Below are positions 1 through 64,000 of a stretch of 64,000 nt of DNA, piece by piece. The stretch covers positions 1 through 64,000 of the forward strand of contig NZ_NPKQ01000008.1 in NCBI RefSeq assembly GCF_008329525.1, given 5' to 3'. Below the pieces are notes generated by a model. It was not told the DNA's origin and searched no databases. It saw only the letters and a list, made by a program, of their open reading frames with translations. The number at the start of each line of letters is the position of its first letter. Position 1 is the first letter of the stretch. The stretch is from Tardiphaga sp. P9-11. Lineage in GTDB: Bacteria > Pseudomonadota > Alphaproteobacteria > Rhizobiales > Xanthobacteraceae. The translations under genes were made by a program, and so were the position numbers.

Positions 1-117
1 CCGTGGCCGCCCACAGCCACCGCAAAAGCGTGCATCCAATTGCATCGTGAATCCGCAATACGCGCATTGGTTCGCGGTATCGTCCAGCAGGTTGTGCCCT
101 TCTTTGGATGCCACCTT

Positions 118-375
118 TCACCCTTTCCGGTGGAGCAACAATCTATCCAATTGCGCGATCATGGCAATGTCGAGAGCTTTGTCCTCAGGCCAGCGTGAAC
201 GCGGCGGGATTTGGAAAGCGTCGGCCAGTTCTCGGCGCGGCATGGGTCAGCCACTCTTCGAAGCTGAATTTCTCCAAGTTCTGTGGTCGCATCAGCAGCA
301 CTTTCGCGGCCTGAAGGACCTGAATGAAGAGGGTTCGCAGGTAACGGCTGACCTTTTACAGAATGCCGCCCAAGC
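118..375 (-). mobile_element. decayed IS110/IS1111-type transposase fragment
   Basis: Translating the minus strand gives, from about 355 down to 250, a stretch containing SRYLRTLFIQ and AAKVLLMRPQN followed by EEWLTHAAPR. This is the C-terminal signature of IS110/IS1111 family transposases (YLRxLLxxGA...). The frame then shifts; a second frame continues with DKALDIAMIAQLDRLLLHRKG and a stop near 118. A stop also interrupts the frame just upstream of the SRYLR motif. No start codon, catalytic N-terminal half or inverted repeats are visible, so this is a dead remnant. The family is recognised from the motif only. Confidence 0.55.
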
Positions 376-397
376 TTGAGCGTCCTCCGTTACTGCA

Positions 398-691
398 TTG
401 TCGCTGCACCAGCCCAAGCCAGGCGGCAGCATCGCGGCCCTGGTTGAAAACTTTATCAGTGCCGATCGCTGCGAGGCCGCCGTCGAGATTAACGGCCTAA
501 CGCCAGGCACCCCGTACTCGCCGGATCTCAACTCGATCGAGCGGTTCTTCGCCAGGCTCAAACACGGGCTGCGCAAAGCCGCGCAGCGAACCACTGAGCT
601 CGTCTACGGTGCCATCGCTCCGATCCTCGACACCGTGTCACAAGCCGAATGCGCAAATTAGTTCAACAACGACGGATATCAACAAATCTAA
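398..691 (+). mobile_element. decayed IS630-type transposase C-terminus
   Basis: The reading frame contains YSPDLNSIERFFARLKHGL and RKAAQRT, the C-terminal block of IS630-family DDE transposases that carries the last catalytic Glu (ER/EQ position), and ends with the family's SQAECAN motif. A TAG at 659-661 stands where the family normally has Tyr. The frame continues for nine more codons (FNNDGYQQI) to a second stop at 689-691, which fits a single substitution truncating the natural C-terminus. The N-terminal two thirds, including the DNA-binding domain, are missing. It adjoins the IS110 relic, making the first 700 bases an IS graveyard. Confidence 0.65.
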
Positions 692-733
692 ACCCATCAC
701 GCTCTCGTAGCCGCTGTGACCGATAGCTGATAT

Positions 734-1972
734 TCAACGCCGTAAACTACTCAATGCCCGGAAGACAGGTCGCAGGTATTCCAGCATCTTTGGCGGGTTC
801 TCTGTCATCGGAAAATGCCCGAGCTCCGGCATTTCCGTCACCACGGCCCCTTCGATCCATTCGGCGAGCGCATAGGCATCGCTCACGGTGGCAGAGAAGT
901 CGTAGTGACCGATCAGAAGATGCACGGGGATCTTGTGGCCATCGATGAGCTTGGCGATCTGTTCGCCGTCGAACTCGTCCGAATAGAAAGCCAGATCGCC
1001 GTCATAGATGCCCGGCGCACCCTGCGAATAGATCCATGCGGCGCGTCGGCGGTCTTCAGCGGGGCTCGACGGGCTCATCAATCCGCGCACATAGGCTGCC
1101 GAATGCCAGCCGCCATTGACGCGTGCATGGGTGAGATAGTCGTTGCGACGACCGCGGGGACGCAGCGGCGCTTCGAGCGCGATCACGGCCTTCACGAGAT
1201 CGGGTCGCTCTGCGGCGAGCGCCATGGCGATGCCCGCGCCCATCGAGCAGCCCATCACCACAACGGGTTCGCCGATCGCCTGTTCGATGAAGCTCGAACA
1301 CCAGTCCAGATAGGTCGGCTGATCGAGCTGATAGATGCTGCCATCCCAACCGACGGGCGGCATCGAGCGGCCGTGATGCGGCATGTCGAAGCCGATCAGG
1401 CGCCAGTCGCGCCCGATTTCGGGATCGCACATCACGCCGTGAAACTGCCGCGTATCCGCTCCGGCCGTGTGGAGGCACAGCGCTGGCTTGCCGGTGCCCG
1501 CGGCCTCTGAATAGATTTCGGCAATCTGCCCGCCGGCGCTGTGCACGCGGTGATAGCGGCCCTCAAGGCGCGTGAGATCGACTTCGACCGCATGCGCGGC
1601 CGGCGTCGTCAGATTCGCAAACACGGCCTCTAGAAATGCGCGGGCCTGCGCAATCACCAGCGCATTGCCGGTCACGGTGAAGCTCGTGTTGCGCAGCTGG
1701 ATCGATGAAAACGAATGATAGGTTGGTGGCGGGCGGGGCGCCAGTACCTTCAGCCATGCTGTGGCTGGTCCGGATAGCGCGATGTCTGGCCCATTGCTGG
1801 GTATACTGACAACCGGCTGGTTGTTACGACAAGCGATCGCGACGGTGGCCTCGTCGATCTCAAACTGAATCTCAAGATCCAGTCCGCGTGCGAAGGACTG
1901 CACCTCCGGCGCGGTAATCGCGACCGCAAGTCGATTGCGAAGCTCGTCGATCAGGCCCATGCCCAACGTCAC
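734..1972 (-). CDS. alpha/beta hydrolase with N-terminal extension
   Basis: This 412-residue protein has an alpha/beta-hydrolase fold in its C-terminal two thirds. The nucleophile elbow GCSMGAG places Ser243, the acid is probably Asp358 in IGHYDFS, and the base is His386 in LGHFPM. LCLHTAG near residue 168 is the likely oxyanion strand. The first 135 residues are not part of the hydrolase core, have no signal peptide and are unrecognised. The GTG start directly abuts the stop of the upstream dehydrogenase. An ATG four codons later (1958-1960) has a TAGGTGA-like ribosome site and may be the true start. It is the last gene of a minus-strand operon with a GntR regulator and a beta-hydroxyacid dehydrogenase. 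A role in hydrolysing an ester, lactone or beta-diketone intermediate is inferred; the substrate is unknown. Confidence 0.85.
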   Translation of the reverse strand: MTLGMGLIDELRNRLAVAITAPEVQSFARGLDLEIQFEIDEATVAIACRNNQPVVSIPSNGPDIALSGPATAWLKVLAPRPPPTYHSFSSIQLRNTSFTVTGNALVIAQARAFLEAVFANLTTPAAHAVEVDLTRLEGRYHRVHSAGGQIAEIYSEAAGTGKPALCLHTAGADTRQFHGVMCDPEIGRDWRLIGFDMPHHGRSMPPVGWDGSIYQLDQPTYLDWCSSFIEQAIGEPVVVMGCSMGAGIAMALAAERPDLVKAVIALEAPLRPRGRRNDYLTHARVNGGWHSAAYVRGLMSPSSPAEDRRRAAWIYSQGAPGIYDGDLAFYSDEFDGEQIAKLIDGHKIPVHLLIGHYDFSATVSDAYALAEWIEGAVVTEMPELGHFPMTENPPKMLEYLRPVFRALSSLRR

Positions 1973-2863
1973 CTACTTTCTGGCAGTGAGATAGCGGCCA
2001 ATCTCGACATGGTCGGCCGCCGGTCCGAGTTTCTCCAGCGCGGCATCCCAAAGCGCGGCGACTTCATCTGCCAGCGGCGCGTTGACGCCGATCTGGTGCG
2101 CCAGTTCATCGGCGGTGCGGATATCCTTCGCCATCAGGGCCAGCCCAAATCCCGAAGTGTATTTCTCGGGAATGATGAACTGCTTGAGCTTGTTCTCGGT
2201 CGAATTGTTGCGCCCGGTGGAGGCATTCAGCACGTCGACGAGGACATTCGGATCGATGCCGAACTTTCCACCGATGGCAACAGCTTCGGCTGCAGCGGCG
2301 AGGCCTGCTGCCGAGACGTAGTTGTTCAATGCCTTGGCGGCGTGACCGGAGCCGAGCGGCCCGGTGCGGAACACCGACTTGCCCATGGCATTAAGCAGGG
2401 GATCGGCGCGATCGATGGTCTTGCCGTCGCCGCCGGCCATGATCGCGAGCGTGCCGTCGATGGCGCGTTTCACGCCGCCCGACACCGGTGCGTCGATGAA
2501 AGCAAGGCCTGCCGCGATCAGTTCTTCGCCGAGTCCGCGCGTGCCCATCGGAGCGGAGGAGCTCATATCGATCACCACCGTGCCCGGCGCGAGCTTGGCC
2601 TTGAAGCCTTCGACGGCCACGCGCACGATCTTGCCGTCGGGCAGCAGCGTGATGACAGCGGCTGCGTCCTTGACGGCTTCATCGATCGTCGCAGCGGACG
2701 TGCCGCCGGCTTCGGCATGTTTGGCGCGGGCTTCATCGAACGTATCGAAGCCGACGACCTGATATCCGGCGCGCGCAATGCATGCGGCCATGGGGCGTCC
2801 CATATTGCCGAGGCCGATCACGGCGATTTTGGCGGGCGGATTGATGGCGGTTGAGTTCGACAC
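1973..2863 (-). CDS. NAD(P)-dependent beta-hydroxyacid dehydrogenase (3-hydroxyisobutyrate dehydrogenase family)
   Basis: The 296-residue length is typical of the family. The Rossmann motif GLGNMG is at residues 17-22, the substrate-binding motif DAPVSGG at 124-130, and the catalytic Lys is Lys177 in GHAAKALNN. Family members oxidise 3-hydroxyacids such as 3-hydroxyisobutyrate, tartronate semialdehyde or 4-hydroxybutyrate; sequence alone does not identify the substrate here. It lies between a GntR regulator (61 bases upstream) and an alpha/beta hydrolase that starts at its stop codon, so the three are probably co-transcribed. A second, distinct family member lies at 13317-14234 in the next catabolic cluster. 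Confidence 0.9.
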   Translation of the reverse strand: MSNSTAINPPAKIAVIGLGNMGRPMAACIARAGYQVVGFDTFDEARAKHAEAGGTSAATIDEAVKDAAAVITLLPDGKIVRVAVEGFKAKLAPGTVVIDMSSSAPMGTRGLGEELIAAGLAFIDAPVSGGVKRAIDGTLAIMAGGDGKTIDRADPLLNAMGKSVFRTGPLGSGHAAKALNNYVSAAGLAAAAEAVAIGGKFGIDPNVLVDVLNASTGRNNSTENKLKQFIIPEKYTSGFGLALMAKDIRTADELAHQIGVNAPLADEVAALWDAALEKLGPAADHVEIGRYLTARK

Positions 2864-2924
2864 GGGCGTTCCTCTTCAAGTTCTTATTTTATTCGATATC
2901 TGGCGTGGCGGGTGATTGCGCCGG

Positions 2925-3608
2925 TCAGGGATTATCGCGCCGCAGCGCTTCCAGCGCTATCGCGGCGGCATTCTTGATGTGCTGGACGCAAGCCTGCTCG
3001 GCGCCATCTTCGTCGCCGGCCTCGATCGCGACAAGGATGGTCTCGATTTCGGCAAGACTGCGGCCGATGCGATTGGATTGGGTCATCGACGTCATGCGCA
3101 GCACCGTGACGCGGTTCAGCAGCATTTTCAGAAATCGTTCGACGAAAACATTGCCGCAGCCTTCGAGCAGGGCGGCATAGAATTCAGTCTTGGCGGCCAA
3201 CAGGTCGCTGCGGTCTTCCTGGCCGGCAACCGCGCCCATCTGGATGAACTGTTTGCGCAATCGTCCAATAATCTCCGGATCGCGCAGCCGCGCACATTCG
3301 CGGCCGGCATAGCCCTCCAGCAGCGCGCGTAGATCGTAGAGCTGCTCGGCTTCCTCGACGCTGATGGTGCTGACGATAGGGCCGCGATGCGGGATCGTGG
3401 TGACGAGGCCCTCTGCCTCGAGCTGCCGGAGTGCCTCGCGGATCGAGGTGCGGCCGACGCCGACCTGCTCGCACAGTTCACGCTCGATCAGCCGCTGGCC
3501 AGGCTTGAACAGCCCGCTACCGATTGCAGAGCGTAGTCGGTTTTCAACCAGCAGTCGCAGGCTGGTCGATTCCCGCGAGACATTCAGGTCCGATTCGATC
3601 TTTGCCAT
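2925..3608 (-). CDS. GntR-family transcriptional regulator (FCD/FadR-type)
   Basis: The 227 residues contain an N-terminal winged helix-turn-helix with GQRLIERELCEQVGVGRTS and the conserved REALRQLEAEGLV wing, then an all-helical FCD ligand-binding domain. Such regulators usually repress catabolic genes and release DNA on binding an organic-acid ligand. The gene is first in the minus-strand operon and divergent from the branched-chain-type ABC transporter at 3723. Three palindromes lie in the intervening DNA, one only two bases from this start codon, so autoregulation and control of both arms are likely (inference). Confidence 0.9.
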   Translation of the reverse strand: MAKIESDLNVSRESTSLRLLVENRLRSAIGSGLFKPGQRLIERELCEQVGVGRTSIREALRQLEAEGLVTTIPHRGPIVSTISVEEAEQLYDLRALLEGYAGRECARLRDPEIIGRLRKQFIQMGAVAGQEDRSDLLAAKTEFYAALLEGCGNVFVERFLKMLLNRVTVLRMTSMTQSNRIGRSLAEIETILVAIEAGDEDGAEQACVQHIKNAAAIALEALRRDNP

Positions 3609-3610
3609 GC

Positions 3611-3653
3611 GTCAAGTTGACCGACTATCAGACAATCTGTCAAGCAGCTTGAC
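3611..3653. promoter_or_regulatory. probable GntR operator region with three palindromes
   Basis: Three perfect dyads lie in 43 bases of the divergent promoter: GTCAAGTTGAC at 3611-3621, GACAATCTGTC at 3631-3641 and GTCAAGCAGCTTGAC at 3639-3653. The outer two share GTCAA/TTGAC half-sites. The first is immediately upstream of the GntR start codon. Regulator binding is inferred from position and symmetry. Confidence 0.6.
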
Positions 3654-3722
3654 CGCTCGTCTGTTTTATGTCGAATTGCCGACGAAGCCGCAAAGGCCGT
3701 TCTGCATTCGGAGAAAACGCCC

Positions 3723-4946
3723 ATGTCCAAGACAACCTCCCATCGTGGTGGCCTGAGCCGCCGTTCGCTGCTCGCCGGAACTGCATCGCTGCTGGCCAGC
3801 CCGATGATTGTGTCGTCGGCACGCGCGCAGGCGAAGCCGGTCAATATCGGCGTGATCATGCCGCTGTCGGGCGCCAACGCGCAGTTCGGCATCAATTCGC
3901 GCAACGGCATCGAACTGGTCGCCGATGAGATCAACGCAGCGGGCGGCATCAAGGCGCTCGGCGGTGCCAAGATCAATCTGATCGTGGCGGACGCGACCTC
4001 GACACCGACCACCGCGGGCACCGTCGCGCAGCGCCTCATCACCCAGAACGAAGTGACGGCGATCCTCGGCGCATTCGCGTCATCGCTGACCATTGCCATT
4101 TCGGAAGTCACGGAGCGCCGCGACATTCCGCTGCTCACCATGTCCTTCGCCGACCAGATCACCGGCCGTGGCTTCAAGAACATCTTCCAGATCGTCGCCA
4201 AGGCCTCTGCGCTCGGCAAGGCGCAACTCGACTACACGCTGGCGATTGCGCGGGCGTCCGGCGCCAAGATCGACAAGATCGCTATCATGTATGAAGACAC
4301 CGCCTATGGTACTGCTCAGGCGGCCGGCCTTCGTGCCGCTGCCAAGGCAGCCAATATTGACATTGCGATGGACGATGCCTATCCGCTGGGGATCACCGAC
4401 ACCACGCCGCTGATCAACAAGCTGCGTGCGTCTGGCGCCCAGGCCGTCTTCCCGGTGTCCTATCTCAACGACAGCTTGCTGCTGATCCGCACCATGCGCC
4501 AGCAGCGCATCACGATTCCGGCCATCGGTGGCGCGGCCGGCTATGTCATTCCGGATTTCGAAAAGGGTCTCGGCGAATTCGCCGAAAACGTGCTGTCGAT
4601 CGCGCCCGCCAATTATGATCTCGCGCCGGACCTCACGGAGCGTTTCCGCAAGCGGTTTGGCTACTTCATGGTGCATGAGGCGCTGGAACACGCCGTCGCC
4701 CTCGACGTGCTGGTGCAGGCGATCGAGAAGGCGAAGTCGGCCAAGGCCGAGGACGTCACCATGGCGTTGCGCGGTGCGAAATTCACCGGTGGCTGGACCA
4801 AGGCGATGACCGGCGGCGCCGTCGAATTCGACAGCACCGGCCTCAATACCCTGTCCGTTCCCGTCATGGCGCAATGGCGCAACAAGGAGCTCGTCACGGT
4901 GTGGCCGAAGGACGTCGCCAAGGGCACCGCGGTCTGGAAGTCCTGA
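3723..4946 (+). CDS. branched-chain amino acid-type ABC transporter substrate-binding protein
   Basis: This 407-residue periplasmic protein of the LivK/Peripla_BP_6 family begins with a twin-arginine signal (GLSRRSLLAG, Arg13-Arg14, hydrophobic core, likely cleavage after SARAQA near residue 37). It then reads VNIGVIMPLSG, typical of the first strand of the fold. A GGAGA ribosome site lies about 8 bases before the ATG. It heads a five-gene plus-strand operon with two permeases and two ATPases. In soil bacteria this transporter class often carries aromatic acids, amides or urea besides amino acids. The neighbouring hydrolase, dehydrogenase and decarboxylase-like genes suggest an organic acid ligand (inference). 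Confidence 0.93.
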   Translation: MSKTTSHRGGLSRRSLLAGTASLLASPMIVSSARAQAKPVNIGVIMPLSGANAQFGINSRNGIELVADEINAAGGIKALGGAKINLIVADATSTPTTAGTVAQRLITQNEVTAILGAFASSLTIAISEVTERRDIPLLTMSFADQITGRGFKNIFQIVAKASALGKAQLDYTLAIARASGAKIDKIAIMYEDTAYGTAQAAGLRAAAKAANIDIAMDDAYPLGITDTTPLINKLRASGAQAVFPVSYLNDSLLLIRTMRQQRITIPAIGGAAGYVIPDFEKGLGEFAENVLSIAPANYDLAPDLTERFRKRFGYFMVHEALEHAVALDVLVQAIEKAKSAKAEDVTMALRGAKFTGGWTKAMTGGAVEFDSTGLNTLSVPVMAQWRNKELVTVWPKDVAKGTAVWKS

Positions 4947-4966
4947 CGAACTGAAGAAAGATCGCA

Positions 4967-5827
4967 GTGTCATTTCTACAAGCAATAATCGACGGGCTGC
5001 TGGTGGGTGGCGTCTACGCCGTCATCTCCATCGGCCTGACGCTGGTCTATGGCGTGATGGGCATCGTGAATTTCGCGCAGGCGGAATTCCTGATGATCGG
5101 CATGTTCGTGTCGTGGTTCGCCTGGGCCTATCTCGGCCTTGATCCGGTGCTGGCCGCGCCGTTGTCTTTCGCGGTGGCGTTTGGCATCGGCTGGCTGGTG
5201 CAGGGGCAGTTGATTGCCCGCGTGTTGAAGGCGCCGTCGGTAGCGCAGATCTTCCTCACCGTAGGATTGCTGATCGTGATCGAGAACGGATCGCTGCTGC
5301 TGTTTGGCTCGCAGTTTCGTTCGGTGACGACGTCCTATCAGACCATGTCGCTGTCGCTCGGCGCGCTGTTCATCAGCGTGCCTTATCTGATCGCCTTTGG
5401 CATGTCGCTGGCCTGCGGCCTGGCCTTGTGGTGGTTCATGCGCACGAGTTGGTTCGGCCGGGCGATGCGCGCGACTGCGCAGAACCCGATGGCCGCGCAG
5501 CTGATGGGGATCGATACGGCATTGATGTACAAGATCGCCTTCGCGCTCGGCGTCGGCCTCACGGCCTTCGGCGGCGCGGTGATCCTGCCTTATGTCACTG
5601 TATTCCCCGGGGTCGGTGGCCAGTTCGTCGTGCTGATGTTCACCGTCGTTGTCCTCGGTGGTCTCGGCAGCGTTGCGGGTGCGGTCGTTGGTGGGCTTGC
5701 GGTGGGCGTCATTCAGGCGCTGTCGTCGCTGTTCTTTCCGATCCAGTTGCAGAACCTCATTCTGTTCATCGTCTTTATTTTCGTGCTCGCGGTAAGGCCG
5801 CAAGGCCTCGTAGGAGCATCCCGATGA
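4967..5827 (+). CDS. branched-chain amino acid-type ABC permease (LivH-like)
   Basis: This 286-residue integral membrane protein has about eight hydrophobic segments. Its N-terminus (IIDGLLVGGVYAVISIGLTL and YGVMGIVNFAQ) is diagnostic for LivH-type permeases, and the loop RATAQNPMAAQLMGID is the ATPase-coupling region. Translation probably begins at GTG 4967, 20 bases after the binding-protein stop. The stop overlaps the next permease start by an ATGA, indicating translational coupling. It forms the inner-membrane channel with the LivM-like protein. Confidence 0.93.
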   Translation: MSFLQAIIDGLLVGGVYAVISIGLTLVYGVMGIVNFAQAEFLMIGMFVSWFAWAYLGLDPVLAAPLSFAVAFGIGWLVQGQLIARVLKAPSVAQIFLTVGLLIVIENGSLLLFGSQFRSVTTSYQTMSLSLGALFISVPYLIAFGMSLACGLALWWFMRTSWFGRAMRATAQNPMAAQLMGIDTALMYKIAFALGVGLTAFGGAVILPYVTVFPGVGGQFVVLMFTVVVLGGLGSVAGAVVGGLAVGVIQALSSLFFPIQLQNLILFIVFIFVLAVRPQGLVGASR

Positions 5828-6795
5828 AACGCTGGATCGCAATTCTGGCTGTGATCGCCATTGCCGCCGTGTTGCCGCTGCTGCTCAGCCCGACCGGATA
5901 CTGGATCCGCGTGCTCACCTTCACGCTGCTGTTTGCAGCGATGGCGCAGGTCTGGAACATCATTGGCGGTCTGGCCAACCAGACATCGCTTGGCCACGCA
6001 GCCTTCTTCGGTATCGGGGCCTATACGTCCACCATCCTGGTGCTGAAATTCGGCATCAGCCCGTGGATCGGCATGTTCGCAGGCGGCTTCCTCGGTGGCA
6101 TCGCCGCGCTGATCATTGCCGTTCCGACCATGCGACTGCAGGGGCATTACTTTGCTTTGGCTACACTGGCGTTCGGTGAAGTGATGCGCGTCATCGCCAA
6201 TGTCTGGACGTCGCTCACCGGCGGCCCTGTCGGTCTATCGGTGCCGTTCGTGCCGCCAAGCATCGCCGCCTATTCGTTCAAGCAACTATTGCCGCATGCC
6301 TATATCGCGCTGATCGCCCTGATCATCGTGACGGTCATCTTCGAGGCGATCCGACGCAGTGCCATGGGCTATCGGCTGCGCGCCATCAAGGAAAACCCGG
6401 CCGCGGCGGAAGTGATCGGCATCGACACCACAAAGGTGAAGCTGCAGACCGCTGTTATCTCGGGCGTGCTGATGGCCATGCTGGGCACGCTCTATGCGCA
6501 GGTCGCCGTGTTCTTCGATCCGGATACGGTGTTCAGCGCAGCATCCATCTCCATTCGCGTCGCATTGATCGCCATTCTCGGCGGCGTTGGTACGGCGATT
6601 GGTCCGATCCTCGGCGCACTCTTCATCATTCCGGTCGAGGAACTGATGAACGATCTGTTCTCGTCAGGTGCGGCAGGCCTGTCGCAACTGATCTTCGGCG
6701 TCATCCTGATCGCCGTCATTCTGTGGCGTCCACGTGGCTTCATCACCGTGTTCGACTCGTTGATGGCACGCTTCTCGAACAAGGCACGCTCATGA
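5824..6795 (+). CDS. branched-chain amino acid-type ABC permease (LivM-like)
   Basis: This 323-residue polytopic protein of the LivM family contains WNIIGGLANQTSLGHAAFFG, the family's hallmark, and the coupling loop RAIKENPAAAEVIGID. The frame stays open far upstream, but the ATG at 5824 overlaps the preceding stop as ATGA and gives a normal N-terminal membrane helix (MKRWIAILAVIAIAAVLPLL), so it is chosen as the start. Its own stop overlaps the next gene in the same way. Confidence 0.93.
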   Translation: MKRWIAILAVIAIAAVLPLLLSPTGYWIRVLTFTLLFAAMAQVWNIIGGLANQTSLGHAAFFGIGAYTSTILVLKFGISPWIGMFAGGFLGGIAALIIAVPTMRLQGHYFALATLAFGEVMRVIANVWTSLTGGPVGLSVPFVPPSIAAYSFKQLLPHAYIALIALIIVTVIFEAIRRSAMGYRLRAIKENPAAAEVIGIDTTKVKLQTAVISGVLMAMLGTLYAQVAVFFDPDTVFSAASISIRVALIAILGGVGTAIGPILGALFIIPVEELMNDLFSSGAAGLSQLIFGVILIAVILWRPRGFITVFDSLMARFSNKARS

Positions 6796-7517
6796 CCATT
6801 CTCGATGTGCGTGGCATCTCGCGTCGCTTCGGCGGGCTTCAGGCGCTGTCCGACGTGACGTTCTCGGTGCCGAAAGGCCAGATCGTCGGCTTGATCGGCC
6901 CCAATGGTGCCGGCAAGACGACATTCTTCAGTACGCTGGTCGGCCTCATTCGCCCGGACAGCGGCACCATCCAGCTCGACGGGACCAGTGTGGTCGGCCA
7001 GAAGCCGCACAAGGTCGCGGCGCTGGGCATGACCAAGACGTTCCAGAACGTGGCGCTGTTTGCCGAAAGCTCGGTACTCGACAATGTGCTCACCGCGGGC
7101 CTGTTGCGCCACGACGTAGAGACTGCGCGCAAGGAGGCGCTGATCTGTCTCGACCGCGTAGGGCTAAAATCCGTTGCCCACAAGCTCGCCGGCAATCTCT
7201 CGTTTCCCGAGCGCGCGCGTGTCGAACTGGCACGCGCATTGTGCACCGGCCCCAAGGTACTGCTGCTCGATGAGGTGATGGCCGCACTCAATCCGGTGGA
7301 GATGCAGGAGATCATGGATCTGATCCGCTCGCTGCGCGACGACGGCATCACGCTGCTGGTTGTCGAGCATCACATGCGGGCAATCATGACGATCTGCGAT
7401 CGCATCCTGGTGCTGAATTTCGGACGCCTTCTGGCCGATGGCACGCCGGAGCAGGTGGCGAACGATCCGGTGGTAGTGGAAGCCTATCTCGGCCGTTCGA
7501 TGGAGGCCCACAAATGA
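6792..7517 (+). CDS. branched-chain amino acid-type ABC ATPase (LivG-like)
   Basis: This 241-residue ATPase has Walker A GPNGAGKTT near residues 36-44 and Walker B VLLLDEVMAALNP. The signature segment reads NLSFPERARVELARAL instead of LSGGQ, and Val replaces the usual Pro after the catalytic Glu (DEV). Both deviations occur in a known subgroup of LivG-like ATPases, so they do not imply loss of function. The chosen ATG overlaps the LivM stop; a longer upstream frame from 6723 lies inside livM and is rejected. It works as a heterodimer with the next gene's product. Confidence 0.92.
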   Translation: MTILDVRGISRRFGGLQALSDVTFSVPKGQIVGLIGPNGAGKTTFFSTLVGLIRPDSGTIQLDGTSVVGQKPHKVAALGMTKTFQNVALFAESSVLDNVLTAGLLRHDVETARKEALICLDRVGLKSVAHKLAGNLSFPERARVELARALCTGPKVLLLDEVMAALNPVEMQEIMDLIRSLRDDGITLLVVEHHMRAIMTICDRILVLNFGRLLADGTPEQVANDPVVVEAYLGRSMEAHK

Positions 7518-8236
7518 ATGCGTCTCAGCCATTGCTCGAGATCAAGGGCCTCAATGCCGGTTACGGCGAGATCGAAGTCCTGCACGGCATCGATCTGCAG
7601 ATGTTCGAAGGCGAGTTCGTCTGCATCATCGGCGCCAATACTGCTGGCAAGAGCACGATCTTGCGCGCGATCTCGCGCCTGGTGCCGCATGTCACCGGCA
7701 CGTTGCGTTTCGCCGGCAATGATCTGTCGAACCGGGCCTCACATGACATCCCCACGCTGGGCATCGCGCATGTTCCCGAAGGGCGTCATGTATTTTCGGA
7801 CATGATGGTGGAAGAAAACCTGATGCTCGGTGCCTTCACCGCGCGCCATGCCAAGGATCTGTCGTCGCGCATGGAAGGCATCTTCGAGCTGTTCCCACGC
7901 TTGCGCGAGCGGCGCGGGCAGTTGGCGGGCACGCTTTCAGGCGGCGAGCAGCAGATGGTCGCTGTCGGACGCGCGCTGATGCTGCAGCCAAAGCTGTTGC
8001 TGCTGGACGAGCCGAGCCACGGCCTGGCGCCGAAGGTCGTTGAAGAGATGCACGACGCCTTCACCAAGATCCACAGCCGTGGAACGTCGATCCTGCTGGT
8101 CGAGCAGAATGTCGGACTGGCGCTCGATGTCGCGACGCGCGGCTATGTGCTCGAAAGTGGCCGTATCGCTCTGCAGGGCACGTCTGCAGAATTGAATGAA
8201 AATCCTGCCGTTCGCGCGGCCTATCTCGGCATATGA
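7514..8236 (+). CDS. branched-chain amino acid-type ABC ATPase (LivF-like)
   Basis: This 240-residue ATPase has Walker A GANTAGKST, a canonical signature LSGGEQQMVAVGRAL and Walker B LLLLDEPSHGLAP, as expected for LivF. It overlaps the LivG-like gene by four bases. Having one degenerate and one canonical signature in the pair is a common asymmetric arrangement. It completes the transporter whose binding protein is at 3723. Confidence 0.93.
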   Translation: MNASQPLLEIKGLNAGYGEIEVLHGIDLQMFEGEFVCIIGANTAGKSTILRAISRLVPHVTGTLRFAGNDLSNRASHDIPTLGIAHVPEGRHVFSDMMVEENLMLGAFTARHAKDLSSRMEGIFELFPRLRERRGQLAGTLSGGEQQMVAVGRALMLQPKLLLLDEPSHGLAPKVVEEMHDAFTKIHSRGTSILLVEQNVGLALDVATRGYVLESGRIALQGTSAELNENPAVRAAYLGI

Positions 8237-8294
8237 TCGAGGCAGACGGGCGAACGACGTCGAACCCTGGCAATCGTAAATGGAAGGAATAAAC

Positions 8295-8699
8295 ATGAGC
8301 TACGATCAGACGATCACCCTCGGCGGGATGTTCGACATCGGTCTTGCCGCACGGCGCGAAGTGCTCGGCGCTGCCTATGTCGACAAGTCGATGCAGTCGA
8401 CCAATGAATTCATGATGTCGTTCCAGCACATCACCACCGAATGGTGCTGGGGTTACGCCTGGAACCGCCCGGGTCTCGATCGCAAGACCCGCAGCATGCT
8501 CAACCTCGCAATGCTCACGGCGCTGAACCGTGCGCCGGAAATCAAGTTGCACACCCGCGGCGCCATCACCAATGGGGTCACCGTCGACGAGATCAAGGAA
8601 GTGCTGCTGCACGCCACGGTCTATTGCGGCATCCCGGCCGGCCTCGATGCGTTCAAGGCCGCCAATGAAGTGCTCAAGGAAATGGGCAAGGTAGAGTAG
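8295..8699 (+). CDS. carboxymuconolactone decarboxylase-family protein
   Basis: This 134-residue protein has the single CMD/AhpD-like all-helical domain: KTRSMLNLAMLTALNR, then GVTVDEIKEVLLHATVYCGIPAG (residues about 95-116). The latter matches the gamma-carboxymuconolactone decarboxylase block with the conserved His and Tyr-x-Gly-x-Pro. The start at 8295 is set by GGAAGGA six bases upstream. In the beta-ketoadipate pathway such enzymes decarboxylate gamma-carboxymuconolactone, but many paralogues act on other substrates, so only the family is assigned. It follows the transporter by 58 bases and probably shares its transcript, suggesting the transported compound is processed through a lactone-like intermediate (inference). 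Confidence 0.88.
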   Translation: MSYDQTITLGGMFDIGLAARREVLGAAYVDKSMQSTNEFMMSFQHITTEWCWGYAWNRPGLDRKTRSMLNLAMLTALNRAPEIKLHTRGAITNGVTVDEIKEVLLHATVYCGIPAGLDAFKAANEVLKEMGKVE

Positions 8700-9001
8700 A
8701 AGGGGCGGCAAGACTCTAGCCGCTTGAGATGCCCTTTTGCTCGTCCTGTTGGATTGCAGTTCGAGTGCCTCAAGCGGCTGGAGCGATAGTCGTGTGTTGA
8801 GGTCTGAAAGTCTGCAGCCGAGGTTGGAGTTTTGCCTCGTTCGCGACTAACTCCACTGACGACGGAGCAGACGCGAAACGGCTGACGTCAGTCGGCCGCT
8901 CTGGCCGGACGGTTCGTCCTGCCAATGTGCGGTGAATGTCGAACTCTCTGACCGAGGCAATGCGGGACAGATGGCCTCTTTCCTAAATGAAGAGTGGTAT
9001 C
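8700..9001. other. intergenic, possible weak terminator
   Basis: About 300 bases without a supported gene. A GCGGC/GCCGC hairpin at roughly 8705-8724, enclosed by AAGGGGC and GCCCTTTT, could terminate the transporter operon. Nothing else is recognised. Confidence 0.35.
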
Positions 9002-9187
9002 TCACGCGGCTTTAATGTGGATTTCAGGCTTCAGAATGCATTCGATGCTGTGTGCGTCGATTAGATCTAATGCACGATGACGCCACATCTCTGCTTCGGC
9101 CAGATACTTCCAGCTCTCTCCAGGGAAGAAAGCAGCGCGCTGGCGACACATACTTTCCATCGCACGACAGGTCAAAAGCTCTTTCAT
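9002..9187 (-). CDS. small hypothetical protein, CRQRA-type
   Basis: This 61-residue basic protein begins MKELLTCRAMESMCRQRAAF and continues with ESWKYLAEAEMWRHRA. Short proteins with a Cys-Arg-Gln-Arg-Ala motif followed by SWKxLxEAExW are recurrent in Bradyrhizobium-like genomes (my recollection; no function is known). The start at 9187 is favoured over one six codons upstream because GGGAGG lies four bases before it. It is transcribed away from the LacI promoter and stands alone. No membrane segment or signal is visible. Confidence 0.6.
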   Translation of the reverse strand: MKELLTCRAMESMCRQRAAFFPGESWKYLAEAEMWRHRALDLIDAHSIECILKPEIHIKAA

Positions 9188-9503
9188 TGCGACCTCCCTT
9201 TTTCCCATCCTATGCCTCGTTCGACGGCTGGCTCAAGAAAAAAACGGTCACGTTTCAGCGATTCTATAATTCGGTATCGGATGCAGGAAAACCATCGGAG
9301 AGAGGAGAAACTATTCTATTTGTCCGGCGTTTTCTGGGATTCTTTTTTGACAATCTCGACATGACTGGCGTGGGGCGGTCCGCTTAAGCTGAAGAATATT
9401 TTCATTCGCGCACGCTTTGCCAAACGGGCCAGTCAAAGGTACACTTTTCAAACCTTCTCGCAATGCGCAAGCTCTTGAAGACGGATCCCGCGTCAGCGTG
9501 TCT
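9188..9503. other. intergenic, no feature seen
   Basis: Roughly 316 bases between the small CRQRA-type gene and the 3' end of the LacI-type regulator. It contains an A-rich stretch near 9236-9245. No supported gene, hairpin with a T run or repeat was found. Confidence 0.4.
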
Positions 9504-10685
9504 TCATAAACGGATATTCGATGCGACCTTTGACTGGAGCGGCAAGGTCCGTTTCGCGTCGCTTTGCGCGGGGGGCGTGACCGGCGTTGTAGGCGTACTG
9601 CTCCTCGACGGCACCAAGGAGGCGACGGAGTCACGGGAAAGTAATGTCGGCTTCAATACTATCCGATCGTTTGACGCGGAATTACCCTTGATCATTGAGA
9701 TAAGCAAACTGGACGCTTGAGTACCCAATTCTGCGGTTGGCGTACTGATCGTCGTCAGCGCCGGTGCAATTGCGTCCATGAAGAGCATGTCATTCATGCC
9801 GACGATCGAAATCTTGTCCGGGCACGGAATGTTTTCGTCTCTGAGATGCCGAAGACAACCGACAGCCAACATATCATTACCGGCGACGATAGCAGTGATC
9901 TCGCTATGCTCCGCGAGCAAACGCTTGCATGCGAACTGACCTTCTTCGACCGTGAATGCGGCGCCAAAAACCGCGACAGGAACGACGCCGGTCGGGGCAA
10001 GCGATTTGCATGCGCGGCGGAAGCCGCGATAACGGTGGTAGCCGGTGGAGACATTCTGCGGGCCGCCGACATGCGCGATATTGCGGTGTCCACGTTCTGC
10101 CAGATGGTGAACCGCCAATTCCATCGCTTTCGCATCATCGACTCTAACACTCGGGATGAACTCGCTTTCGGGATCTCGGAAAACCGCGACTACCGGAATG
10201 TTGGCCTCGACGCACGTCGCTATTCCCGGATCGTTCCGCTCGAACGTGGCGACGATTAAGCCTTCCACGCCTTGCTGAATAAACCTCTCGATCAATGCCG
10301 CCTGCCGCAAGGGATGGTTGTCGGTGTTGCCAACGATCGTGACGTATCCGATTTCCGCAAAGCTATCCTCGATGGCCCGGACGATTGGCGGATGCACGGG
10401 ATCGCCCAAGTTCGAAACGATGACACCGACGGTGCGTGACTTCTGCGTTCGTAGTGCCGAAGCCATGGCGTTCGCCCGGTATCCGAGCTTCTTTGCGCAT
10501 GCCTCGACGCGCGCGATCATCTCCGGCGAGATCAGGTGACGCTTCTCGGGATTGAGGCCGCGCGAAACGGTCGACCAATGCACGCCGGCGCACTTCGCAA
10601 CATCGATGATGGTCTTGCGCGATGTGCGATCTTGCTGCGTAGGTGAAGTCTTTTTGATCTTTTTGGTTTTTTTTGGCATCGCCAT
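9504..10685 (-). CDS. LacI-family transcriptional regulator
   Basis: This 393-residue protein has a lysine-rich start (PKKTKKIKK), a LacI helix-turn-helix with IIDVAKCAGVHWSTVSRGLN near residues 25-45, and a periplasmic-binding-protein-like ligand domain beginning TVGVIVSNLGDP. It is longer than the usual 330-350 residues because of a Ser/Thr/Pro-rich tail of about 40 residues after LLSRDSVASL. It is divergent from the maleylacetate reductase operon at 10871, and two 16-bp direct repeats lie between them. LacI regulators commonly bind sugars or related small molecules. The ribose-type transporter in the operon is consistent with a sugar-like or conjugated ligand (inference). Confidence 0.92.
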   Translation of the reverse strand: MAMPKKTKKIKKTSPTQQDRTSRKTIIDVAKCAGVHWSTVSRGLNPEKRHLISPEMIARVEACAKKLGYRANAMASALRTQKSRTVGVIVSNLGDPVHPPIVRAIEDSFAEIGYVTIVGNTDNHPLRQAALIERFIQQGVEGLIVATFERNDPGIATCVEANIPVVAVFRDPESEFIPSVRVDDAKAMELAVHHLAERGHRNIAHVGGPQNVSTGYHRYRGFRRACKSLAPTGVVPVAVFGAAFTVEEGQFACKRLLAEHSEITAIVAGNDMLAVGCLRHLRDENIPCPDKISIVGMNDMLFMDAIAPALTTISTPTAELGTQASSLLISMIKGNSASNDRIVLKPTLLSRDSVASLVPSRSSTPTTPVTPPAQSDAKRTLPLQSKVASNIRL

Positions 10686-10751
10686 CCAGCCTGCTCGTGC
10701 GCGTCGTCGTATCCGCTAACGATCACGTGAGAATGCCTCATCTTGCACAAA

Positions 10752-10790
10752 TTGACAAACGTGTGCAGAGTTTCTTGACAAACGTGTGCA
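10752..10790. promoter_or_regulatory. two exact 16-bp direct repeats, probable LacI operators and -35 elements
   Basis: TTGACAAACGTGTGCA occurs at 10752-10767 and again at 10775-10790, 23 bases apart (about two helical turns). Each starts with a perfect TTGACA -35-like hexamer for the plus-strand operon and contains a central CG, as LacI-family operators usually do. A TGCACA at 10744-10749 is an inverted partner of the TGTGCA in the first copy. No strong -10 hexamer is obvious. Confidence 0.6.
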
Positions 10791-10870
10791 CGGGAATGAT
10801 GGTAGCGAAAATCCGCTGCATGCCGTGGTGCAATGCAACAGAAGCGCGCTAACGGCGGCGGCGATCAGGG

Positions 10871-11956
10871 ATGGAAATAGTGGAGAGCTTCGTCTATCAG
10901 GCGGCGTCCATGCGGGTCGTCTTCGGCTCGGGACGGCTGGCAGATCTGGCCGCCGAGCTCGATCGACTCGGCGTTAAACGCGCGCTCGTTCTGACGACAG
11001 CCCAGCAGAAATCTCACGGCGAGCAGATTGCCGCGCTGATCGGTGACCGCGCGGCGGGTGTCTATGCAGGCGCGGTGATGCATACGCCGGTTGATGTGAC
11101 CGAAGTTGCGATGCAGCAGGTCATGGCTCTGCAGGCCGACGGCATCGTTGCAGTAGGTGGCGGGTCGACTATCGGGCTTGGTAAGGCGATCGCGCTGCGG
11201 ACCGACCTGCCGCAGATCGTCGTGCCGACCAGCTACGCCGGGTCCGAGATGACGCCGATCCTCGGTGAGACCCGTGAGGGACTGAAGACCACGCAATCGA
11301 GCCCGAAGATACTTCCCGAAACGGTCATCTACGACGTCGACCTGACGCGCACATTGCCGCCTGCGTTTGCCGTGACGTCGGGCGTCAATGCAATCGCTCA
11401 CGCTGTCGAAGCGCTCTATGCGCGCGACGCCAATCCGGTCGTGTCGTTGATGGCGGAAGAGGGCATCCGCCTTTTCGCCGGCGCGCTGCCGAAGCTTGCG
11501 GCTGGCGAGGACGACGCGGCGGCACGCGACGACGCACTGCGCGGCGCGTGGCTGTGTGGCGCCTGTCTCGGCGCTGTCGGCATGGGACTTCACCACAAGC
11601 TCTGCCATACGTTGGGCGGCACGTTCAATCTGCCACATGCCGAAACTCACACGGTGATCCTGCCGCATGCGATGGCCTATAATGCTCCGGCTGTACCGGT
11701 TGCGGCGGCTCGCGTCGCGCGCGCATTGGGCGCCGGACAGGCTGGGCAGGGACTGTTCGATCTCACGCAGGGCCTTGGCGCCAAAGTCGCGTTGCGCGAT
11801 TTGGGAATGCCGAAGGATGGCATCGAACGCGCCGCTGACCTCGCCGTCAGCAATGCCTACTGGAATCCGCGGCCTCTGCAACGCGACGCTATCCGCGACC
11901 TGATCGCGCGGGCGTGGGCGGGCGATCCTCCGGTCATGGCGGAGGCGTTGCGATGA
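10871..11956 (+). CDS. maleylacetate reductase-like iron-type alcohol dehydrogenase
   Basis: This 361-residue protein of the iron-containing alcohol dehydrogenase superfamily most resembles maleylacetate reductases in length and motifs. It has GGGSTIGLGKAIAL (nucleotide binding), VPTSYAGSEMTPILG, and HHKLCHTLGGTFNLPHAETH near residues 240-260 (the metal/active-site His cluster). Maleylacetate reductase converts maleylacetate to 3-oxoadipate with NAD(P)H, the step after hydroxyquinol 1,2-dioxygenase. A dioxygenase of that type lies three genes downstream in the same operon, which supports the assignment. It is the first gene after the LacI-controlled promoter and overlaps the amidohydrolase by four bases. 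Confidence 0.85.
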   Translation: MEIVESFVYQAASMRVVFGSGRLADLAAELDRLGVKRALVLTTAQQKSHGEQIAALIGDRAAGVYAGAVMHTPVDVTEVAMQQVMALQADGIVAVGGGSTIGLGKAIALRTDLPQIVVPTSYAGSEMTPILGETREGLKTTQSSPKILPETVIYDVDLTRTLPPAFAVTSGVNAIAHAVEALYARDANPVVSLMAEEGIRLFAGALPKLAAGEDDAAARDDALRGAWLCGACLGAVGMGLHHKLCHTLGGTFNLPHAETHTVILPHAMAYNAPAVPVAAARVARALGAGQAGQGLFDLTQGLGAKVALRDLGMPKDGIERAADLAVSNAYWNPRPLQRDAIRDLIARAWAGDPPVMAEALR

Positions 11957-13320
11957 CGGCGACACGCACACTCATCAAATCGGCGATTATCGTAACGATG
12001 GACGACGCGATCGGCGATCTCACACAGGCCGATCTGCTGGTCGAGGGTGAACGCATCGTCGACATCCGGCCGGGTCTCGAAGCCGCTGATGCGGAGATCG
12101 TTGATGGTCGTGGCCGCATCGTCATTCCGGGCCTTGTCAACGCGCATATGCATACGTGGCAGACCGCCTTGCGCGGTTTCTCCGCGAACTGGACGCTGCC
12201 GGAATACTTCCGCCGCATGCATGCGGGACTGGCCACGGTTTTTCGTCCCGAGGATATCCATATCGGCACGCTGATGGGCGCGCTGAACCAGATCAATTGC
12301 GGCACGACCACTCTGGTCGACTGGTGTCACAACAATCCAACGCCTGCGCACAGTGACGGCGCCGTCGCGGCGCTCAAGGAAAGCGGCATCCGTGCCGCCT
12401 TCTTCCACGGCTCACCGAAGCCGGAGGCGGCGCCAGGGCAGCCGCACTTCTCCGAGGTTCTGCATCCGCGCCGTGAGGTCGAGCGCTTGTTGGCAGGAGC
12501 ACTGTCCAACCGCAGCGACCGCGTTACGCTCGGGCTTGCGATTCTCGGCCCGCATTATTCGACCATGAATGTTGCCATCCATGATTTCGAACTGGCGCGT
12601 GAGTTCGATCTGATTGCCTCGATGCATCAGGGCGGAGGCACGGCCAAGACGCCCGGTGGCTGGGCGAAGCTGATTGCAGCCGGTCTGGTCGGTCCCGGCA
12701 TCAACATCGTGCACGGCAACGATCTTCCCGACGATCTGCTGCGTCAGCTTGTCGATCTCGGCGTGTCGTTCTCGGTCACACCGGAAAACGAGATGAATCA
12801 GGGCCACGGCTACCCGATCACCGGGCGGCTGTTGAAGCTGGGATCGCGGCCTTCGCTTGGGGTCGATCTGGAATCGGTGCTGCCGGGCGACATGTTCAAC
12901 GTGGGTCGCATCGCCCTGTCGATGCAGCGCGCGCTCGACAATGCCGAGAGCCGGCAGGCCACGGGCGCCATTCCGGCGGCGACGACAATCACGACGCGCG
13001 AGGCCTTGCGCTGGATCACCATCGAGGGCGCCCGCATGCTCGGGCGTGAAAGCAGCATCGGCTCGCTCACACCGGGCAAGAAGGCGGATCTGGTCGTCAT
13101 CAACGCCACCGATCTCAACCTCTGGCCGGTCCATGACCCAGTCTCTACGGTGCTGATGCAGTCCAGCATCGCCAATATCGAGGCAGTCATGATCGACGGC
13201 ATCTGGCGCAAACGAGACGGCCGCCTGATGGCGGAGAACCTCGACCGCAAAAAGAATGAACTCGAGCGATCAGGCATGCGCATCGTCTCCGAGATCGAAC
13301 GTCAGGAGAAAGCGGCATGA
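11953..13320 (+). CDS. metal-dependent amidohydrolase (AtzA/TrzN/cytosine-deaminase-like)
   Basis: This 455-residue TIM-barrel amidohydrolase has metal ligands HMH at residues 65-67, His225 in SMHQGGG, His254 in VHGND and Asp305 in LGVDLES, the pattern of the mononuclear deaminase/dechlorinase branch. The C-terminal ARMLG...GSLTPGKKADLVVI strand is typical. Family members hydrolyse C-N or C-Cl bonds on N-heterocycles, guanine, aminoimidazoles or similar. The start at ATG 11953 overlaps the previous stop as ATGA. Placement among intradiol-cleavage genes suggests it removes an amino or other group from an aromatic or heterocyclic substrate before ring opening (inference). Confidence 0.88.
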   Translation: MTATRTLIKSAIIVTMDDAIGDLTQADLLVEGERIVDIRPGLEAADAEIVDGRGRIVIPGLVNAHMHTWQTALRGFSANWTLPEYFRRMHAGLATVFRPEDIHIGTLMGALNQINCGTTTLVDWCHNNPTPAHSDGAVAALKESGIRAAFFHGSPKPEAAPGQPHFSEVLHPRREVERLLAGALSNRSDRVTLGLAILGPHYSTMNVAIHDFELAREFDLIASMHQGGGTAKTPGGWAKLIAAGLVGPGINIVHGNDLPDDLLRQLVDLGVSFSVTPENEMNQGHGYPITGRLLKLGSRPSLGVDLESVLPGDMFNVGRIALSMQRALDNAESRQATGAIPAATTITTREALRWITIEGARMLGRESSIGSLTPGKKADLVVINATDLNLWPVHDPVSTVLMQSSIANIEAVMIDGIWRKRDGRLMAENLDRKKNELERSGMRIVSEIERQEKAA

Positions 13321-14234
13321 CAACCCCGTCGAGAGATCAAGCTCAGGCCGTCGCCTGGATCGGTGTTGGCAAGATGGGCTTGCCGATTGCAGGCCGTATG
13401 GTGGAGGCCGGTATCTGCGTCACCGGTTACGACCCGGGCCAGCAGCGCATGGTGTTGGCACAGCAGCTTGGGCTTAAGGCGGCCAACTCCGCCGCAGACG
13501 CCGCTGCAAACCACTCCATTATCTTTACATCGCTGCCCGACGATACGGCGCTGCGCTCCTTGGTGCTTGGGTCTGATGGCCTGCTGAACAAGCTGCCACG
13601 CGGCACGATCCTGATCGAGACGAGCACGGTCAGTGCCGAAATATCGGCTGAAGTCGGCGTCGCGGCGGAGGCAACGGGTGTTGCCTATCTGCGCGCGCCG
13701 GTGTCCGGCAATGCTGCGATCGCGCATACCGGCGCGCTGACCTGCTTTGTGTCGGGGCCGCGCGACGCATTCGATGCGGTTCAGCGGGTACTGGCGACGT
13801 TCACGCGGGCGCAGACCTATCTCGGCGTGGCCGAAGAAGCGCGATTTGCCAAGCTCGCGGTCAACCTGATGATCGCGGTGTCGGCTGGAATGATGGCCGA
13901 AAGCCTCGCGTTGGCGCGCAAGGGCGGAATCTCCTGGCCCGATATCCTCAAGGTCCTGGACGACAGTGCAGTCGCCTCGCCGATGGTCAAGTACAAGACG
14001 CCGCCGCTGGCCACGCGCAACTTCGACTCCACCTTCTCGTGCCGTCAGATGGCCAAGGATCTCGATCTCATCATCGGCGCCGGTCACCACGTCGGCGTGC
14101 CGCTGCAACTCGCAGCGCAGGTGCGAGAAATCTACGGATCGCTTGTTGCACAGGGCGATGGTGAATCCGACTTCATCGCCACTGTGCGCCATGTCGAGCG
14201 ACTGTCGGGTCTCGGCGAGCCGAAGCTTGGGTGA
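13317..14234 (+). CDS. NAD(P)-dependent beta-hydroxyacid dehydrogenase family protein
   Basis: This 305-residue protein has the Rossmann motif GVGKMG at residues 16-21, the family motif LRAPVSGN, and the catalytic Lys region RFAKLAVNLMIAV. It is related to 3-hydroxyisobutyrate and tartronate-semialdehyde reductases but clearly diverged from the paralogue at 1973-2863. It overlaps the amidohydrolase stop by four bases. The substrate is unknown; in this operon it may reduce or oxidise a side-chain fragment released before ring cleavage. Confidence 0.88.
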   Translation: MTTPSRDQAQAVAWIGVGKMGLPIAGRMVEAGICVTGYDPGQQRMVLAQQLGLKAANSAADAAANHSIIFTSLPDDTALRSLVLGSDGLLNKLPRGTILIETSTVSAEISAEVGVAAEATGVAYLRAPVSGNAAIAHTGALTCFVSGPRDAFDAVQRVLATFTRAQTYLGVAEEARFAKLAVNLMIAVSAGMMAESLALARKGGISWPDILKVLDDSAVASPMVKYKTPPLATRNFDSTFSCRQMAKDLDLIIGAGHHVGVPLQLAAQVREIYGSLVAQGDGESDFIATVRHVERLSGLGEPKLG

Positions 14235-14243
14235 GGAGAGGCC

Positions 14244-15128
14244 GTGCGGAATTTCAACGAGAACACCATCACCGATGCCGTACTAGATCGCATCACCGAT
14301 GCCGGCCAGCCGCGGATCAGGCAGATCAGCGAGGCGCTGGTGCGCCATCTGCACGCCTTCATCCGCGAGGTGCGGCCAACCCAGAAGGAATGGGAGCAGG
14401 GTATCGAATTCCTGACGCGGACCGGTCACATGTGCGACGATAAGCGCCAGGAGTTCATCCTGCTTTCGGATACGCTCGGGGTGTCCATGCTGGTCGATGC
14501 TATCAATCATGGCGCCGAAGATGGCGTGACGGATACGACGGTGCTCGGGCCGTTCTTTGTCCAGGCAGCCCCGGAGAAAAATCTTGGCGAAGACATCTCC
14601 GGCGGCATGGAGGGCGATCCGATGATCGTGACGGGGTCAGTCTCGACGCCGGACGGCAAGCCGATCGCAAATGCCACGATCGACGTCTGGCATTCCGATG
14701 ACGACGGCTATTATGACGTCCAGCAGCTCGACAAGATCGGTGATCTTGCAATGCGCGCGCGGTTTCATGCGGACGCAGAAGGGCGCTTCCGGTTCTGGTC
14801 GATCAAGCCTGCGGCCTATCCGATCCCACATGACGGGCCGGTCGGTGACATGCTTGAAGCTCAGGGACGTCACCCGTGGCGGCCCGCCCACGTGCACTTC
14901 ATGATTTCCGCCCTCGGCTTCGAGCAGCTGGTAACTCACGTCTTCGTCGCGGGCGACAAGTATCTCAACTCGGACGTCGTGTTCGGCGTCAAGGATACGC
15001 TCATTCGTGAATTCGCCCGGAAAGATGCCGGCGAGGCCCCCGACGGGCGCATGCAGAACACGCCTTACTATCATTTGAATTACGATTTCGGTTTGAAGCC
15101 AGACGCCAACAAGGCGCGCGCTGTCTAG
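14244..15128 (+). CDS. intradiol ring-cleavage dioxygenase, hydroxyquinol 1,2-dioxygenase-like
   Basis: The 294 residues begin with an N-terminal dioxygenase helical domain and end in the intradiol beta-sandwich. Probable Fe(III) ligands are Tyr157 (DGYYDVQ), Tyr192 (AAYPIPHDGP), His216 and His218 (RPAHVHF). Family members cleave catechol, chlorocatechol or hydroxyquinol. The length, the GYYDVQ motif and linkage to a maleylacetate reductase favour hydroxyquinol (benzene-1,2,4-triol) giving maleylacetate. The start is GTG 14244 preceded by GAGGAGAGG. No flavin or Rieske monooxygenase that would make hydroxyquinol is present in the window. Confidence 0.9.
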   Translation: MRNFNENTITDAVLDRITDAGQPRIRQISEALVRHLHAFIREVRPTQKEWEQGIEFLTRTGHMCDDKRQEFILLSDTLGVSMLVDAINHGAEDGVTDTTVLGPFFVQAAPEKNLGEDISGGMEGDPMIVTGSVSTPDGKPIANATIDVWHSDDDGYYDVQQLDKIGDLAMRARFHADAEGRFRFWSIKPAAYPIPHDGPVGDMLEAQGRHPWRPAHVHFMISALGFEQLVTHVFVAGDKYLNSDVVFGVKDTLIREFARKDAGEAPDGRMQNTPYYHLNYDFGLKPDANKARAV

Positions 15129-15187
15129 CTAACAATGCGCATCAAGGGCCGCAGAGCCTGAGCGCTGATATGGAAGGGGAGGATGCT

Positions 15188-16588
15188 ATGGGAGCGCCAG
15201 TGAGCGCCGAGACGGCGGTGGTCCGTCTGAACGAGATCGTAGGGGCACGCGCGACGATTGCGCGCGGCGTGCTCGATGATCACGGCCGCAGCGAGGCCTA
15301 TCATGCCAGCCGTCCACCGGATGTCGTGGTGTTTCCGGAGACCACGCAGGAAGTCGCTGAGATCGTGAAGCTCTGCAGCGAACTCGGCATGCCGGTCGTT
15401 CCATTCGGCGCGGGCACCTCGCTCGAAGGCAATGCGGCGTCGGTGGCTGGCGGCGTCTGCATCGATTTTGCGCGGATGAACCGCGTGCTCCAGGTGCATG
15501 ACAAGGACCTCGATGTCGTCGTGCAGCCCGGCATCACCCGCAAGCAACTCAACGCGCATCTGCGCGATACTGGATTGTTCTTTCCCATCGATCCGGGGGC
15601 CGATGCGTCGATCGGCGGAATGACCTCAACGCGTGCGTCCGGAACCATGGCGGTCCGCTACGGCACCATGAAGGACAATGTACTGGCGCTCGAAGTCGTG
15701 CTTCCGGATGGGCGGACGATCCGTACCAGCCAGCGCGCCCGCAAGTCGTCAGCCGGCTACGATCTCACGCGGCTGTTCGTCGGCTCCGAAGGCACCCTCG
15801 GCGTCATCACTGAAATTACTCTGAAACTGCATCCATGGCCGCAGGCGATCTCGTCCGCCGTTTGCAGTTTCGGGCGGCTCGATCAGGCGATAGATACCGC
15901 GATTGAAGTGATCCAGTCGGGTATCCCGGTCGCGCGGATGGAACTGCTGGATGAAGTCATGATGTGCGGCATCAATGGATACTCCAAGCTTGCTTATCGC
16001 GAGGCGCCGACGCTGTTCTTCGAATTCCACGGCACCAAGGCGAGTGTCGCGGAGCAGGCCGAACTGGCGGAGGCGATCGCCGCCGAACATGACGGCCAGG
16101 GCTTCCAATGGGCGCGTGCGGCGGAAGACCGGACGAAGCTGTGGCATGCCCGCGACAACACGCTCTATGCAGGTCTCAGCCTGAAGCCTGGCGCCAAGGC
16201 CATGATCACGGATGTCTGCGTGCCGATCTCGCGGCTGACAGAATGCCTCACTGAAACGCGTCGCGACATCGATGCCAACGGACTGATCGCGCCCGTGGTG
16301 GGCCATGTCGGCGATGGAAATTTCCATCTGCTGATCCTGATCGACCAGGACAACGCCGACGAAGTGGCGCGCGCCAAGGCGCTGCATGCGCGGTTGGTGG
16401 CGCGGGCGATCGCGATGGAAGGCACCTGCACCGGCGAACATGGCATCGGCACTGGCAAGATCGGATTCCTGCAGGACGAGCTCGGCGACGCTGTCGATAT
16501 CATGCGCGGCATTAAAGCGTCGATTGATCCGAAAGGCATCATGAATCCCGGCAAGATCTTCTTGCCCAATGCAGCGGTGCTGGCATGA
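15188..16588 (+). CDS. FAD-linked oxidase, D-lactate dehydrogenase/glycolate oxidase GlcD-like
   Basis: This 466-residue flavoprotein has a PCMH FAD-binding domain (PETTQEVAEIVKLC, PFGAGTSLEGNA, PGADASIGGM, near residues 50-200) and a C-terminal FAD-oxidase cap with GHVGDGNFH and CTGEHGIGTGKI, the substrate and metal-binding His motifs of D-2-hydroxyacid dehydrogenases. The ATG at 15188 is preferred over 15170 because AGGGGAGG sits just before it. It probably oxidises a D-2-hydroxyacid, passing electrons to quinone or cytochrome. It overlaps the sugar-type ATPase gene by four bases, so catabolic and transport genes are one transcript. Confidence 0.88.
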   Translation: MGAPVSAETAVVRLNEIVGARATIARGVLDDHGRSEAYHASRPPDVVVFPETTQEVAEIVKLCSELGMPVVPFGAGTSLEGNAASVAGGVCIDFARMNRVLQVHDKDLDVVVQPGITRKQLNAHLRDTGLFFPIDPGADASIGGMTSTRASGTMAVRYGTMKDNVLALEVVLPDGRTIRTSQRARKSSAGYDLTRLFVGSEGTLGVITEITLKLHPWPQAISSAVCSFGRLDQAIDTAIEVIQSGIPVARMELLDEVMMCGINGYSKLAYREAPTLFFEFHGTKASVAEQAELAEAIAAEHDGQGFQWARAAEDRTKLWHARDNTLYAGLSLKPGAKAMITDVCVPISRLTECLTETRRDIDANGLIAPVVGHVGDGNFHLLILIDQDNADEVARAKALHARLVARAIAMEGTCTGEHGIGTGKIGFLQDELGDAVDIMRGIKASIDPKGIMNPGKIFLPNAAVLA

Positions 16589-18123
16589 CGCAACTTGCAC
16601 AGCCCAAGGCTGCCGGGTCGATCGTTCAAGCGGCGCCGCCGCTGTTCGAACTGCGCGGCATCTCCAAGGAATTCCCGGGAGTGAAGGCACTCGACGATGT
16701 GTCGTTCTCGGTCTGGCCAGGCGAGGTGCACATGCTGCTTGGCGAGAACGGAGCAGGCAAATCAAGCTTGATGAAAGTGCTTTGCGGTGCGTACCGCGCC
16801 GACGGCGGCTCGTTCTATCATAAGGGACAAAGGGTTGAGATTTCCTCCGCTGCCGATGCACAGAAGCTCGGAATCGCAGTGATCTTTCAGGAATTTTCGC
16901 TCGTCCCCTATCTGGATATTGCGCAGAACATCTTCCTTGGGCGCGAACCTGCAGGTCGCATCCCAGGCACGATCGATCGCAAACGCATCCTCGCCGACGC
17001 TAAACAAGTGCTGGCTTCGATCGGCTTTGACATCGATCCGTCAATTCGTATCGAGAAGCTGGGCGTCGCCCAGCAGCAGATGGTGGAGATTGCGAAGGCC
17101 ATCAGCCAGAACGCGCGAATTCTCGTGATGGATGAGCCAACGGCGGCGCTGTCCGATCGCGAGACGGAATTGCTGTTTGCACTGATCGCGCGGCTCAAGG
17201 CGGACGGCGTCGCTATCATCTACATCTCGCACCGCATGGCAGAGGTGTTTTCGCTCGGTGACCGCATCACGGTGCTGCGCGATGGGCGTCGGATCGATGA
17301 AGTGAAACCCGGGGCCGTGTCATCGGACGATCTGGTCCGGATGATGGTCGGTCGCAGCGTCGATATGAGCTATCCACGGACCTTCGCCCAGATTCCGGGC
17401 AAGGTGATGCTCGAGGTGAAGGGCCTCTCGTCTGCCTCCGGCATTGCAGGCATCGACCTGGTGGTACGGCAAGGCGAGATCGTCGGGCTGTGCGGGCTGG
17501 TCGGCTCGGGGCGCACCGAAGTGGTGCGGGCCATTTTCGGAGCCGACAAGGCGACCGCGGGACAGCTCCTGTTTGACGGTCAGGAGAAATCCGGTGGTCC
17601 GGACGAAGCTGCCAGACTGGGGCTCGCGCTGATTCCGGAAAGCCGCAAGGCGGAAGGTCTGGCTTTGATCCGCTCCGTCGGAGACAACCTGATTGTTTCC
17701 GCGCTACGCAAGATCTTTCCGCGCGGCCTCTTCGATCAGGGGAGGTCCAGGCAAGTGGCCAATGATCTGATCCGGCAGTTGAGGATCGCGACGCCATCGG
17801 ACAAGCAGGCCGTGGGTCTTCTGTCCGGCGGCAACCAGCAGAAGGTTGTCATCGGCAAGTGGCTGGCGGCGGGCGCCAAGCTGTTCATCTTCGACGAACC
17901 GACACGCGGCATCGATGTCGGAGCCAAAGCCGAGATATTTGCACTCATCGACCGACTGGTCGCAGATGGTGCCGCTGCGCTGATGATCTCATCGGAGCAG
18001 GCGGAAATCTGCCACGTCTGCGACCGCGCCTATGTCATGCGCGATGGGCGGATCGCGGGTGAACTGACACGCCACGAACTGAGTGAAGAGAACATCGTGA
18101 AGTTGGGGATGCATCATGCGTGA
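16585..18123 (+). CDS. ribose-type ABC transporter ATPase, two ABC domains
   Basis: This 512-residue protein carries two fused ATPase domains, as in RbsA, MglA and XylG. The first has Walker A GENGAGKSS, signature LGVAQQQMVEIAKA and Walker B ILVMDEPTAALS. The second has the degenerate P-loop GLVGSGRTE normal for the family, signature LLSGGNQQKVVIGKWL and FDEPTRGIDVGAK. It energises the two permeases encoded next. The start overlaps the FAD oxidase stop (ATGA). Confidence 0.95.
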   Translation: MTQLAQPKAAGSIVQAAPPLFELRGISKEFPGVKALDDVSFSVWPGEVHMLLGENGAGKSSLMKVLCGAYRADGGSFYHKGQRVEISSAADAQKLGIAVIFQEFSLVPYLDIAQNIFLGREPAGRIPGTIDRKRILADAKQVLASIGFDIDPSIRIEKLGVAQQQMVEIAKAISQNARILVMDEPTAALSDRETELLFALIARLKADGVAIIYISHRMAEVFSLGDRITVLRDGRRIDEVKPGAVSSDDLVRMMVGRSVDMSYPRTFAQIPGKVMLEVKGLSSASGIAGIDLVVRQGEIVGLCGLVGSGRTEVVRAIFGADKATAGQLLFDGQEKSGGPDEAARLGLALIPESRKAEGLALIRSVGDNLIVSALRKIFPRGLFDQGRSRQVANDLIRQLRIATPSDKQAVGLLSGGNQQKVVIGKWLAAGAKLFIFDEPTRGIDVGAKAEIFALIDRLVADGAAALMISSEQAEICHVCDRAYVMRDGRIAGELTRHELSEENIVKLGMHHA

Positions 18124-19066
18124 ACAAGCGATGGTATTGAACACCAATCCGCTTCAGCGAATTCCCGGTGTTGCGGTCATGCTGGTGTTGCTATGTGTCG
18201 TCTTCGGCCTGATGACGCCGGGCTTCCTGACGGTGCCGAACATTTCCAATGTGCTCGTCCAATCGACGATTCTGTTGATGCTGGCGCTGCCGATGACGCT
18301 GATCATCATGACCGAAGGTCTCGACCTGTCGATGGGCGCGGTCTTGACGCTGACATCGCTGATCGTCGCCATCGTCGCTTTGGCCACCGGCTCGCTGCTG
18401 CTCGGCCTGCTTGCGGCTCTGGCCGTCGGAATCGTGTTCGGGACGATCAACGGCTGGCTGGTGGCCGTTGTCGGTATTCCTCCCTTTGTCGCCACGCTGG
18501 GCACACTCGGGATGGCACAGGGCCTCTCGCTGATCGTCAGCGATGGCCAGAGCGTCGTCGGCATGCCAGCCGCCGTTCGTGGCGTCTATTCCGGAACGCT
18601 CGGCGGCGTTCCGCTTCCGATCGTGCTGGGACTGGGAAGCTACCTTGCCTTCCATGGATTACTCTACCACACGCGTTTCGGGACTTACATTTTCGCGCTC
18701 GGCGGCAACCGTGAAGCACTGAAATTCGCCGGCATCTCGGCCCGACGCTTGCTGATCCTCGTCTACGCGCTCGGCGGCGCCATGGTCGGTCTGGCCGGTC
18801 TCCTGATGACCGCGCGGATGAATTCCGGCCATCCGACTGCTGGCCTCGGTCTTGAGTTCGATGCCATTGCAGCGGTTGCCGTCGGCGGCACGTCGTTCGA
18901 ACGCGGCAATGGCTGGCTGCTCGGCACCTTGCTCGGCGTGGTCGCCGTAGGCGTGTTGCGTAACGGATTGAACCTGCTGGCGCTGCCGTCTTCGATCCAG
19001 GTGGCAAGCGTCGGCTTGCTGGTAATTGCAGCCTTGTTCGTCGATGGATTGCGGAGCCGATCATGA
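18116..19066 (+). CDS. ribose-type ABC permease 1
   Basis: This 316-residue polytopic membrane protein of the RbsC/BPD_transp_2 family contains ITEGLDLSMGA-like (IMTEGLDLSMGAVL) and the loop ALGGNREALKFAGI that contacts the ATPase. It overlaps the ATPase gene by eight bases and the second permease by four. Two different permease genes in one sugar operon resemble LsrC/LsrD or YtfT/YjfF, implying a heterodimeric channel. Confidence 0.94.
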   Translation: MREQAMVLNTNPLQRIPGVAVMLVLLCVVFGLMTPGFLTVPNISNVLVQSTILLMLALPMTLIIMTEGLDLSMGAVLTLTSLIVAIVALATGSLLLGLLAALAVGIVFGTINGWLVAVVGIPPFVATLGTLGMAQGLSLIVSDGQSVVGMPAAVRGVYSGTLGGVPLPIVLGLGSYLAFHGLLYHTRFGTYIFALGGNREALKFAGISARRLLILVYALGGAMVGLAGLLMTARMNSGHPTAGLGLEFDAIAAVAVGGTSFERGNGWLLGTLLGVVAVGVLRNGLNLLALPSSIQVASVGLLVIAALFVDGLRSRS

Positions 19067-20037
19067 CCGATATCTCAAACCCGATCTCAGGCAGAAGAAT
19101 GTTGCTCTCCGACGAGATGATCCAGGTGTTCTATCGCCTGCTCGCCGCGTTTCTGATCTGTGCGGCGTTAACCATCCTGACCAACTCGTTCTTCAGTGTC
19201 GGCAACATCCTCAACGTCCTGCGTCAGGCGAGTCTGCTGTTCTTCATTGCGTCGGGCCTCACGCTGGTGGTGCTGACAGGTGGCCTTGACCTTTCGATTG
19301 GGGCCAATGTCGCGATTTCCGCCTGTGTTGCCGGAACGGTGATTCATCAGACGGGCTCGCCGACCTTGGGGGTGCTGACGGGCATCGGCGTCGGTGGCGC
19401 GGTGGGGATGCTGAACGGCGTGATGGTCACGGCGCTTCGGATCCCATCTTTCATTGCGACCTACGGAATGCTGTGGGTGCTGCACGGCATCACCTACTGG
19501 TACATGGGCGGAGAGACCATGCATGGCTTCCCGGCTGGCTTTCGCCAGATCGGCAGTGGCTATTTTCTCGGTCTTCCGATCCCGGTCTATCTGCTGCTGG
19601 TCTTCCTCGCGATCGGAACCATTTTCGCGCAGCGCACCACATGGGGACAGGAAATCTATGCCATCGGCGCCAACCCGGTCGCCGCGCGGCTGTCGGGCAT
19701 TCCCGTCGCTCGCCGGCTTCTGCTGGTCTACACAGTGTCGGGGGCGATGGCTGGGCTCGCCTCGATCATTTTTCTTGCGCGGCTGAACTCAGCCGAGGCC
19801 GACATCGGAGAAAGCCTGACACTGCCGGCGATCGCGGCGGTTCTGATCGGGGGCACCTCACTGTTCGGTGGTCTCGGAACGGTGTTTGGCACGTTCGTCG
19901 GCGCACTCATTTTGACCCTGGTCCTCAACGGCATGAACCTGTTGTCGGTCAACGCGAGTTGGCAGCCATTGGTGACCGGCGTCATCGTCATTCTGGCAGT
20001 ATGGCTGGATATGAAAACACGGCGCCGTGCGGCGTAA
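19063..20037 (+). CDS. ribose-type ABC permease 2
   Basis: This 324-residue membrane protein of the same family has TGGLDLSIGANVAIS and the coupling loop AIGANPVAARLSGIPV. It is only distantly similar to the preceding permease, so the pair is not a recent duplication. The stop is followed 36 bases later by the binding-protein start. Confidence 0.94.
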   Translation: MTDISNPISGRRMLLSDEMIQVFYRLLAAFLICAALTILTNSFFSVGNILNVLRQASLLFFIASGLTLVVLTGGLDLSIGANVAISACVAGTVIHQTGSPTLGVLTGIGVGGAVGMLNGVMVTALRIPSFIATYGMLWVLHGITYWYMGGETMHGFPAGFRQIGSGYFLGLPIPVYLLLVFLAIGTIFAQRTTWGQEIYAIGANPVAARLSGIPVARRLLLVYTVSGAMAGLASIIFLARLNSAEADIGESLTLPAIAAVLIGGTSLFGGLGTVFGTFVGALILTLVLNGMNLLSVNASWQPLVTGVIVILAVWLDMKTRRRAA

Positions 20038-20073
20038 GTGTTCGATCTTAAAAACAAGACGGAGGGAACGACT

Positions 20074-21045
20074 ATGAAGAAAGCCTATGGCGCGCTTGCT
20101 GCACTGCTTCTGACGACATCACTCTCATCTCACGCGTTCGCCGACGGCGAGACGATCGCGGTGTTCACGAAGAACCAGACCAATCCTTACTTCCAGACCG
20201 TGCGAGTCGGGTCCGACGCAGCCGCCAAGGCGATGAAGGCAAAGACGCTGCATTATATCCCGACAAAGCCGGACAGCATTCCGGAGCAGCTCAGCCAGAT
20301 TGAGGACGTGGTGGTGAAGAAGCCATCGGCGATCGTCTTCATCCCGGTGGACTACAAGGCGATGGTCCCCGGCGTCGAGAAGATCAATGACGCAAAGATC
20401 CCGGTTGTGAACGTGACGGATCGTTCTGCCGGCGGCAAGTTCGTCGCCTTTGTCGGCGCCGACGATTACAGCCTGGGCCTCGAGACTGGACGCTATCTGC
20501 TTAAGACGCTCGGCGGCAAGGGAAGTTTCGTGATCATTGAGGGCGTCAAAGGTTCCTTGACGAGCATCGACCGCGTTCGCGGCTTCAACGACGCCCTGAA
20601 GGAAAACCCGGGGGCCAAACTGCTTGCGTCGCAGCCAGGCAACTATCAGCGGCTGCAGGCGCTCCAGGTTATGGAAAACCTCATGCAGTCAAATACCCAG
20701 ATCGACGGTGTGCTGGCTGCCAACGACGCGATGGCGATCGGTGCGATCGAGGCGCTCGATGGTGCCAATCGCAAGGCCCAGGTCATTGGCGTCAATGGCA
20801 CCAAGGAGGCGATCGACGCGATCAAGTCCGGGAAGTTGCTGGCGAGCGGCGACTACAATGGCTTCATGCAGGGATGCCTCGGCATGATGATCGCCATTCG
20901 TTCGCTGCGCAACGAGCCGGTGATCACCGAGATCGTTCTTAAACCCACCGTAATCGGCAAGGAGAACTATCAGCCCTACGATGTGCCCTTGGAATCGCGG
21001 ACCTGCCCGAGCTGGGACGAGGCTGCTAAGCTCGGCACCAAATAA
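20074..21045 (+). CDS. ribose-type ABC substrate-binding protein
   Basis: This 323-residue periplasmic protein (Peripla_BP_4) has a Sec signal peptide of about 24 residues (MKKAYGALAALLLTTS, cleavage near HAFA-DG), then IAVFTKNQTNPYFQTV. The ATG at 20074 follows an ACGGAGGGAA ribosome site. The binding pocket segments include DRSAGGKFVAFVGADD and VLAANDAMAIGA, typical of sugar-binding members. It is the last transporter gene and is followed by a strong hairpin terminator. The ligand is probably a sugar, polyol or glycosylated aromatic (inference from family and operon). Confidence 0.93.
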   Translation: MKKAYGALAALLLTTSLSSHAFADGETIAVFTKNQTNPYFQTVRVGSDAAAKAMKAKTLHYIPTKPDSIPEQLSQIEDVVVKKPSAIVFIPVDYKAMVPGVEKINDAKIPVVNVTDRSAGGKFVAFVGADDYSLGLETGRYLLKTLGGKGSFVIIEGVKGSLTSIDRVRGFNDALKENPGAKLLASQPGNYQRLQALQVMENLMQSNTQIDGVLAANDAMAIGAIEALDGANRKAQVIGVNGTKEAIDAIKSGKLLASGDYNGFMQGCLGMMIAIRSLRNEPVITEIVLKPTVIGKENYQPYDVPLESRTCPSWDEAAKLGTK

Positions 21046-21059
21046 CATCTGTTACCATC

Positions 21060-21097
21060 AAGACGGTCGCCGCGGAACGGCGGCCGTCTTCTGCTTT
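21060..21097 (+). terminator. rho-independent terminator or attenuator
   Basis: Thirteen-base arms (AAGACGGTCGCCG and CGGCGGCCGTCTT, one mismatch) surround a five-base loop and are followed by CTGCTTTT. It sits 15 bases after the binding-protein stop. The next gene's ribosome site lies just beyond the T run, so it may lower rather than abolish downstream expression. Confidence 0.75.
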
Positions 21098-21110
21098 TCA
21101 GGAGCTAAGT

Positions 21111-21398
21111 ATGCTGTTTGCCATCCATGCCGTCGATCATGCCGGGGCGCTCGACAAGCGCTTGTCTCATTACGAGGCTCACAAGGCCTTTTTGTTCGAC
21201 ACATCCGCCTATGACGTGACGATCGTCATGTCCGGTCCGCTGACAGCCGATGATGGCCAGAGCATGATTGGCAGTCTGTTTCTCGTCGAGGCCGCCGACC
21301 GCGCGGCCATTGAGAAATTTCATCACGCCGATCCGTTCTTCGCCGCTGGCATCTGGCAAACGGTGACGATCACCGGCTTCTTGCGACGACAGGGATAA
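21111..21398 (+). CDS. YciI-like small protein
   Basis: This 95-residue single-domain YciI/dimeric alpha-beta-barrel protein opens LFAIHAVDHAGALDKRL and ends with HHADPFFAAGIWQTV, the conserved Asp-Pro-Phe block of the family. AGGAG lies nine bases before the ATG. YciI-like proteins resemble muconolactone isomerases in fold, and some act in aromatic degradation. Its place at the end of the hydroxyquinol operon makes an accessory catabolic role plausible, though unproven. Confidence 0.85.
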   Translation: MLFAIHAVDHAGALDKRLSHYEAHKAFLFDTSAYDVTIVMSGPLTADDGQSMIGSLFLVEAADRAAIEKFHHADPFFAAGIWQTVTITGFLRRQG

Positions 21399-21860
21399 GC
21401 GCACTGGAGAAAGCGGCGCCGCGCCATCGCGCGTTGCTGGCCACCAACCTTTCGAGCGCGGCTCTCGACATCTTTGACGCGAACAGCACTGCTATTATTC
21501 TGGACCGTATGCCAGGCAATGATTGCATCGGGCACCAGGATCGCCGACGTCCAGTTTCTGTCCAGCGGTATATCAACGTCCAGGCTCGCGCCGACTGCTC
21601 GCCGACAGCGGTCCGGTAGTCGGCCACAACCTCGGAAGGCGGTGGGGATAATTCCATCTTCGGGTGGATCGCCGCCATCACGGTTGCCGATAGAGCGGCT
21701 AGGTCGCCAGCTACCACGCGTTCATCGGTGCGACGGCTATCGAACCCAATACCGCGCACGACAGCACCGCCCGTGAGGTAGGCAAGGTCGACTAAGAGCG
21801 GGGGGCTGCCGTTGGTTTGCGGGCTTCCGTTGGTTTGGCCCAACGGCAGCCCGCTGGAGC
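21399..21860 (-). other. gap with possible decayed minus-strand coding remnant
   Basis: An open frame of 157 codons (21843-21370, minus) covers most of the gap but has a repetitive QTNGSP start created by a local tandem repeat and overlaps the YciI-like gene. Between about 21600 and 21400 a different minus frame (SLDVDIPLDRNWTSAILVP, DAIIAWHTVQ) looks more protein-like, suggesting a frameshifted remnant. No family is recognised. Confidence 0.3.
21803..21852. repeat. tandem 18-mer plus inverted copy, probable terminator of acyl-CoA dehydrogenase gene
   Basis: GGGCTGCCGTTGG (21803-21815) is followed at 18 bases by the near-copy GGGCTTCCGTTGG (21821-21833) and then by the exact inverse CCAACGGCAGCCC (21840-21852). 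On minus-strand RNA the inverse can pair with either copy: 13 bp with one mismatch and a 6-base loop, or 13 perfect bp with a 24-base loop. It lies 9 bases past the minus-strand stop. No T run follows. Confidence 0.6.
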
Positions 21861-23132
21861 TTAGAGAGTCAATTCGTGACGACCAACGACCATCCAGTGC
21901 ACCTCGTCCGGACCATCCGCAAAGCGCAGATGGCGGACGTCGGTGTACATTTCAGCCAGCGGGGTCCATTGCGAGATGCCGGTAGCGCCGTGCATCTGGA
22001 TCGCCTGGTCGATGATCTTGCAGGCGCGCTCGGGGACCATGGCCTTGACCATGCTGACCCAGATCCGCGCCTCCTTGTTGCCGAGCACGTCCATGGCCTT
22101 CGCTGCCTTGAGCACCATCAGTCGCATGGCCTCGATCTCGCAGCGCGCCTGTGCAATGATTTGCAGGTTGCCGCCGAGATGCGCGATCTTCTTGCCGAAG
22201 GCTTCGCGCGTCAGGCCGCGTGCCACCATCATGTCGAGCGCCTTCTCGGCCTTGCCGATGGTGCGCATGCAGTGATGAATGCGGCCGGGGCCGAGACGGA
22301 GTTGCGAGATCTCGAAGCCCCGCCCTTCGCCGAGCAGCATGTTTTCCTTGGGCACACGCACATCATTGAAACGCATATGCATGTGGCCGCGGGGCGCATG
22401 GTCGTGGCCGAACACATGCATCGGGCCGATGATTTCGACGCCGGGCGTGTCGACGGGGACGAGGATCTGCGACTGCTGCTTGCTGGGCGCGGCGTCCGGG
22501 CTGGTCTTCACCATCACGATCATGATCTTGCAGCGAGGATCGCCGAGACCGGAGATGTAATACTTCTCGCCGTTGATCACCCATTCGTCACCGACAAGCT
22601 TCGCTGACGTCGAGATGTTCTTGGCATCCGATGAGGCGACATTCGGTTCGGTCATCGCGTAGGCCGAACGAATCTCGCCTGCCAACAACGGCTTCAGCCA
22701 CTTTTCTTTCTGCTCTTTTGTGCCGACGCGCTCAATAACTTCCATATTACCGGTATCCGGCGCGGAGCAGTTCATCGTCTCCGACGCCAGCGGGTTTTTG
22801 CCAAGTTCGGCCGCGATATACGCGTAATCGAGATTCTTCAGGCCTTCGCCGGTTTCGGCATCCGGCAGAAAGAAATTCCAGAGGCCTTCTTCCCGTGCCT
22901 TGTTCTTGGCCTTTCCGAGAATCTCCAATTGCTCCGTTGTAAACGACCAGCGGTCCGTCTTCTTCTCGCCGGCACCGTAGAACTCATGCGACATCGGTTC
23001 TACGGTCGTGGCGATGAACTTGCGGACATGGTCGTAGAGCGGCCGAACCTGCTCCGACATCCGCAGGTCGTTCAGCGTGTCTTCGGGCGCAAGCGTGTAG
23101 GGCGTCTGGCGGGCTGCATATGCAGTCTTCAT
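21861..23132 (-). CDS. acyl-CoA dehydrogenase
   Basis: The 423-residue protein has the three-domain acyl-CoA dehydrogenase layout: an N-terminal helical domain, the mid-domain motif YAMTEPNVASSDA and FAD-binding INGEKYYISGLGD, and a C-terminal four-helix domain with IQMHGATGISQWTPL. The long form with the GRIHHCMRTIGKAEKAL block resembles the ACAD10/11-like and soil bacterial groups. Start at 23132 has GGGAGAACGAC upstream; a longer frame to 23174 adds residues without support. It is monocistronic and divergent from the peptide-type transporter 507 bases away. Confidence 0.92.
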   Translation of the reverse strand: MKTAYAARQTPYTLAPEDTLNDLRMSEQVRPLYDHVRKFIATTVEPMSHEFYGAGEKKTDRWSFTTEQLEILGKAKNKAREEGLWNFFLPDAETGEGLKNLDYAYIAAELGKNPLASETMNCSAPDTGNMEVIERVGTKEQKEKWLKPLLAGEIRSAYAMTEPNVASSDAKNISTSAKLVGDEWVINGEKYYISGLGDPRCKIMIVMVKTSPDAAPSKQQSQILVPVDTPGVEIIGPMHVFGHDHAPRGHMHMRFNDVRVPKENMLLGEGRGFEISQLRLGPGRIHHCMRTIGKAEKALDMMVARGLTREAFGKKIAHLGGNLQIIAQARCEIEAMRLMVLKAAKAMDVLGNKEARIWVSMVKAMVPERACKIIDQAIQMHGATGISQWTPLAEMYTDVRHLRFADGPDEVHWMVVGRHELTL

Positions 23133-23639
23133 TGTTGTCGTTCTCCCGATGCGATCGTCGCATTCATGTGCCATCTCGAATGGATGGCTGTGCGCCAGTT
23201 ATAGACTCGAACCTTTGCGGTGTCGAAAATAAGTGCGAGCGAACGATCGCAAGAACCGGGAAGTCGCAGTGCAGCATCCATCGCTGCATATGCGTCCTTG
23301 CGCGAATTCATGCGACCCGCTGTCGCAGCTCATGGGTGCTAACTCCGCAAATATACGGGCCGCGCCCGCATGTTACCCTGCGTGAGCTTCGGTCGCAGTT
23401 TACATTTTGATTTTAGAAGCGATAGGATGTTTCAATCAAGAAGCAAGATGCACGCATCTATAAGCTTCAAAGGGTGGAAACATGAATCTAATGGGTGGCT
23501 ATTTCCTATTAGAAGAATGGGTATGCATGTCCATGACACGCGCCATTGCACGTCACGACGAGCGTTGCGCTGCCATTTCGTCATGTCTGCGTACCCATTG
23601 TTCGTGCAGTTCGGGCCTCATATCGGAAGCGCTACGCTG
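23133..23639. other. divergent intergenic region
   Basis: About 507 bases between the acyl-CoA dehydrogenase and peptide permease starts. It must contain promoters for both. An open frame runs through it into the permease, but its composition is not coding-like. I saw no clear operators. Confidence 0.35.
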
Positions 23640-24593
23640 ATGCGCGCCTATGCCGCCCGCCGTCTGCTGGCTCTGGTTCCGACCATCTTCTTCGCGAGTC
23701 TCATCGTGTTCGTCACGCTGCGTCTCGTGCCTGGCGATGTGATCGACCTCATGATGTCGCAGAATGACATCTCTGCCGGCGCCAAAGATCGTGCGCAGTT
23801 GGAGGAGGCGCTCGGTCTCAACAGGCCGATGTATATCCAATACTTCCGCTGGGTCGGCGGCGTACTACAGGGCGATCTCGGCCAGTCGCTCTGGCACAAC
23901 ACGCCGGTCCTCGACGAGATCCTCAGCCGCCTACCGGTCACTTTCGGCCTCGGCTTCCTCGCCATCCTGATCGGCCTCGTCATCGCGATACCGATCGGCG
24001 TCTATTCGGCGCTGCGCCAGGACACCGCTGGTGATTATATAATGCGCTCGTTGTCGATCCTTATGCTGGCGGTGCCGGCCTTCTGGACCGGCACTATGGT
24101 GATGGTATTTCCTGCGATCTGGTGGGGGTGGTCGCCCGAACTGAACTACATTCCGTTCGCGACCGATCCGATCGGCAGCATCCGCCACATGCTGTTGCCG
24201 GCGCTTATTCTCGGTATGTCGCTGTCTGCGATTACCATGCGGCTGACGCGTACGATGATGCTCGAGGTCCTGCGGCAGGATTACATCCGCACCGGTTGGG
24301 CGAAGGGGCTGAGCGAATGGACGATCGTGACGCGGCATGCGCTGCGCAATGCTCTGATCCCGGTCGTCACGCTGGTCGGCATCCAGGCGCCGCTGGTGAT
24401 CGGCGGCGCGGTCATCATCGAGCAGATCTTCGTCATCCCCGGCATGGGCATGCTGCTGCTCGAAGGCGTCACGCAACGTGACTATCCGATCGTAGCAGGC
24501 GTATTCCTCGTGGTCGGCGTAGCGGTGATGGTTATCAACCTGATCGTCGATCTCAGCTATGGACTGCTCGATCCCAAGGTGAGGTATCGCTGA
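23640..24593 (+). CDS. dipeptide/oligopeptide-type ABC permease (DppB-like)
   Basis: This 317-residue inner-membrane protein has the DppB/OppB N-terminal YAARRLLALVPTIFFASLIVF helix, the LGLNRPMYIQYFRWVGGVLQGDLG segment and the coupling loop DYIRTGWAKGLSE. The frame is open upstream to 23370, but family alignment puts the start at ATG 23640, with GGAAG 12 bases before; ATG 23583 is possible. It starts a five-gene transporter operon. Confidence 0.92.
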   Translation: MRAYAARRLLALVPTIFFASLIVFVTLRLVPGDVIDLMMSQNDISAGAKDRAQLEEALGLNRPMYIQYFRWVGGVLQGDLGQSLWHNTPVLDEILSRLPVTFGLGFLAILIGLVIAIPIGVYSALRQDTAGDYIMRSLSILMLAVPAFWTGTMVMVFPAIWWGWSPELNYIPFATDPIGSIRHMLLPALILGMSLSAITMRLTRTMMLEVLRQDYIRTGWAKGLSEWTIVTRHALRNALIPVVTLVGIQAPLVIGGAVIIEQIFVIPGMGMLLLEGVTQRDYPIVAGVFLVVGVAVMVINLIVDLSYGLLDPKVRYR

Positions 24594-25489
24594 TGACGCT
24601 CGTGGTTGACACCGCCGTGGCGCCGGCGCCACGCCGACGTTCGCCGACCTGGGCCTTCATCGGGCGGCTGTTTCGCGAGAAGCCGCTCGGCGCGGCGGGC
24701 GCCGTTATCTTCATCTTATTCCTGCTATGCGGCCTGTTCGCGGATTTCATCGCGCCCTATGGCTACAACCAGATCAACCCGATCAATCGGCTGAAACCGC
24801 CGTCCTGGCAGTTCCCGTTTGGCACTGACAATCTGGGGCGCGATGTGCTGTCGCGCTGCCTGTATGGTGCGCAACTGTCCGTTATCATCGGCTTCTGCGG
24901 CGCAGGGATCGCAACGATCATCTCCGTCGTGGTCGGCATTCTCACGGGTTACCTCGGTGGCCGCTTCGACATGATCGTGCAGCGGTTAGTCGATGCATGG
25001 ATGAGCTTTCCCGATCTGATCGTCTTGATCGTCGTCGTATCCGTGGTGGGGCCGGGGCTCGTGCCGATCATCTGTATTCTCGGGCTACTGCTCGGCATCG
25101 GCGGTTCGCGCATCATCCGCGGCGCGACCATTTCGGTGCGTGAAAACATGTATGTGAACGCGGCGCAGTCGATGGGCGCGTCGCTGCCGCGCATCCTGAT
25201 CCGCCACATCCTGCCGAATGTGATGCCGCCGATCATCATCCTGTTCACGACTCGCGTCGGCTTCGTGATCCTGGCTGAGTCCGGCCTGTCGTTCCTCGGA
25301 CTCGGGGTGCCGCCGCCGGCGCCCACATGGGGCGGCATGCTCTCCGGTAGCGGCCGGACCTACATGCTGCAGGGGCCATGGCTGGCGCTGGCGCCCGGCC
25401 TCTGCCTGACGCTGGTGGTCTATGCGACCAACGTGTTCGGCGACGCCCTGCGCGACCTGCTGGATCCGCGCATGCGCGGATCGCGATGA
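24593..25489 (+). CDS. dipeptide/oligopeptide-type ABC permease (DppC-like)
   Basis: The 298-residue partner permease contains PFGTDNLGRDVLSRCLYGAQ, diagnostic for DppC/OppC, and the coupling loop MYVNAAQSMGASLPRILIRH. It overlaps the DppB-like stop by one base (TGATG). Together the two permeases form the channel for a peptide or other solute taken up by the following binding protein. Confidence 0.93.
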   Translation: MTLVVDTAVAPAPRRRSPTWAFIGRLFREKPLGAAGAVIFILFLLCGLFADFIAPYGYNQINPINRLKPPSWQFPFGTDNLGRDVLSRCLYGAQLSVIIGFCGAGIATIISVVVGILTGYLGGRFDMIVQRLVDAWMSFPDLIVLIVVVSVVGPGLVPIICILGLLLGIGGSRIIRGATISVRENMYVNAAQSMGASLPRILIRHILPNVMPPIIILFTTRVGFVILAESGLSFLGLGVPPPAPTWGGMLSGSGRTYMLQGPWLALAPGLCLTLVVYATNVFGDALRDLLDPRMRGSR

Positions 25490-25557
25490 GAAATGAATGA
25501 TTTCGGCGAGCTTTGCCAACGGAAAGGCCGCGGCGAATGATAAAACGGGAGGTGCTG

Positions 25558-27276
25558 GTGAACACAAATAGATCGAAGAGCGGGTTCACGACATGGTTGT
25601 TGGCGACGGCGGTGGGTTTGTCGGTCTCGTTCGGTGCGGCGGCGGTCGTGCAGGCTGAGGAGAAGCCGCAATATGGCGGTACGTTGCAAGTCGCGACGGT
25701 CAACCGTGCGCTCAACGTGCTGTCCTGGGATCCTGCGGACTGGAACTGGAAGGTCAACCACGACACCGGGCAGTTCTACGAGCAGCTGTTCTCAGCGGAC
25801 CTCTCGAAGTCCAAGAGGAACGGCGGCAAATATCCGTACTATGCGGATGCCTGGATTCCGTCCGACGCGGTGCGCGGCGAACTCGCCGAAAGCTGGGAGA
25901 TGAAGGAAAATCCGCTCCGCATCGAAGTCAAGCTGCGCAAGGGTGTCATGTTCCCGGAGAAGCCCGGTATCATGGCGTCGCGCGAACTCGTCGCCGATGA
26001 CGTCGTGTTCAGCTATACGCGTCTCGACAAGAGTCCGAAAAAGATCGCGACTTATTTCGATCACGTCGAGAAGGTTGAGGCGACCGACAAGCATACCGTC
26101 GTGTTCAGCCTGAAATCCTACAATGCCGAATGGGATTACCGCTTTGGCTGGGGTTACTATTCCGGCATCTATCCGAAGGAAGTCGCCGATGCCGGCGCCA
26201 ACAACTGGAAGAACCTGAACGGCACCGGTCCGTTCCTGCTCACCGACCACGTCCAGGGCAATCAGAACACCTATTCGAAGAATCCGGTCTATTGGGATAA
26301 GGAAAAGATCGGCGGCGAGGAATTCAAGCTGCCTTTCGTCGACAAGGTCGTCTATCGCAACATCAAGGACGAGGCGACGGTGACGACAGCGCTGCGCACC
26401 GGCAAGCTGGATATTGCCGAGCTCGTGCGCTGGACCGACATGGAAGAGTTAAAGAAGAGCGTGCCGCAGCTCAAGTGGTCAAAATGGCTGTCCATGAACG
26501 GCCAGTTCCTTGCGATGCGCGTTGACACCAAACCGTTCGATGACATCCGCGTCCGCCGCGCACTCAACCTTGCCGTCGACAAGCAGGAGATCGTCAAGTC
26601 CTATTACAACGGCCATGCCGAACTGTTCTCCTATCCGCAGCATCCTGATTATGACGGCTATTACGAACCGCTCAGCGCGATGCCGGAGACGGTGAAGGAA
26701 CTGTTCGCCTATAATCCCGAGAAGGCCAAGAAGCTGCTGGCCGAAGCCGGGGTGCCGAAGGGCTTCAGCTTCAAGGTGCAGGTCTGCACCTGTCAGGTCG
26801 ACCATCTCGATCTCCTGCCATTGATCGGCGCCTATCTCGAACGCGTGGGCGTCAAGATCGAGATCCAGCCGATGGAATATGGCGCGTTCCTGTCGGCCAT
26901 GACGTCGAAGACCAATGCGGCTGGTTATCTGATGAACAACGGTCACACCAACCCCACCACGACAATCCGCAAGAGCTTCGTGACGGGCCAGACCTGGAAT
27001 CCGTCGCAATATGCGGACGCGGCCTACGACAAGAAGATGGAGGTGGCCTATCAGGAGCGCGACGAGACCAAGCGTCGGGCCATCCTCAAGGAGATGACGA
27101 TCGAGATTCTCGACAAGGCTCCGTATATTTGGTTGCCGACGCCGTACATCTATTCGGCCTGGTGGCCGTGGGTGAAGAATTATGCCGGTGAACTCCGTGC
27201 CGGAGCGGTGCGACCGGGACCGATCTATGCGCGGATCTGGATCGACCAGGATATGAAGAAGAAGATGGGCTTCTGA
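25558..27276 (+). CDS. family 5 extracellular solute-binding protein
   Basis: This large periplasmic binding protein (about 572 residues, SBP_bac_5) has a signal peptide ending near AAAVVQAEE, then KPQYGGTLQVATV. Family motifs include the domain-I PLLAESWE-like segment (GELAESWEMKENP) and RVRRALNLAVDKQEIVKSYY. A GTG at 25558 preceded five bases earlier by GGGAGG is the best start; ATG codons at 25513 and 25537 lack such a site. It differs from typical DppA by many aromatic residues (YYSGIYPKEV, YADAWIP). The ligand is unknown. Confidence 0.9.
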   Translation: MNTNRSKSGFTTWLLATAVGLSVSFGAAAVVQAEEKPQYGGTLQVATVNRALNVLSWDPADWNWKVNHDTGQFYEQLFSADLSKSKRNGGKYPYYADAWIPSDAVRGELAESWEMKENPLRIEVKLRKGVMFPEKPGIMASRELVADDVVFSYTRLDKSPKKIATYFDHVEKVEATDKHTVVFSLKSYNAEWDYRFGWGYYSGIYPKEVADAGANNWKNLNGTGPFLLTDHVQGNQNTYSKNPVYWDKEKIGGEEFKLPFVDKVVYRNIKDEATVTTALRTGKLDIAELVRWTDMEELKKSVPQLKWSKWLSMNGQFLAMRVDTKPFDDIRVRRALNLAVDKQEIVKSYYNGHAELFSYPQHPDYDGYYEPLSAMPETVKELFAYNPEKAKKLLAEAGVPKGFSFKVQVCTCQVDHLDLLPLIGAYLERVGVKIEIQPMEYGAFLSAMTSKTNAAGYLMNNGHTNPTTTIRKSFVTGQTWNPSQYADAAYDKKMEVAYQERDETKRRAILKEMTIEILDKAPYIWLPTPYIYSAWWPWVKNYAGELRAGAVRPGPIYARIWIDQDMKKKMGF

Positions 27277-27302
27277 AGCTCGCACCGTCGGCGATCAAAC
27301 TC

Positions 27303-27331
27303 CCCGATGCCGGCATCCGTGCGGCATCGGG
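27303..27331 (+). promoter_or_regulatory. intra-operon hairpin between binding-protein and ATPase genes
   Basis: A perfect 10-bp stem (CCCGATGCCG/CGGCATCGGG, loop 9 bases) lies 26 bases after the binding-protein stop, with no T run. Such hairpins often protect the 3' end of abundant binding-protein mRNA. It ends 6 bases before ATG 27338. Confidence 0.6.
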
Positions 27332-27337
27332 ACCTTG

Positions 27338-28459
27338 ATGGCTCGCCCTGAAGCGCACTTTCCCCAGGAGCCGAGATTGACGCAACTTCTGCTCGACACC
27401 AACGAACCGACCGCCCCACATGCCGGTACATCCCCTCAGACGGATGCCGCATTGCGGCCGCGGCCGCTGCTCGAAGTGCGCGATCTGGCGGTCGAGTTCG
27501 GCGTCGGTCGCTCGGCGCTCCGTGCGGTGGATCGTGTGTCGTTCTCGGTTGCCCCCGGCGAGACGCTTGCGATCGTCGGCGAAAGCGGCTCCGGCAAGAG
27601 CGTAACAGCGCTGTCATTGTTGCGGCTGATACCGTCGCCCCCGAGTCGGGTCAAATCCGGCGAGATCCTGTTTAACGGCCGTGATCTGCTGAAGCTCTCC
27701 GACAAGGAGATGCGTGCGATCCGTGGTAACGAGATCGCGATGATCTTCCAGGAGCCGATGTCGTCGCTCAACCCGTCGCTGACGGTCGGGCTGCAAATCG
27801 CCGAGCCGATGCAACTGCATCATGGGCTCAGCTGGAAGAAGGCGATCGCCAAGGCCGGTGAGTTGTTGTCACGCGCGCGCATCCCGGACGCTGCGAGCCG
27901 GGTCACGGCCTATCCGCACCAGTTCTCCGGCGGCATGCGGCAGCGCGCGATGATCGCGATGGCGCTTGCCTGTAAACCGAAGCTGATCATCGCAGATGAG
28001 CCGACGACCGCGCTCGACGTCACCGTGCAGTCGCAGATCCTGTCGCTGCTGAAGGACCTCACGCGCGAAACCAAAGCGGCGCTTGTACTCATCACGCATG
28101 ATCTCGGCGTCGTCGCGCGCTATGCCGACAGGGTCTGCGTAATGTATGCCGGCCGCATCGTGGAGAGCGGCACCGCGCATGAGATCTATGAGCGCCCAAG
28201 CCATCCTTACACACTCGGCCTGATGGCTTCGATCCCGCGGCTGGATCAGGACGCCCAGGAGCGTCTGGTGCCGATCGAGGGCCAGCCGCCGGATCTGTCG
28301 GCCTTGCCGCAGGGCTGTGCGTTTCAGGCGCGCTGCCGTTATGTCGGCGAACGCTGCCGGCAGGAATCGCCGCCGCTCGAACATATCGACGGGCAGCATT
28401 TTCGGGCGTGTTTCGCCGACGTTGCAAAGGGAGTGAACGCCGATGCGTGGAGTACCTGA
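27338..28459 (+). CDS. dipeptide/oligopeptide-type ABC ATPase (DppD-like)
   Basis: The protein of up to 373 residues has Walker [10 protein letters not shown], signature [15 protein letters not shown], Walker [14 protein letters not shown] and the C-terminal peptide-transporter motif [10 protein letters not shown], where Cys residues can bind an iron-sulfur cluster. ATG 27338 lies against a hairpin and has no good ribosome site. TTG 27377, preceded by AGGAG at 27366-27370, would give a protein 13 residues shorter and may be the real start. It overlaps the DppF-like gene by 17 bases. Confidence 0.9.
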
Positions 28460-29540
28460 CCAGTTCGATCAGCCCATCCTCAAGGTCAGCGGCTTGCAGG
28501 TGCACTTTCCGTTGTTCAAGGGGGTTGTCGTTCGCAAGCAGGTCGGCAGCGTGCGCGCCGTCGATGGGGTGTCGTTCGAAGTGCGCAAGGGCGAGACGCT
28601 GGGGCTGGTCGGCGAGTCTGGCTGCGGCAAGTCGACGACGGGCCTTGCGATCCTGCGCATGACGCCGATCACCGCAGGCACAGTCGAATTCGAAGGCAAG
28701 GACATCGCATCCTACGGCGCGAAAGCGATGCGCGCTGTCCGGCGGCGCATCCAGATGGTGTATCAGGACCCCTATGGGTCGCTCAACCCGCGCATGAGGG
28801 TCGGCGACATCATCGGCGAGCCCCTGCTCGTGCACGGCGTGGATACCGAACGCGAGGTGTATCGCGCCCGGATCCAGGAATTGCTGCGGCTGGTCGGATT
28901 GCGGCCCGATATGGCGGAACGCTATCCGCACGAATTTTCCGGCGGGCAGCGGCAGCGCATCTCGATCGCGCGCGCCGTCGCGCTCAATCCCGCACTCCTG
29001 ATCTGCGACGAGCCGGTCTCTGCGCTCGACGTCTCGATCCAGGCCCAAGTCGTCAACCTTTTCCAGGAACTGCAGGAGAGGCTGGGTCTCTCCTATCTCT
29101 TCATCGCGCACGACCTGGCCGTGGTAAGACATGTCAGCCACCGCATCGCCGTGATGTATCTCGGCCGTATCGTCGAGATCGCGCCGCGCAACGAACTCTA
29201 CAAGACACCGTTGCATCCCTACACGCAGGGACTTCTGGCCGCGGTCCCGATCCCCAGTCCGTCGGCCGAGGCGCTTCGACCGCAGCAGGTAATCCTTGGC
29301 GAACCGCCGAGCGTGGTCAATCCGCCGTCGGGGTGCCGCTTCCATCCGCGCTGCCCGATGGCGATGAAGGTCTGCGCCGAGGTCGATCCACCGCTGCGGG
29401 AGATGGGGAATGGCCGCGCCTCAGCGTGCCACTTGCACGATCCGGCGGTGACCGGCATAGATCGTACTGCATTGCCGCACGCGGTGCAGGGCGCGACACG
29501 TGCGGATGCCGTGCAGTCCGGTGTTGCGGCAGTGGCTTGA
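28443..29540 (+). CDS. dipeptide/oligopeptide-type ABC ATPase (DppF-like)
   Basis: This 365-residue ATPase has Walker [10 protein letters not shown], signature [15 protein letters not shown] and Walker [14 protein letters not shown], and ends with the [16 protein letters not shown] cysteine motif of the oligopeptide ATPase family. It completes the transporter. A double-TetR regulator starts 48 bases later on the same strand. Confidence 0.92.
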
Positions 29541-29588
29541 ACGTCGCGCAGCCGAGCCGGTATGTATCCATCTCCATGACTGAATCGC

Positions 29589-30833
29589 ATGAGTGATCTG
29601 CCGATCATTGACGAGGGGCAGACCCGCCGCTTCATCGAGAAGCGCGAGGCCATTCTCGATGCGGCCGCCCGTCTCTTTAACCGACGTGGCATTCGCGGCA
29701 CCACGCTGTCAGATGTTGCGGCGAGCGTCGGGCTCGTGACCAACAGCGTCACCTATTACTATCGCAAGAAAGAGGATCTCGCACTCGCTTGCGTGCTTCG
29801 CTCCGTCGCGGTGTTCGACGCGCTGCTCGCGGAGGCGGAGAGGGCGAAGATGCCGGAACAGCGGATCACGGCCTTCGTCACTGGGTTCTTTCAGTTGCTA
29901 GCCGATGTCGAGGCTGGCCTGCGACCGGAATTCGTCAACTTCTCCGAGGTGAATGCGCTGAGCGCGATGCGCGAGGATGTCGCCACGGTCTATGCCCGCA
30001 TGTTCCGACGTGTCCGCGGCCTGATGGGCCCGGAAGAACGGCTCGGTCTCACGCGCGCAGAACGCAATGCGCGGGCACATCTGCTATTCACGCTGACTCA
30101 ATGGGCGCGCGTCTGGGTACATCGTTACGAAGTGACCGGATATGCCCGGGCAGCTGGACATGCCAGCGACATCCTGTTGCGCGGCTTCGGCCCAGCAAAG
30201 GCGGTCTGGGCGCCGCCGGCGCTGCCGACGCTCGCTGGTCCGTCGGCGCTCGACGATATTTCACCTGATGCGTTTCTTCGCGTCGCGACGCGCCTGATCA
30301 ACGAGCAGGGATCCCGCGGAGCCTCAGTCGAGAAGATATCGGCCGCGTTGAAAGTGACGAAGGGCTCGTTCTATCATCACAACGAGAACAAGGACGATCT
30401 GATTATCGCCTGTTTCGAGCGGACATTCGGTGTGATACGCCGTGCGCAATCCGCGGCGGACGGATGCGAATCCGGATGGCAGAAGTTGAGCGCCGCCGCC
30501 GCTGCACTGGTGAGCTATCAATTGTCCCGGGATGGCCCGTTGCTGCGCATCACTGCACGAAGCGGCCTGCCCGAAGCAGCGGCAGAGCAGACTATCCGCA
30601 CCATGAACCGGCTGTCCGAGCATTTTGCCAGCGCGCTCGTCGACGGGGTTGCGGACGGGTCTGTTCGTCCGGTCGATCCGGCCATCGCCGCGCAGATGAT
30701 CAATGGCATGATCAATGCGTCAGCCTCGATCAAGCGCTGGGTTCCCGGCGCGACGATCGACAACGTGGCCTGCCTCTATGCGCGTCCGCTGTTCATGGGT
30801 CTGCTATGCAGCGGCGCACAGGGCGGCGAGTGA
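29589..30833 (+). CDS. tandem double TetR-family regulator
   Basis: This 414-residue protein is a head-to-tail fusion of two TetR-like units. Unit 1 (residues 1 to about 200) has the helix-turn-helix TTLSDVAASVGLVTNSVTYY followed by RKKEDL. Unit 2 (from about residue 222) has ASVEKISAALKVTKGSFYHH followed by ENKDDL. Each is followed by an all-helical ligand/dimerisation domain. Normal TetR regulators are about 200 residues with one DNA-binding domain and dimerise, so this chain may act as an intramolecular pseudo-dimer. Similar double-TetR proteins are known in actinobacteria and rhizobia but are uncommon. It is last in the peptide-type operon and may autoregulate it. No clear ribosome site precedes the ATG. 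Confidence 0.88.
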   Translation: MSDLPIIDEGQTRRFIEKREAILDAAARLFNRRGIRGTTLSDVAASVGLVTNSVTYYYRKKEDLALACVLRSVAVFDALLAEAERAKMPEQRITAFVTGFFQLLADVEAGLRPEFVNFSEVNALSAMREDVATVYARMFRRVRGLMGPEERLGLTRAERNARAHLLFTLTQWARVWVHRYEVTGYARAAGHASDILLRGFGPAKAVWAPPALPTLAGPSALDDISPDAFLRVATRLINEQGSRGASVEKISAALKVTKGSFYHHNENKDDLIIACFERTFGVIRRAQSAADGCESGWQKLSAAAAALVSYQLSRDGPLLRITARSGLPEAAAEQTIRTMNRLSEHFASALVDGVADGSVRPVDPAIAAQMINGMINASASIKRWVPGATIDNVACLYARPLFMGLLCSGAQGGE

Positions 30834-30974
30834 AGGATGAATAGCTGATCCGCAGCTTGTGGAAGCACTCAATACCGTCTGCAATCGAAGTTATACAGAG
30901 GCCCCACAGTGGTGATTTCACATCCTCGCGAGAGTTCCTAATGTCGGCCTTAGCGAATCAGAAGGAACTTTCCG

Positions 30975-31271
30975 ATGCCTAAAATGACCAAAACGCAGCT
31001 TATCGAAGCGATTTCAGAGTCCAGCCAAATCTCGAAGAACGACGTCAAGTCGGTATTCGACCATCTGGCGACCGTCGGATACAAGGAGTTGAATGAATCC
31101 GGCGAATTCGTCATCCCCGGATTCGTCAAGATGTCCGTCGTCAACAAACCAGCGACGGAAGCACGCAGCGGTGTCAATCCGTTCACCAAGGAGCCGATGG
31201 AATTTGCGGCCAAGCCTGCCAGCAAGTCGGTCAAGGCTTCGCCGCTGAAAGTGGTGAAGGACGCCGTTTAA
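30975..31271 (+). CDS. HU-family DNA-binding protein
   Basis: This 98-residue protein has the HU/IHF fold: TKTQLIEAISESSQISKNDV at the N-terminus and the DNA-arm block GVNPFTKEPMEF at residues about 69-80 (family GxNPxTGE). The arm differs from housekeeping HU (ARSGVNPFTKEP), and the C-terminus is Lys/Ala-rich (KPASKSVKASPLKVVK). This points to a specialised nucleoid protein rather than the main HU. AAGGAAC lies about ten bases before the start. It stands alone at the border between the catabolic region and the IS-rich gap. Confidence 0.88.
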   Translation: MPKMTKTQLIEAISESSQISKNDVKSVFDHLATVGYKELNESGEFVIPGFVKMSVVNKPATEARSGVNPFTKEPMEFAAKPASKSVKASPLKVVKDAV

Positions 31272-31285
31272 GGCCGCGCATTGTC

Positions 31286-31325
31286 GGGTGCGCATCAGCG
31301 ATGAGGCGCACCCGCAACTTGTTTT
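31286..31325 (+). terminator. probable terminator of the HU-like gene
   Basis: GGGTGCGC (31286-31293) and GCGCACCC (31306-31313) form an 8-bp perfect stem with a 12-base loop, followed by GCAACTTGTTTT. It lies 15 bases after the stop. Confidence 0.6.
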
Positions 31326-31396
31326 GGAACGACCGCGTCAGTCTTCGAACCCGCCAGCAGTCCATGAGGGAGGGAGGGCTCAGGCACGTAGAATCT

Positions 31397-31872
31397 CTAG
31401 CTGCGGGCCGTGTCGACCGGCAAGCCGCCGTATTCATCGCTGCGCGACAATGCCGTTGGATCGAACGTCTCTCCACGAATGCGCGACAGGGCGCATAAGG
31501 CGCGGTCGCGATCACTTTCCAGAAGTTGACCGAGATGTTTGACCGCGGCGTTCGGCCTGCGCTGCCGGATCGCCTTCAGCGTCGAGGCCATCGGGTCGGC
31601 GCTGAACCGGCGGATGTCGCGGGTCTGATAGTCCAGCGGCGTCTTCCAGATGGTTTGACGTAGGGTCGGGTTGACCAGGCCGGTGACCAATTCGACGAGC
31701 ACAGTGCGAACATTGAACAGGTCCGCGACTGATTTGAGGGACAGCGGCTCGATATAGGCCGCGCCGAGCTTCTGAAATCGCAGCTTGCAGCACGCATCGG
31801 CAACCGGCGTCCCGGTCTCTGCCTGTTGCACCGCAAAGGCGATCGCTGATCGCTGAGCTTGGACTTCTTCAT
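31397..31872 (-). pseudogene. chimeric relic: IS3-type orfA start joined to a GntR FCD domain
   Basis: The minus strand begins MKKSKLSDQRS at 31872, shifts frame, and continues VQQAETGTPVADACCKL, the classic N-terminus of IS3-family OrfA (helix-turn-helix of the transposase). After about 25 codons it changes to SLKSVADLFNVRTVLVELVT followed by helices ending DRALCAL, which looks like the ligand-binding FCD domain of a GntR/FadR-type regulator. The regulator's winged helix is absent. The simplest reading is an IS3 insertion in a gntR gene followed by deletion. Neither part should be functional. Confidence 0.55.
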
Positions 31873-32370
31873 CGGCCGGGCTCCCCTTCGGTATTAGCCT
31901 AACCGGAAAACTCTCGTTCAGATTGGTCCAAACTTCTGCAGACCGCAGTTTGTCAGTCCGGTATCAGACATGAAATCGGATGTCGCTGGACAAGACCGTC
32001 GCTCAAAAGTTACGCGCGCTATGCGCACGTTTTGGAATTGTCTGATTACGGATATATGTCGGACACATATCCACCCACTTTGCGGTCAGTCTTCTCCGGC
32101 CACCAGACAGACTTGGGTACCGCTGTGCTGATCGGCTTCGGCCGTAGCGCCCCGAGGCAGTGTCGCTATAGGGATGGTCTCGGACTTTTGAGCAGTCTCT
32201 GCGGCGCACGGCGCGCGCAAAGGCGCCAGCTTCGCGGTGCGCCTCGGCTGCCTGCTCCGCAGATATGCGGATCGTGCTGCCCTACAGCGTATCGAGTGAC
32301 GTGGTACCATGACGGCAGAGCAGGCGGAGTGGAGCAATCGGCCGCTAGGATTCGTGCTCTGGAGCGGCGA
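31873..32370. other. gene-poor gap
   Basis: About 500 bases with only overlapping low-complexity frames (Arg-rich on one strand, Ser/Pro-rich on the other). Part of it may be the decayed upstream end of the IS3-type relic. No gene is supported. Confidence 0.35.
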
Positions 32371-32604
32371 CTAGAGTTCGGCCAAGTCATCGACTCCCGT
32401 AGCGAAACGGTCCAACACGCCGGTTTTCTGCGAACATCCCAATATTTTAGCCAATGAGGACACCCACGCAACTTCTCGACGATAAATATTATGGTAGCTT
32501 ACATTTTCTTCAAATCTTTTTATATCCTGGAATTTAAAGCCGTTTTCGGCGTATTGTGCAGTCACGGCTTTCATAAGCGCTTGCAAGTTTCGTTCAATGT
32601 TCAT
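32371..32604 (-). CDS. small hypothetical protein, possibly truncated
   Basis: A 77-residue frame starts MNIERNLQALMKAVTAQYAE and continues with KFQDIKRFEENVSYHNIYRR. It is amphipathic without membrane segments, and local base use is lower in GC than the flanks. It is divergent from the PhyH-like gene 26 bases away. No family is recognised and the ribosome site is poor, so this may be a fragment. Confidence 0.3.
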   Translation of the reverse strand: MNIERNLQALMKAVTAQYAENGFKFQDIKRFEENVSYHNIYRREVAWVSSLAKILGCSQKTGVLDRFATGVDDLAEL

Positions 32605-32630
32605 CTTCCATCATTGCGGGGAGAGCAGCC

Positions 32631-33485
32631 ATGAACCTCAAGTCGATTGCACGGAAAGTCAATCAAGGCGAACTTCACTATGTCCTTGGCCGGTTCAAGA
32701 CCGTCCGCAAGACCTATAGCGGCGTCCGGCGCCTAGCGGCTGGCTTTACGCGCCGGTCAGCAGTCAACGAGCGAACAGAAACGCTGTTTCCAAACGCTGA
32801 CGTTACCCAAATAGTTAAGGCCATTCGAGCGGACGCGGTCTTTGTCGGCCTAAATCTCCCGGCCGATATAGTCACTGACATCAGAGCGTTTGCTGCGTCA
32901 GAGCCGCTTCACGCCATTTACGATCCGAATGGGCCGACCTTTCATTACTCGGACGTGGTGCGCGGAATATCTTCCGATGGCAGGGTAATTCCAGTCGCGG
33001 GCATTCGCGATCCCTCGCGCTGCCCGGCCGTCAAGGCGGTGGTTGAAGACCCGGCGCTCCGCGCTATTGCGAGCGCGTATTTGGGGCATGAGCCGCACAA
33101 GATTCTGACGCTACTGAGCTGGAGTTTCGCGTCGGGATTAACCGATGAAGAGCGGCGCCAGTTGAAGCATCATGTGATTGATTACCACTATGACATCGAG
33201 GGATATAACTTCGTGTATGCGAGCTTTTACATAACCGATTGTGATCGTCATTCTGGCGCGCACGTTATGATGAAACGCTCGCATAACAAAAAGCCGCTAG
33301 CGATGTTGCTGGGTTCGGTCACGGCAAGCGAAGCCGCCGTAAGGCAACAATTCGGGCTTGAGAACGAGATTATGATTGAAGGCGCGGCGGGAACCGGCTT
33401 CGTTCAGGATACTTCCTGCTTTCACCGCGCGACGCCGCCGACTGAGAAGAATCGGCTGATGTTAGCGATTCGGTTCGTTAACTGA
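32631..33485 (+). CDS. phytanoyl-CoA dioxygenase (PhyH)-like oxygenase
   Basis: This 284-residue protein has the PhyH-like double-stranded beta-helix. HYDIEGYNFVYASFYITD carries the HxD iron motif, SGAHVMMKRSHNKKP follows, and the C-terminal CFHRATPPTEKNRLML carries the distal His and the Arg that holds 2-oxoglutarate. Fe(II)/2-oxoglutarate dependence is inferred from these residues. Proteins of this type occur in polysaccharide and lipopolysaccharide loci, where their substrates are mostly unknown. GGGGAGA precedes the ATG. It is isolated among IS relics but points toward the rhamnose/EPS cluster and may modify a glycan or lipid. Its GC is lower than the catabolic genes, consistent with transfer. 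Confidence 0.8.
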   Translation: MNLKSIARKVNQGELHYVLGRFKTVRKTYSGVRRLAAGFTRRSAVNERTETLFPNADVTQIVKAIRADAVFVGLNLPADIVTDIRAFAASEPLHAIYDPNGPTFHYSDVVRGISSDGRVIPVAGIRDPSRCPAVKAVVEDPALRAIASAYLGHEPHKILTLLSWSFASGLTDEERRQLKHHVIDYHYDIEGYNFVYASFYITDCDRHSGAHVMMKRSHNKKPLAMLLGSVTASEAAVRQQFGLENEIMIEGAAGTGFVQDTSCFHRATPPTEKNRLMLAIRFVN

Positions 33486-33731
33486 CACACCCTGCCCAAT
33501 TTCGTGAGGTATAAAATTGCCGGGAGCGAAAAGCTCAGAGAGAGAGTTTGAGATGACGCATAAGATGTCCAAAACCTCTTCAACTTCCTGCTACGTGAGA
33601 AGACGAATCTCAAGTTCATTGTTCTCTCAAAAGGACCTGCATCGCTTTTGAACACCGGAGTTAACTGTTCACCCAAGAATCTTATTGTCAGAGTAAATGC
33701 GTATCTGAGCGGCGTTCTTGTCGGAGGGATC

Positions 33732-33839
33732 ATGAGTATCAATGTTGATCGTGCGGCGGAGGCCGCTAGGATTGCAGCGGAACTTTTGTCCGATCTCGAA
33801 GCATTTCTTCAGGTCCATGCTGACCTGCGTCAGGCGTAG
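33732..33839 (+). CDS. 35-residue microprotein candidate
   Basis: A 35-codon frame (SINVDRAAEAARIAAELLSD, then LEAFLQVHADLRQA) starts four bases after a perfect CGGAGGG ribosome site. It is predicted to be a single amphipathic helix. No family is recognised, and it may be a fragment of a longer gene. Confidence 0.35.
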   Translation: MSINVDRAAEAARIAAELLSDLEAFLQVHADLRQA

Positions 33840-34669
33840 GCGAGGGATGGGGGTCATACCAAAGATCCTAAAGATGGGGCTGAATCAGCCACGACCTATC
33901 ATTCATAAGCCTTGGATAAATTCGTCGTATCCAACGGTGCATTCACAGGGTGACCCCTTACCGGGGCCGGTAAGACGGCATGCCAACTTATCTCGTTCGA
34001 ATTTTCGAGATCCAGGACCTTGTCGGAATCTTGTCGGCCGACAGTAGCCGCGGACTTTTGAGAAATTCTTGCAGGGCATGTAACGCTGCCGCTCGTGCAT
34101 CGGTGTCGTTCCTTCGGCCTCAAGACGATCGCCAGATCTACCGCCTGGCTGGTGTCGCGGCCGAGACACCGAACTTCAGGGTAGCGACATCCGGCGTTGA
34201 AGCCTCGCCAGCATAGGAGCGCTGCATAGGGCTTTTATAGTCCAGGATGCGATAGTCCCATGCTGCACAAGCGAGGCGTTCTAACGGGGCGGCCATCGCT
34301 TGTTCGGCCGCTGCGGCGATCGGACTGCGATAGATCCTCTTCCGAGGCTTGGCGCCATGCCGCCGGCGCAGGTAGAAATCGAGCGAGCAGACGGCGGTTA
34401 GTTTTGGGTATCGGTCAGGCGGTCGCGCCGTGGATTGGTAGAGGGTCCCGATGCCTTCTGCATTGTTTGGGTCGCTCTGGGGACTGTGCGCTACACCGAT
34501 GGGAGGAGAACCCGAAATTAAATATTTGTTCTCGTCATGTGAGAATCTTCGCGCTCGATTCACTTTTCGTTCGTGCTGCAATATTTAATTTGGGAGGAAA
34601 CCTTAAAATAGAACAAAGTTAGTCCCGAGGTTTCTGTCAGCGGCGTGCCACTGCGTCACGCTATATCAA
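33840..34669. other. gene-poor stretch with uncertain frames
   Basis: A 147-codon minus frame (34581-34138) with PKLTAVCSLDFYLRRRHGAK and LERLACAAWDYRI has no recognised family and weak coding character. The right end (34573-34620) is an AT-rich island containing the EPS-region motif. Nothing else is supported. Confidence 0.3.
34580..34594 (+). repeat. AT-rich 15-mer, copy 1
   Basis: AATATTTAATTTGGG occurs here and identically at 38561-38575, in each case followed by more A/T-rich sequence. Shorter versions recur in other intergenic islands of the EPS region. Confidence 0.6.
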
Positions 34670-34941
34670 TCACTTGAACCTAGCGTCATGATTGGCAGCA
34701 AACGCAGCCATGATCTGGCCCCGGATGCCAGCCCGCCGCGACCGAACGAAGCGGTTGTAACAGGCAGTGCGGGGACCATAGGTTGCGGGCAGATCGCGCC
34801 CACGGGCGCCTGAGCGTAAGAAAAGATACGTCGAGCGCGCTACGGACGTTTACCCGCCGATACCCGCTGAACGCCGCGCGGCCTGTCCGGCAGCGTCAGC
34901 TTGATGGTAATCCATTCATAATCGCTGAGTTCGTAGCGCAT
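34670..34941 (-). mobile_element. decayed IS5-type (IS427-like) transposase orfA
   Basis: From ATG 34941 the minus strand reads MRYELSDYEWITIKLTLPDR and PRGVQRVSAGKRP, the standard N-terminus of IS5/IS427-group transposases. After an internal deletion a second frame gives RDLPATYGPRTACYNRFVRS and GQIMAAFAANHDARFK, ending at a stop at 34670. The middle block (GIFWVLRSGAPW in intact relatives) is missing, and the catalytic second ORF is absent. It is a dead relic. Confidence 0.7.
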
Positions 34942-35151
34942 GGTTCGAGACTCCGCTTCGTTGCTTGAATCGCGTCCACCGCGATCTCATCAGAAGAAGT
35001 GTCCCATGGTCGGGAGCGGGCTCGTCTGGTGGATAGCGTGAAAATTAACGGGGGCCCCTCGTCGTGGCTATGCCGAGAATATTTTGTTGTCTGCGTGATG
35101 GCGGTCCTCTTCCAGCAAGGAACCGAGTTGCTGTTTGCTGGCGCAATGCGC
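34942..35151. other. short intergenic stretch
   Basis: About 210 bases upstream of the IS5-type relic. No gene or clear signal was found. Confidence 0.3.
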
Positions 35152-35529
35152 CTAGCGTGTATTCTGCTCCTGTAACTGGGCAACCGTCACGTCCGGGAAT
35201 GGGCAATCCACTTCAACCAGAAAAACGAAAACGATTGAATCGGTAGCTGGCGCGTCTCTCGTTGCGTATTCAAATGCGGCAATTTCCGCATCATTCGCAG
35301 ATCGCACGGTGATGCACGATGCATCGGTACAAATCCGCGTCCCTCCCGAAGTCAGTCCTTTCAGATCGGATCGGAAGTCCGGAAGCGCGCAGATCGCCCG
35401 CGCGTGGCTGGCGTTCGGCGCGTTCAGGACCGTAGTGGGCTTTCCACCGATATCGACTGTGAAAATGCAAAACAAAGCGACCTGCTCAATTGCTGTAGAG
35501 GAAGTGAGGCCAACGGGTCGTGGCCCCAC
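35152..35529 (-). CDS. hypothetical small protein, rhizobial type
   Basis: The frame of up to 125 residues includes FTVDIGGKPTTVLNAPNASH, then ARAICALPDFRSDLKGLTSG, ending SIVFVFLVEVD. I recall short Bradyrhizobium proteins with this pattern (GKPTxVxNA, then an LPDFRxDL block, then FLVxVD), none with an assigned function. The start is uncertain: GTG 35529 adds an N-terminal piece unlike the rest, and a TTG near 35475 is an alternative. It overlaps no other credible gene. Confidence 0.5.
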   Translation of the reverse strand: MGPRPVGLTSSTAIEQVALFCIFTVDIGGKPTTVLNAPNASHARAICALPDFRSDLKGLTSGGTRICTDASCITVRSANDAEIAAFEYATRDAPATDSIVFVFLVEVDCPFPDVTVAQLQEQNTR

Positions 35530-35609
35530 CGGCTTGACGATTTTTCTCCAACGATGCGCTGGCGGTTGGCTAAATCTCCTGATCGGGATTGTCCCAATGT
35601 CCGTTTCAA

Positions 35610-36101
35610 TTATACGGGCCGCTGATATTCCCTTTCGACGCTGTGCCTGGTTATCTCCGGAGGCGATACTGCCATTCGCAAAGCAGTCGTGGCCGCGTCG
35701 GGGCCGCCCTGGATCGACGGCGCATGTTGTCTCTCTCGATCAACCGTCCCGCGTTCCTCGGACACCAAATGTGTTGTATCCGTTGTACGTTTTATCAGCT
35801 GGCGATCTTCATCGCGCGGCGCGCCACGACGATAACTGGACGCGTTCGATCGCAGCAGTCTATTCTTCGTCGATGAAACAGCGAGGGAGCCGGCACACCA
35901 CGCGGCGACGTAGGTGAAAGCCAGCGTAGCCAGCAGGACGAGACTTTCCTCAAGCAGCGTCAGCCGCGCTGCGTCGGGAGGATCAAACCGACGAAACAGG
36001 ATCGCGATAGTGAGTAGTACGCCCAGACATCCTGTCAGGTAGACGCTTGTTCTAATGACGATGCCGGCGGCGAATTCGTCGATCACTGATTTCGTCGCCA
36101 T
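35610..36101 (-). CDS. hypothetical membrane protein
   Basis: The 163-residue frame starts MATKSVIDEFAAGIVIRTSV and has two hydrophobic helices (about residues 16-36 and 50-72), followed by a hydrophilic Arg-rich tail. The N-terminal 75 residues look like a real two-helix membrane anchor; the tail is compositionally poor and may not be natural. No family is recognised. It is isolated, between another hypothetical gene and an AT-rich gap. Confidence 0.4.
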   Translation of the reverse strand: MATKSVIDEFAAGIVIRTSVYLTGCLGVLLTIAILFRRFDPPDAARLTLLEESLVLLATLAFTYVAAWCAGSLAVSSTKNRLLRSNASSYRRGAPRDEDRQLIKRTTDTTHLVSEERGTVDRERQHAPSIQGGPDAATTALRMAVSPPEITRHSVEREYQRPV

Positions 36102-36695
36102 ATGAAGAAGGCCTTACAATATTAGCCACTGCAATCGGCCGCCTGGTCGCAATGCGAGATTTGTCAGCCTCGGGGCCGGCCATCATTCGCAATCCACAAA
36201 GGGACGGCGTGCACACTTGTCCATTCAGCAATTTCTAATTTAAACGGCTTTCGATTTGAAATGGAAGTATTTAATAATAAATCTTCTAAAATTGTAGTCC
36301 GCCGTTCCAGTATGTTAAATTTGCAAAATTAAATGACGACGATGAGCATTTTTGTGCGCCGGCTGAGCACCCTTGCGGACACCGTGAAAGCTTCACAACC
36401 GAGCTCAAGGAACTCGCCGAACGGTGCGCCCGCATCGCTCGGTAGTCGACCTGGCGCTCAAGGATAGCCGCGCGAAGGCGGAGCCGGAGTTCCATGGATC
36501 CGGACTGGCCAATCGCGGATCCGAAGGAGATCTCACGGCAGCGCGGAAGGTATTTCGATAAAGTAGCGAGCATGTCGTGGCGGCATCGCCGTACAGCCAG
36601 CGGAGCAGGAAATTCAACTCAAAGAAAATTTGAACCTAATCAACCGCTGTCCTGACTCATTCACGGGACGAGCCATTGTCAGGTTGGAGGGTGCA
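36102..36695. other. gene-poor stretch with an AT-rich island
   Basis: About 590 bases. Positions 36228-36320 are strongly AT-rich (TTTAATAATAAATC). Short frames in 36330-36600 are not convincing. It may hold the promoter for the 78-residue frame downstream. Confidence 0.35.
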
Positions 36696-36932
36696 ATGAG
36701 TATTTCGCTGAAGCAACTGACGGCAATGGCGGACATCGCTGAATCGCTGGCGATGGAAATGAGACAGTTGATCGCGCTGCGTGAATTCATTGCAAGCCGG
36801 TCAGTCGAGAATTTGATAGCAGCTCCGTCGAGGCGCGAATCCCGGTCGCGTACAAAAGGCATACCGGACTCGACCGCCCGGCGCGTTGCCTGCAACAAGG
36901 GTCGAACGGCCAGATCGCCTGCGTCGGCCTAA
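36696..36932 (+). CDS. small hypothetical helical protein
   Basis: A 78-residue frame begins MSISLKQLTAMADIAESLAM, followed by a second helix EMRQLIALREFIASRSV and a basic tail. GGAGG at 36686-36690 lies five bases before the ATG, which selects this start over one 22 codons upstream. Its opening resembles the 35-residue frame at 33732 (MSI start, then an alanine-rich helix). No function is known. Confidence 0.42.
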   Translation: MSISLKQLTAMADIAESLAMEMRQLIALREFIASRSVENLIAAPSRRESRSRTKGIPDSTARRVACNKGRTARSPASA

Positions 36933-37008
36933 TTTGCGGCGCACATCACTTGTTGGCCGTATCCTGTGGGTGCCTACCGAGGACTGGCGCGCGTTCTGCA
37001 AGGCGGAG

Positions 37009-37914
37009 CTAGGACGCCTCGCTCAATGCGATTTGCATGAGAGCGTCCAGTTCTACGTCCAAGGCCTGCTGCCATGACGGTGCCTCTATGTTGAACAGTC
37101 GGCCAAGTCGGCGATTGTCAAGTCGACTGTTGAGCGGTCGGATTGCCTTGGTCGGGTAGTCCGCGGCCTGAATCGGGGTGATGTCCTTTACCGCAAGATC
37201 CGCGCCGCGCCGCCTCAACCCGGCAACGATCGCTGTCGCGAAACCGTGCCAGCTTGTGACGCCTGACGCCGTCACGTTGATCGGGCCGCGGCTGTCCCTG
37301 AATAGATCGCCAGCGAGTTCCCGTTGGAGAATAGAAGTGACGACGTCCGCGATGATCTGCGCCGATGTCGGCGCTCCAAACTGGTCCGAGACGATCCGCA
37401 GTTCCTGTCGCTCACGCGCCAGGCGGGCTATAGTGCACAGGAAGTTGCGTCCTTCTGCGGCATAGACCCATGACGTCCGCACGATGAGATGGCGGCCTCC
37501 GGCGTCGCGGATCGCCTCTTCGCCGGCAAGCTTGCTCGCGCCGTAGACCGACAGCGGTGCGGGCTGAGAGTCTTCGAGCCACGGCACGTTGCCGGATCCG
37601 TCGAATAAATAATCCGTGGAAAAGTGGACGAGGGGCACGTCGTGACCGGCGGCCCAGCGAGCCATGACGCCGGGGGATTCACTATTGATGCGAAATGCCA
37701 GATCGGGTTCGTCCTCCGCAAGATCCACTGCCGTATAGGCCGCGGGATTGACAATAAGGTGCGGTCGTAGCCGATCGAGAGCGGCGGCAATGGTTTCGGG
37801 ATTCGACAGATCCAGTGCACGGCGATCGACCGTTGCAAGTTCGCCGATCGCTGCAAGGGGACGTTGCAGGGCGCCGCCGACCTGTCCGGTTGCGCCCGTC
37901 AGGAGAATGCGCAT
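37009..37914 (-). CDS. rfbD: dTDP-4-dehydrorhamnose reductase
   Basis: This protein of about 301 residues makes dTDP-L-rhamnose, the last step of the pathway. It is an extended short-chain reductase with RILLTGATGQVG at the N-terminus, HFSTDYLFDGSG, and the catalytic YGASK (Tyr-x3-Lys). The start at 37914 is preferred because it avoids overlap with the epimerase stop at 37916; the frame extends five codons further to 37929. It follows rfbC on the minus strand. The first two pathway genes (rfbB, rfbA) are about 15 kb away at the other side of the EPS genes. Confidence 0.92.
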   Translation of the reverse strand: MRILLTGATGQVGGALQRPLAAIGELATVDRRALDLSNPETIAAALDRLRPHLIVNPAAYTAVDLAEDEPDLAFRINSESPGVMARWAAGHDVPLVHFSTDYLFDGSGNVPWLEDSQPAPLSVYGASKLAGEEAIRDAGGRHLIVRTSWVYAAEGRNFLCTIARLARERQELRIVSDQFGAPTSAQIIADVVTSILQRELAGDLFRDSRGPINVTASGVTSWHGFATAIVAGLRRRGADLAVKDITPIQAADYPTKAIRPLNSRLDNRRLGRLFNIEAPSWQQALDVELDALMQIALSEAS

Positions 37915-37915
37915 C

Positions 37916-38473
37916 TCAGACCGATCCATACTTTGGCAGCGCCGCCGCTATGTCCCTCAATCGAGCGCCTGCTGCATCGCGCGTCGATAAGGTCGGCGCG
38001 CGGATACCCCATTTAATGCCAATTTCCGGGTCATTCCACGCGATGACGGTCTCGTTCTCCGGACTGTAGAACTCATCGCATTTGTAGAAGAAGTCTGCGC
38101 TTTCCGACAGAACCAAAAAGCCATGCGCAAAGCCGCGCGGTACCCAGAGTTGCCGGCGATTTTCCTCTGTCAGGAGAGCGGTCACGTGACGTCCGAAGGT
38201 CGGGCTGCCGACACGCACGTCGACAGCGACGTCGAGTATCTCGCCGCGAAGCACGGTCACAAGCTTTCCCTGCGATCGGGGATTTTGTAGATGCAACCCG
38301 CGTAGGACGTCGCGCACCGATCGCGACAGATTGTCCTGGACAAAAGCGCACTTAACGCCTGCGGCGGCGTAACGCTCCGCTTGAAATGCTTCAAGAAAAA
38401 ACCCACGTTGATCGCCGTGCAGTTTAGGTTGAATGATCAGGACGTCCTGAATCTCTGTCGGGATGACGTGCAT
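37916..38473 (-). CDS. rfbC: dTDP-4-dehydrorhamnose 3,5-epimerase
   Basis: This 185-residue cupin-fold epimerase has QPKLHGDQRGFFLEAFQ, the active-site FVQDNLSRSVRDVLRGLHLQ with catalytic His, and WVPRGFAHGFLVLSE with the conserved His and the downstream Tyr region. It converts dTDP-4-keto-6-deoxyglucose to the L-lyxo keto sugar that RfbD reduces. It is the first gene of a two-gene minus-strand unit, with an AT-rich island about 90 bases upstream. Confidence 0.94.
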   Translation of the reverse strand: MHVIPTEIQDVLIIQPKLHGDQRGFFLEAFQAERYAAAGVKCAFVQDNLSRSVRDVLRGLHLQNPRSQGKLVTVLRGEILDVAVDVRVGSPTFGRHVTALLTEENRRQLWVPRGFAHGFLVLSESADFFYKCDEFYSPENETVIAWNDPEIGIKWGIRAPTLSTRDAAGARLRDIAAALPKYGSV

Positions 38474-39098
38474 CGGGTCAATCAGTTAGCTGTCTACGCG
38501 CACAAATCTCTCAGGATCGCCGGTCAATAATCGGCATGATCGCACCCCGAATAATACTGGAATATTTAATTTGGGGAAGTGAATTTAAATGGCTTTACGA
38601 ATGGGGGGAATTCCCGCCAGTGGGCGAAAAGACAGCTCACGGTCTCCTTGGCGGGGCTATTTGTTATGCCGCTTGTCAGCATTTACGCACCACGGAATTA
38701 CCGGCTATCGTAGGCGGACCCGGCGCGAGAGGCCTTGCACTGGCTTGTGTCGTCTCGACCGCGTCGGTCGGTTCTCTGCCCGGGCGACGGCCTCGCGAAG
38801 TTCATGTAGATTGTTTATGAGGTTCCGCATATGGGCGGATACATCAACCAAACGCTGGGCCGCATCCGTAATACGCGCACATGATTTCACGGTTATCACC
38901 GATGTTTAAACTCTGTTTATCGATCAATTAGTTAGGGGCGCTCTAAAATTATTTGGAAGACGATATGCTGCACTGCAAGTTATAAATACTAAATTCTTTG
39001 TAAATTATAAATGGAAATTTCTATTAATTTATGATCGGTCGATAATCGCCCGGCGATGTTGCATCAGCATCTCACCCATATGGGTGAGTCCCCTATGT
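38474..39098. other. intergenic with two AT-rich islands
   Basis: It contains the 15-mer AATATTTAATTTGGG at 38561-38575 and a long AT-rich tract at 38930-39040. Frames inside (for example 38899-38705 minus, GTG start) are weak. Likely promoter and silencer DNA for rfbC. Confidence 0.4.
38561..38575 (+). repeat. AT-rich 15-mer, copy 2
   Basis: This is an exact second copy of AATATTTAATTTGGG found at 34580-34594. It lies upstream of the rfbC start (opposite strand). See the AT-island finding. Confidence 0.6.
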
Positions 39099-40169
39099 TC
39101 AGATTTTTCCGGTGGGATATCGGCGGGAGAGCGACATCAGTAAACGTAGGGTGCTCAGTTTGGGAAACCAGCGCCTCTTCCGCTCGCCCGGCGCCTGCGA
39201 CCCCGCGGTCGCGCGATGATGGCTTCCCAAATCGAGCAATGCCATTGGCAGCAGGGGGTAGCGGGTCCGCGGAAATCGAGCCTGCAGCAACTGGCGCCAG
39301 ACCTGCAGTCTCGGCACCGGTCGCTTTGGATGGTGAGCGGGCCATTTCACGTCGAAGAGCGTGGTGAGAAGCAGCAACTGCGTTTCAACTGCATTCCGCA
39401 CAAGGGTGCCCGACACCATCGTCATCAGGACATCCCATCGGATGCCCCCGGGTGCGGCGTTGAGCGCCCTCAGATCCAGGAGATGCCTGAGATCGATGCT
39501 GCCCGTCCAGTAGCCGTAATCCTGGAACTGATCGTGCATCACAAGCACCAACGCCTGGAGTTCCGGGGAAGGGACCAGGGCATTGGCTGCGCCCAAGCGG
39601 ATCATCCGCAACTGCGACCGAAGGCCGTCAGGTGTCTGATCGAGAAATGAATGGCCAGGTAGCTCGTTGTGCAAGTCAATCATGCCGACGTCGAGAGGAC
39701 GTTTGAGATCGGCGTACCATTTCTTGTGACGCCCGTCCGTCTCGTAGTCGATGCTGTATCCGATCGCTGCCAACGTCGTCATGGCGGTGTGGACCTGGTC
39801 GGGGCGCACGATCAGATCCAGATCGGACATCAATCTGAGTGCGCGATCGGACTGTCGGCCGGTCGCGAGCATCGCCGCTCCCTTGATGAGGAGCGGGGTT
39901 ATTCCGACTCCGTTAAGTGCGAGGACGGCCTCTTCGAGTTGGGCGCTCAGGCGATCATTTCGGATCGCGTTCCGATCGTGCAGCTCCTTGGCATAGGCGG
40001 CAACCTCCTCGGGTATCGCAGCGCGATGCGATCTGACAAATGCGATCAATGACGGCGTCGTCAATGTGTGGTTCGCGAGAGCGATGAGTGCCGTCCAATC
40101 GGCGCGCGGAGGAATCTCACCGCGGAAGCAAGCACAGAGAGGCAGCAAGGCGCGGCTAAAGCTTGCCAT
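39099..40169 (-). CDS. nucleotidyltransferase-like protein of polysaccharide/HprK-type loci
   Basis: The 356-residue protein has TPLLIKGAAML at residues 91-101 and LRLMSDLDLIV at 111-121. This is the pattern of the uncharacterised nucleotidyltransferase family PF14907, in which a Lys-Gly turn and an Asp-x-Asp pair shape the active site. The remainder is helical with no membrane segment. Family members commonly sit beside HPr-kinase-like and PqqD-like genes in exopolysaccharide and peptide loci; no reaction is established. It overlaps the kinase-like gene by 14 bases, so the two are co-translated and probably act together. Confidence 0.75.
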   Translation of the reverse strand: MASFSRALLPLCACFRGEIPPRADWTALIALANHTLTTPSLIAFVRSHRAAIPEEVAAYAKELHDRNAIRNDRLSAQLEEAVLALNGVGITPLLIKGAAMLATGRQSDRALRLMSDLDLIVRPDQVHTAMTTLAAIGYSIDYETDGRHKKWYADLKRPLDVGMIDLHNELPGHSFLDQTPDGLRSQLRMIRLGAANALVPSPELQALVLVMHDQFQDYGYWTGSIDLRHLLDLRALNAAPGGIRWDVLMTMVSGTLVRNAVETQLLLLTTLFDVKWPAHHPKRPVPRLQVWRQLLQARFPRTRYPLLPMALLDLGSHHRATAGSQAPGERKRRWFPKLSTLRLLMSLSRRYPTGKI

Positions 40170-41292
40170 CGCAGAGCTCGATCAGCTTGACGGTCGCATC
40201 CGCGGCCTCTGAGTAATGGAGAACAAACGAACGCGTATGGGAGACGACGCTTTTGAGTGTCCGGAAGCCTTCGCTCGTCAGTTTGCCATTCGCCGCGAAC
40301 GACGCGTCGACGATGCGCTTGATGGTGTCGAGCTCCCTCAGCTCGACCAGCACCGGGAGCGTGCAGTCCGACGCGCGCTCAAGGAAGATGATCCAATCAA
40401 TCCGAATTGCTCCTTCGTGGAAATTGGGTTCGACATCGAGGTAGCGGACCGCGTGTCCATCCGGCCTATCATGGATCGGGACATCATTCACGTCGGGCCA
40501 GATATCGTCGATCAGCGACCAGGAATTGGCTTTCAGCGTCGGAGCAAATGGTGCGCCCCGGATCGAGCCGTCGGGGCTGATGGTCACAATATCGTCAGTC
40601 GAATATCCGAAGCCCGCATTCAGCAGATGCATCGTGAGTGTGCTCTTGCCGGTGCCGGGGTGGCCGCTGATCAGCATGCCATGAGTCCCCGACGTGACGG
40701 CGGCAGCGTGGAAGATGACGTCACGCGCGTCGCCGGCAAGCAACAGATGCCTGATGACATAGGCCTTGAATGTGGGCGCAAGCTCGTTCATCGCGCAACT
40801 CAGAACCCTGCGGTCGTCATGCATCACAATCGACGTATTGCTGACCTGATAGACCCTGAAGGTCGTCTGCGCGCAGCCAGTCGGGGCAGTCATTGCGATG
40901 AAAAGCGACCGGAGGTGATGAAGGGTCTGAGCATCCGATGCGCGGATTTCAATCGATGTCTGCCCGACCAACGCATTGAAGGCGAAATCCGCGGCGCGAT
41001 GCGGGACAATCAATCCGGCAACCAGCCATTGATTGAGAGCATCCCGCACGCTCTCGCGCGCCCTGGCCGGGCTCAGGCCGCGGTCGACCAGTTGATCGGA
41101 GATGGTTTCGAAAGGCATGGCATCCAGCATGCTGCACCAGATGAAGGCCGCGACGTCATTGAGTTCGAACAGTTTCTGTTCGTCCTCGCTGAATAGCACG
41201 GGCAATTGGTCGACGAGCGCGAACGACGTGCCGATGGCCGGCCGAAGAACGCCGAAAGGCGATTGGGAACCTGGAGGCGCGATGAAGTTCAT
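40156..41292 (-). CDS. PqqD-like domain fused to HPr-kinase-like P-loop protein
   Basis: Residues 22-95 of this 378-residue protein look like a PqqD-type peptide-binding winged domain (LFELNDVAAFIWCSMLD, later LNQWLVAGLI). Residues 190-260 resemble HPr(Ser) kinase: a His-containing strand (FHAAAVTSG), Walker A GHPGTGKST at 210-218, and STDDIVTI where HprK has its metal-binding Asp pair. The HprK-related kinases and PqqD-related proteins described for HPr-rel-A systems are normally separate genes; here they appear fused. The phospho-acceptor is unknown. It is divergent from the 86-residue peptide at 41426 across an AT-rich promoter, suggesting that the peptide is its partner (inference). Confidence 0.72.
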   Translation of the reverse strand: MNFIAPPGSQSPFGVLRPAIGTSFALVDQLPVLFSEDEQKLFELNDVAAFIWCSMLDAMPFETISDQLVDRGLSPARARESVRDALNQWLVAGLIVPHRAADFAFNALVGQTSIEIRASDAQTLHHLRSLFIAMTAPTGCAQTTFRVYQVSNTSIVMHDDRRVLSCAMNELAPTFKAYVIRHLLLAGDARDVIFHAAAVTSGTHGMLISGHPGTGKSTLTMHLLNAGFGYSTDDIVTISPDGSIRGAPFAPTLKANSWSLIDDIWPDVNDVPIHDRPDGHAVRYLDVEPNFHEGAIRIDWIIFLERASDCTLPVLVELRELDTIKRIVDASFAANGKLTSEGFRTLKSVVSHTRSFVLHYSEAADATVKLIELCDGKL

Positions 41293-41349
41293 TATGGACC
41301 GGACGGTGGGTGCGAACGTTCAAAAGGGAGTGTGCAGCTCGGCAGCTCC

Positions 41350-41412
41350 GCTTGACATTATTATGTAAATGGTAGTTAATTAAATCGCAATCCAATATTA
41401 ATAATTTAAATA
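41350..41412. promoter_or_regulatory. AT-rich divergent promoter of the peptide/kinase pair
   Basis: Almost continuous A/T sequence (TTATTATGTAAATGG, TAGTTAATTAAATCG, AATATTAATAATTTAAATATGG) between the divergent start codons. It matches the other EPS-region islands and is a plausible H-NS-bound region. Confidence 0.5.
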
Positions 41413-41425
41413 TGGGCCTTTGCAG

Positions 41426-41686
41426 ATGACAGCCGAAAACGATCCCAGAGTGGAAGGCCAGAATCCACCAGACGAAGATCGGCGCAAGTTTCTCGCTGCA
41501 TGTGGGAAGTTCGCCGTGGTCACTCCGCCGGCCTTGACGATCCTGTTGTCGACATCGCTGAATTCGGAGGCCGTTGCGCGGTCAGGCGGCGGGCGAGACG
41601 GGCCCCCGCGCGATGGTCCGCCGCGTGGCGGCCGGGACCGTGACCTGCTCGAGTGGCTGGAGCGGTTTCTGAGCAAGTTCTTCTGA
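41426..41686 (+). CDS. small Tat-signal-like peptide, candidate partner or precursor
   Basis: The 86-residue product has an acidic leader (MTAENDPRVEG), a twin-arginine-like DRRKFLAACGKFA at 18-30, a hydrophobic run (VVTPPALTILLSTSLNS, 31-47), and a tail of three Arg/Gly/Asp/Pro-rich copies (GRDGPP, RDGPP, RGGRDRD, 56-72), ending LLEWLERFLSKFF. Small proteins with RRKFLAxCGKFAVxTPPA next to PqqD/HprK-like genes recur in alphaproteobacterial loci, as far as I recall. It could be a secreted peptide, a modified precursor, or a Tat-exported structural protein. ATG 41426 is chosen over TTG 41420; the ribosome site is weak. Confidence 0.65.
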   Translation: MTAENDPRVEGQNPPDEDRRKFLAACGKFAVVTPPALTILLSTSLNSEAVARSGGGRDGPPRDGPPRGGRDRDLLEWLERFLSKFF

Positions 41687-42013
41687 CCGGTCGCAGGTTC
41701 GTTTGCGGCTGCGTAGGGACGCTGTTCGGCGGCCGTTCTGCTAAGCGGCGCTGTGCGGTGTGATCGCGCGGCAAACACCCGACATAGGGTGGCATCCGCC
41801 GGGCGTCCCGCGGCGCGCATCGTGCAATCGGCGGGAGGTGCCCGCATGGTCGTGCCGTGCATGGGCGCGAACTGAGCTTGCTGTCCCCGCGGATCATCCG
41901 AAGCTGCGACATCTAAGCCATGCTTTCCTCTTCTCACTGGCACGCCACGATCAACCATCGCGAGGATTTTTTTGAGCGCGGTATGAGCTGGATCTTTAGG
42001 CGGAGGCAGCCGC
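41687..42013. other. GC-rich gap without a gene
   Basis: About 330 bases of high-GC sequence with only overlapping, Arg-rich frames. No family is recognised. It may contain the end of the peptide transcript. Confidence 0.3.
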
Positions 42014-42262
42014 ATGATTGAAGAGGGAATATCGGATCAAATCGATTGGGACGGATCAGCGCTTTACTTCGACGCACGGCTCGGCGGCGGGTATATTCGT
42101 TGCCGCGTGCCGCGACACACGATCGACGCGATCCGTCTCTACAGCGACGCAACAGAGCGCGGGATCGCATCAATCGCTTCCGCATTGTGTAGAATGTTGC
42201 GCCGTTTCATAGCGCGAGCGGGCGCCATGCTGGAGCTGCTTCCCGACGAAGTCCGCGCTTGA
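42014..42262 (+). CDS. small hypothetical protein, DUF1488-like
   Basis: This 82-residue protein reads IDWDGSALYFDARLGGGYIR then CRVPRHTIDAIRLYSD, with a helical C-terminus ending LLPDEVRA. The beta-rich start followed by a short helix resembles DUF1488-like proteins of rhizobia, a weak match by eye. GGAGG at 42002-42006 is seven bases before the ATG, supporting translation. No function is known. Confidence 0.45.
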   Translation: MIEEGISDQIDWDGSALYFDARLGGGYIRCRVPRHTIDAIRLYSDATERGIASIASALCRMLRRFIARAGAMLELLPDEVRA

Positions 42263-42670
42263 TCGGACAGCAGGTGCATCTGAAATTGCTTCTCAGCATG
42301 CCGTACGCGAGATCCGGTCGTGTCGGTCACATATTCGTTAAAGGCCTGTCTTCTTTTGAAAGGATCATCTTCGCGCTGAACCTCTATAATCGTTAGGCCA
42401 TCCACATGAATATCGCGCGAACTGAAATGGGGAGCACTGGCCGATGCCGACCAGTGAAACGCCCCCGATAGAATCGTGTTGCCTGCTTGCGGAAGGGTTG
42501 GCTCGCGTGCCGCAGCCATGCGACAAATTCGCTATCGATCGAGGCACGTATTGAAATCTACGATGACTTGATTAACGGCATGGGAGATCGACCAAAGTCT
42601 CAGGCGGCTATCGTCGGATTCGCACCGTGGGCGGACCAATGGCGCCCATCTACGCGGAGGAGCATAGCGC
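42263..42670. other. gap without a supported gene
   Basis: About 400 bases. Several short frames overlap on both strands and none has a ribosome site plus protein-like composition. No hairpin with a T run was seen. Confidence 0.3.
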
Positions 42671-43069
42671 TCATCGCGACGTCGGCTCTTCATCAACTAC
42701 CAGTTCATGAACACTGTCACCATCCTCTTTCTTGATCTTGAGTTCTTCCAGAACGTGGCCCTTTTGCAGCGCAACGATAAGCCAGCGAGGTTTCTTTCCC
42801 CGACCCGACCAGGTTTCATTCGGCGAGGAAGGATTGAAATACTTCGGCAGCACTTTGGGATATTTGCGGCGTGAAGGGCGGCTTCGAAGGTCACCGGCAC
42901 GGCCCTCATTTCCGGAGGGGTCGGTTTGGTTCAGTATAGCGAGCCTCTTTTCCAGTTCGCGCTTCTCTCCGAGAATGCGATCTGACAGAATCTTCGTGAG
43001 CTCTTCATGGATTGTCCAGAGCTCGTCAAATTGCATAGCGTCCAAATCTGGCAGGTCTGGCTTGGACAT
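42671..43069 (-). CDS. H-NS-family nucleoid protein, copy 1 (HvrA-type)
   Basis: This 132-residue protein has an N-terminal coiled-coil oligomerisation region (FDELWTIHEELTKILSDRIL and ELEKRLAIL, residues 14-46), a linker, then the H-NS DNA-binding block YPKVLPKYFNP and TWSGRGKKPRW (86-96). It acts as a DNA-binding xenogeneic silencer that prefers AT-rich sequence. It lies in the middle of the EPS locus, divergent from a paralogue at 43571 across an AT-rich tract of about 500 bases. It probably regulates local genes and itself (inference). Confidence 0.93.
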   Translation of the reverse strand: MSKPDLPDLDAMQFDELWTIHEELTKILSDRILGEKRELEKRLAILNQTDPSGNEGRAGDLRSRPSRRKYPKVLPKYFNPSSPNETWSGRGKKPRWLIVALQKGHVLEELKIKKEDGDSVHELVVDEEPTSR

Positions 43070-43570
43070 TATTTTCTCAGCATCCTTAGTCGAAATGGAT
43101 CAGCCCAAATCCGTGGACTGCATGGGTAAGGAAATGCACCCTCGGCTGCGCTCTGATCGAGCTAATCCGAGCTAATATTATAATAGCGTCGCATTTTAAT
43201 ATTATCTACACAGTTTTATTTATTTAATGAGATTTCTGTTATTTTATTTGGAATCGTATTCAGGCAATGTCTCAAGCAATTAACCAGCGCGCATCAAGCC
43301 GGACGGTTCGTCCAGCGACCAGGGTCCAGCCGCCAATTGTGCCCAGTCGCTTGGGCAGGCAGTTATACACACCGTAAGCCACAATGGTTTTCTGCATTTT
43401 TCGGGAAAGTTCAATGTTTCTCGATGGTTGGCTTAACTTCGATTATATTGCATAATCGCGGTACGATAATTCTCAATTTGGGCTTGTTAGACTCGGGGAA
43501 TAGCCTTATTTCGGGGATTACTGTTCCCGTAACATGATGCTTTGCTGGATACCGAATTAGGGCGAATCCG
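43070..43570. promoter_or_regulatory. AT-rich divergent region between the two H-NS genes
   Basis: About 500 bases with strongly AT-rich sub-tracts at 43160-43260 and 43430-43550. As the shared upstream region of two divergent H-NS genes it is the likeliest autoregulatory site. An in-frame 66-codon frame inside is not convincing. Confidence 0.5.
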
Positions 43571-43948
43571 ATGTCGACTAAGAAACTAGAGCTGGAATCT
43601 ATGTCGGTTGACGACCTGTGGTCGCTTCACGAAAAGATCAGCAGAATTTTGTCGGCTCGGATCACCTCTGAAAAGCAAGAACTTGAGAAGCGCCTCGCGG
43701 TTCTTAACCGTGGGCGAAATGCAATCAGCGGCGATTCGGTCGAGTCCTTTGATTCGCATGATAAAGTGAGGCGGAAATATCCGCGGGTGTTCCCCAAGTA
43801 CCGGAATCCGGCCATACCGTCCGAGACTTGGTCCGGCCGGGGCAAGCAGCCGCGATGGTTGGTCGCGGCACTCAAGTCCGGTCGCAAGGTCGACGATTTC
43901 CGCATCCGTGAAGAAGCAAGTGCCAAAGGGCGCCGCCAGCGCGCCTGA
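43571..43948 (+). CDS. H-NS-family nucleoid protein, copy 2 (HvrA-type)
   Basis: This 125-residue paralogue of the protein at 42671 has the same coiled coil (DDLWSLHEKISRILSARIT and ELEKRLAVLNR) and the same DNA-binding block YPRVFPKYRNP and TWSGRGKQPRW (86-96). The two proteins align with no gaps through the first 100 residues but differ in most surface positions and in the Lys/Arg-rich tail (KGRRQRA), so they are old paralogues. They may form heteromers. It is transcribed divergently from copy 1. Confidence 0.93.
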   Translation: MSTKKLELESMSVDDLWSLHEKISRILSARITSEKQELEKRLAVLNRGRNAISGDSVESFDSHDKVRRKYPRVFPKYRNPAIPSETWSGRGKQPRWLVAALKSGRKVDDFRIREEASAKGRRQRA

Positions 43949-44283
43949 TGTGGTTGGCGTGTTCTTACGGCCATATCCAACGTTAACCATCCACTGAGTT
44001 TTCCGTCTACTTTTTTCAGAACGGACCTAAGTTTGCTTTGGTTCGTCACTGGAGAATGTGGATGGCTCAAACGGATTGGCACCGGCTTCGAATGGAATTG
44101 ACGGCTCCTCGGGAGTGCGCATCCGCTGCGGAGGGTGGCAAGGGCGAGCCGGGCGATCGTCGATCGCGATCTATCCCTGATAGGGATAGCACCGACGCAT
44201 TGCTTGAGCATATCGCTCTGGCGCTCGGCGATCGTGGTGATTTGTCTTCCTGAAGCCGGTTCGGCTTCATAAATCCCAGGCGC
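43949..44283 (+). other. gap with a weak small frame
   Basis: About 335 bases. A 63-codon frame from ATG 44062 (AQTDWHRLRMELTAPRE, ending HIALALGDRGDLSS) follows a GGAGA and could be a small gene, but support is slight. The C-terminal part is Arg/Ser/Asp-rich. Confidence 0.28.
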
Positions 44284-45741
44284 CTAGAGCGCATTTCGCC
44301 CACGGATCAGCTCGATCGGCGTCTGGAGGAGGATCACAAGGTCCAGACCCAGGCTCCAATTGTCGATATAGCGCAGATCCTGTTTCACGCGTCGTTCGAT
44401 CGAAGCGGCCGTCGGCGTCGGGCCACGGAAGCCCTTGATCTGGGCGAGGCCGGTCAAACCGGGCTTCACTCTTCGCCGATAGGCATAGTTGCGGATCGCT
44501 TTGTCGAATTCATTGTCGTGGGCAATCGCGTGCGGTCGTGGCCCGACAACGGACATGCTGCCCTCGAGCACGTTGAGGAGCTGCGGAATCTCATCGACAC
44601 TCGTTCTGCGCAGCCATCTGCCGAGACGCGTAAGTCGGGTGTCCTGGGCCTTCGCTTGGACGATGGTTGGTCCATCTTCAAGAACCGACATGGTTCGAAA
44701 TTTGTAGATCGTGAATCGACGGCCATTGAACCCGCAGCGTTGCTGCTTGAATAGGACTGGACCGCGGGATTCGAGTTTGACGGCAATTGCGACGATTAGA
44801 AGCAAAGGCGACAGCACCGCAAGCACTGTGACTGACAGGCATATATCCAAGGTGCGTTTTGCGAACAGCTTCACCGGTGACAACGGCACATGCTGGAGTT
44901 CGACGCAATGCGCGCTACCAAGCTCCGTGGAGGGCCTGTAGAAGAGATCCGAGCTGGCTCCCGTCGGAACCAGCCTGACGCGCAGAGGCAGCACCCTGAG
45001 GCCCGCTACGGCACGCTTCAGACGCGACCAGTGGTCAGGGCTGACGCCAAAGAATATCTCGCGGATTTCGGTGTTGCGAGTGTGGTCGATGATCTTTTCG
45101 ATCAGCTCTTCCTGCCGACGCTGGGACGAGCGGGACAGGGGCAGGGTAAAGTGTTTTTCGACAAAGAAACCGAGATCGCTCAGCGTGTTGACGAGGTCGC
45201 GGCCCGCTTCGTCCGTGATCAGGACAATCTTGCGGCCCGAGAAGCGCCGCTCCGCGAGGCCCTTTCGTAGCGCGTCGCGGAGCAGCACGCGTTGGCCGAT
45301 CAAGGTTGTCAGCCCGACAGCCCCAAAGAGAAGGGCGAAATCCCAAGGGATTTCGCCCTTCATTTGTAGGGTGAAGGTGGTGGCGACGAGGAGCCCGAAC
45401 ACGCCGAGCCAGATTGCGCAGACAGCGCGAAACTGAGTGTGGAGTTCGAGCAGCGCCTTTGGCTGATACATGTTGAAGGATTTCGCAACTGCAGCGAACA
45501 CGACCGAAGTCGGTAACGCCACGCCGGCCAGCCGTATGAGGTCCTGCGGCGTTCCGAGCAGAAGCATGTGCGCAAAAGCAGCAACAAAGCTCGCGATAAA
45601 GATCGTGGCGATATCAGCCAGCAGTGCCAGCAACTCGACTGAATCATATTGAACCGGCCACTTCTTGTCCCGGGGCGGGGTACTGGGAAGCCCACCAATG
45701 GGCGCGGCGTCGAACTCTAAGCGTCGCCTCAAGGAATGCAT
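44284..45741 (-). CDS. polyprenyl-phosphate sugar-1-phosphate transferase
   Basis: This 485-residue protein starts the repeat unit on a polyprenyl carrier, as for undecaprenyl-phosphate glucose phosphotransferase. It has several N-terminal membrane helices (about residues 30-130), a CoA-binding-like middle domain, and a C-terminal bacterial sugar-transferase domain: a membrane re-entrant segment (KRTLDICLSVTVLAVL), FKQQRCGFNGRRFTIYKFRT, MSVVGPRPHA and the catalytic Asp-Glu RTSVDEIPQLLNVL. It lies downstream, on the same strand, of the polymerase-like gene across an AT-rich gap. The sugar (glucose or galactose) is not determined. Confidence 0.92.
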   Translation of the reverse strand: MHSLRRRLEFDAAPIGGLPSTPPRDKKWPVQYDSVELLALLADIATIFIASFVAAFAHMLLLGTPQDLIRLAGVALPTSVVFAAVAKSFNMYQPKALLELHTQFRAVCAIWLGVFGLLVATTFTLQMKGEIPWDFALLFGAVGLTTLIGQRVLLRDALRKGLAERRFSGRKIVLITDEAGRDLVNTLSDLGFFVEKHFTLPLSRSSQRRQEELIEKIIDHTRNTEIREIFFGVSPDHWSRLKRAVAGLRVLPLRVRLVPTGASSDLFYRPSTELGSAHCVELQHVPLSPVKLFAKRTLDICLSVTVLAVLSPLLLIVAIAVKLESRGPVLFKQQRCGFNGRRFTIYKFRTMSVLEDGPTIVQAKAQDTRLTRLGRWLRRTSVDEIPQLLNVLEGSMSVVGPRPHAIAHDNEFDKAIRNYAYRRRVKPGLTGLAQIKGFRGPTPTAASIERRVKQDLRYIDNWSLGLDLVILLQTPIELIRGRNAL

Positions 45742-45873
45742 GACTGCCGCCGATTATTATAAAATTAACTATTAAATACAATTCTACGCGACGGTTTAAT
45801 TTGCAAGAAGTTTATTAAATAGCTCGCGAGGTAAATTAAATGATTCTCTCGTAGGCGTGTCCGACGCGCGCGC
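45742..45873. promoter_or_regulatory. AT-rich island between EPS genes
   Basis: It contains repeated TTAAAT/ATTTAAT elements (TTATTATAAAATTAAC, TATTAAATACAATTC, GGTTTAATTTGC, TTATTAAATAGC, GGTAAATTAAATG). It is the upstream region of the sugar-transferase gene. Confidence 0.45.
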
Positions 45874-47856
45874 CTAAGTTAGCTTGGCGCGGAGAACGAT
45901 CAGATAGCCGGGGTCGACCGGGGTGACGGTCTGCTCGACCAGGCGCTTGCCAGCTGAGGACGCCGATCGATAGGCCGCGATCAGGGCAGGGCGCAGGTCA
46001 GGGGACCGCGCGAGCACGAACCGGATGTCGCGGCGTGCCATGTCAGCGAGTTCGTCGTCTCCGCCGATGTCTTTCGAGCGTAGCGCCTGTGCCAGTCGCA
46101 ACGGCAGCAATCCGGCCCGATCGGGAGCGGTGTAGTAGGACATCTTCAGCAGCGCGCCGACATTGCAGGCCTGCATCTTCAATCGTTCGCAGGTGGAAGC
46201 TAACATCAGCCAGGCATCCCCGCGGTGAGGCGCGTAGTGCAAGGTCTTGAGCAGGCTCGTCGAGGTTCTGGCGCTTCGGTCGCCGCTTTCCTCAAGCTCC
46301 AAAGCCTGGTCGGTCCATAGCATGCTTGCGTAAGTGAATGCGCTCTCCGCCCACAGGTCACCGCGCACGACCGCCAGGACCGCAGATCTGTTTGCCCTCT
46401 CCTGATCTTGTCGCGCGACCGTGGCATGCCGCTGATCACTAGGGAGACCGATTTGGGCCGGGCGAGAAACTTCGGGCAACAGGACCCAGGCCCCATGTGC
46501 TGCCAGGAACAGTGCGAGCACCACCAATGCGCCATACGGGCGCCATTTGAACGAGCGGGGTTCGCGCCACTGTCGTGGGGCGGAGACGGCGGAAGCCGAG
46601 GATGTCTCGCCCTTGCTCTGTGCGACGGCAAGCCCGAGCGTGGCGCTCAGGATGACTGACGACGCAAGCGAGAGGCCGCCGCCGGTCGACGATGCCGAGA
46701 TGAGCAGCGCGGCAATACAGCCGGCGCCCGCAGCGGAGTACACGAAGTCCCGGCCGCGTTGCAGAGCGCCTCTCAGCAGGAGGGCTGCCCATGTCGCGGC
46801 GATCAGGACGATTAACCACAGAAAGGGTCGACCCATTTCGATTGTCACCGTCGCGGCAGCCGAAGTGCCCACGGCAGGGGCCTCCGGCCAGTCGCCATAG
46901 ATCGGCGCAAGCGCTGCAAGCGTTCCGGCGCCGACGCCAAGTGGCCTAGCGTCGTCGGTCATGCGAATGATCAGTTCGCTTTCGACGCGACCGGGCATGA
47001 ATGCAATGAAGGTTGAGAGCGCAAGCGCGAGTACGGCGGCGGTTCCGGCTTGCCCCCAGGAACCGAGACGTCCTTTGCGAATGACAAGGACAGCCAGCAG
47101 GAGGCCCGCACCAAACAGGGCAGCAAAGAGTGCGACGGGATCTCCGCTGAGCACCACCGCAGCCAGATTGATGAGTGATGCTGCGAGTGTAGCCGCGGTC
47201 TCAATGGCAGCGGTTGCGACCGGCTTTCGGCTTTGCGATCGGCTTGGCCGCGACCGCTCATATCCCCGGACGATCGCGGCAGCGGTCAGAACGAAGCCGA
47301 ATATGCTGATCGTCTCTGCGGCACTTTGCGCTGCGGGCGGAAGAAACGGAAAAGGCTCCGGCAGTGAAAATGAACTTGCGATCCGCTCCAGCGACACCAG
47401 CGTTGCGATTCCTGCCAGCGCCGACAAGAGCATTTCGGCGCGCCGACGATGTTGCCCGATGAGAACCGCGAGCAGGCCTACCGCGACGGTGCAGGTCAGG
47501 CGGCAAATTGCCAGCATGGTCATTCCGGTATCGATCGTGACGGAGCCGGACGGCTTTTCTCCCAGGGCTGCGGCGGCGCTGCTCCAGATCGGATTCATCA
47601 GCGGGCCGCCCGGCATGGGGACGATCTGCAGCAGCATGATGAGTAGGGCGCCAGCCAGCCCAGCCAGAATGACGGGACTTACAAGGCGCGGCAGTCTGGG
47701 GTGGTCCCCGAAAAGATTCGTCGCGGCCACAATGATGGTGCAAACCGCGGCGACGATCGAGACGATGCCGCCGGCAACGGCGCCCTGGAAAAACAGCAGC
47801 GCCGGGACGGAGCCGATCAGGCCGCAATACAGCAGAAACACAAAGGCCGCGCTCAT
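45874..47856 (-). CDS. Wzy/O-antigen-ligase-like membrane protein
   Basis: The protein is 660 residues with about eleven or twelve hydrophobic segments in the first 450, a large loop, and a soluble helical C-terminus of about 200 residues that looks TPR-like (SLLKTLHYAPHRGDAWLMLAS). This layout is common to polysaccharide polymerases and ligases, but no catalytic motif is clear enough to choose. Location between the sugar transferase and the export lipoprotein supports a role in chain polymerisation or attachment. Start ATG 47856 has an A/T-rich upstream island. Confidence 0.65.
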   Translation of the reverse strand: MSAAFVFLLYCGLIGSVPALLFFQGAVAGGIVSIVAAVCTIIVAATNLFGDHPRLPRLVSPVILAGLAGALLIMLLQIVPMPGGPLMNPIWSSAAAALGEKPSGSVTIDTGMTMLAICRLTCTVAVGLLAVLIGQHRRRAEMLLSALAGIATLVSLERIASSFSLPEPFPFLPPAAQSAAETISIFGFVLTAAAIVRGYERSRPSRSQSRKPVATAAIETAATLAASLINLAAVVLSGDPVALFAALFGAGLLLAVLVIRKGRLGSWGQAGTAAVLALALSTFIAFMPGRVESELIIRMTDDARPLGVGAGTLAALAPIYGDWPEAPAVGTSAAATVTIEMGRPFLWLIVLIAATWAALLLRGALQRGRDFVYSAAGAGCIAALLISASSTGGGLSLASSVILSATLGLAVAQSKGETSSASAVSAPRQWREPRSFKWRPYGALVVLALFLAAHGAWVLLPEVSRPAQIGLPSDQRHATVARQDQERANRSAVLAVVRGDLWAESAFTYASMLWTDQALELEESGDRSARTSTSLLKTLHYAPHRGDAWLMLASTCERLKMQACNVGALLKMSYYTAPDRAGLLPLRLAQALRSKDIGGDDELADMARRDIRFVLARSPDLRPALIAAYRSASSAGKRLVEQTVTPVDPGYLIVLRAKLT

Positions 47857-48069
47857 GCCCGCTCCCTGAATCTAAAATGAGACTGACGGCGGATGTGCTC
47901 GCCACAATATTTAATAATTAAATTAATATAATACGAAATAATTGCGCCCGCAAATCCGGCAGACAATTCGTCCGCTCGGCAGGCAAAATGATAGCCTTGA
48001 TCCGGAAGCGGCTCGGATCGAACTGTTCTGACACGCAGACGACGCGGGGCACATCGGGTGGACGAGTGA
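47857..48069. other. AT-rich intergenic region upstream of the polymerase-like gene
   Basis: It includes the island at 47906-47945 with AATATTTAATAATTAAATTAA. No gene was seen. Confidence 0.4.
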
Positions 48070-48731
48070 TCTGGGGGATCGTACATAGGCTTAGGTCGGA
48101 AGCGCGCTGGCGGGATTGTCCCGACTGCGGACCCTGGCACGACGGTTTATAATTGCTTCAACCGCTGGAGCCGGCAAGGCATCTGGCGCGGCTGTTTGAG
48201 GCGCTGACCGGGCACAGCGGGGTTTGGGGCACGGTGGCGATTGACCCGCCCCATACCAAGGCGCACTGCGCAGCAGCCGGCGTAAAGGGGGTCTTCGCGC
48301 AAGCCATAGGCTCGTCGCGGGGCGGTCTCACCAGCAAGCTCTATGGATCGACCTTGGTCAGGGCCGGTCTCGTGTGTTGCTGATCTCGGCCGTCAATATC
48401 AATAATATGACGATGGCAGCGTCATGATCGGTGCTGCGGCGGGCCGGTTCGACCGGCTAATCGCCGACAAAAGCTATGATACCACTGCCATTCGCGCTGC
48501 CGTTGCGGCGCTCGAAGCAGAGGTGGTCATTCCCTCCACCTTGTCCAGACGCGCCAATCCCACGACCGCAACGCCTATCGCACACGTAACCTCGTCGAAC
48601 GCCCTTGGCGCAGGCTCGAAGATTGGCGGCGCGTCGCCACACGCTACGACAAGATTGCCGTCCGCGACCTCTCCGGTGCCGTTAACGCTGCAATTGTCGT
48701 CTTCTGGTACAATTTGAGTCCGGAGCCTTAG
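48070..48731 (+). mobile_element. decayed IS5-type transposase
   Basis: In successive frames it reads SEARWRDCPDCGP, TVYNCFNRWSRQGIW, LFEALTGHSGVWGTVAID and THKAH-like (PPHTKAHCAAAGVKG), then RLIADKSYDTTAI and RAAVAALEAEVVIPST. This is the IS5 group order of HTH, DDE strands and the C-terminal YDKIAVRD-like and AIVVFWYNLSPEP block, ending at TAG 48729-48731. Frameshifts and stops separate the pieces, so it is inactive. The final stop overlaps the 3' end of the export lipoprotein gene, so the IS may have replaced its original downstream DNA. Confidence 0.8.
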
Positions 48732-49963
48732 CGTCCGCCGGTGATCGGGGTCGGCGTGGTGATAATCGTTGATGCACCGCCGTTGATCGCGGCCTTCAGA
48801 GCGTAACCGTTGGTCGCATAAAGGACCGGGTCGTTCGCTGTGGCCATGATGGTGCGCAAGAAGATCAGGAACTTGGTTGTTTCGACGGAAACTGCGTTCG
48901 AGACAAAGATCACGTCCTTATTCCGAATTTCCAAGGACTGGGTGAGGAAATACCCTCCAGGGTCCCGAAGATTGACGGAATAGATCACCGGCACAATGGG
49001 GCCTTCGAAACGGGAGACGTCGACGCCGATCTGGCGGGCGACCTCCTTTGTTTCACCCCGATAGAGGAATACCGAGCCCGGATCGGCCTGATTGTCGGTC
49101 AGGCCGCCAACTTTGCCCACCGCCTCGGCAAGAGAAATACGCCATGCATCAAACTTGAATTGCCCCTGATTTCCGGCGGCGCCGAAAGCGACAAAGGTTT
49201 GCGCCTCATTGTACAGATAGACGACGTCGGCGGGGAGCACGAAGATGTTGTTGGTAGGCTCATAGACGAGCGCACCAAACGGGACGCTCGCCCGATGACC
49301 CTGGCGCTCCAGCGTGACCCACATATCGTATCCCTGTGAAGCGGGACCTCCTGCGCGGGCGATCACGTCGACAATACGCTCTCCGGATGGGCTCGCCGGA
49401 AAACGGCCCGAAGCTTTCACATCGCCCAGCACGCTGATCAGCGACGTTCGCTGCTCAACTACGGATACCACGACCTGCGGTTCGATAGCGCGGTTCTTGA
49501 GCGCATCGACGATCGTGCGTTGAACTTCAGCGGGGGTACGGCCGCTCGCTCTAATCGGTCCGGCATAGGGAACAGTGATGTTGCCGCCGTCGTCAACTGC
49601 CTGGTTCGGAATGACGACAAAGTTGCCCGGCCGAACGCCGGCTTCGGCGGGAATGAACAGGCCGCCGGCGGCCGCCTCGAAAATCGTCACGCTGACGATG
49701 TCACCGATGCCAAAGCGGAAAGCCTTGGGCGGCGTCCGGTTAGCGAAGGCAGTGGACAGTCTTGGGGTGAACCGTCCCAATATCTGAACAACTTCGGGGG
49801 TCAGGCGCACAAACGCATAAGGGAGGCTATCGGGCTCGGCATTCTGGCCGGACCTGATATCCATGCCCTGTGGTCCGCTGGCCGGCATGATAGAACAGCC
49901 GCCGGCGACCAACGAAAGCGTTGCGATCGAAAGTATCGCCAGATGATGCCGAAAAATGTTCAG
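48728..49963 (-). CDS. Wza-like polysaccharide export lipoprotein
   Basis: This outer-membrane polysaccharide export protein has a lipobox LVAGGC, then a Poly_export domain (FGIGDIVSVTIFEAAAGG, VPYAGPIRASGRTPAEVQ) and two SLBB-like domains (ISVLGDVKASGRFP, ISLAEAVGKVGGLTDN). The annotated minimal start TTG at 49912 lies inside the signal peptide. To include the full signal (NIFRHHLAILSIATLS) translation must begin at CTG 49961-49963, which has GGGGG upstream; there is no ATG in the frame because a stop precedes it. It follows the Wzc-like kinase by about 150 bases. Confidence 0.9.
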   Translation of the reverse strand: MNIFRHHLAILSIATLSLVAGGCSIMPASGPQGMDIRSGQNAEPDSLPYAFVRLTPEVVQILGRFTPRLSTAFANRTPPKAFRFGIGDIVSVTIFEAAAGGLFIPAEAGVRPGNFVVIPNQAVDDGGNITVPYAGPIRASGRTPAEVQRTIVDALKNRAIEPQVVVSVVEQRTSLISVLGDVKASGRFPASPSGERIVDVIARAGGPASQGYDMWVTLERQGHRASVPFGALVYEPTNNIFVLPADVVYLYNEAQTFVAFGAAGNQGQFKFDAWRISLAEAVGKVGGLTDNQADPGSVFLYRGETKEVARQIGVDVSRFEGPIVPVIYSVNLRDPGGYFLTQSLEIRNKDVIFVSNAVSVETTKFLIFLRTIMATANDPVLYATNGYALKAAINGGASTIITTPTPITGGR

Positions 49964-50112
49964 GAGAGCCCCCAGCTACGCGACTATTCGGAGCGTAGAC
50001 TCGCATTCCTGGTTGATTCAAACCAGCTACTTATTGTTCGCTTTTAAATAGAGATTCGCAGTGTGGCCTCGCTGCCACATAAATTTAGCAAAATCCCCGT
50101 AGAATTACCGCC

Positions 50113-52437
50113 TTAGGTCTCCTGATCGACATAACCGTACCGGCCGTAGTGCTCGGTATTATAATAGTCACTGTGATAGCTGTCGTATCGCTTCAGCATG
50201 TTCATGTCGGTCTTGTTGAGCACCGCGCCGAGGATGGCCTCGCTTACATTCGGCGCCGTGTGCAACGCATGCTGGACCACGTCGATCTTGGTGCGGCCCC
50301 ATTCCACTACCAGCACGAAACAATCCACCAGCGCCGTCGTCGCCCGGACGTCGACGATGGGGGCGAGCGGGGGCAGGTCAACGATGACATAGTCGTAGCT
50401 GGCCCTGAGCTTATCGAACAGCGCCCTGGTCGGCTCTGCCGAGAGCAGCTCGCTGGTGTGAAACAGCGGGCCCTTCTTGGCGATGGGCAGCAAAGTCAGC
50501 CCGGTGCTCTTGTCGTGCCAGGTGACCTCGTCGAGCTGCTTGGCGCCGGAGATGATCTCGATCAAGCCGCTGGTGGCCGTCGGCGCGAGGTTCGTGGATA
50601 ACGACGGGTTGCGCAGGTCGCAATCCACCACGATGACGCGCTTTCCGGCATGGGCGATCAGCTGGGCGAGGGAGGCGGCGATAGTCGATTTGCCTTCATT
50701 TGGTAGCGACGATGTGATGCCGACGATCTTGTTCGACGAGAGGCTCTGGTTGAGGTCGATCGCCAGTTTGACGGCACGGATGGACTCGGCAAAGCGCGAC
50801 AGCGGCATCGTTGTCGCGGCCCAATAGGCGGCGGAGCGCCGCGAGATCATGCGGCTATCGTTGCCGGACGCAGGCAGGCTCGCCGATGCGGGCGGCGTAA
50901 GGTCCTTGAGCAGCGGCACCAGCGACAGGCAGGGGAGGCGTAACGCGGACTCCAACTGGTTCGAGGTGCGGAACACGCGGTCCATGACGTCGCGCAGCAG
51001 GCCAAGGCCGACGCCGAGACCTATGCCCGCCGCAAGACCCATGGCGAGGATAAGCGACGATTTCGGCTTGCTCTTGCTGGGCGGCGGCGACGCCGAGGCG
51101 ATGATGCGGGCGTTGGCGCTCGGGAACGACTCCTGCTGCACCGAGCCCATGTAGCGCTGCAAGAAACTATCATAGAGGCTGCGATAGCTCTTCGCGCTGG
51201 TCTCGAGCTCGCGCATGGTCAGCTCTGCGGAATTGGAGCCGCGCGAACGCGACACGGCAGATGCGAGCTGGTCCTCGATCTGCTTTTGCTTTTGCTTGGC
51301 AACCTCGTAGTCGCTGCGGCTGGTTTCCGCGAGGCGGCGGACTTCGTCCACGATCGAGGTGCGGATGTCGCGCATGCGGTTACGCAGGTTGATGACGGCG
51401 AGGTGGCTCTTGCCGAAGCGCACTGACCAGTCGGCTTCGCGTCGCGCAAGGTCGAGATATTGCTGGCGGAGCGTGTTGATGATGCCGCTGGCCAGCACCT
51501 CCGAGCCCGGCGCATCGATCCCGGTGAGGCTCAAGCTGTCCGGTAAGATGGCGTGTATCACCTCGTCAAACCGGTTCAGTCGCGCCATGCTGTCCGACGT
51601 CAGGGCACGGGCCGCGACGAGCCGGCTGTTGAGTTCGGCGATCTGCTGGTCGTCGATCAGCTTGCCGTCGCTGACGACGATGTTGTTCTCCGCCTTGAAG
51701 GCGTTGACGGCGCGTTCGGCGCTCAGGGCCTGCTGGCCGAGTTCGCGCAGCCGGTCCTGCAGCCAGGCGGTGGCGTTCTTGTTCGCCTCAAATTTTGCGT
51801 TCAACTGGTCGAGTATATAGGTGTCGGCTACGGCATTGGCGATTTCCGCCGCCCGCACGGCGGTGCTGGCATTGTAGCTTAGCTCGATCACATTGCTCAT
51901 GCCCACGCGCGTGGCGGCGAGGCGGTCCCCAAAAGCGAGCGCAAGTTGGTCAGCGGTGGCTGCCTTGTCTGCGTTCTCGTCCAGCGGCGCCATGGACAGC
52001 CAGTTGCGCACCTTGCGGAAGAAAGCATGCATGCGGGCCGAAGAGGGCTTGAACTCGGCGTCGTCATAAAGCTTCAGCTTCTGAATGACCGATATCGCCA
52101 CGGCCTTGGATTTCAAGACCTGAAGCTGGGTCTCGATCTGCACGGAATCGATATTGGCCTCGGCCAGCAACGACTGCTGCTGGATGAACGGAGCCTTCTC
52201 GTTGATGAGCAGGATCTTGACCTGCCCGGTGTAGGTGGGGGTCGCCGTCTTCAGATAGATGCCGGCAATGGTGACCGTCAGGATCGTGGAGAAGATGATG
52301 ACGGCGTATTGGCGTCTGAGCACGCCAGCAACGAATTCGACTAACTTTCCAACGCCGCCGCCGTCGCCGTCGCCGCTGGGAGCGCCGTCGAACAGCGGCA
52401 TTATCCGTTCTGTCTGCAGAATATTGCTTTGTAGCAT
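50113..52437 (-). CDS. polysaccharide co-polymerase with tyrosine autokinase (Wzc/ExoP-like)
   Basis: This 774-residue protein controls chain length and export. It has a membrane helix at about residues 44-62, a periplasmic Wzz-like coiled-coil region to about 450, a second helix near 460-481, and a C-terminal BY-kinase: Walker A SSLPNEGKST (575-584), Walker A' VIVVDCDLR (601-609), Walker B YVIVDLPPL (683-691). The tail after residue 750 has seven Tyr (RYDSYHSDYYN, EHYGRYGYV), the usual autophosphorylation cluster. Together with the Wza-like lipoprotein it forms the trans-envelope export machine. The start at 52437 faces the AT-rich divergent promoter to rfbB. Confidence 0.95.
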   Translation of the reverse strand: MLQSNILQTERIMPLFDGAPSGDGDGGGVGKLVEFVAGVLRRQYAVIIFSTILTVTIAGIYLKTATPTYTGQVKILLINEKAPFIQQQSLLAEANIDSVQIETQLQVLKSKAVAISVIQKLKLYDDAEFKPSSARMHAFFRKVRNWLSMAPLDENADKAATADQLALAFGDRLAATRVGMSNVIELSYNASTAVRAAEIANAVADTYILDQLNAKFEANKNATAWLQDRLRELGQQALSAERAVNAFKAENNIVVSDGKLIDDQQIAELNSRLVAARALTSDSMARLNRFDEVIHAILPDSLSLTGIDAPGSEVLASGIINTLRQQYLDLARREADWSVRFGKSHLAVINLRNRMRDIRTSIVDEVRRLAETSRSDYEVAKQKQKQIEDQLASAVSRSRGSNSAELTMRELETSAKSYRSLYDSFLQRYMGSVQQESFPSANARIIASASPPPSKSKPKSSLILAMGLAAGIGLGVGLGLLRDVMDRVFRTSNQLESALRLPCLSLVPLLKDLTPPASASLPASGNDSRMISRRSAAYWAATTMPLSRFAESIRAVKLAIDLNQSLSSNKIVGITSSLPNEGKSTIAASLAQLIAHAGKRVIVVDCDLRNPSLSTNLAPTATSGLIEIISGAKQLDEVTWHDKSTGLTLLPIAKKGPLFHTSELLSAEPTRALFDKLRASYDYVIVDLPPLAPIVDVRATTALVDCFVLVVEWGRTKIDVVQHALHTAPNVSEAILGAVLNKTDMNMLKRYDSYHSDYYNTEHYGRYGYVDQET

Positions 52438-52735
52438 CGAAAGCCCACCAAGTCCCTGAAGTGTGTCGGGCAGGAATACGCGTTCATGTCAAATATACCG
52501 GCGCCGCCAACCGGCACTCGGTTGCTTGTGCATTTAATATCATTATTTTCGATAAAGAAAGTGGTTGCTTAAATTAAATATTTATAGTTTAATTCGGAGG
52601 TTGCGAGTGGCGCTTGGCCGATTTTCTTTTGCTCCTACCTACCTGTTTTATCGACATAATCTGGCTTGGCTGCTTTGCGGGGGCGTGTCGTGATGATTTT
52701 GTGGGCATCCGCTCAAATTAAAAATGAGGCGTTGC
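52438..52735. promoter_or_regulatory. divergent AT-rich promoter between wzc-like and rfbB genes
   Basis: About 300 bases with an A/T island at 52525-52605, including AATTAAATATT (52572-52582, the inverse of the motif at 34580) and TTTAATTCGGAGG. It must hold promoters for the export and rhamnose operons. Confidence 0.5.
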
Positions 52736-53788
52736 ATGCGTGTATTGGTAACAGGCGGTGCCGGGTTTATCGGTTCGGCCGTATGTCGTCAGCTCGTGCT
52801 GGAGCATCGCGCGGACGTCATAAATATCGACAAGCTGACCTATGCATCTAATCTGCGGTCGCTCGACCCGGTCGCGGGCCATCCCGGCTACAGTTTTCAG
52901 CGCCTCGACATCTGTGACCGTCACGGAATGGACCGGGTGCTTGCGAGCTATCAGCCCGACGCGGTCATTCACCTCGCTGCAGAGAGCCATGTCGACCGCT
53001 CGATCGCGGGGCCGTCGGAATTCATCCAGACGAATGTAGTCGGCACCTATACGCTGCTTGAGGCCGCGCGGGAATACGTCTCGGGCCTGCAAGGCGAGCG
53101 TCGGGCGAATTTCCGCTTCATCCATGTCTCAACCGACGAGGTATACGGATCCCTAGGCGAGACAGGGCTGTTCGTCGAGGAAACACCCTACGCGCCAAGC
53201 TCGCCTTATTCAGCGAGCAAGGCTGCGTCTGACCACCTCGCTCACGCCTGGTACACGACCTACGGCCTGCCGGTGATCGTCTCGAATTGCTCGAACAACT
53301 ACGGGCCCTATCAGTTTCCCGAAAAGCTGATCCCGCTGATGATCCTCAATGCCATCGAAGGGCGGCCGCTGCCGGTCTACGGGACGGGTGCGAATGTCCG
53401 CGACTGGCTCTACGTGGAGGATCACGCAGAGGGGTTGATCCGCCTGCTGACCCACGGCCGGGCCGGCGAGAGCTACAATTTCGGTGGCAACAGCGAGCGC
53501 AGTAATCTCGATGTCGTGAACCGCGTCAGCGAAATCTACGACGAGATCGCAGTGCCGGCGCTGCCGACCAGCTCGCTGATCACCTTCGTGCAGGATCGTC
53601 CGGGCCACGACCTGCGCTATGCCATCGACGCCGGCAAGGCCAATCGCGAACTTGGCTGGAAGCCGCGCAAGACCTTCGAGGAAGGGCTGCGGGCGACGGT
53701 CGCGTGGTACGTGGACAATAGCGCGTGGTGGGCCATGCTGCGCTCCGACGTCTATGACGGCAAGCGGCTCGGCCTGCTCAGCGCATGA
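52736..53788 (+). CDS. rfbB: dTDP-glucose 4,6-dehydratase
   Basis: This 350-residue extended SDR has [19 protein letters not shown] at the start, [12 protein letters not shown]-like ([12 protein letters not shown]), the catalytic triad segment with [10 protein letters not shown] and YSASKAASD (Tyr-x3-Lys), and [13 protein letters not shown]. It makes dTDP-4-keto-6-deoxyglucose. ATG 52736 has GAGGCG upstream; a start four codons earlier is less likely. It is followed by rfbA. Confidence 0.95.
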
Positions 53789-53879
53789 TTTTTCATTGTC
53801 GCGTCGATGCAAAACGCCTGGGCGCCATGCCCGCGCGGCGGCGGACTGACGCCTGACTCAAAGGAACGGAGAGTTGAAC

Positions 53880-54761
<882 letters not shown>

Positions 54762-54936
54762 TGCGCTTCCACTCAGGAAATGGACTTTCTAGCTCGCCAT
54801 TATTCACCGCTCGGCTGTCAACGGGCGATTTCACCGCCTCGGCGAGCCGACATAGATCAAAAGTGATTATGGGGATCTGATCGTCTTTCATGTCGAGCAA
54901 TTTACTCCTTGCTACCTCTCACAACAGGCTCTTTCC

Positions 54937-56247
54937 ATGCATATCGCCATGATCGGCACCGGTTACGTCGGCCTTGTGTCCGGCGCCTGCTTCGCCGATT
55001 TCGGCCACCACGTGATCTGCGTGGACAAGGACGACACCAAGATTGACGCTCTGCTCCGTGGCGAAATCCCGATCTTCGAGCCTGGCCTCGACGCACTGGT
55101 GGCCGGCAATGTGAAAAGCGGCCGGCTCGGCTTCAGTCTCGACCTCAGTGAAGCGGTGAAGACGGCGGATGCCGTGTTCATTGCGGTCGGCACCCCGTCC
55201 CGCCGCGGGGACGGCCACGCCGATCTCAGCTACGTGCACGCCGCCGCGCGCGAGATCGCCGCCAACCTGCGCGATTTCACCGTCGTCATCACCAAGTCGA
55301 CCGTGCCTGTCGGCACCGGCGACGATGTGGAACGCATCATCAGGGAAACCAATCCGGACGCCGACGTGGCCGTGGCATCCAATCCGGAGTTCCTGCGCGA
55401 GGGCGCGGCGATCCGCGACTTCAAGCATCCCGACCGCATTGTCGTCGGCACCGACGACGAGCGCGCACGCACGGTGATCTCCGAGATCTATCGCCCGCTT
55501 TATCTCAATCAGGCGCCGATCATGTATACGGGCCGGCGTACCGCCGAGCTGATCAAATACGCCGCCAACGCGTTTCTTGCGACCAAGATCACCTTCATCA
55601 ATGAAATCGCCGATCTGGCCGAGCGGACCGGCGCGGATGTCCAGGACGTCGCGCGCGGCATCGGTCTCGACAACCGCATCGGCGCGAAGTTCCTGCATGC
55701 GGGTCCCGGCTTCGGCGGCTCGTGCTTTCCGAAGGACACCCGCGCGCTGGTGAAGACCGGACAGGACTACGACGCGCCGCTTCGGATCGTCGAGGCGGTC
55801 CTCACCGTCAACGACAACCGCAAGCGCGCGATGGCCCGCAAGGTGTCGGCCGCGCTCGGCGGCAATCTGCGCGGCAAGACCGTCGGCGTGCTCGGGCTGA
55901 CATTTAAACCGAACACCGACGACATGCGCGAGGCGCCGTCGATCCCGCTGATCACCGCGTTGCAGGATCTCGGCGCGACCGTGCAGGCCTACGATCCCGT
56001 CGGCATGGAACAGGCGAGGCACGAACTTCCGGATATCACCTATTGCGACGATGCCTATGCCTGCGCCACCGGCGCCGACGCGCTCGTGATCGTGACCGAA
56101 TGGGAGCAGTTCCGCGCGCTCGACCTCGCGCAGGTGAAGGCGAAGATGAAGCAGCCGGTCATCGTCGACCTGCGCAACATTTACCGGCCTGAGGAGATGG
56201 AAAAGGCCGGCTTCACTTATGAGAGCGTCGGACGCGCAAAGAACTAG
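54937..56247 (+). CDS. UDP-glucose 6-dehydrogenase
   Basis: This 436-residue enzyme has the Rossmann motif GTGYVGLVSG (residues 7-16), the conserved KSTVPVGTGDDV, SNPEFLREG and the catalytic Cys region GGSCFPKDTRAL (near residue 263). It oxidises UDP-glucose to UDP-glucuronate, a building block of acidic exopolysaccharides. Its GC content is visibly higher than neighbouring EPS genes, so it may be a core gene in a transferred setting. It is flanked by AT-rich gaps and is likely its own transcript. Confidence 0.95.
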   Translation: MHIAMIGTGYVGLVSGACFADFGHHVICVDKDDTKIDALLRGEIPIFEPGLDALVAGNVKSGRLGFSLDLSEAVKTADAVFIAVGTPSRRGDGHADLSYVHAAAREIAANLRDFTVVITKSTVPVGTGDDVERIIRETNPDADVAVASNPEFLREGAAIRDFKHPDRIVVGTDDERARTVISEIYRPLYLNQAPIMYTGRRTAELIKYAANAFLATKITFINEIADLAERTGADVQDVARGIGLDNRIGAKFLHAGPGFGGSCFPKDTRALVKTGQDYDAPLRIVEAVLTVNDNRKRAMARKVSAALGGNLRGKTVGVLGLTFKPNTDDMREAPSIPLITALQDLGATVQAYDPVGMEQARHELPDITYCDDAYACATGADALVIVTEWEQFRALDLAQVKAKMKQPVIVDLRNIYRPEEMEKAGFTYESVGRAKN

Positions 56248-56461
56248 CTCAATCCTGCAGCCCGGATAGAGCGCGGCACAATCCTGACGCTTCCCGTAAA
56301 CACCGCTAACCGTGAGTGGCGTTTTGCTACGCCAGGACTACCAGCGGCGCCATTAAGCACTCCTATTTAATTTTATTTATTCGATTGACCTCAGAATTAA
56401 TATTTGATTATTTATTCAACTCGGAGTTTGTTTTTTTTCTACAGCTTGCAAAGCTTTTCCC
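56248..56461. promoter_or_regulatory. AT-rich region upstream of the large surface protein
   Basis: A strongly A/T tract runs from 56365 to 56440, including AATTAATATTTG and TTTATTCAAC. No ribosome site is obvious before the ATG at 56462. A small GGCGT/ACGCC hairpin near 56318-56334 is weak. Confidence 0.4.
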
Positions 56462-59071
56462 ATGCCGAAACGGACAGCGATTTCACTGCGGGAAACCACG
56501 ATTCCACATGGCGACGGTGGAAATTGTCTATATAACTCAGAGGTATACGGCGAGGCAGTTGAGCTTTCGGAGTTTGTTGGGCATGGCATTCGTCACGCGC
56601 CGGAGGGTTGTTTGGCGCGCGCCGCGAGTGGATATGAAATTAAATATTCGGCTCGCGCAGAGTTTGTCGTCCGTTCGGTAACGGTCGACGTGCCGCGGGG
56701 TGCAAGTGCGGTCCTGCTGCGGCTCGACTGCGCGGTCGTCGGCATGGTGCCTGAGCAAACGCTTGAGGTGACCTTGCTGCCCAGCGGTGGCCGGGTGTGG
56801 GTTGCAGCGTGGCAAGACTATCTTGATATCGGGGATATCATTTACGCCAAGGATCTGGCTGCGCTGCAATTTATGCCGTTCACGCATGCCGCGCACGCGG
56901 TCTCCATGCTCGAATTGCGCACCATCGGACTCGATGGCGAGACCGTCGTCGTGCGTGTGACGATTTCGGCCGAGGCCCGCGCATTCGGGCGCGCCGTTGA
57001 GGTGCAATCGAGGAATGTCGCGGCGGTCGATATGGACCCACTGACGTTCGGTCTGATGACGGTCCTAGCCGCCTCGTTGGTTTCGTCACCTGTAGCGGCG
57101 GCGCCTTCGCGCGCCCCCGATGGTGGCGCGGCGAGCGATCGTCTAGATGGCCGGGTGCATGCTGACATTGCCCGCAAGGGCGATGATCCTGCGCAGGACC
57201 CGGCAGCCGACGAGCCTTCGGTGACGGGCAGCGCCCCGAATAAGGACGGGGAGAGAGCCCGGGGTCCTGATGCACACCGACGCTGGGTTGGATCGGGCAC
57301 GCCGCCCGACGTTTGGCATAGCGGGGAGACTGCTATCGAGAAATCGACGGCGGACCACTTCGATCAACTCACAGTGCCTGCGCGGCTGGGGGCCATTGGC
57401 TTCAAGGATGAACGCGTCGCAGCTTTCGATACGGTTGGATCGTTCGGGAGGGCACCGGCGGAGCGTGCGTCGCCACAAGCCGTGAGCGGCGCACCGGCAA
57501 AAGTGTCCGCGGCTCCTCCTGACGCCTCGTCAATAACCGTCCCACCTGTCGCTGGAAATGACGAAGGCTATCTGGTTCTGAACGGCAAGAGTTCGATCCA
57601 GGCAACTGCCTTGCTGGCGAACGACAAGGCGTCGCCTGGCCTGCATCTCTCGATTGATACGGTTCTTGCGGCCCGGCACGGGACCGTCACTTACGACGCG
57701 TCCAGTCAAGAGATCACATTCATCGCACTCACTGGATATCGCGGCAATGCGAGCTTCTCCTACACCGTCAAGGATGACGAGGGGCGCAGCGCCGAGGCGA
57801 CCGTTACGCTATTTGTGGTGCCTGATGAGTCGCTCTTCGACGCCGGCGCGCAACCGGCGTTGGACCGGGTGAACGATCCCAATCCGGTCGAACTCGGCGT
57901 CAGATTTGTCAGCGCGTCGGATGGGGTGATTACAGGTCTCCGCTTCTACAAGGGGGCGGACAATGTCGGCGTTCATACGGCGAGCCTGTGGGGTGCCTCC
58001 GGCACGTTGCTCGCGACAGCCACGTTCAGTGGCGAGACCGGCAGCGGATGGCAACAGGTCGCGTTTTCCAACCCAGTCGCAATTCGCGCCGGCGTCAGCT
58101 ATGTCGCTTCGTATCACACCGACGGGCTGTACTCCGCCGATCCCGGCTATTTCGCAAATCCGGTGACGAGTGGAGACCTGACCGCGATCGGCAGTGCCTA
58201 TGCATACGGCTCATCGAGCGCGTTTCCCACCAACAGTTACAATGCCAGTAATTACTGGGTCGATGTCGTTTACAGCAGGCCGCCGGCGGCACCGGAAGCG
58301 ATCGACGACGGCATCATGGCGGTCGGCGGCGGGCGCTCGACATCCATTGCTTCGTCGTTGCTTCTTGCGAATGATCGGAATCCGGATGGTCTTCCGCTAT
58401 CCATCACCGAGACCGGAAGCGCAGTCAACGGAGCGGTCTCGTACGACGCGCCTACGCAGGCTGTGACGTTCACCCCCGCATCTGGCTATTCCGGCCCCGC
58501 CGGATTTTCTTACACGGTCACCAGCAGCCTCGGCGTCTCCGCCACGGCGGATGTGAAGCTCTGGGTGGCCGGGACGCAGCCGGCCACGGTCTTCGACGTG
58601 GGGGCGACACCGACCATCGTGAAAGCGAACGACACAAATTCCGTCGAGCTCGGTTTTAAATTCCAGAGCACGGTGAATGGGGATGTGGTCGGATTGCGCT
58701 TCTTCAAGGGCGTCGACAACATCGGTCCTCACGTCGGGAGTCTGTGGAACGCGACGGGCGACCTTCTTGCAACGGCAACGTTTACCAATGAAACGACTGA
58801 GGGCTGGCAACAGGTGCTGTTTGCTACCCCGGTCTCTTTGACCGCGGGCGTGACCTATGTCGCTTCGTATCACACCGGCGGCAATTACTCTGCAGATCCA
58901 GGCTTCTTTGCCAGCTCGCATGACAACGGCCTGCTAATTGCGCCTGCGAGTGCACCGGGCAGTGGCAACGGCCTCTTTGCCTATGGCTCGTCGAGCCTGT
59001 TTCCGACCGATAGTTTTAACGCCACCGGCTACGGCGTCGATGCCTTGTTCAGGGCGAATCTCACGGGCTAG
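56462..59071 (+). CDS. large surface/secreted protein with cadherin-like and DUF4082 repeats
   Basis: This 869-residue protein has an N-terminal domain (1-200) I do not recognise, a Ser/Ala/Asp-rich linker (205-360), and two repeated units. Each unit has a cadherin-like/Big_9-type domain (362-452 and 611-703, with the common LANDxxPxGLPLSI and TYDASSQEITFIALTGYRGN patterns) followed by a DUF4082 domain (458-604 and 710-864: ELGVRFVS, FYKGADNVG, TASLWGASGTLLATATF, GWQQVAFSNPV, VASYHTDG, AYGSSSAFPTNSYNASNY). DUF4082 is frequent in secreted adhesin or carbohydrate-active proteins of rhizobia. There is no N-terminal signal peptide, and the next genes encode a type I exporter, so type I secretion is likely. 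No RTX nonapeptides were seen. Confidence 0.85.
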   Translation: MPKRTAISLRETTIPHGDGGNCLYNSEVYGEAVELSEFVGHGIRHAPEGCLARAASGYEIKYSARAEFVVRSVTVDVPRGASAVLLRLDCAVVGMVPEQTLEVTLLPSGGRVWVAAWQDYLDIGDIIYAKDLAALQFMPFTHAAHAVSMLELRTIGLDGETVVVRVTISAEARAFGRAVEVQSRNVAAVDMDPLTFGLMTVLAASLVSSPVAAAPSRAPDGGAASDRLDGRVHADIARKGDDPAQDPAADEPSVTGSAPNKDGERARGPDAHRRWVGSGTPPDVWHSGETAIEKSTADHFDQLTVPARLGAIGFKDERVAAFDTVGSFGRAPAERASPQAVSGAPAKVSAAPPDASSITVPPVAGNDEGYLVLNGKSSIQATALLANDKASPGLHLSIDTVLAARHGTVTYDASSQEITFIALTGYRGNASFSYTVKDDEGRSAEATVTLFVVPDESLFDAGAQPALDRVNDPNPVELGVRFVSASDGVITGLRFYKGADNVGVHTASLWGASGTLLATATFSGETGSGWQQVAFSNPVAIRAGVSYVASYHTDGLYSADPGYFANPVTSGDLTAIGSAYAYGSSSAFPTNSYNASNYWVDVVYSRPPAAPEAIDDGIMAVGGGRSTSIASSLLLANDRNPDGLPLSITETGSAVNGAVSYDAPTQAVTFTPASGYSGPAGFSYTVTSSLGVSATADVKLWVAGTQPATVFDVGATPTIVKANDTNSVELGFKFQSTVNGDVVGLRFFKGVDNIGPHVGSLWNATGDLLATATFTNETTEGWQQVLFATPVSLTAGVTYVASYHTGGNYSADPGFFASSHDNGLLIAPASAPGSGNGLFAYGSSSLFPTDSFNATGYGVDALFRANLTG

Positions 59072-59082
59072 GGAGAACTGCG

Positions 59083-59421
59083 ATGCATGCCGAAATCTAT
59101 ACTGACGGAATTGACGAAATAACGGTTGGTGGGGCGATTGTTCGCGTCGATATCGTCAGTCTTTCGCCAACCGAGCGCGACGCGAACAATGCACCCAAGA
59201 AAGTCTTTCGCCAGCGATTGATCTTTTCAATCGAGGCATTCGCCAACTCTGTAGAAGTTATGCAGAACGCGCTCCAGGGGCTGGTCGATGCAGGTGTCGT
59301 TAAGCGCAACAATCCGCGATCGCCACCGGATCTGTCGATGTCGAGCCCAGGCAACGCCGATATGACCGCATCAGTCTCGAACGCGCCACGGAATCCAAAT
59401 GCTTCATCAAATTTCCGGTAA
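59083..59421 (+). CDS. small unknown protein between cargo and exporter
   Basis: This 112-residue protein opens MHAEIYTDGIDEITVGGAIV and has IVSLSPTERDANNAPKKVFR; residues 68-112 are polar and disordered-looking. The start follows AGGGAGAACTGCG. It overlaps the exporter start by 23 bases, indicating co-translation. Similar small proteins of 90-120 residues sit between a DUF4082-type cargo and its HlyB-like exporter in rhizobial loci, in my recollection. A chaperone or export-targeting role is possible; no function is established. Confidence 0.6.
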   Translation: MHAEIYTDGIDEITVGGAIVRVDIVSLSPTERDANNAPKKVFRQRLIFSIEAFANSVEVMQNALQGLVDAGVVKRNNPRSPPDLSMSSPGNADMTASVSNAPRNPNASSNFR

Positions 59422-61618
59422 CGACGAAGTTCAGCCGCTTCCTCGGGAGATCGAAGGCGAGCCGGTCGTCGAGTTTCGTGTCGAAGTCCAGACCGCATTG
59501 CACTGCCTGGCATTCGTTGCGGCGCGGCATGGCGTGGATCTCTCTGTCGAACAGTTGCGCCACGCTCATGCGGTTGATGGCACCGAGCTCGCGGTGCCCG
59601 CCATCCTGCGAATGGCCAAACACGCCGGCCTGAGAGCCAAGGCGGCGAAGGTCGATTGGCGGGCTCTGGTAAACCTCGGGGAGGCATTTCCCGCGATGGT
59701 TCAGCTCGCGAACGGCAATTGGGTGGTAGTTGCCAGCGCCAGTGGCGGCAGCGAGGACCCGCGCGTCAGCGTCATCGATCCGCTCGCGGATCGGTGGGAC
59801 GAGCCGTTGCTCGTAAACGAGGAACAGTTTTGCGCTAACTGGCATGGTGATGTTCTGCTGATCAAGCAGGATCAGAGGGGGGCAGCGTCTGAGAAGACCT
59901 TCGGATTCCGCTGGTTCGTCCCCGAGCTTTTGCGCGAGCGGCGCCTCTTTGTCGATGTCGCTGTCGCGGCCATTCTGCTCTACGGGCTCGGCCTTGTAGT
60001 TCCCATATTCTTCCAGCTTGTCATCGACAAGGTGCTGGTGCATGAGAGCTTCACGACCCTTTATGTGCTTGCGGCCGGAGCCGTCGCCGCACTCGTATTC
60101 GATGCGATCTTCAGCTTCCTGCGCCGATATCTCATGCTGTATGCGACCAACAAGGTCGATATCCGCGTGGCCACCAAGACATTCGGTCATCTGCTGGGTT
60201 TGCCGGTGACGTTCTTCGAGCACATCTCGGCAGGCGTATTGGTAAAACATATGCAGCAGGCCGGCCGTATCCGGGAATTCCTGACCGGACGGCTGTTCCT
60301 CACACTGCTGGATGCGCTCTCGCTGATCGTCTTCATTCCTGTGTTGGCGATGTACAGCCTCAAGCTGACAGGGCTGGTCCTGGCGTTCACCGTGCTCAGC
60401 GGCACGATCGTCGTGCTTTTGATGGGGCCGTTCCGGCGTCGCCTTTTCAGCCTATATCAGGCCGAAGGCACGCGACAGGCGTTGTTGGTTGAGACTGTCC
60501 ATGGCATGCGGACGGTCAAGTCACTGGCCATGGAGCCGCTGCAGCGCAAGGTCTGGGACGACAGCTGTGCCCAGTCCGTATCCATGCGATTCCATGTGGA
60601 GAAGATTTCCGCCGGGGCACAGTCCGTGACGGGATTCCTCGAAAAGCTGATGACACTCGGCATCATCGGCCTCGGCGCCCTGGATGTCTTCAGCGGGGAA
60701 CTGACCATTGGCGCACTGGTCGCTTTCAATATGCTCGCCGGTCGCGTGTCGGGGCCGCTGGTGCAGATGGTGACCATGGTGCACGAGTATCAGGAGGTAG
60801 CACTTGCGGTTCGCATGCTTGGTGAAGTCATGAACCAGGCCCCGGAGCGCGAAGCGCTGCGCACCGGCCTGCGACCGGACATCAAGGGCAGCATCGAGTT
60901 TGAAGGCGTCTCCTTCCGGTATGGTAGCGAAGGGGCCGCAGCCCTCGATGACGTGTCTTTCACCATCGCGCCGGGTCAGGTCCTCGGAATCGTCGGACGC
61001 AGTGGCTCCGGCAAAACCACCCTGACGCGTCTGATGTCGGGTCTGTACCCTGTGCAGCAGGGATTGGTACGGATCGATGGCTATGATTTGCGCGAAGTCG
61101 ATCTTGTCCACCTCCGCAAGAATCTTGGTGTTGTCTTGCAGGACAGTTTTCTGTTTCGCGGCACCATTCGGGAGAATATCGCGCGCGTCAAACGCGATGC
61201 GACCTTCGCCGAAGTCGTTGAGGCGGCACGGCTCGCCGGCGCGGACGAGTTCATCCAGCGAATGCCGCGAGGCTATGACACCCTGCTCGAAGAGGGCGCG
61301 TCCAATCTGTCCGGCGGGCAGAAACAACGGCTGGCCATCGCGCGCGCGCTGATCGTCAATCCGCGCGTCCTTATTCTCGATGAAGCGACCAGTGCCCTCG
61401 ACTCGGAGAGCGAAACGATCATTCGCCGCAATCTGCGTTGTATCGCTGCCGGACGGACGGTCATCATTGTCTCGCACAGGCTGTCGATGCTCGCGGATGC
61501 GGACTCCATCCTTGTGATCGAGGGCGGCCGGGTCGTCGATTTCGACCGTCACGACAAACTCATCGCGAAGTGCAGCATCTATCGGCATTTGTGGAACCAG
61601 CAGATGAAAGCGGCCTGA
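59399..61618 (+). CDS. type I secretion ABC exporter (HlyB/RtxB-like)
   Basis: This 739-residue exporter begins with a C39-peptidase-like domain in which the catalytic Cys is replaced (TALHCLAFVAARHG), as in HlyB, so it should bind but not cleave its substrate. It then has about six membrane helices (roughly 170-460) and an ABC ATPase with Walker A GRSGSGKTT (about 531), signature LSGGQKQRLAIARAL (about 637) and Walker B VLILDEATSALD (about 658). It exports unfolded protein through the inner membrane, probably the 869-residue surface protein upstream. The HlyD-like adaptor follows two bases later. Confidence 0.95.
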   Translation: MLHQISGNDEVQPLPREIEGEPVVEFRVEVQTALHCLAFVAARHGVDLSVEQLRHAHAVDGTELAVPAILRMAKHAGLRAKAAKVDWRALVNLGEAFPAMVQLANGNWVVVASASGGSEDPRVSVIDPLADRWDEPLLVNEEQFCANWHGDVLLIKQDQRGAASEKTFGFRWFVPELLRERRLFVDVAVAAILLYGLGLVVPIFFQLVIDKVLVHESFTTLYVLAAGAVAALVFDAIFSFLRRYLMLYATNKVDIRVATKTFGHLLGLPVTFFEHISAGVLVKHMQQAGRIREFLTGRLFLTLLDALSLIVFIPVLAMYSLKLTGLVLAFTVLSGTIVVLLMGPFRRRLFSLYQAEGTRQALLVETVHGMRTVKSLAMEPLQRKVWDDSCAQSVSMRFHVEKISAGAQSVTGFLEKLMTLGIIGLGALDVFSGELTIGALVAFNMLAGRVSGPLVQMVTMVHEYQEVALAVRMLGEVMNQAPEREALRTGLRPDIKGSIEFEGVSFRYGSEGAAALDDVSFTIAPGQVLGIVGRSGSGKTTLTRLMSGLYPVQQGLVRIDGYDLREVDLVHLRKNLGVVLQDSFLFRGTIRENIARVKRDATFAEVVEAARLAGADEFIQRMPRGYDTLLEEGASNLSGGQKQRLAIARALIVNPRVLILDEATSALDSESETIIRRNLRCIAAGRTVIIVSHRLSMLADADSILVIEGGRVVDFDRHDKLIAKCSIYRHLWNQQMKAA

Positions 61619-61620
61619 CA

Positions 61621-63048
61621 ATGAACGTCAATGAGCGCGCGAGCCCGCCTCCTACGAGAGGAGATGGTTCGGTCAGTTCCGAACGGCGCAAGCGGCTCGG
61701 TTCCGGTACCGCGAGGACGCGCCAACCGGAGATCGTCCGTGAATTCCAGTCCGACGCAGTGGAGATCGAAGAGAGCGCGCCGCCAAGCGTCGCTCGGTTG
61801 ACACTCTACTGCGTGGTCGCATTGATACTCGCCTCCATCCTGTGGGCTTCTCTGTCTCACGTCGAGACGATCGTCTCGGCGCAGGGCAAGCTCACAACGA
61901 CCTACCCGAATCTTGTCCTCCAGCCGCTCGAGACGTCCGTCATTCGGCAGATGCACGTTCGCGCTGGCGACGTGGTCAAGAAGGGAGATCCGCTGGCGAC
62001 GCTCGACCCGACATTTTCCCAGGCCGACCTGGATCAGCTGCGCGTGAAAGTCGCGGCATTCGATGCGACGATTGAACGCCTCACGGCCGAACTCGAAGGG
62101 CGCGACTACGTGTTGCCCGACCCGAATAACGCTGATGCGATCTTGCAGGGTAAACTGTTCATACAACGCAATTCGTTCTACAGCGCTCAGTTGACGACTT
62201 TCGACGCGCAAATCGCCAGCGCTCGTGCGAATCTGAAGACCGGCCAGGACGACGAGACGGTGCTGGCCCAGCGCCTCGAAACGATGAAGTCCATCGAGTC
62301 GATGCGCACTACCTTGATGGACAAGGAAGTCGGATCCAGATTGAACTTCCTGCTCTCGAGGGATGCGCGTCTCGAGGTCGAAAGCAACCTATCCAAGTCA
62401 CGGGGTAACCAGGTCGACACCGCACACAAGATCGAGAAGGCCAGCGCAGATCGACAGGTTTTCATCGAGGAATTCAGGCGCGCAACGTATCAGGAACTGG
62501 TCGAGACGCTGGCCAAGCGTAGCGGTGCGGCAGAAGACGTGAAGAAGGCGGAGCTGCGCAGGCAGCTCATCGTTCTGTCGGCGCCGGCTGACGCTGTCGT
62601 ACTGGAGCTCGCGAACCGCACTGTCGGGTCGGTGGTGAAAGAGGCGGAGACGTTGTTTGTCCTTGTGCCGCGACACGTGCCGCTGCAGGTGGAAGTCAAT
62701 GTCGAGGGTCGCGATATCGGCCAGATTGCTATCGGACAGCCAGTTCGTCTGAAGTTCGAGGCATTTCCTTTCCAGAAATATGGAACTGCAACGGGCGTGG
62801 TGCGCGTCGTAAGCGAGGACGCGTTCAGCCCGGACGCGAAGACCGACGCGGCGCGGCGCAATCCCGCTCCCTATTACCGCGTTCTGGTGGACGTCACCGA
62901 CAGCAAGCTGCGAACCCCGTCGGGGCAGGTCCAGCTCATCTCCGGCATGGCCGTCACCGCCGAGCTGAAGGTCGGGCAGCGTCGTGTGATGTCTTATTTC
63001 CTTTATCCGCTTCTCCGCGGTCTGGATGAGAGCATCCGTGAATATTGA
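61621..63048 (+). CDS. type I secretion membrane-fusion adaptor (HlyD-like)
   Basis: This 475-residue periplasmic adaptor has a short cytoplasmic N-terminus, one membrane helix near residues 62-80, a lipoyl-like VVKKGDPLATLD segment, a long helical hairpin (about 140-330), and a C-terminal barrel domain ending MAVTAELKVGQRRVMSYFLY, the usual HlyD C-terminus. It joins the HlyB-like exporter to an outer-membrane TolC protein, which is not encoded in this window. The ATG 61621 is the first in-frame start after the exporter stop and is preceded by GATGAAAGCGGCC. Confidence 0.93.
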   Translation: MNVNERASPPPTRGDGSVSSERRKRLGSGTARTRQPEIVREFQSDAVEIEESAPPSVARLTLYCVVALILASILWASLSHVETIVSAQGKLTTTYPNLVLQPLETSVIRQMHVRAGDVVKKGDPLATLDPTFSQADLDQLRVKVAAFDATIERLTAELEGRDYVLPDPNNADAILQGKLFIQRNSFYSAQLTTFDAQIASARANLKTGQDDETVLAQRLETMKSIESMRTTLMDKEVGSRLNFLLSRDARLEVESNLSKSRGNQVDTAHKIEKASADRQVFIEEFRRATYQELVETLAKRSGAAEDVKKAELRRQLIVLSAPADAVVLELANRTVGSVVKEAETLFVLVPRHVPLQVEVNVEGRDIGQIAIGQPVRLKFEAFPFQKYGTATGVVRVVSEDAFSPDAKTDAARRNPAPYYRVLVDVTDSKLRTPSGQVQLISGMAVTAELKVGQRRVMSYFLYPLLRGLDESIREY

Positions 63049-63060
63049 ACGGGAGATTTT

Positions 63061-64000
63061 ATGAGCAACGCGGGTAGTCAGGACGTGTCGGGCGCCAAGC
63101 GGATTGCAACAGGCCAAACCACCGCGAATTCGCCACTGATTAATTATGCGCTGGGCGGGTTGCAAAGGTGCTGGCTTCCGGATCTAGGACGATGGTCGCA
63201 TATCTATCATCTCGATGGACGGGAGGCTCCAAACGAGTCCGTTCCTCACAGTGACGCCTTCAATTCGCTGAATGTGCTGCTCGGAATGTCACGTATTCGC
63301 GCCGTTCCACAATATGTGGACGTCCCGGAAGTGTTTTGGGCCAACGTAGACCAGTTAACGCGCGTACCGGCGGCGAAATATGCGTTTGGCCTCGCGTTGT
63401 GGGTAGCTGCCAGATTGAAACTCGATATGCCGTTCGGTGCGTCGAAGATCATCCGACAACTGCTTGAGGATCGGAGTCAATGGACTGATTTCCGGGCACA
63501 GGACCTGGGGATGCTGCTTACTGGGATCGTCGCGCAAGCGGCGGAAGGGAGAACCGAGCTGGTCCATCACGCTGCTCCGTTGTTCAACTTCCTGAATGAA
63601 TCCTACACAACGGAGTCCGGCCTCTTCTGCGACACGGCAACAGGCTATCGGCGGCGATTTGCGTCATTTGCGGCGCAGACGGTTCTCGCATTCGCGTGCT
63701 ACAGCTACGGTGAATTTGATGGCGATGCCGAGGCGATTGAGTTGGCAAATGCATGCGTACGTCGATTGATCGCGCTGCAGGGACGTCAGGGCGAATGGCC
63801 TTGGCTCTTCGACGCCGAACGGGGAGAAGTGGTGGACTTCTACGAGGTGTACTCCGTTCATCAATATGGAATGGCGCCGGCGCTGCTTGAAATCGCCGAG
63901 CGTCACAATGTGGAAGGCGCGCGTGACGCATTGGTCAGAGGTTTCACTTGGATACTTGGTGAGAACCAACTTAAACGATCGATGTTGTTACCGCCGTTGC
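63061..64000 (+). CDS. partial alpha-helical-barrel protein, possible glycan enzyme
   Basis: The frame runs off the window end: at least 313 residues. It starts at ATG 63061 after GGGAGATTTT, 12 bases past the adaptor stop, so it belongs to the secretion operon. It has repeated helical hairpins with aromatic motifs (LGGLQRCWLPDLGRWSHIYHL, FGLALWVAARL, GRQGEWPWLFDAERGEVVDF, YSVHQYGMAPALLEIAER). This pattern resembles six-hairpin or alpha/alpha-toroid glycoside hydrolases, uronyl epimerases and related glycan enzymes. It could modify the exported polysaccharide or the secreted protein. The family is not assigned because the C-terminal half is missing. Confidence 0.5.
   Translation, partial: MSNAGSQDVSGAKRIATGQTTANSPLINYALGGLQRCWLPDLGRWSHIYHLDGREAPNESVPHSDAFNSLNVLLGMSRIRAVPQYVDVPEVFWANVDQLTRVPAAKYAFGLALWVAARLKLDMPFGASKIIRQLLEDRSQWTDFRAQDLGMLLTGIVAQAAEGRTELVHHAAPLFNFLNESYTTESGLFCDTATGYRRRFASFAAQTVLAFACYSYGEFDGDAEAIELANACVRRLIALQGRQGEWPWLFDAERGEVVDFYEVYSVHQYGMAPALLEIAERHNVEGARDALVRGFTWILGENQLKRSMLLPPL

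Follow-up and report, generated by a model that had tools for sequence, protein, structure and literature searches.

Organization of the locus

The window, that is the whole stretch of 64,000 nucleotides that was analysed, carries a compact trio of genes. As described in the preliminary description, a nucleotidyltransferase gene and a kinase gene on the minus strand overlap by 14 bases and face a divergent gene for an 86-residue peptide. The features are as follows.

39099..40169, minus strand: PF14907 nucleotidyltransferase of 356 aa, candidate enzyme for capping or glycosylating the phosphate (PF14907 match; invariant residues; model)
40156..41292, minus strand: RRE(PqqD)-HprK-like kinase, 378 aa (PF05402 and TIGR04352 matches; AlphaFold model; Foldseek)
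40183..40737, minus strand: HprK-like kinase domain, residues 186-370 (TIGR04352 match; invariant residues)
40639..40665, minus strand: kinase P-loop GHPGTGKST, residues 210-218 (sequence; G213, G215 and K216 invariant)
41008..41199, minus strand: PqqD/RRE domain, kinase residues 32-95, proposed leader-binding module (PF05402; model match to 5v1v_A)
41293..41425, no strand: divergent intergenic region, AT-rich on the peptide side (base composition)
41426..41686, plus strand: precursor peptide, 86 aa, ATG at 41426 (conserved family; leader selection; co-occurrence with the kinase)
41477..41578, plus strand: conserved leader, peptide residues 18-51, DRRKFLAACGKFAVVTPPALTILLSTSLNSEAVA (invariant positions in 39/39)
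41579..41683, plus strand: proposed core peptide, residues 52-86, a variable tail ending in LLEWLERFLSKFF (tail pN/pS; paralogue tails differ)
41582..41584, plus strand: Ser53 codon, proposed phosphorylation site directly after an AxA-like motif (Ser in 39/39; LppA parallel)

The gap between the divergent genes is indeed AT-rich, with 58 % AT over 41293-41425 and 71 % over 41344-41419, against 40 % for the window. The trio is surrounded by exopolysaccharide genes, namely a sugar transferase, Poly_export, Wzz/AAA, a GDP-mannose dehydratase-like gene, UDP-glucose dehydrogenase and rhamnose genes. Amongst 15 window genes scanned between 37009 and 56247, there was no leader peptidase (SpI-like) or peptide exporter (MsbA-like). 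A lasso pathway was rejected, as neither a macrolactam cyclase nor a B2 protease was found among the same genes.

Domain composition of the two enzymes

Residues 32-95 of the kinase match PF05402 in Pfam (E 2e-6, 28.5 bits against a gathering cut-off of 23.4), in agreement with the PqqD-like segment expected at residues 22-95, and the match recurs at E<=0.001 in 20 of 24 kinase homologues. The HprK-like part matches TIGR04352 with an E-value of 6e-16 at 58.3 bits, below the cut-off of 200, and the same model is matched at E<=0.001 by all 24 aligned homologues (best E 8.5e-32). Along with the P-loop, these matches bear out the claim that a PqqD-type domain and an HPr-kinase P-loop are combined in one protein. 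TIGR04353 (PqqD_rel_X, cut-off 35 bits) is not matched by the kinase at E<=1; here the PqqD part is fused. H195, G213, G215, K216, D233, K254 and R276 are invariant across the 24 aligned rows. The AlphaFold model of the kinase (pLDDT 88.6, pTM 0.83) was found by Foldseek to match PEPCK, HprK/P and the lasso RRE 5v1v. The hit to 5v1v_A, TbiB1 with its leader peptide, ranks 44th (E 1.1e-4, TM 0.86 of the target, 2.7 A), and on this model the RRE domain appears to resemble the lasso RRE TbiB1.

The nucleotidyltransferase belongs to PF14907 (NTP_transf_5; E 4.3e-31, 108.8 bits against a gathering value of 31.2), and all 13 homologues compared retain K96, D116 and D118. Its model (pLDDT 86.5) retrieves structure neighbours of the nucleotidyltransferase fold at low global scores, one of them at E<=0.001.

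A conserved family of precursor peptides

No NCBIfam/TIGR or Pfam profile matches the window peptide at E<=1. Amongst eight kinase-adjacent orthologues, the leader has a pN/pS of 0.07-0.12 at a pS of 0.63-0.78, i.e. at heavily diverged synonymous sites, as against a pN/pS of 0.13-0.46 for the tail. Because the leader ratio is low despite this synonymous divergence, the gene is not a chance reading frame, and the peptide is a conserved gene under selection. The tails also vary among paralogues. RDGPP repeats, earlier listed as a feature of the peptide, were discarded as a family feature as most orthologues are without them.

The leader alignment was assembled from 47 distinct matches of >=29 bits, from which nine were left out (L022, L027, L102, L099:12014, L100:12231, L171 and three in L165) and to which the window leader was added, giving 39 sequences. 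The RR, FL, G27, F29, A30, T33 and P35 positions are invariant in all 39, and so is the serine that follows the AxA-like motif (alignment column 40, Ser53 in the window peptide). When the omitted leaders were inspected by eye, the serine was present in L022, L027, L102, L099 and L171, replaced by Thr in L100 and missing in L165. The motif [VIA]T[PA]Px[LIVM] occurs in 39/39 leaders; the known RRE motif [YW]xxPx[LVIAFY] occurs in 0/39, its Y/W being found in none of them.

In the twin-arginine-like start that had been reported, the RR pair is invariant; none of 32 peptides matches a Tat model at E<=0.1, a search in which short models are insensitive. Both profile libraries presumably contain a Tat signal model. 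Eight of the 32 peptides weakly match TIGR04117, a radical-SAM target family (best E 0.0063), and on these matches a modifier other than the kinase may act on some of them.

Co-occurrence of kinase and peptide

In 198 genomes of family members, the kinase is found in 14 and the peptide in 13, all within the 14; the fourteenth kinase genome (G114) has a peptide with a divergent leader just <1 kb upstream (E 3e-9). Among 146 Bradyrhizobium genomes, 39 contain the kinase, 36 the peptide and 35 both, and all 35 intact close kinases are accompanied by a peptide. Three divergent Bradyrhizobium kinases have peptides with divergent leaders directly upstream, and the 39th kinase is a broken fragment. 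The Fisher tests applied to the co-occurrence of kinase and peptide ignore phylogeny.

For a class-level sample of 385 genomes, 10 strong kinases and 10 strong peptides were obtained, eight genomes being common to both, with the cut for 'strong' (~130 bits for kinases) set after the lists had been inspected; at tool thresholds the figures are 74 with a kinase match, 13 with a peptide match and eight with both. Of the 10 strong kinases, one has no clear peptide (G430) and another is accompanied by a leader only, cut by the contig end (G510). Three genomes show a clear peptide without the fused kinase (G629, G311 and G319), and G319 has a discrete set of kinase-like, PqqD-like and PF14907 proteins.

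The expectation that the peptide would be found near homologous kinases elsewhere held: it is directly divergent in 8/10 close homologues, and its genome-wide presence coincides with that of the kinase. Linkage is nevertheless incomplete, as 22 of the 35 peptide matches in the 198-genome sample lie >10 kb from the kinase, and at eight loci in Bradyrhizobium (L023, L024, L066-L071) no peptide lies within ~10 kb of the kinase. An 81-aa ORF beside Bradyrhizobium kinases that are without an adjacent peptide was considered as a substitute precursor and rejected, as the leader is missing. Each Bradyrhizobium genome with both components contains a single kinase but between 1 and 12 peptide matches, in which the leader is conserved and the tails vary; this is the precursor architecture of a RiPP.

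Distant relatives and the HPr-rel-A families

To our knowledge, no substrate has been reported for the curated families HprK_rel_A (TIGR04352) and PqqD_rel_X (TIGR04353), and a search of open-access papers gave none that names them. Of 20 kinase loci that are more distant (L114-L133), 16 have peptides with leaders, as against 0/100 control pieces, which came from genomes other than those of the 20 loci and of which one reached E<1e-2. An NCBIfam scan of 13 of the 20 kinases placed nine above the TIGR04352 cut-off (L114-L120, L122 and L125) and four below it (L123, L124, L129 and L131), and leader peptides occur at 7/9 of the loci whose kinase passes. At L120, the operon order is peptide, TIGR04353, TIGR04352, PF14907. 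These counts, 16/20 and 7/9, indicate that the HPr-rel-A substrate has probably been identified as the leader peptides. The model of the distant leaders reaches the window peptide at an E-value of only 0.0089, and near kinase relatives L073-L086, mostly from outside Alphaproteobacteria, the leader HMM gave no peptide at E<1e-3.

HPr-rel-A loci share with the window a kinase, a PqqD component, a PF14907 nucleotidyltransferase and, at seven of nine, leader peptides, but the window kinase is below the TIGR04352 cut-off, is without a TIGR04353 match and has its PqqD domain fused N-terminally.

Comparison with characterized phosphopeptide systems

The closest published relative of the window system is Gram-positive. 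Clusters for linear polyphosphorylated peptides (LPPs) have the composition lppA-K-B-S-D-N and are called restricted to Bacillota; LppK polyphosphorylates core Ser3 of LppA, placing several phosphates on one Ser beside the leader cleavage site, and the leader motif is YxxPxVLxHQxIxFETxxS (PMC13381572). Both systems combine an HprK-like kinase, an RRE and an NTP transferase, both have precursors with a conserved N-terminus and a variable C-terminus, and both are patchily distributed and lie within polysaccharide loci. The modified Ser of LPPs lies beside the leader cleavage site, just as the candidate Ser53 lies beside the leader/core junction. Differences include the RRE, discrete in LPP and fused to the kinase here, the leader, with YxxP in LPP and VTPPA with a Tat-like layout here, and the host, Bacillota as against Alphaproteobacteria. 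Moreover, the LPP cluster has a SpI-like peptidase and an MsbA-like exporter, neither of which is among the 15 window genes scanned, and many window-type precursors, unlike those of LPP, lie away from the enzymes.

Phosphorylated lasso peptides offer a second parallel. HprK homologues phosphorylate Ser in the paeninodin, pseudomycoidin and S. yanoikuyae pathways, as proposed for the window kinase, and the S. yanoikuyae case shows that an HprK-like peptide kinase was already known in Proteobacteria (PMC9266682, PMC8498205). In pseudomycoidin, PsmK phosphorylates and knock-outs assign hexoses to PsmN (PMC9266682, PMC8498205); the phosphate there receives its hexose from a nucleotidyltransferase, in parallel with our proposal. 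The Ser is C-terminal in lasso peptides, in contrast to the leader/core junction here, and lasso pathways also differ in having the cyclase and B2 protease lacking among the 15 window genes. The trio recognized in the preliminary description is real and its interpretation is supported in part, but that description missed the multi-copy precursors, the likeness to LPP and pseudomycoidin, and the HPr-rel-A peptides.

Proposed function and alternative explanations

We regard it as likely that the trio is a leader-guided, RiPP-type peptide phosphorylation system. The RRE half of the kinase would bind the leader around VTPPA[LIVM], a putative counterpart of [Y/W]xxPx[L/V/I/A/F/Y] in lasso and LPP leaders, following which the HprK-like half would phosphorylate the invariant Ser53 by the leader/core junction. 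The PF14907 protein may then place a sugar or nucleotide onto the Ser53 phosphate. The leader, with its Tat-like RRxFL...AxA layout, would direct export and be removed, yielding a modified peptide of ~35 residues, and one enzyme pair could serve several precursors (1-12 matches per Bradyrhizobium genome).

The second modification is uncertain because lppN deletion caused no visible change in the host used (PMC13381572). Phosphorylation alone, an LPP-like polyphosphate without sugar addition by the PF14907 protein, overlaps with the main reading and differs in this step only; it is a tentative possibility, consistent with the several phosphates that LppK puts on one Ser. The pseudomycoidin hexoses assigned to PsmN argue for sugar addition instead. 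So do two observations made here: FKRP, of the nucleotidyltransferase fold, is among the structure neighbours of the window enzyme (E 0.007-0.02), and a sugar nucleotidylyltransferase (PF00483) immediately precedes the kinase at L158. FKRP moves a phospho-sugar.

The peptide could also be an adaptor anchored in the membrane, through which the kinase is localised or activated, the true substrate being an exopolysaccharide enzyme and the trio regulating glycan synthesis. The exopolysaccharide genes around the trio, several of which have homologues recurring at relatives' loci, favour such a role. The earlier suggestion of surface-glycan control or decoration is nevertheless weaker than the rest: the few neighbours scanned at L157 (three), L017 (one) and L161 (five) include no glycan gene, so the link is not universal and an exclusively exopolysaccharide-related role is weakened. 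Because a genome can have as many as 12 peptide matches, at scattered sites and with variable tails, and because the domain set fits peptide-tailoring systems, we consider an adaptor unlikely.

Still more improbable is a reading of the peptides as ordinary small proteins exported through Tat, which share an island or a regulator with the kinase and bear no enzyme-substrate relation to it. The RRxFL and AxA layout and the copies distant from the kinase would suit such proteins, but the Tat-model search was negative for all 32 peptides, within the insensitivity of short models, the leader appears conserved beyond the need of a signal peptide, and co-occurrence extends across several families with unlinked copies included. 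An HPr kinase of the PTS regulating carbon use, suggested by fold and P-loop similarity to HprK/P, can be practically dismissed given a TIGR00679 score of 24 bits (cut-off 240), the RRE fusion and the tight coupling to the peptide.

Returning to leader-guided phosphorylation, we lean cautiously towards the broader view that the HPr-rel-A systems and the fused form in the window constitute a large unnamed Gram-negative class of phospho-(glyco)peptide pathways, in which a single kinase-nucleotidyltransferase pair would act on genome-wide precursors with Tat-like leaders, some heading type I secretion operons, to give exported peptides with interchangeable tails.

Through this analysis, the HprK_rel_A and PqqD_rel_X families gain a specific candidate family of substrates, together with a residue and a leader motif that are both proposed. 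If the proposal is true, LPP-like phosphorylated linear peptides would occur beyond Bacillota, in Alphaproteobacteria. In Bradyrhizobium, for instance, one enzyme pair would be shared by as many as 12 precursor matches, and the natural RRE-kinase fusion would be of use in peptide engineering.

Organization of the locus

The three open reading frames proposed in the preliminary description were confirmed in their positions, in the 14-base overlap of the kinase and nucleotidyltransferase (NTase) genes and in the opposite orientation of the peptide:

39099-40169, minus strand: NTase gene, ORF with a strong match to PF14907
40156-41292, minus strand: kinase gene, ORF
ATG at 41426, direction opposite to the kinase and NTase genes: peptide ORF of 86 codons

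Residues 32-95 of the kinase match the PqqD-type domain (RRE), the putative leader-binding module, above the Pfam cut-off, and residues 186-370 match HprK-related kinase A at a score far below the cut-off of that model. The trio lies in an exopolysaccharide/rhamnose locus, with RmlD-type and dTDP-sugar-isomerase-type genes on one flank and sugar transferase, Poly_export, Wzz/AAA, GDP-mannose dehydratase-like, nucleotidyl transferase and UDP-glucose dehydrogenase genes on the other. The surface-glycan role suggested earlier is possible where the kinase locus sits amid exopolysaccharide genes, as in the window, but the few neighbours scanned at the compared loci L157, L017 and L161 included no glycan genes. 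Two H-NS-type proteins (PF00816) also adjoin the trio (42671-43069, minus strand; 43571-43948, plus strand); such proteins form a cluster with members in 16 of 41 compared loci, and they may silence a mobile unit.

Co-occurrence of kinase and peptide

That the kinase would recognise and modify the window's peptide, the central idea of the preliminary description, is well supported by genome comparison. In the family sample (198 genomes), the kinase occurs in 14 genomes and the peptide in 13, all within the 14, while in the remaining kinase genome a divergent leader peptide lies slightly less than 1 kb upstream of the kinase. Amongst 146 Bradyrhizobium genomes, 39 carry the kinase (35 intact and close, three divergent, one fragment) and 36 the peptide, including all 35 with an intact close kinase. 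Divergent RR-leader peptides are encoded immediately upstream of the three divergent kinases; genome G619 has both kinase and NTase in fragments (L186:9073-10442, plus strand) with no clear peptide found, and G629 has the peptide without the fused kinase. The class sample (385 genomes) yielded ten strong kinases and ten strong peptides, eight of them shared; for the two unshared kinases, a leader cut by the contig end was seen in G510 and none was found in G430. Fisher probabilities of this co-occurrence are 2e-19, 4e-28 and 2e-13, ignoring phylogeny and with peptide models partly built from genomes within the samples.

At E<=1e-30 a single kinase match is obtained in every Bradyrhizobium genome with the kinase; peptide matches number 1-12 per genome in the 36 that carry the peptide, some of these matches being partial. 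Of the 35 peptide matches in the family sample, 22 are separated from the kinase by more than 10 kb, including the second peptide of the window's genome (L034:8743-8967, plus strand), which is of the same leader family, has the tail NNGWGNGGGDGSPNGKDD and no kinase in 18 kb. At L023, L024 and L066-L071 no peptide was found nearer to the kinase than about 10 kb; the nearest are about 50 kb away in G024 and 63 kb in G167. Upstream of these Bradyrhizobium kinases lacking an adjacent peptide is a conserved ORF that encodes roughly 81 residues (L023:8563-8808, plus strand, and equivalents).

Peptide family

The peptide belongs to a genuine gene family. Its orthologues adjoining kinase relatives keep the leader DRRKFLxxCGxFAxVTPPAxTxLLSTSL, and for eight of these orthologues pN/pS is 0.07-0.12 in segment 18-54 and 0.13-0.46 in the tail. 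An alignment of 39 leaders shows no variation at the twin Arg, FL, G, FA, Thr33, Pro35 and Ser53 (window numbering); nine rows were left out (by eye, Ser is kept in five, replaced by Thr in one and absent in three). Since Ser53 comes directly after an AxA-like motif, it is predicted at about position 1-2 of the processed peptide. No family model supports the Tat-like layout of the leader.

Tails include the window's ...WLERFLSKFF, a recurrent NNGxGNGGxDG[SV]P...R, and Gly-rich, Thr-repeat and Cys-rich types. At L027:11708-12343 and L028:4661-5359 (both plus strand) the leader precedes long Thr-rich repeat tails, plausible as sites of heavy modification. Three tandem peptides at L165:9429-10487 (minus strand) have a related leader and Cys-rich tails, the kinase and NTase of that genome being on another contig (L166). 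A different peptide modification is possible, since eight of 32 peptides weakly match TIGR04117, a radical-SAM target family (best E 0.0063). Orphan peptides at L097:9769-10026 and L102:9789-10088 (both minus strand) lie immediately upstream of same-strand transport genes, which at L097 encode an outer-membrane efflux protein and an ABC exporter; ABC-exporter and HlyD-like cluster members are present at both, suggesting type I secretion as an export route for some peptides.

More distant loci

Twenty more distantly related kinase loci (L114-L133), each with about 1.5 kb of flank, were searched with a leader HMM whose training members were all below 60% identity and had initially been chosen by regular expressions. 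An RR-leader peptide was the top match (E<=6e-4) at 16 of them, the misses being L114, L122, L128 and L133; at E<1e-3, none of 100 control segments (3.6 kb each) gave a match. For the kinase relatives L073-L086, too, no leader match was obtained at E<1e-3. Thirteen of the 20 distant kinases were scanned: nine pass the HPr-rel-A cut-off, seven of these with the peptide, and all four below it have the peptide. The gene order at L120 is peptide, PqqD_rel_X (40 bits, cut-off 35), HprK_rel_A (395 bits, cut-off 200) and PF14907. With the distant-leader model, part of the window's peptide family is recovered (L090 at E 6e-6), but the window peptide itself reaches only E 0.0089. The motif [YW]xxPx[LVIAFY], reported in PMC13381572 for RREs of lasso peptides and linear polyphosphorylated peptides (LPPs), is present in 12 of 21 distant leaders; the window's leader family has V/I/A at the Tyr position and an invariant Pro.

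Predicted structures of the enzymes

The kinase structure was predicted with confidence (pLDDT 88.6, pTM 0.83). Against solved structures, Foldseek ranked PEP carboxykinases 1-35 (TM 0.40-0.49 of query, rmsd 7-10 A), followed by HprK/P chains, with the lasso RRE TbiB1 bound to leader (5v1v) at rank 44 (TM 0.86 of target, 2.7 A, 88 columns). H195, G213, G215, K216, D233, K254 and R276, which we take to be catalytic, do not vary across the 24 rows of the kinase alignment. The NTase model (pLDDT 86.5) has NT-fold neighbours, FKRP amongst them, but their global scores are low and a single one reaches E<=0.001. A single 764-residue frame at L170:7987-10278 (plus strand) contains both NTase-like and RRE-kinase-like regions, a possible fusion of the two, and at L158:11724-12887 (minus strand) a PF00483 sugar nucleotidylyltransferase lies directly ahead of the kinase and NTase, which may point to an NDP-sugar as donor.

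Known systems and proposed mechanism

Searches of an open-access library yielded no article dealing with HPr-rel-A or HprK-related kinases, none combining PqqD, HPr kinase and exopolysaccharide, and none combining twin-arginine, RiPP, precursor peptide and PqqD. According to PMC13381572, LPPs of Bacillota, to which they are called restricted, combine an RRE, HprK-like kinase, NTP transferase, SpI-like peptidase and exporter in capsular polysaccharide loci; their precursors are conserved at the N-terminus and variable at the C-terminus, the core residue Ser3, which adjoins the cleavage site, is polyphosphorylated by LppK, and no visible change followed when lppN was deleted. As reported in PMC9266682 and PMC8498205, pseudomycoidin is phosphorylated by PsmK and receives hexoses through PsmN, and in the proteobacterium S. 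yanoikuyae a lasso precursor is phosphorylated by an HprK-like kinase.

We propose that the leader would be bound by the RRE at VTPPA[LIVM], as structure and kinase-peptide co-occurrence suggest, and that Ser53 would then be phosphorylated, in view of its invariance and the LPP parallel. The phosphate may be capped or glycosylated by the NTase, for which the PsmN precedent and the fold argue, and the peptide may finally be exported and its leader removed, a step to which only the Tat-like layout points. The trio is probably a system of the phosphorylated-RiPP type, in which the RRE-kinase fusion, the leader and the many precursors per enzyme pair are new.
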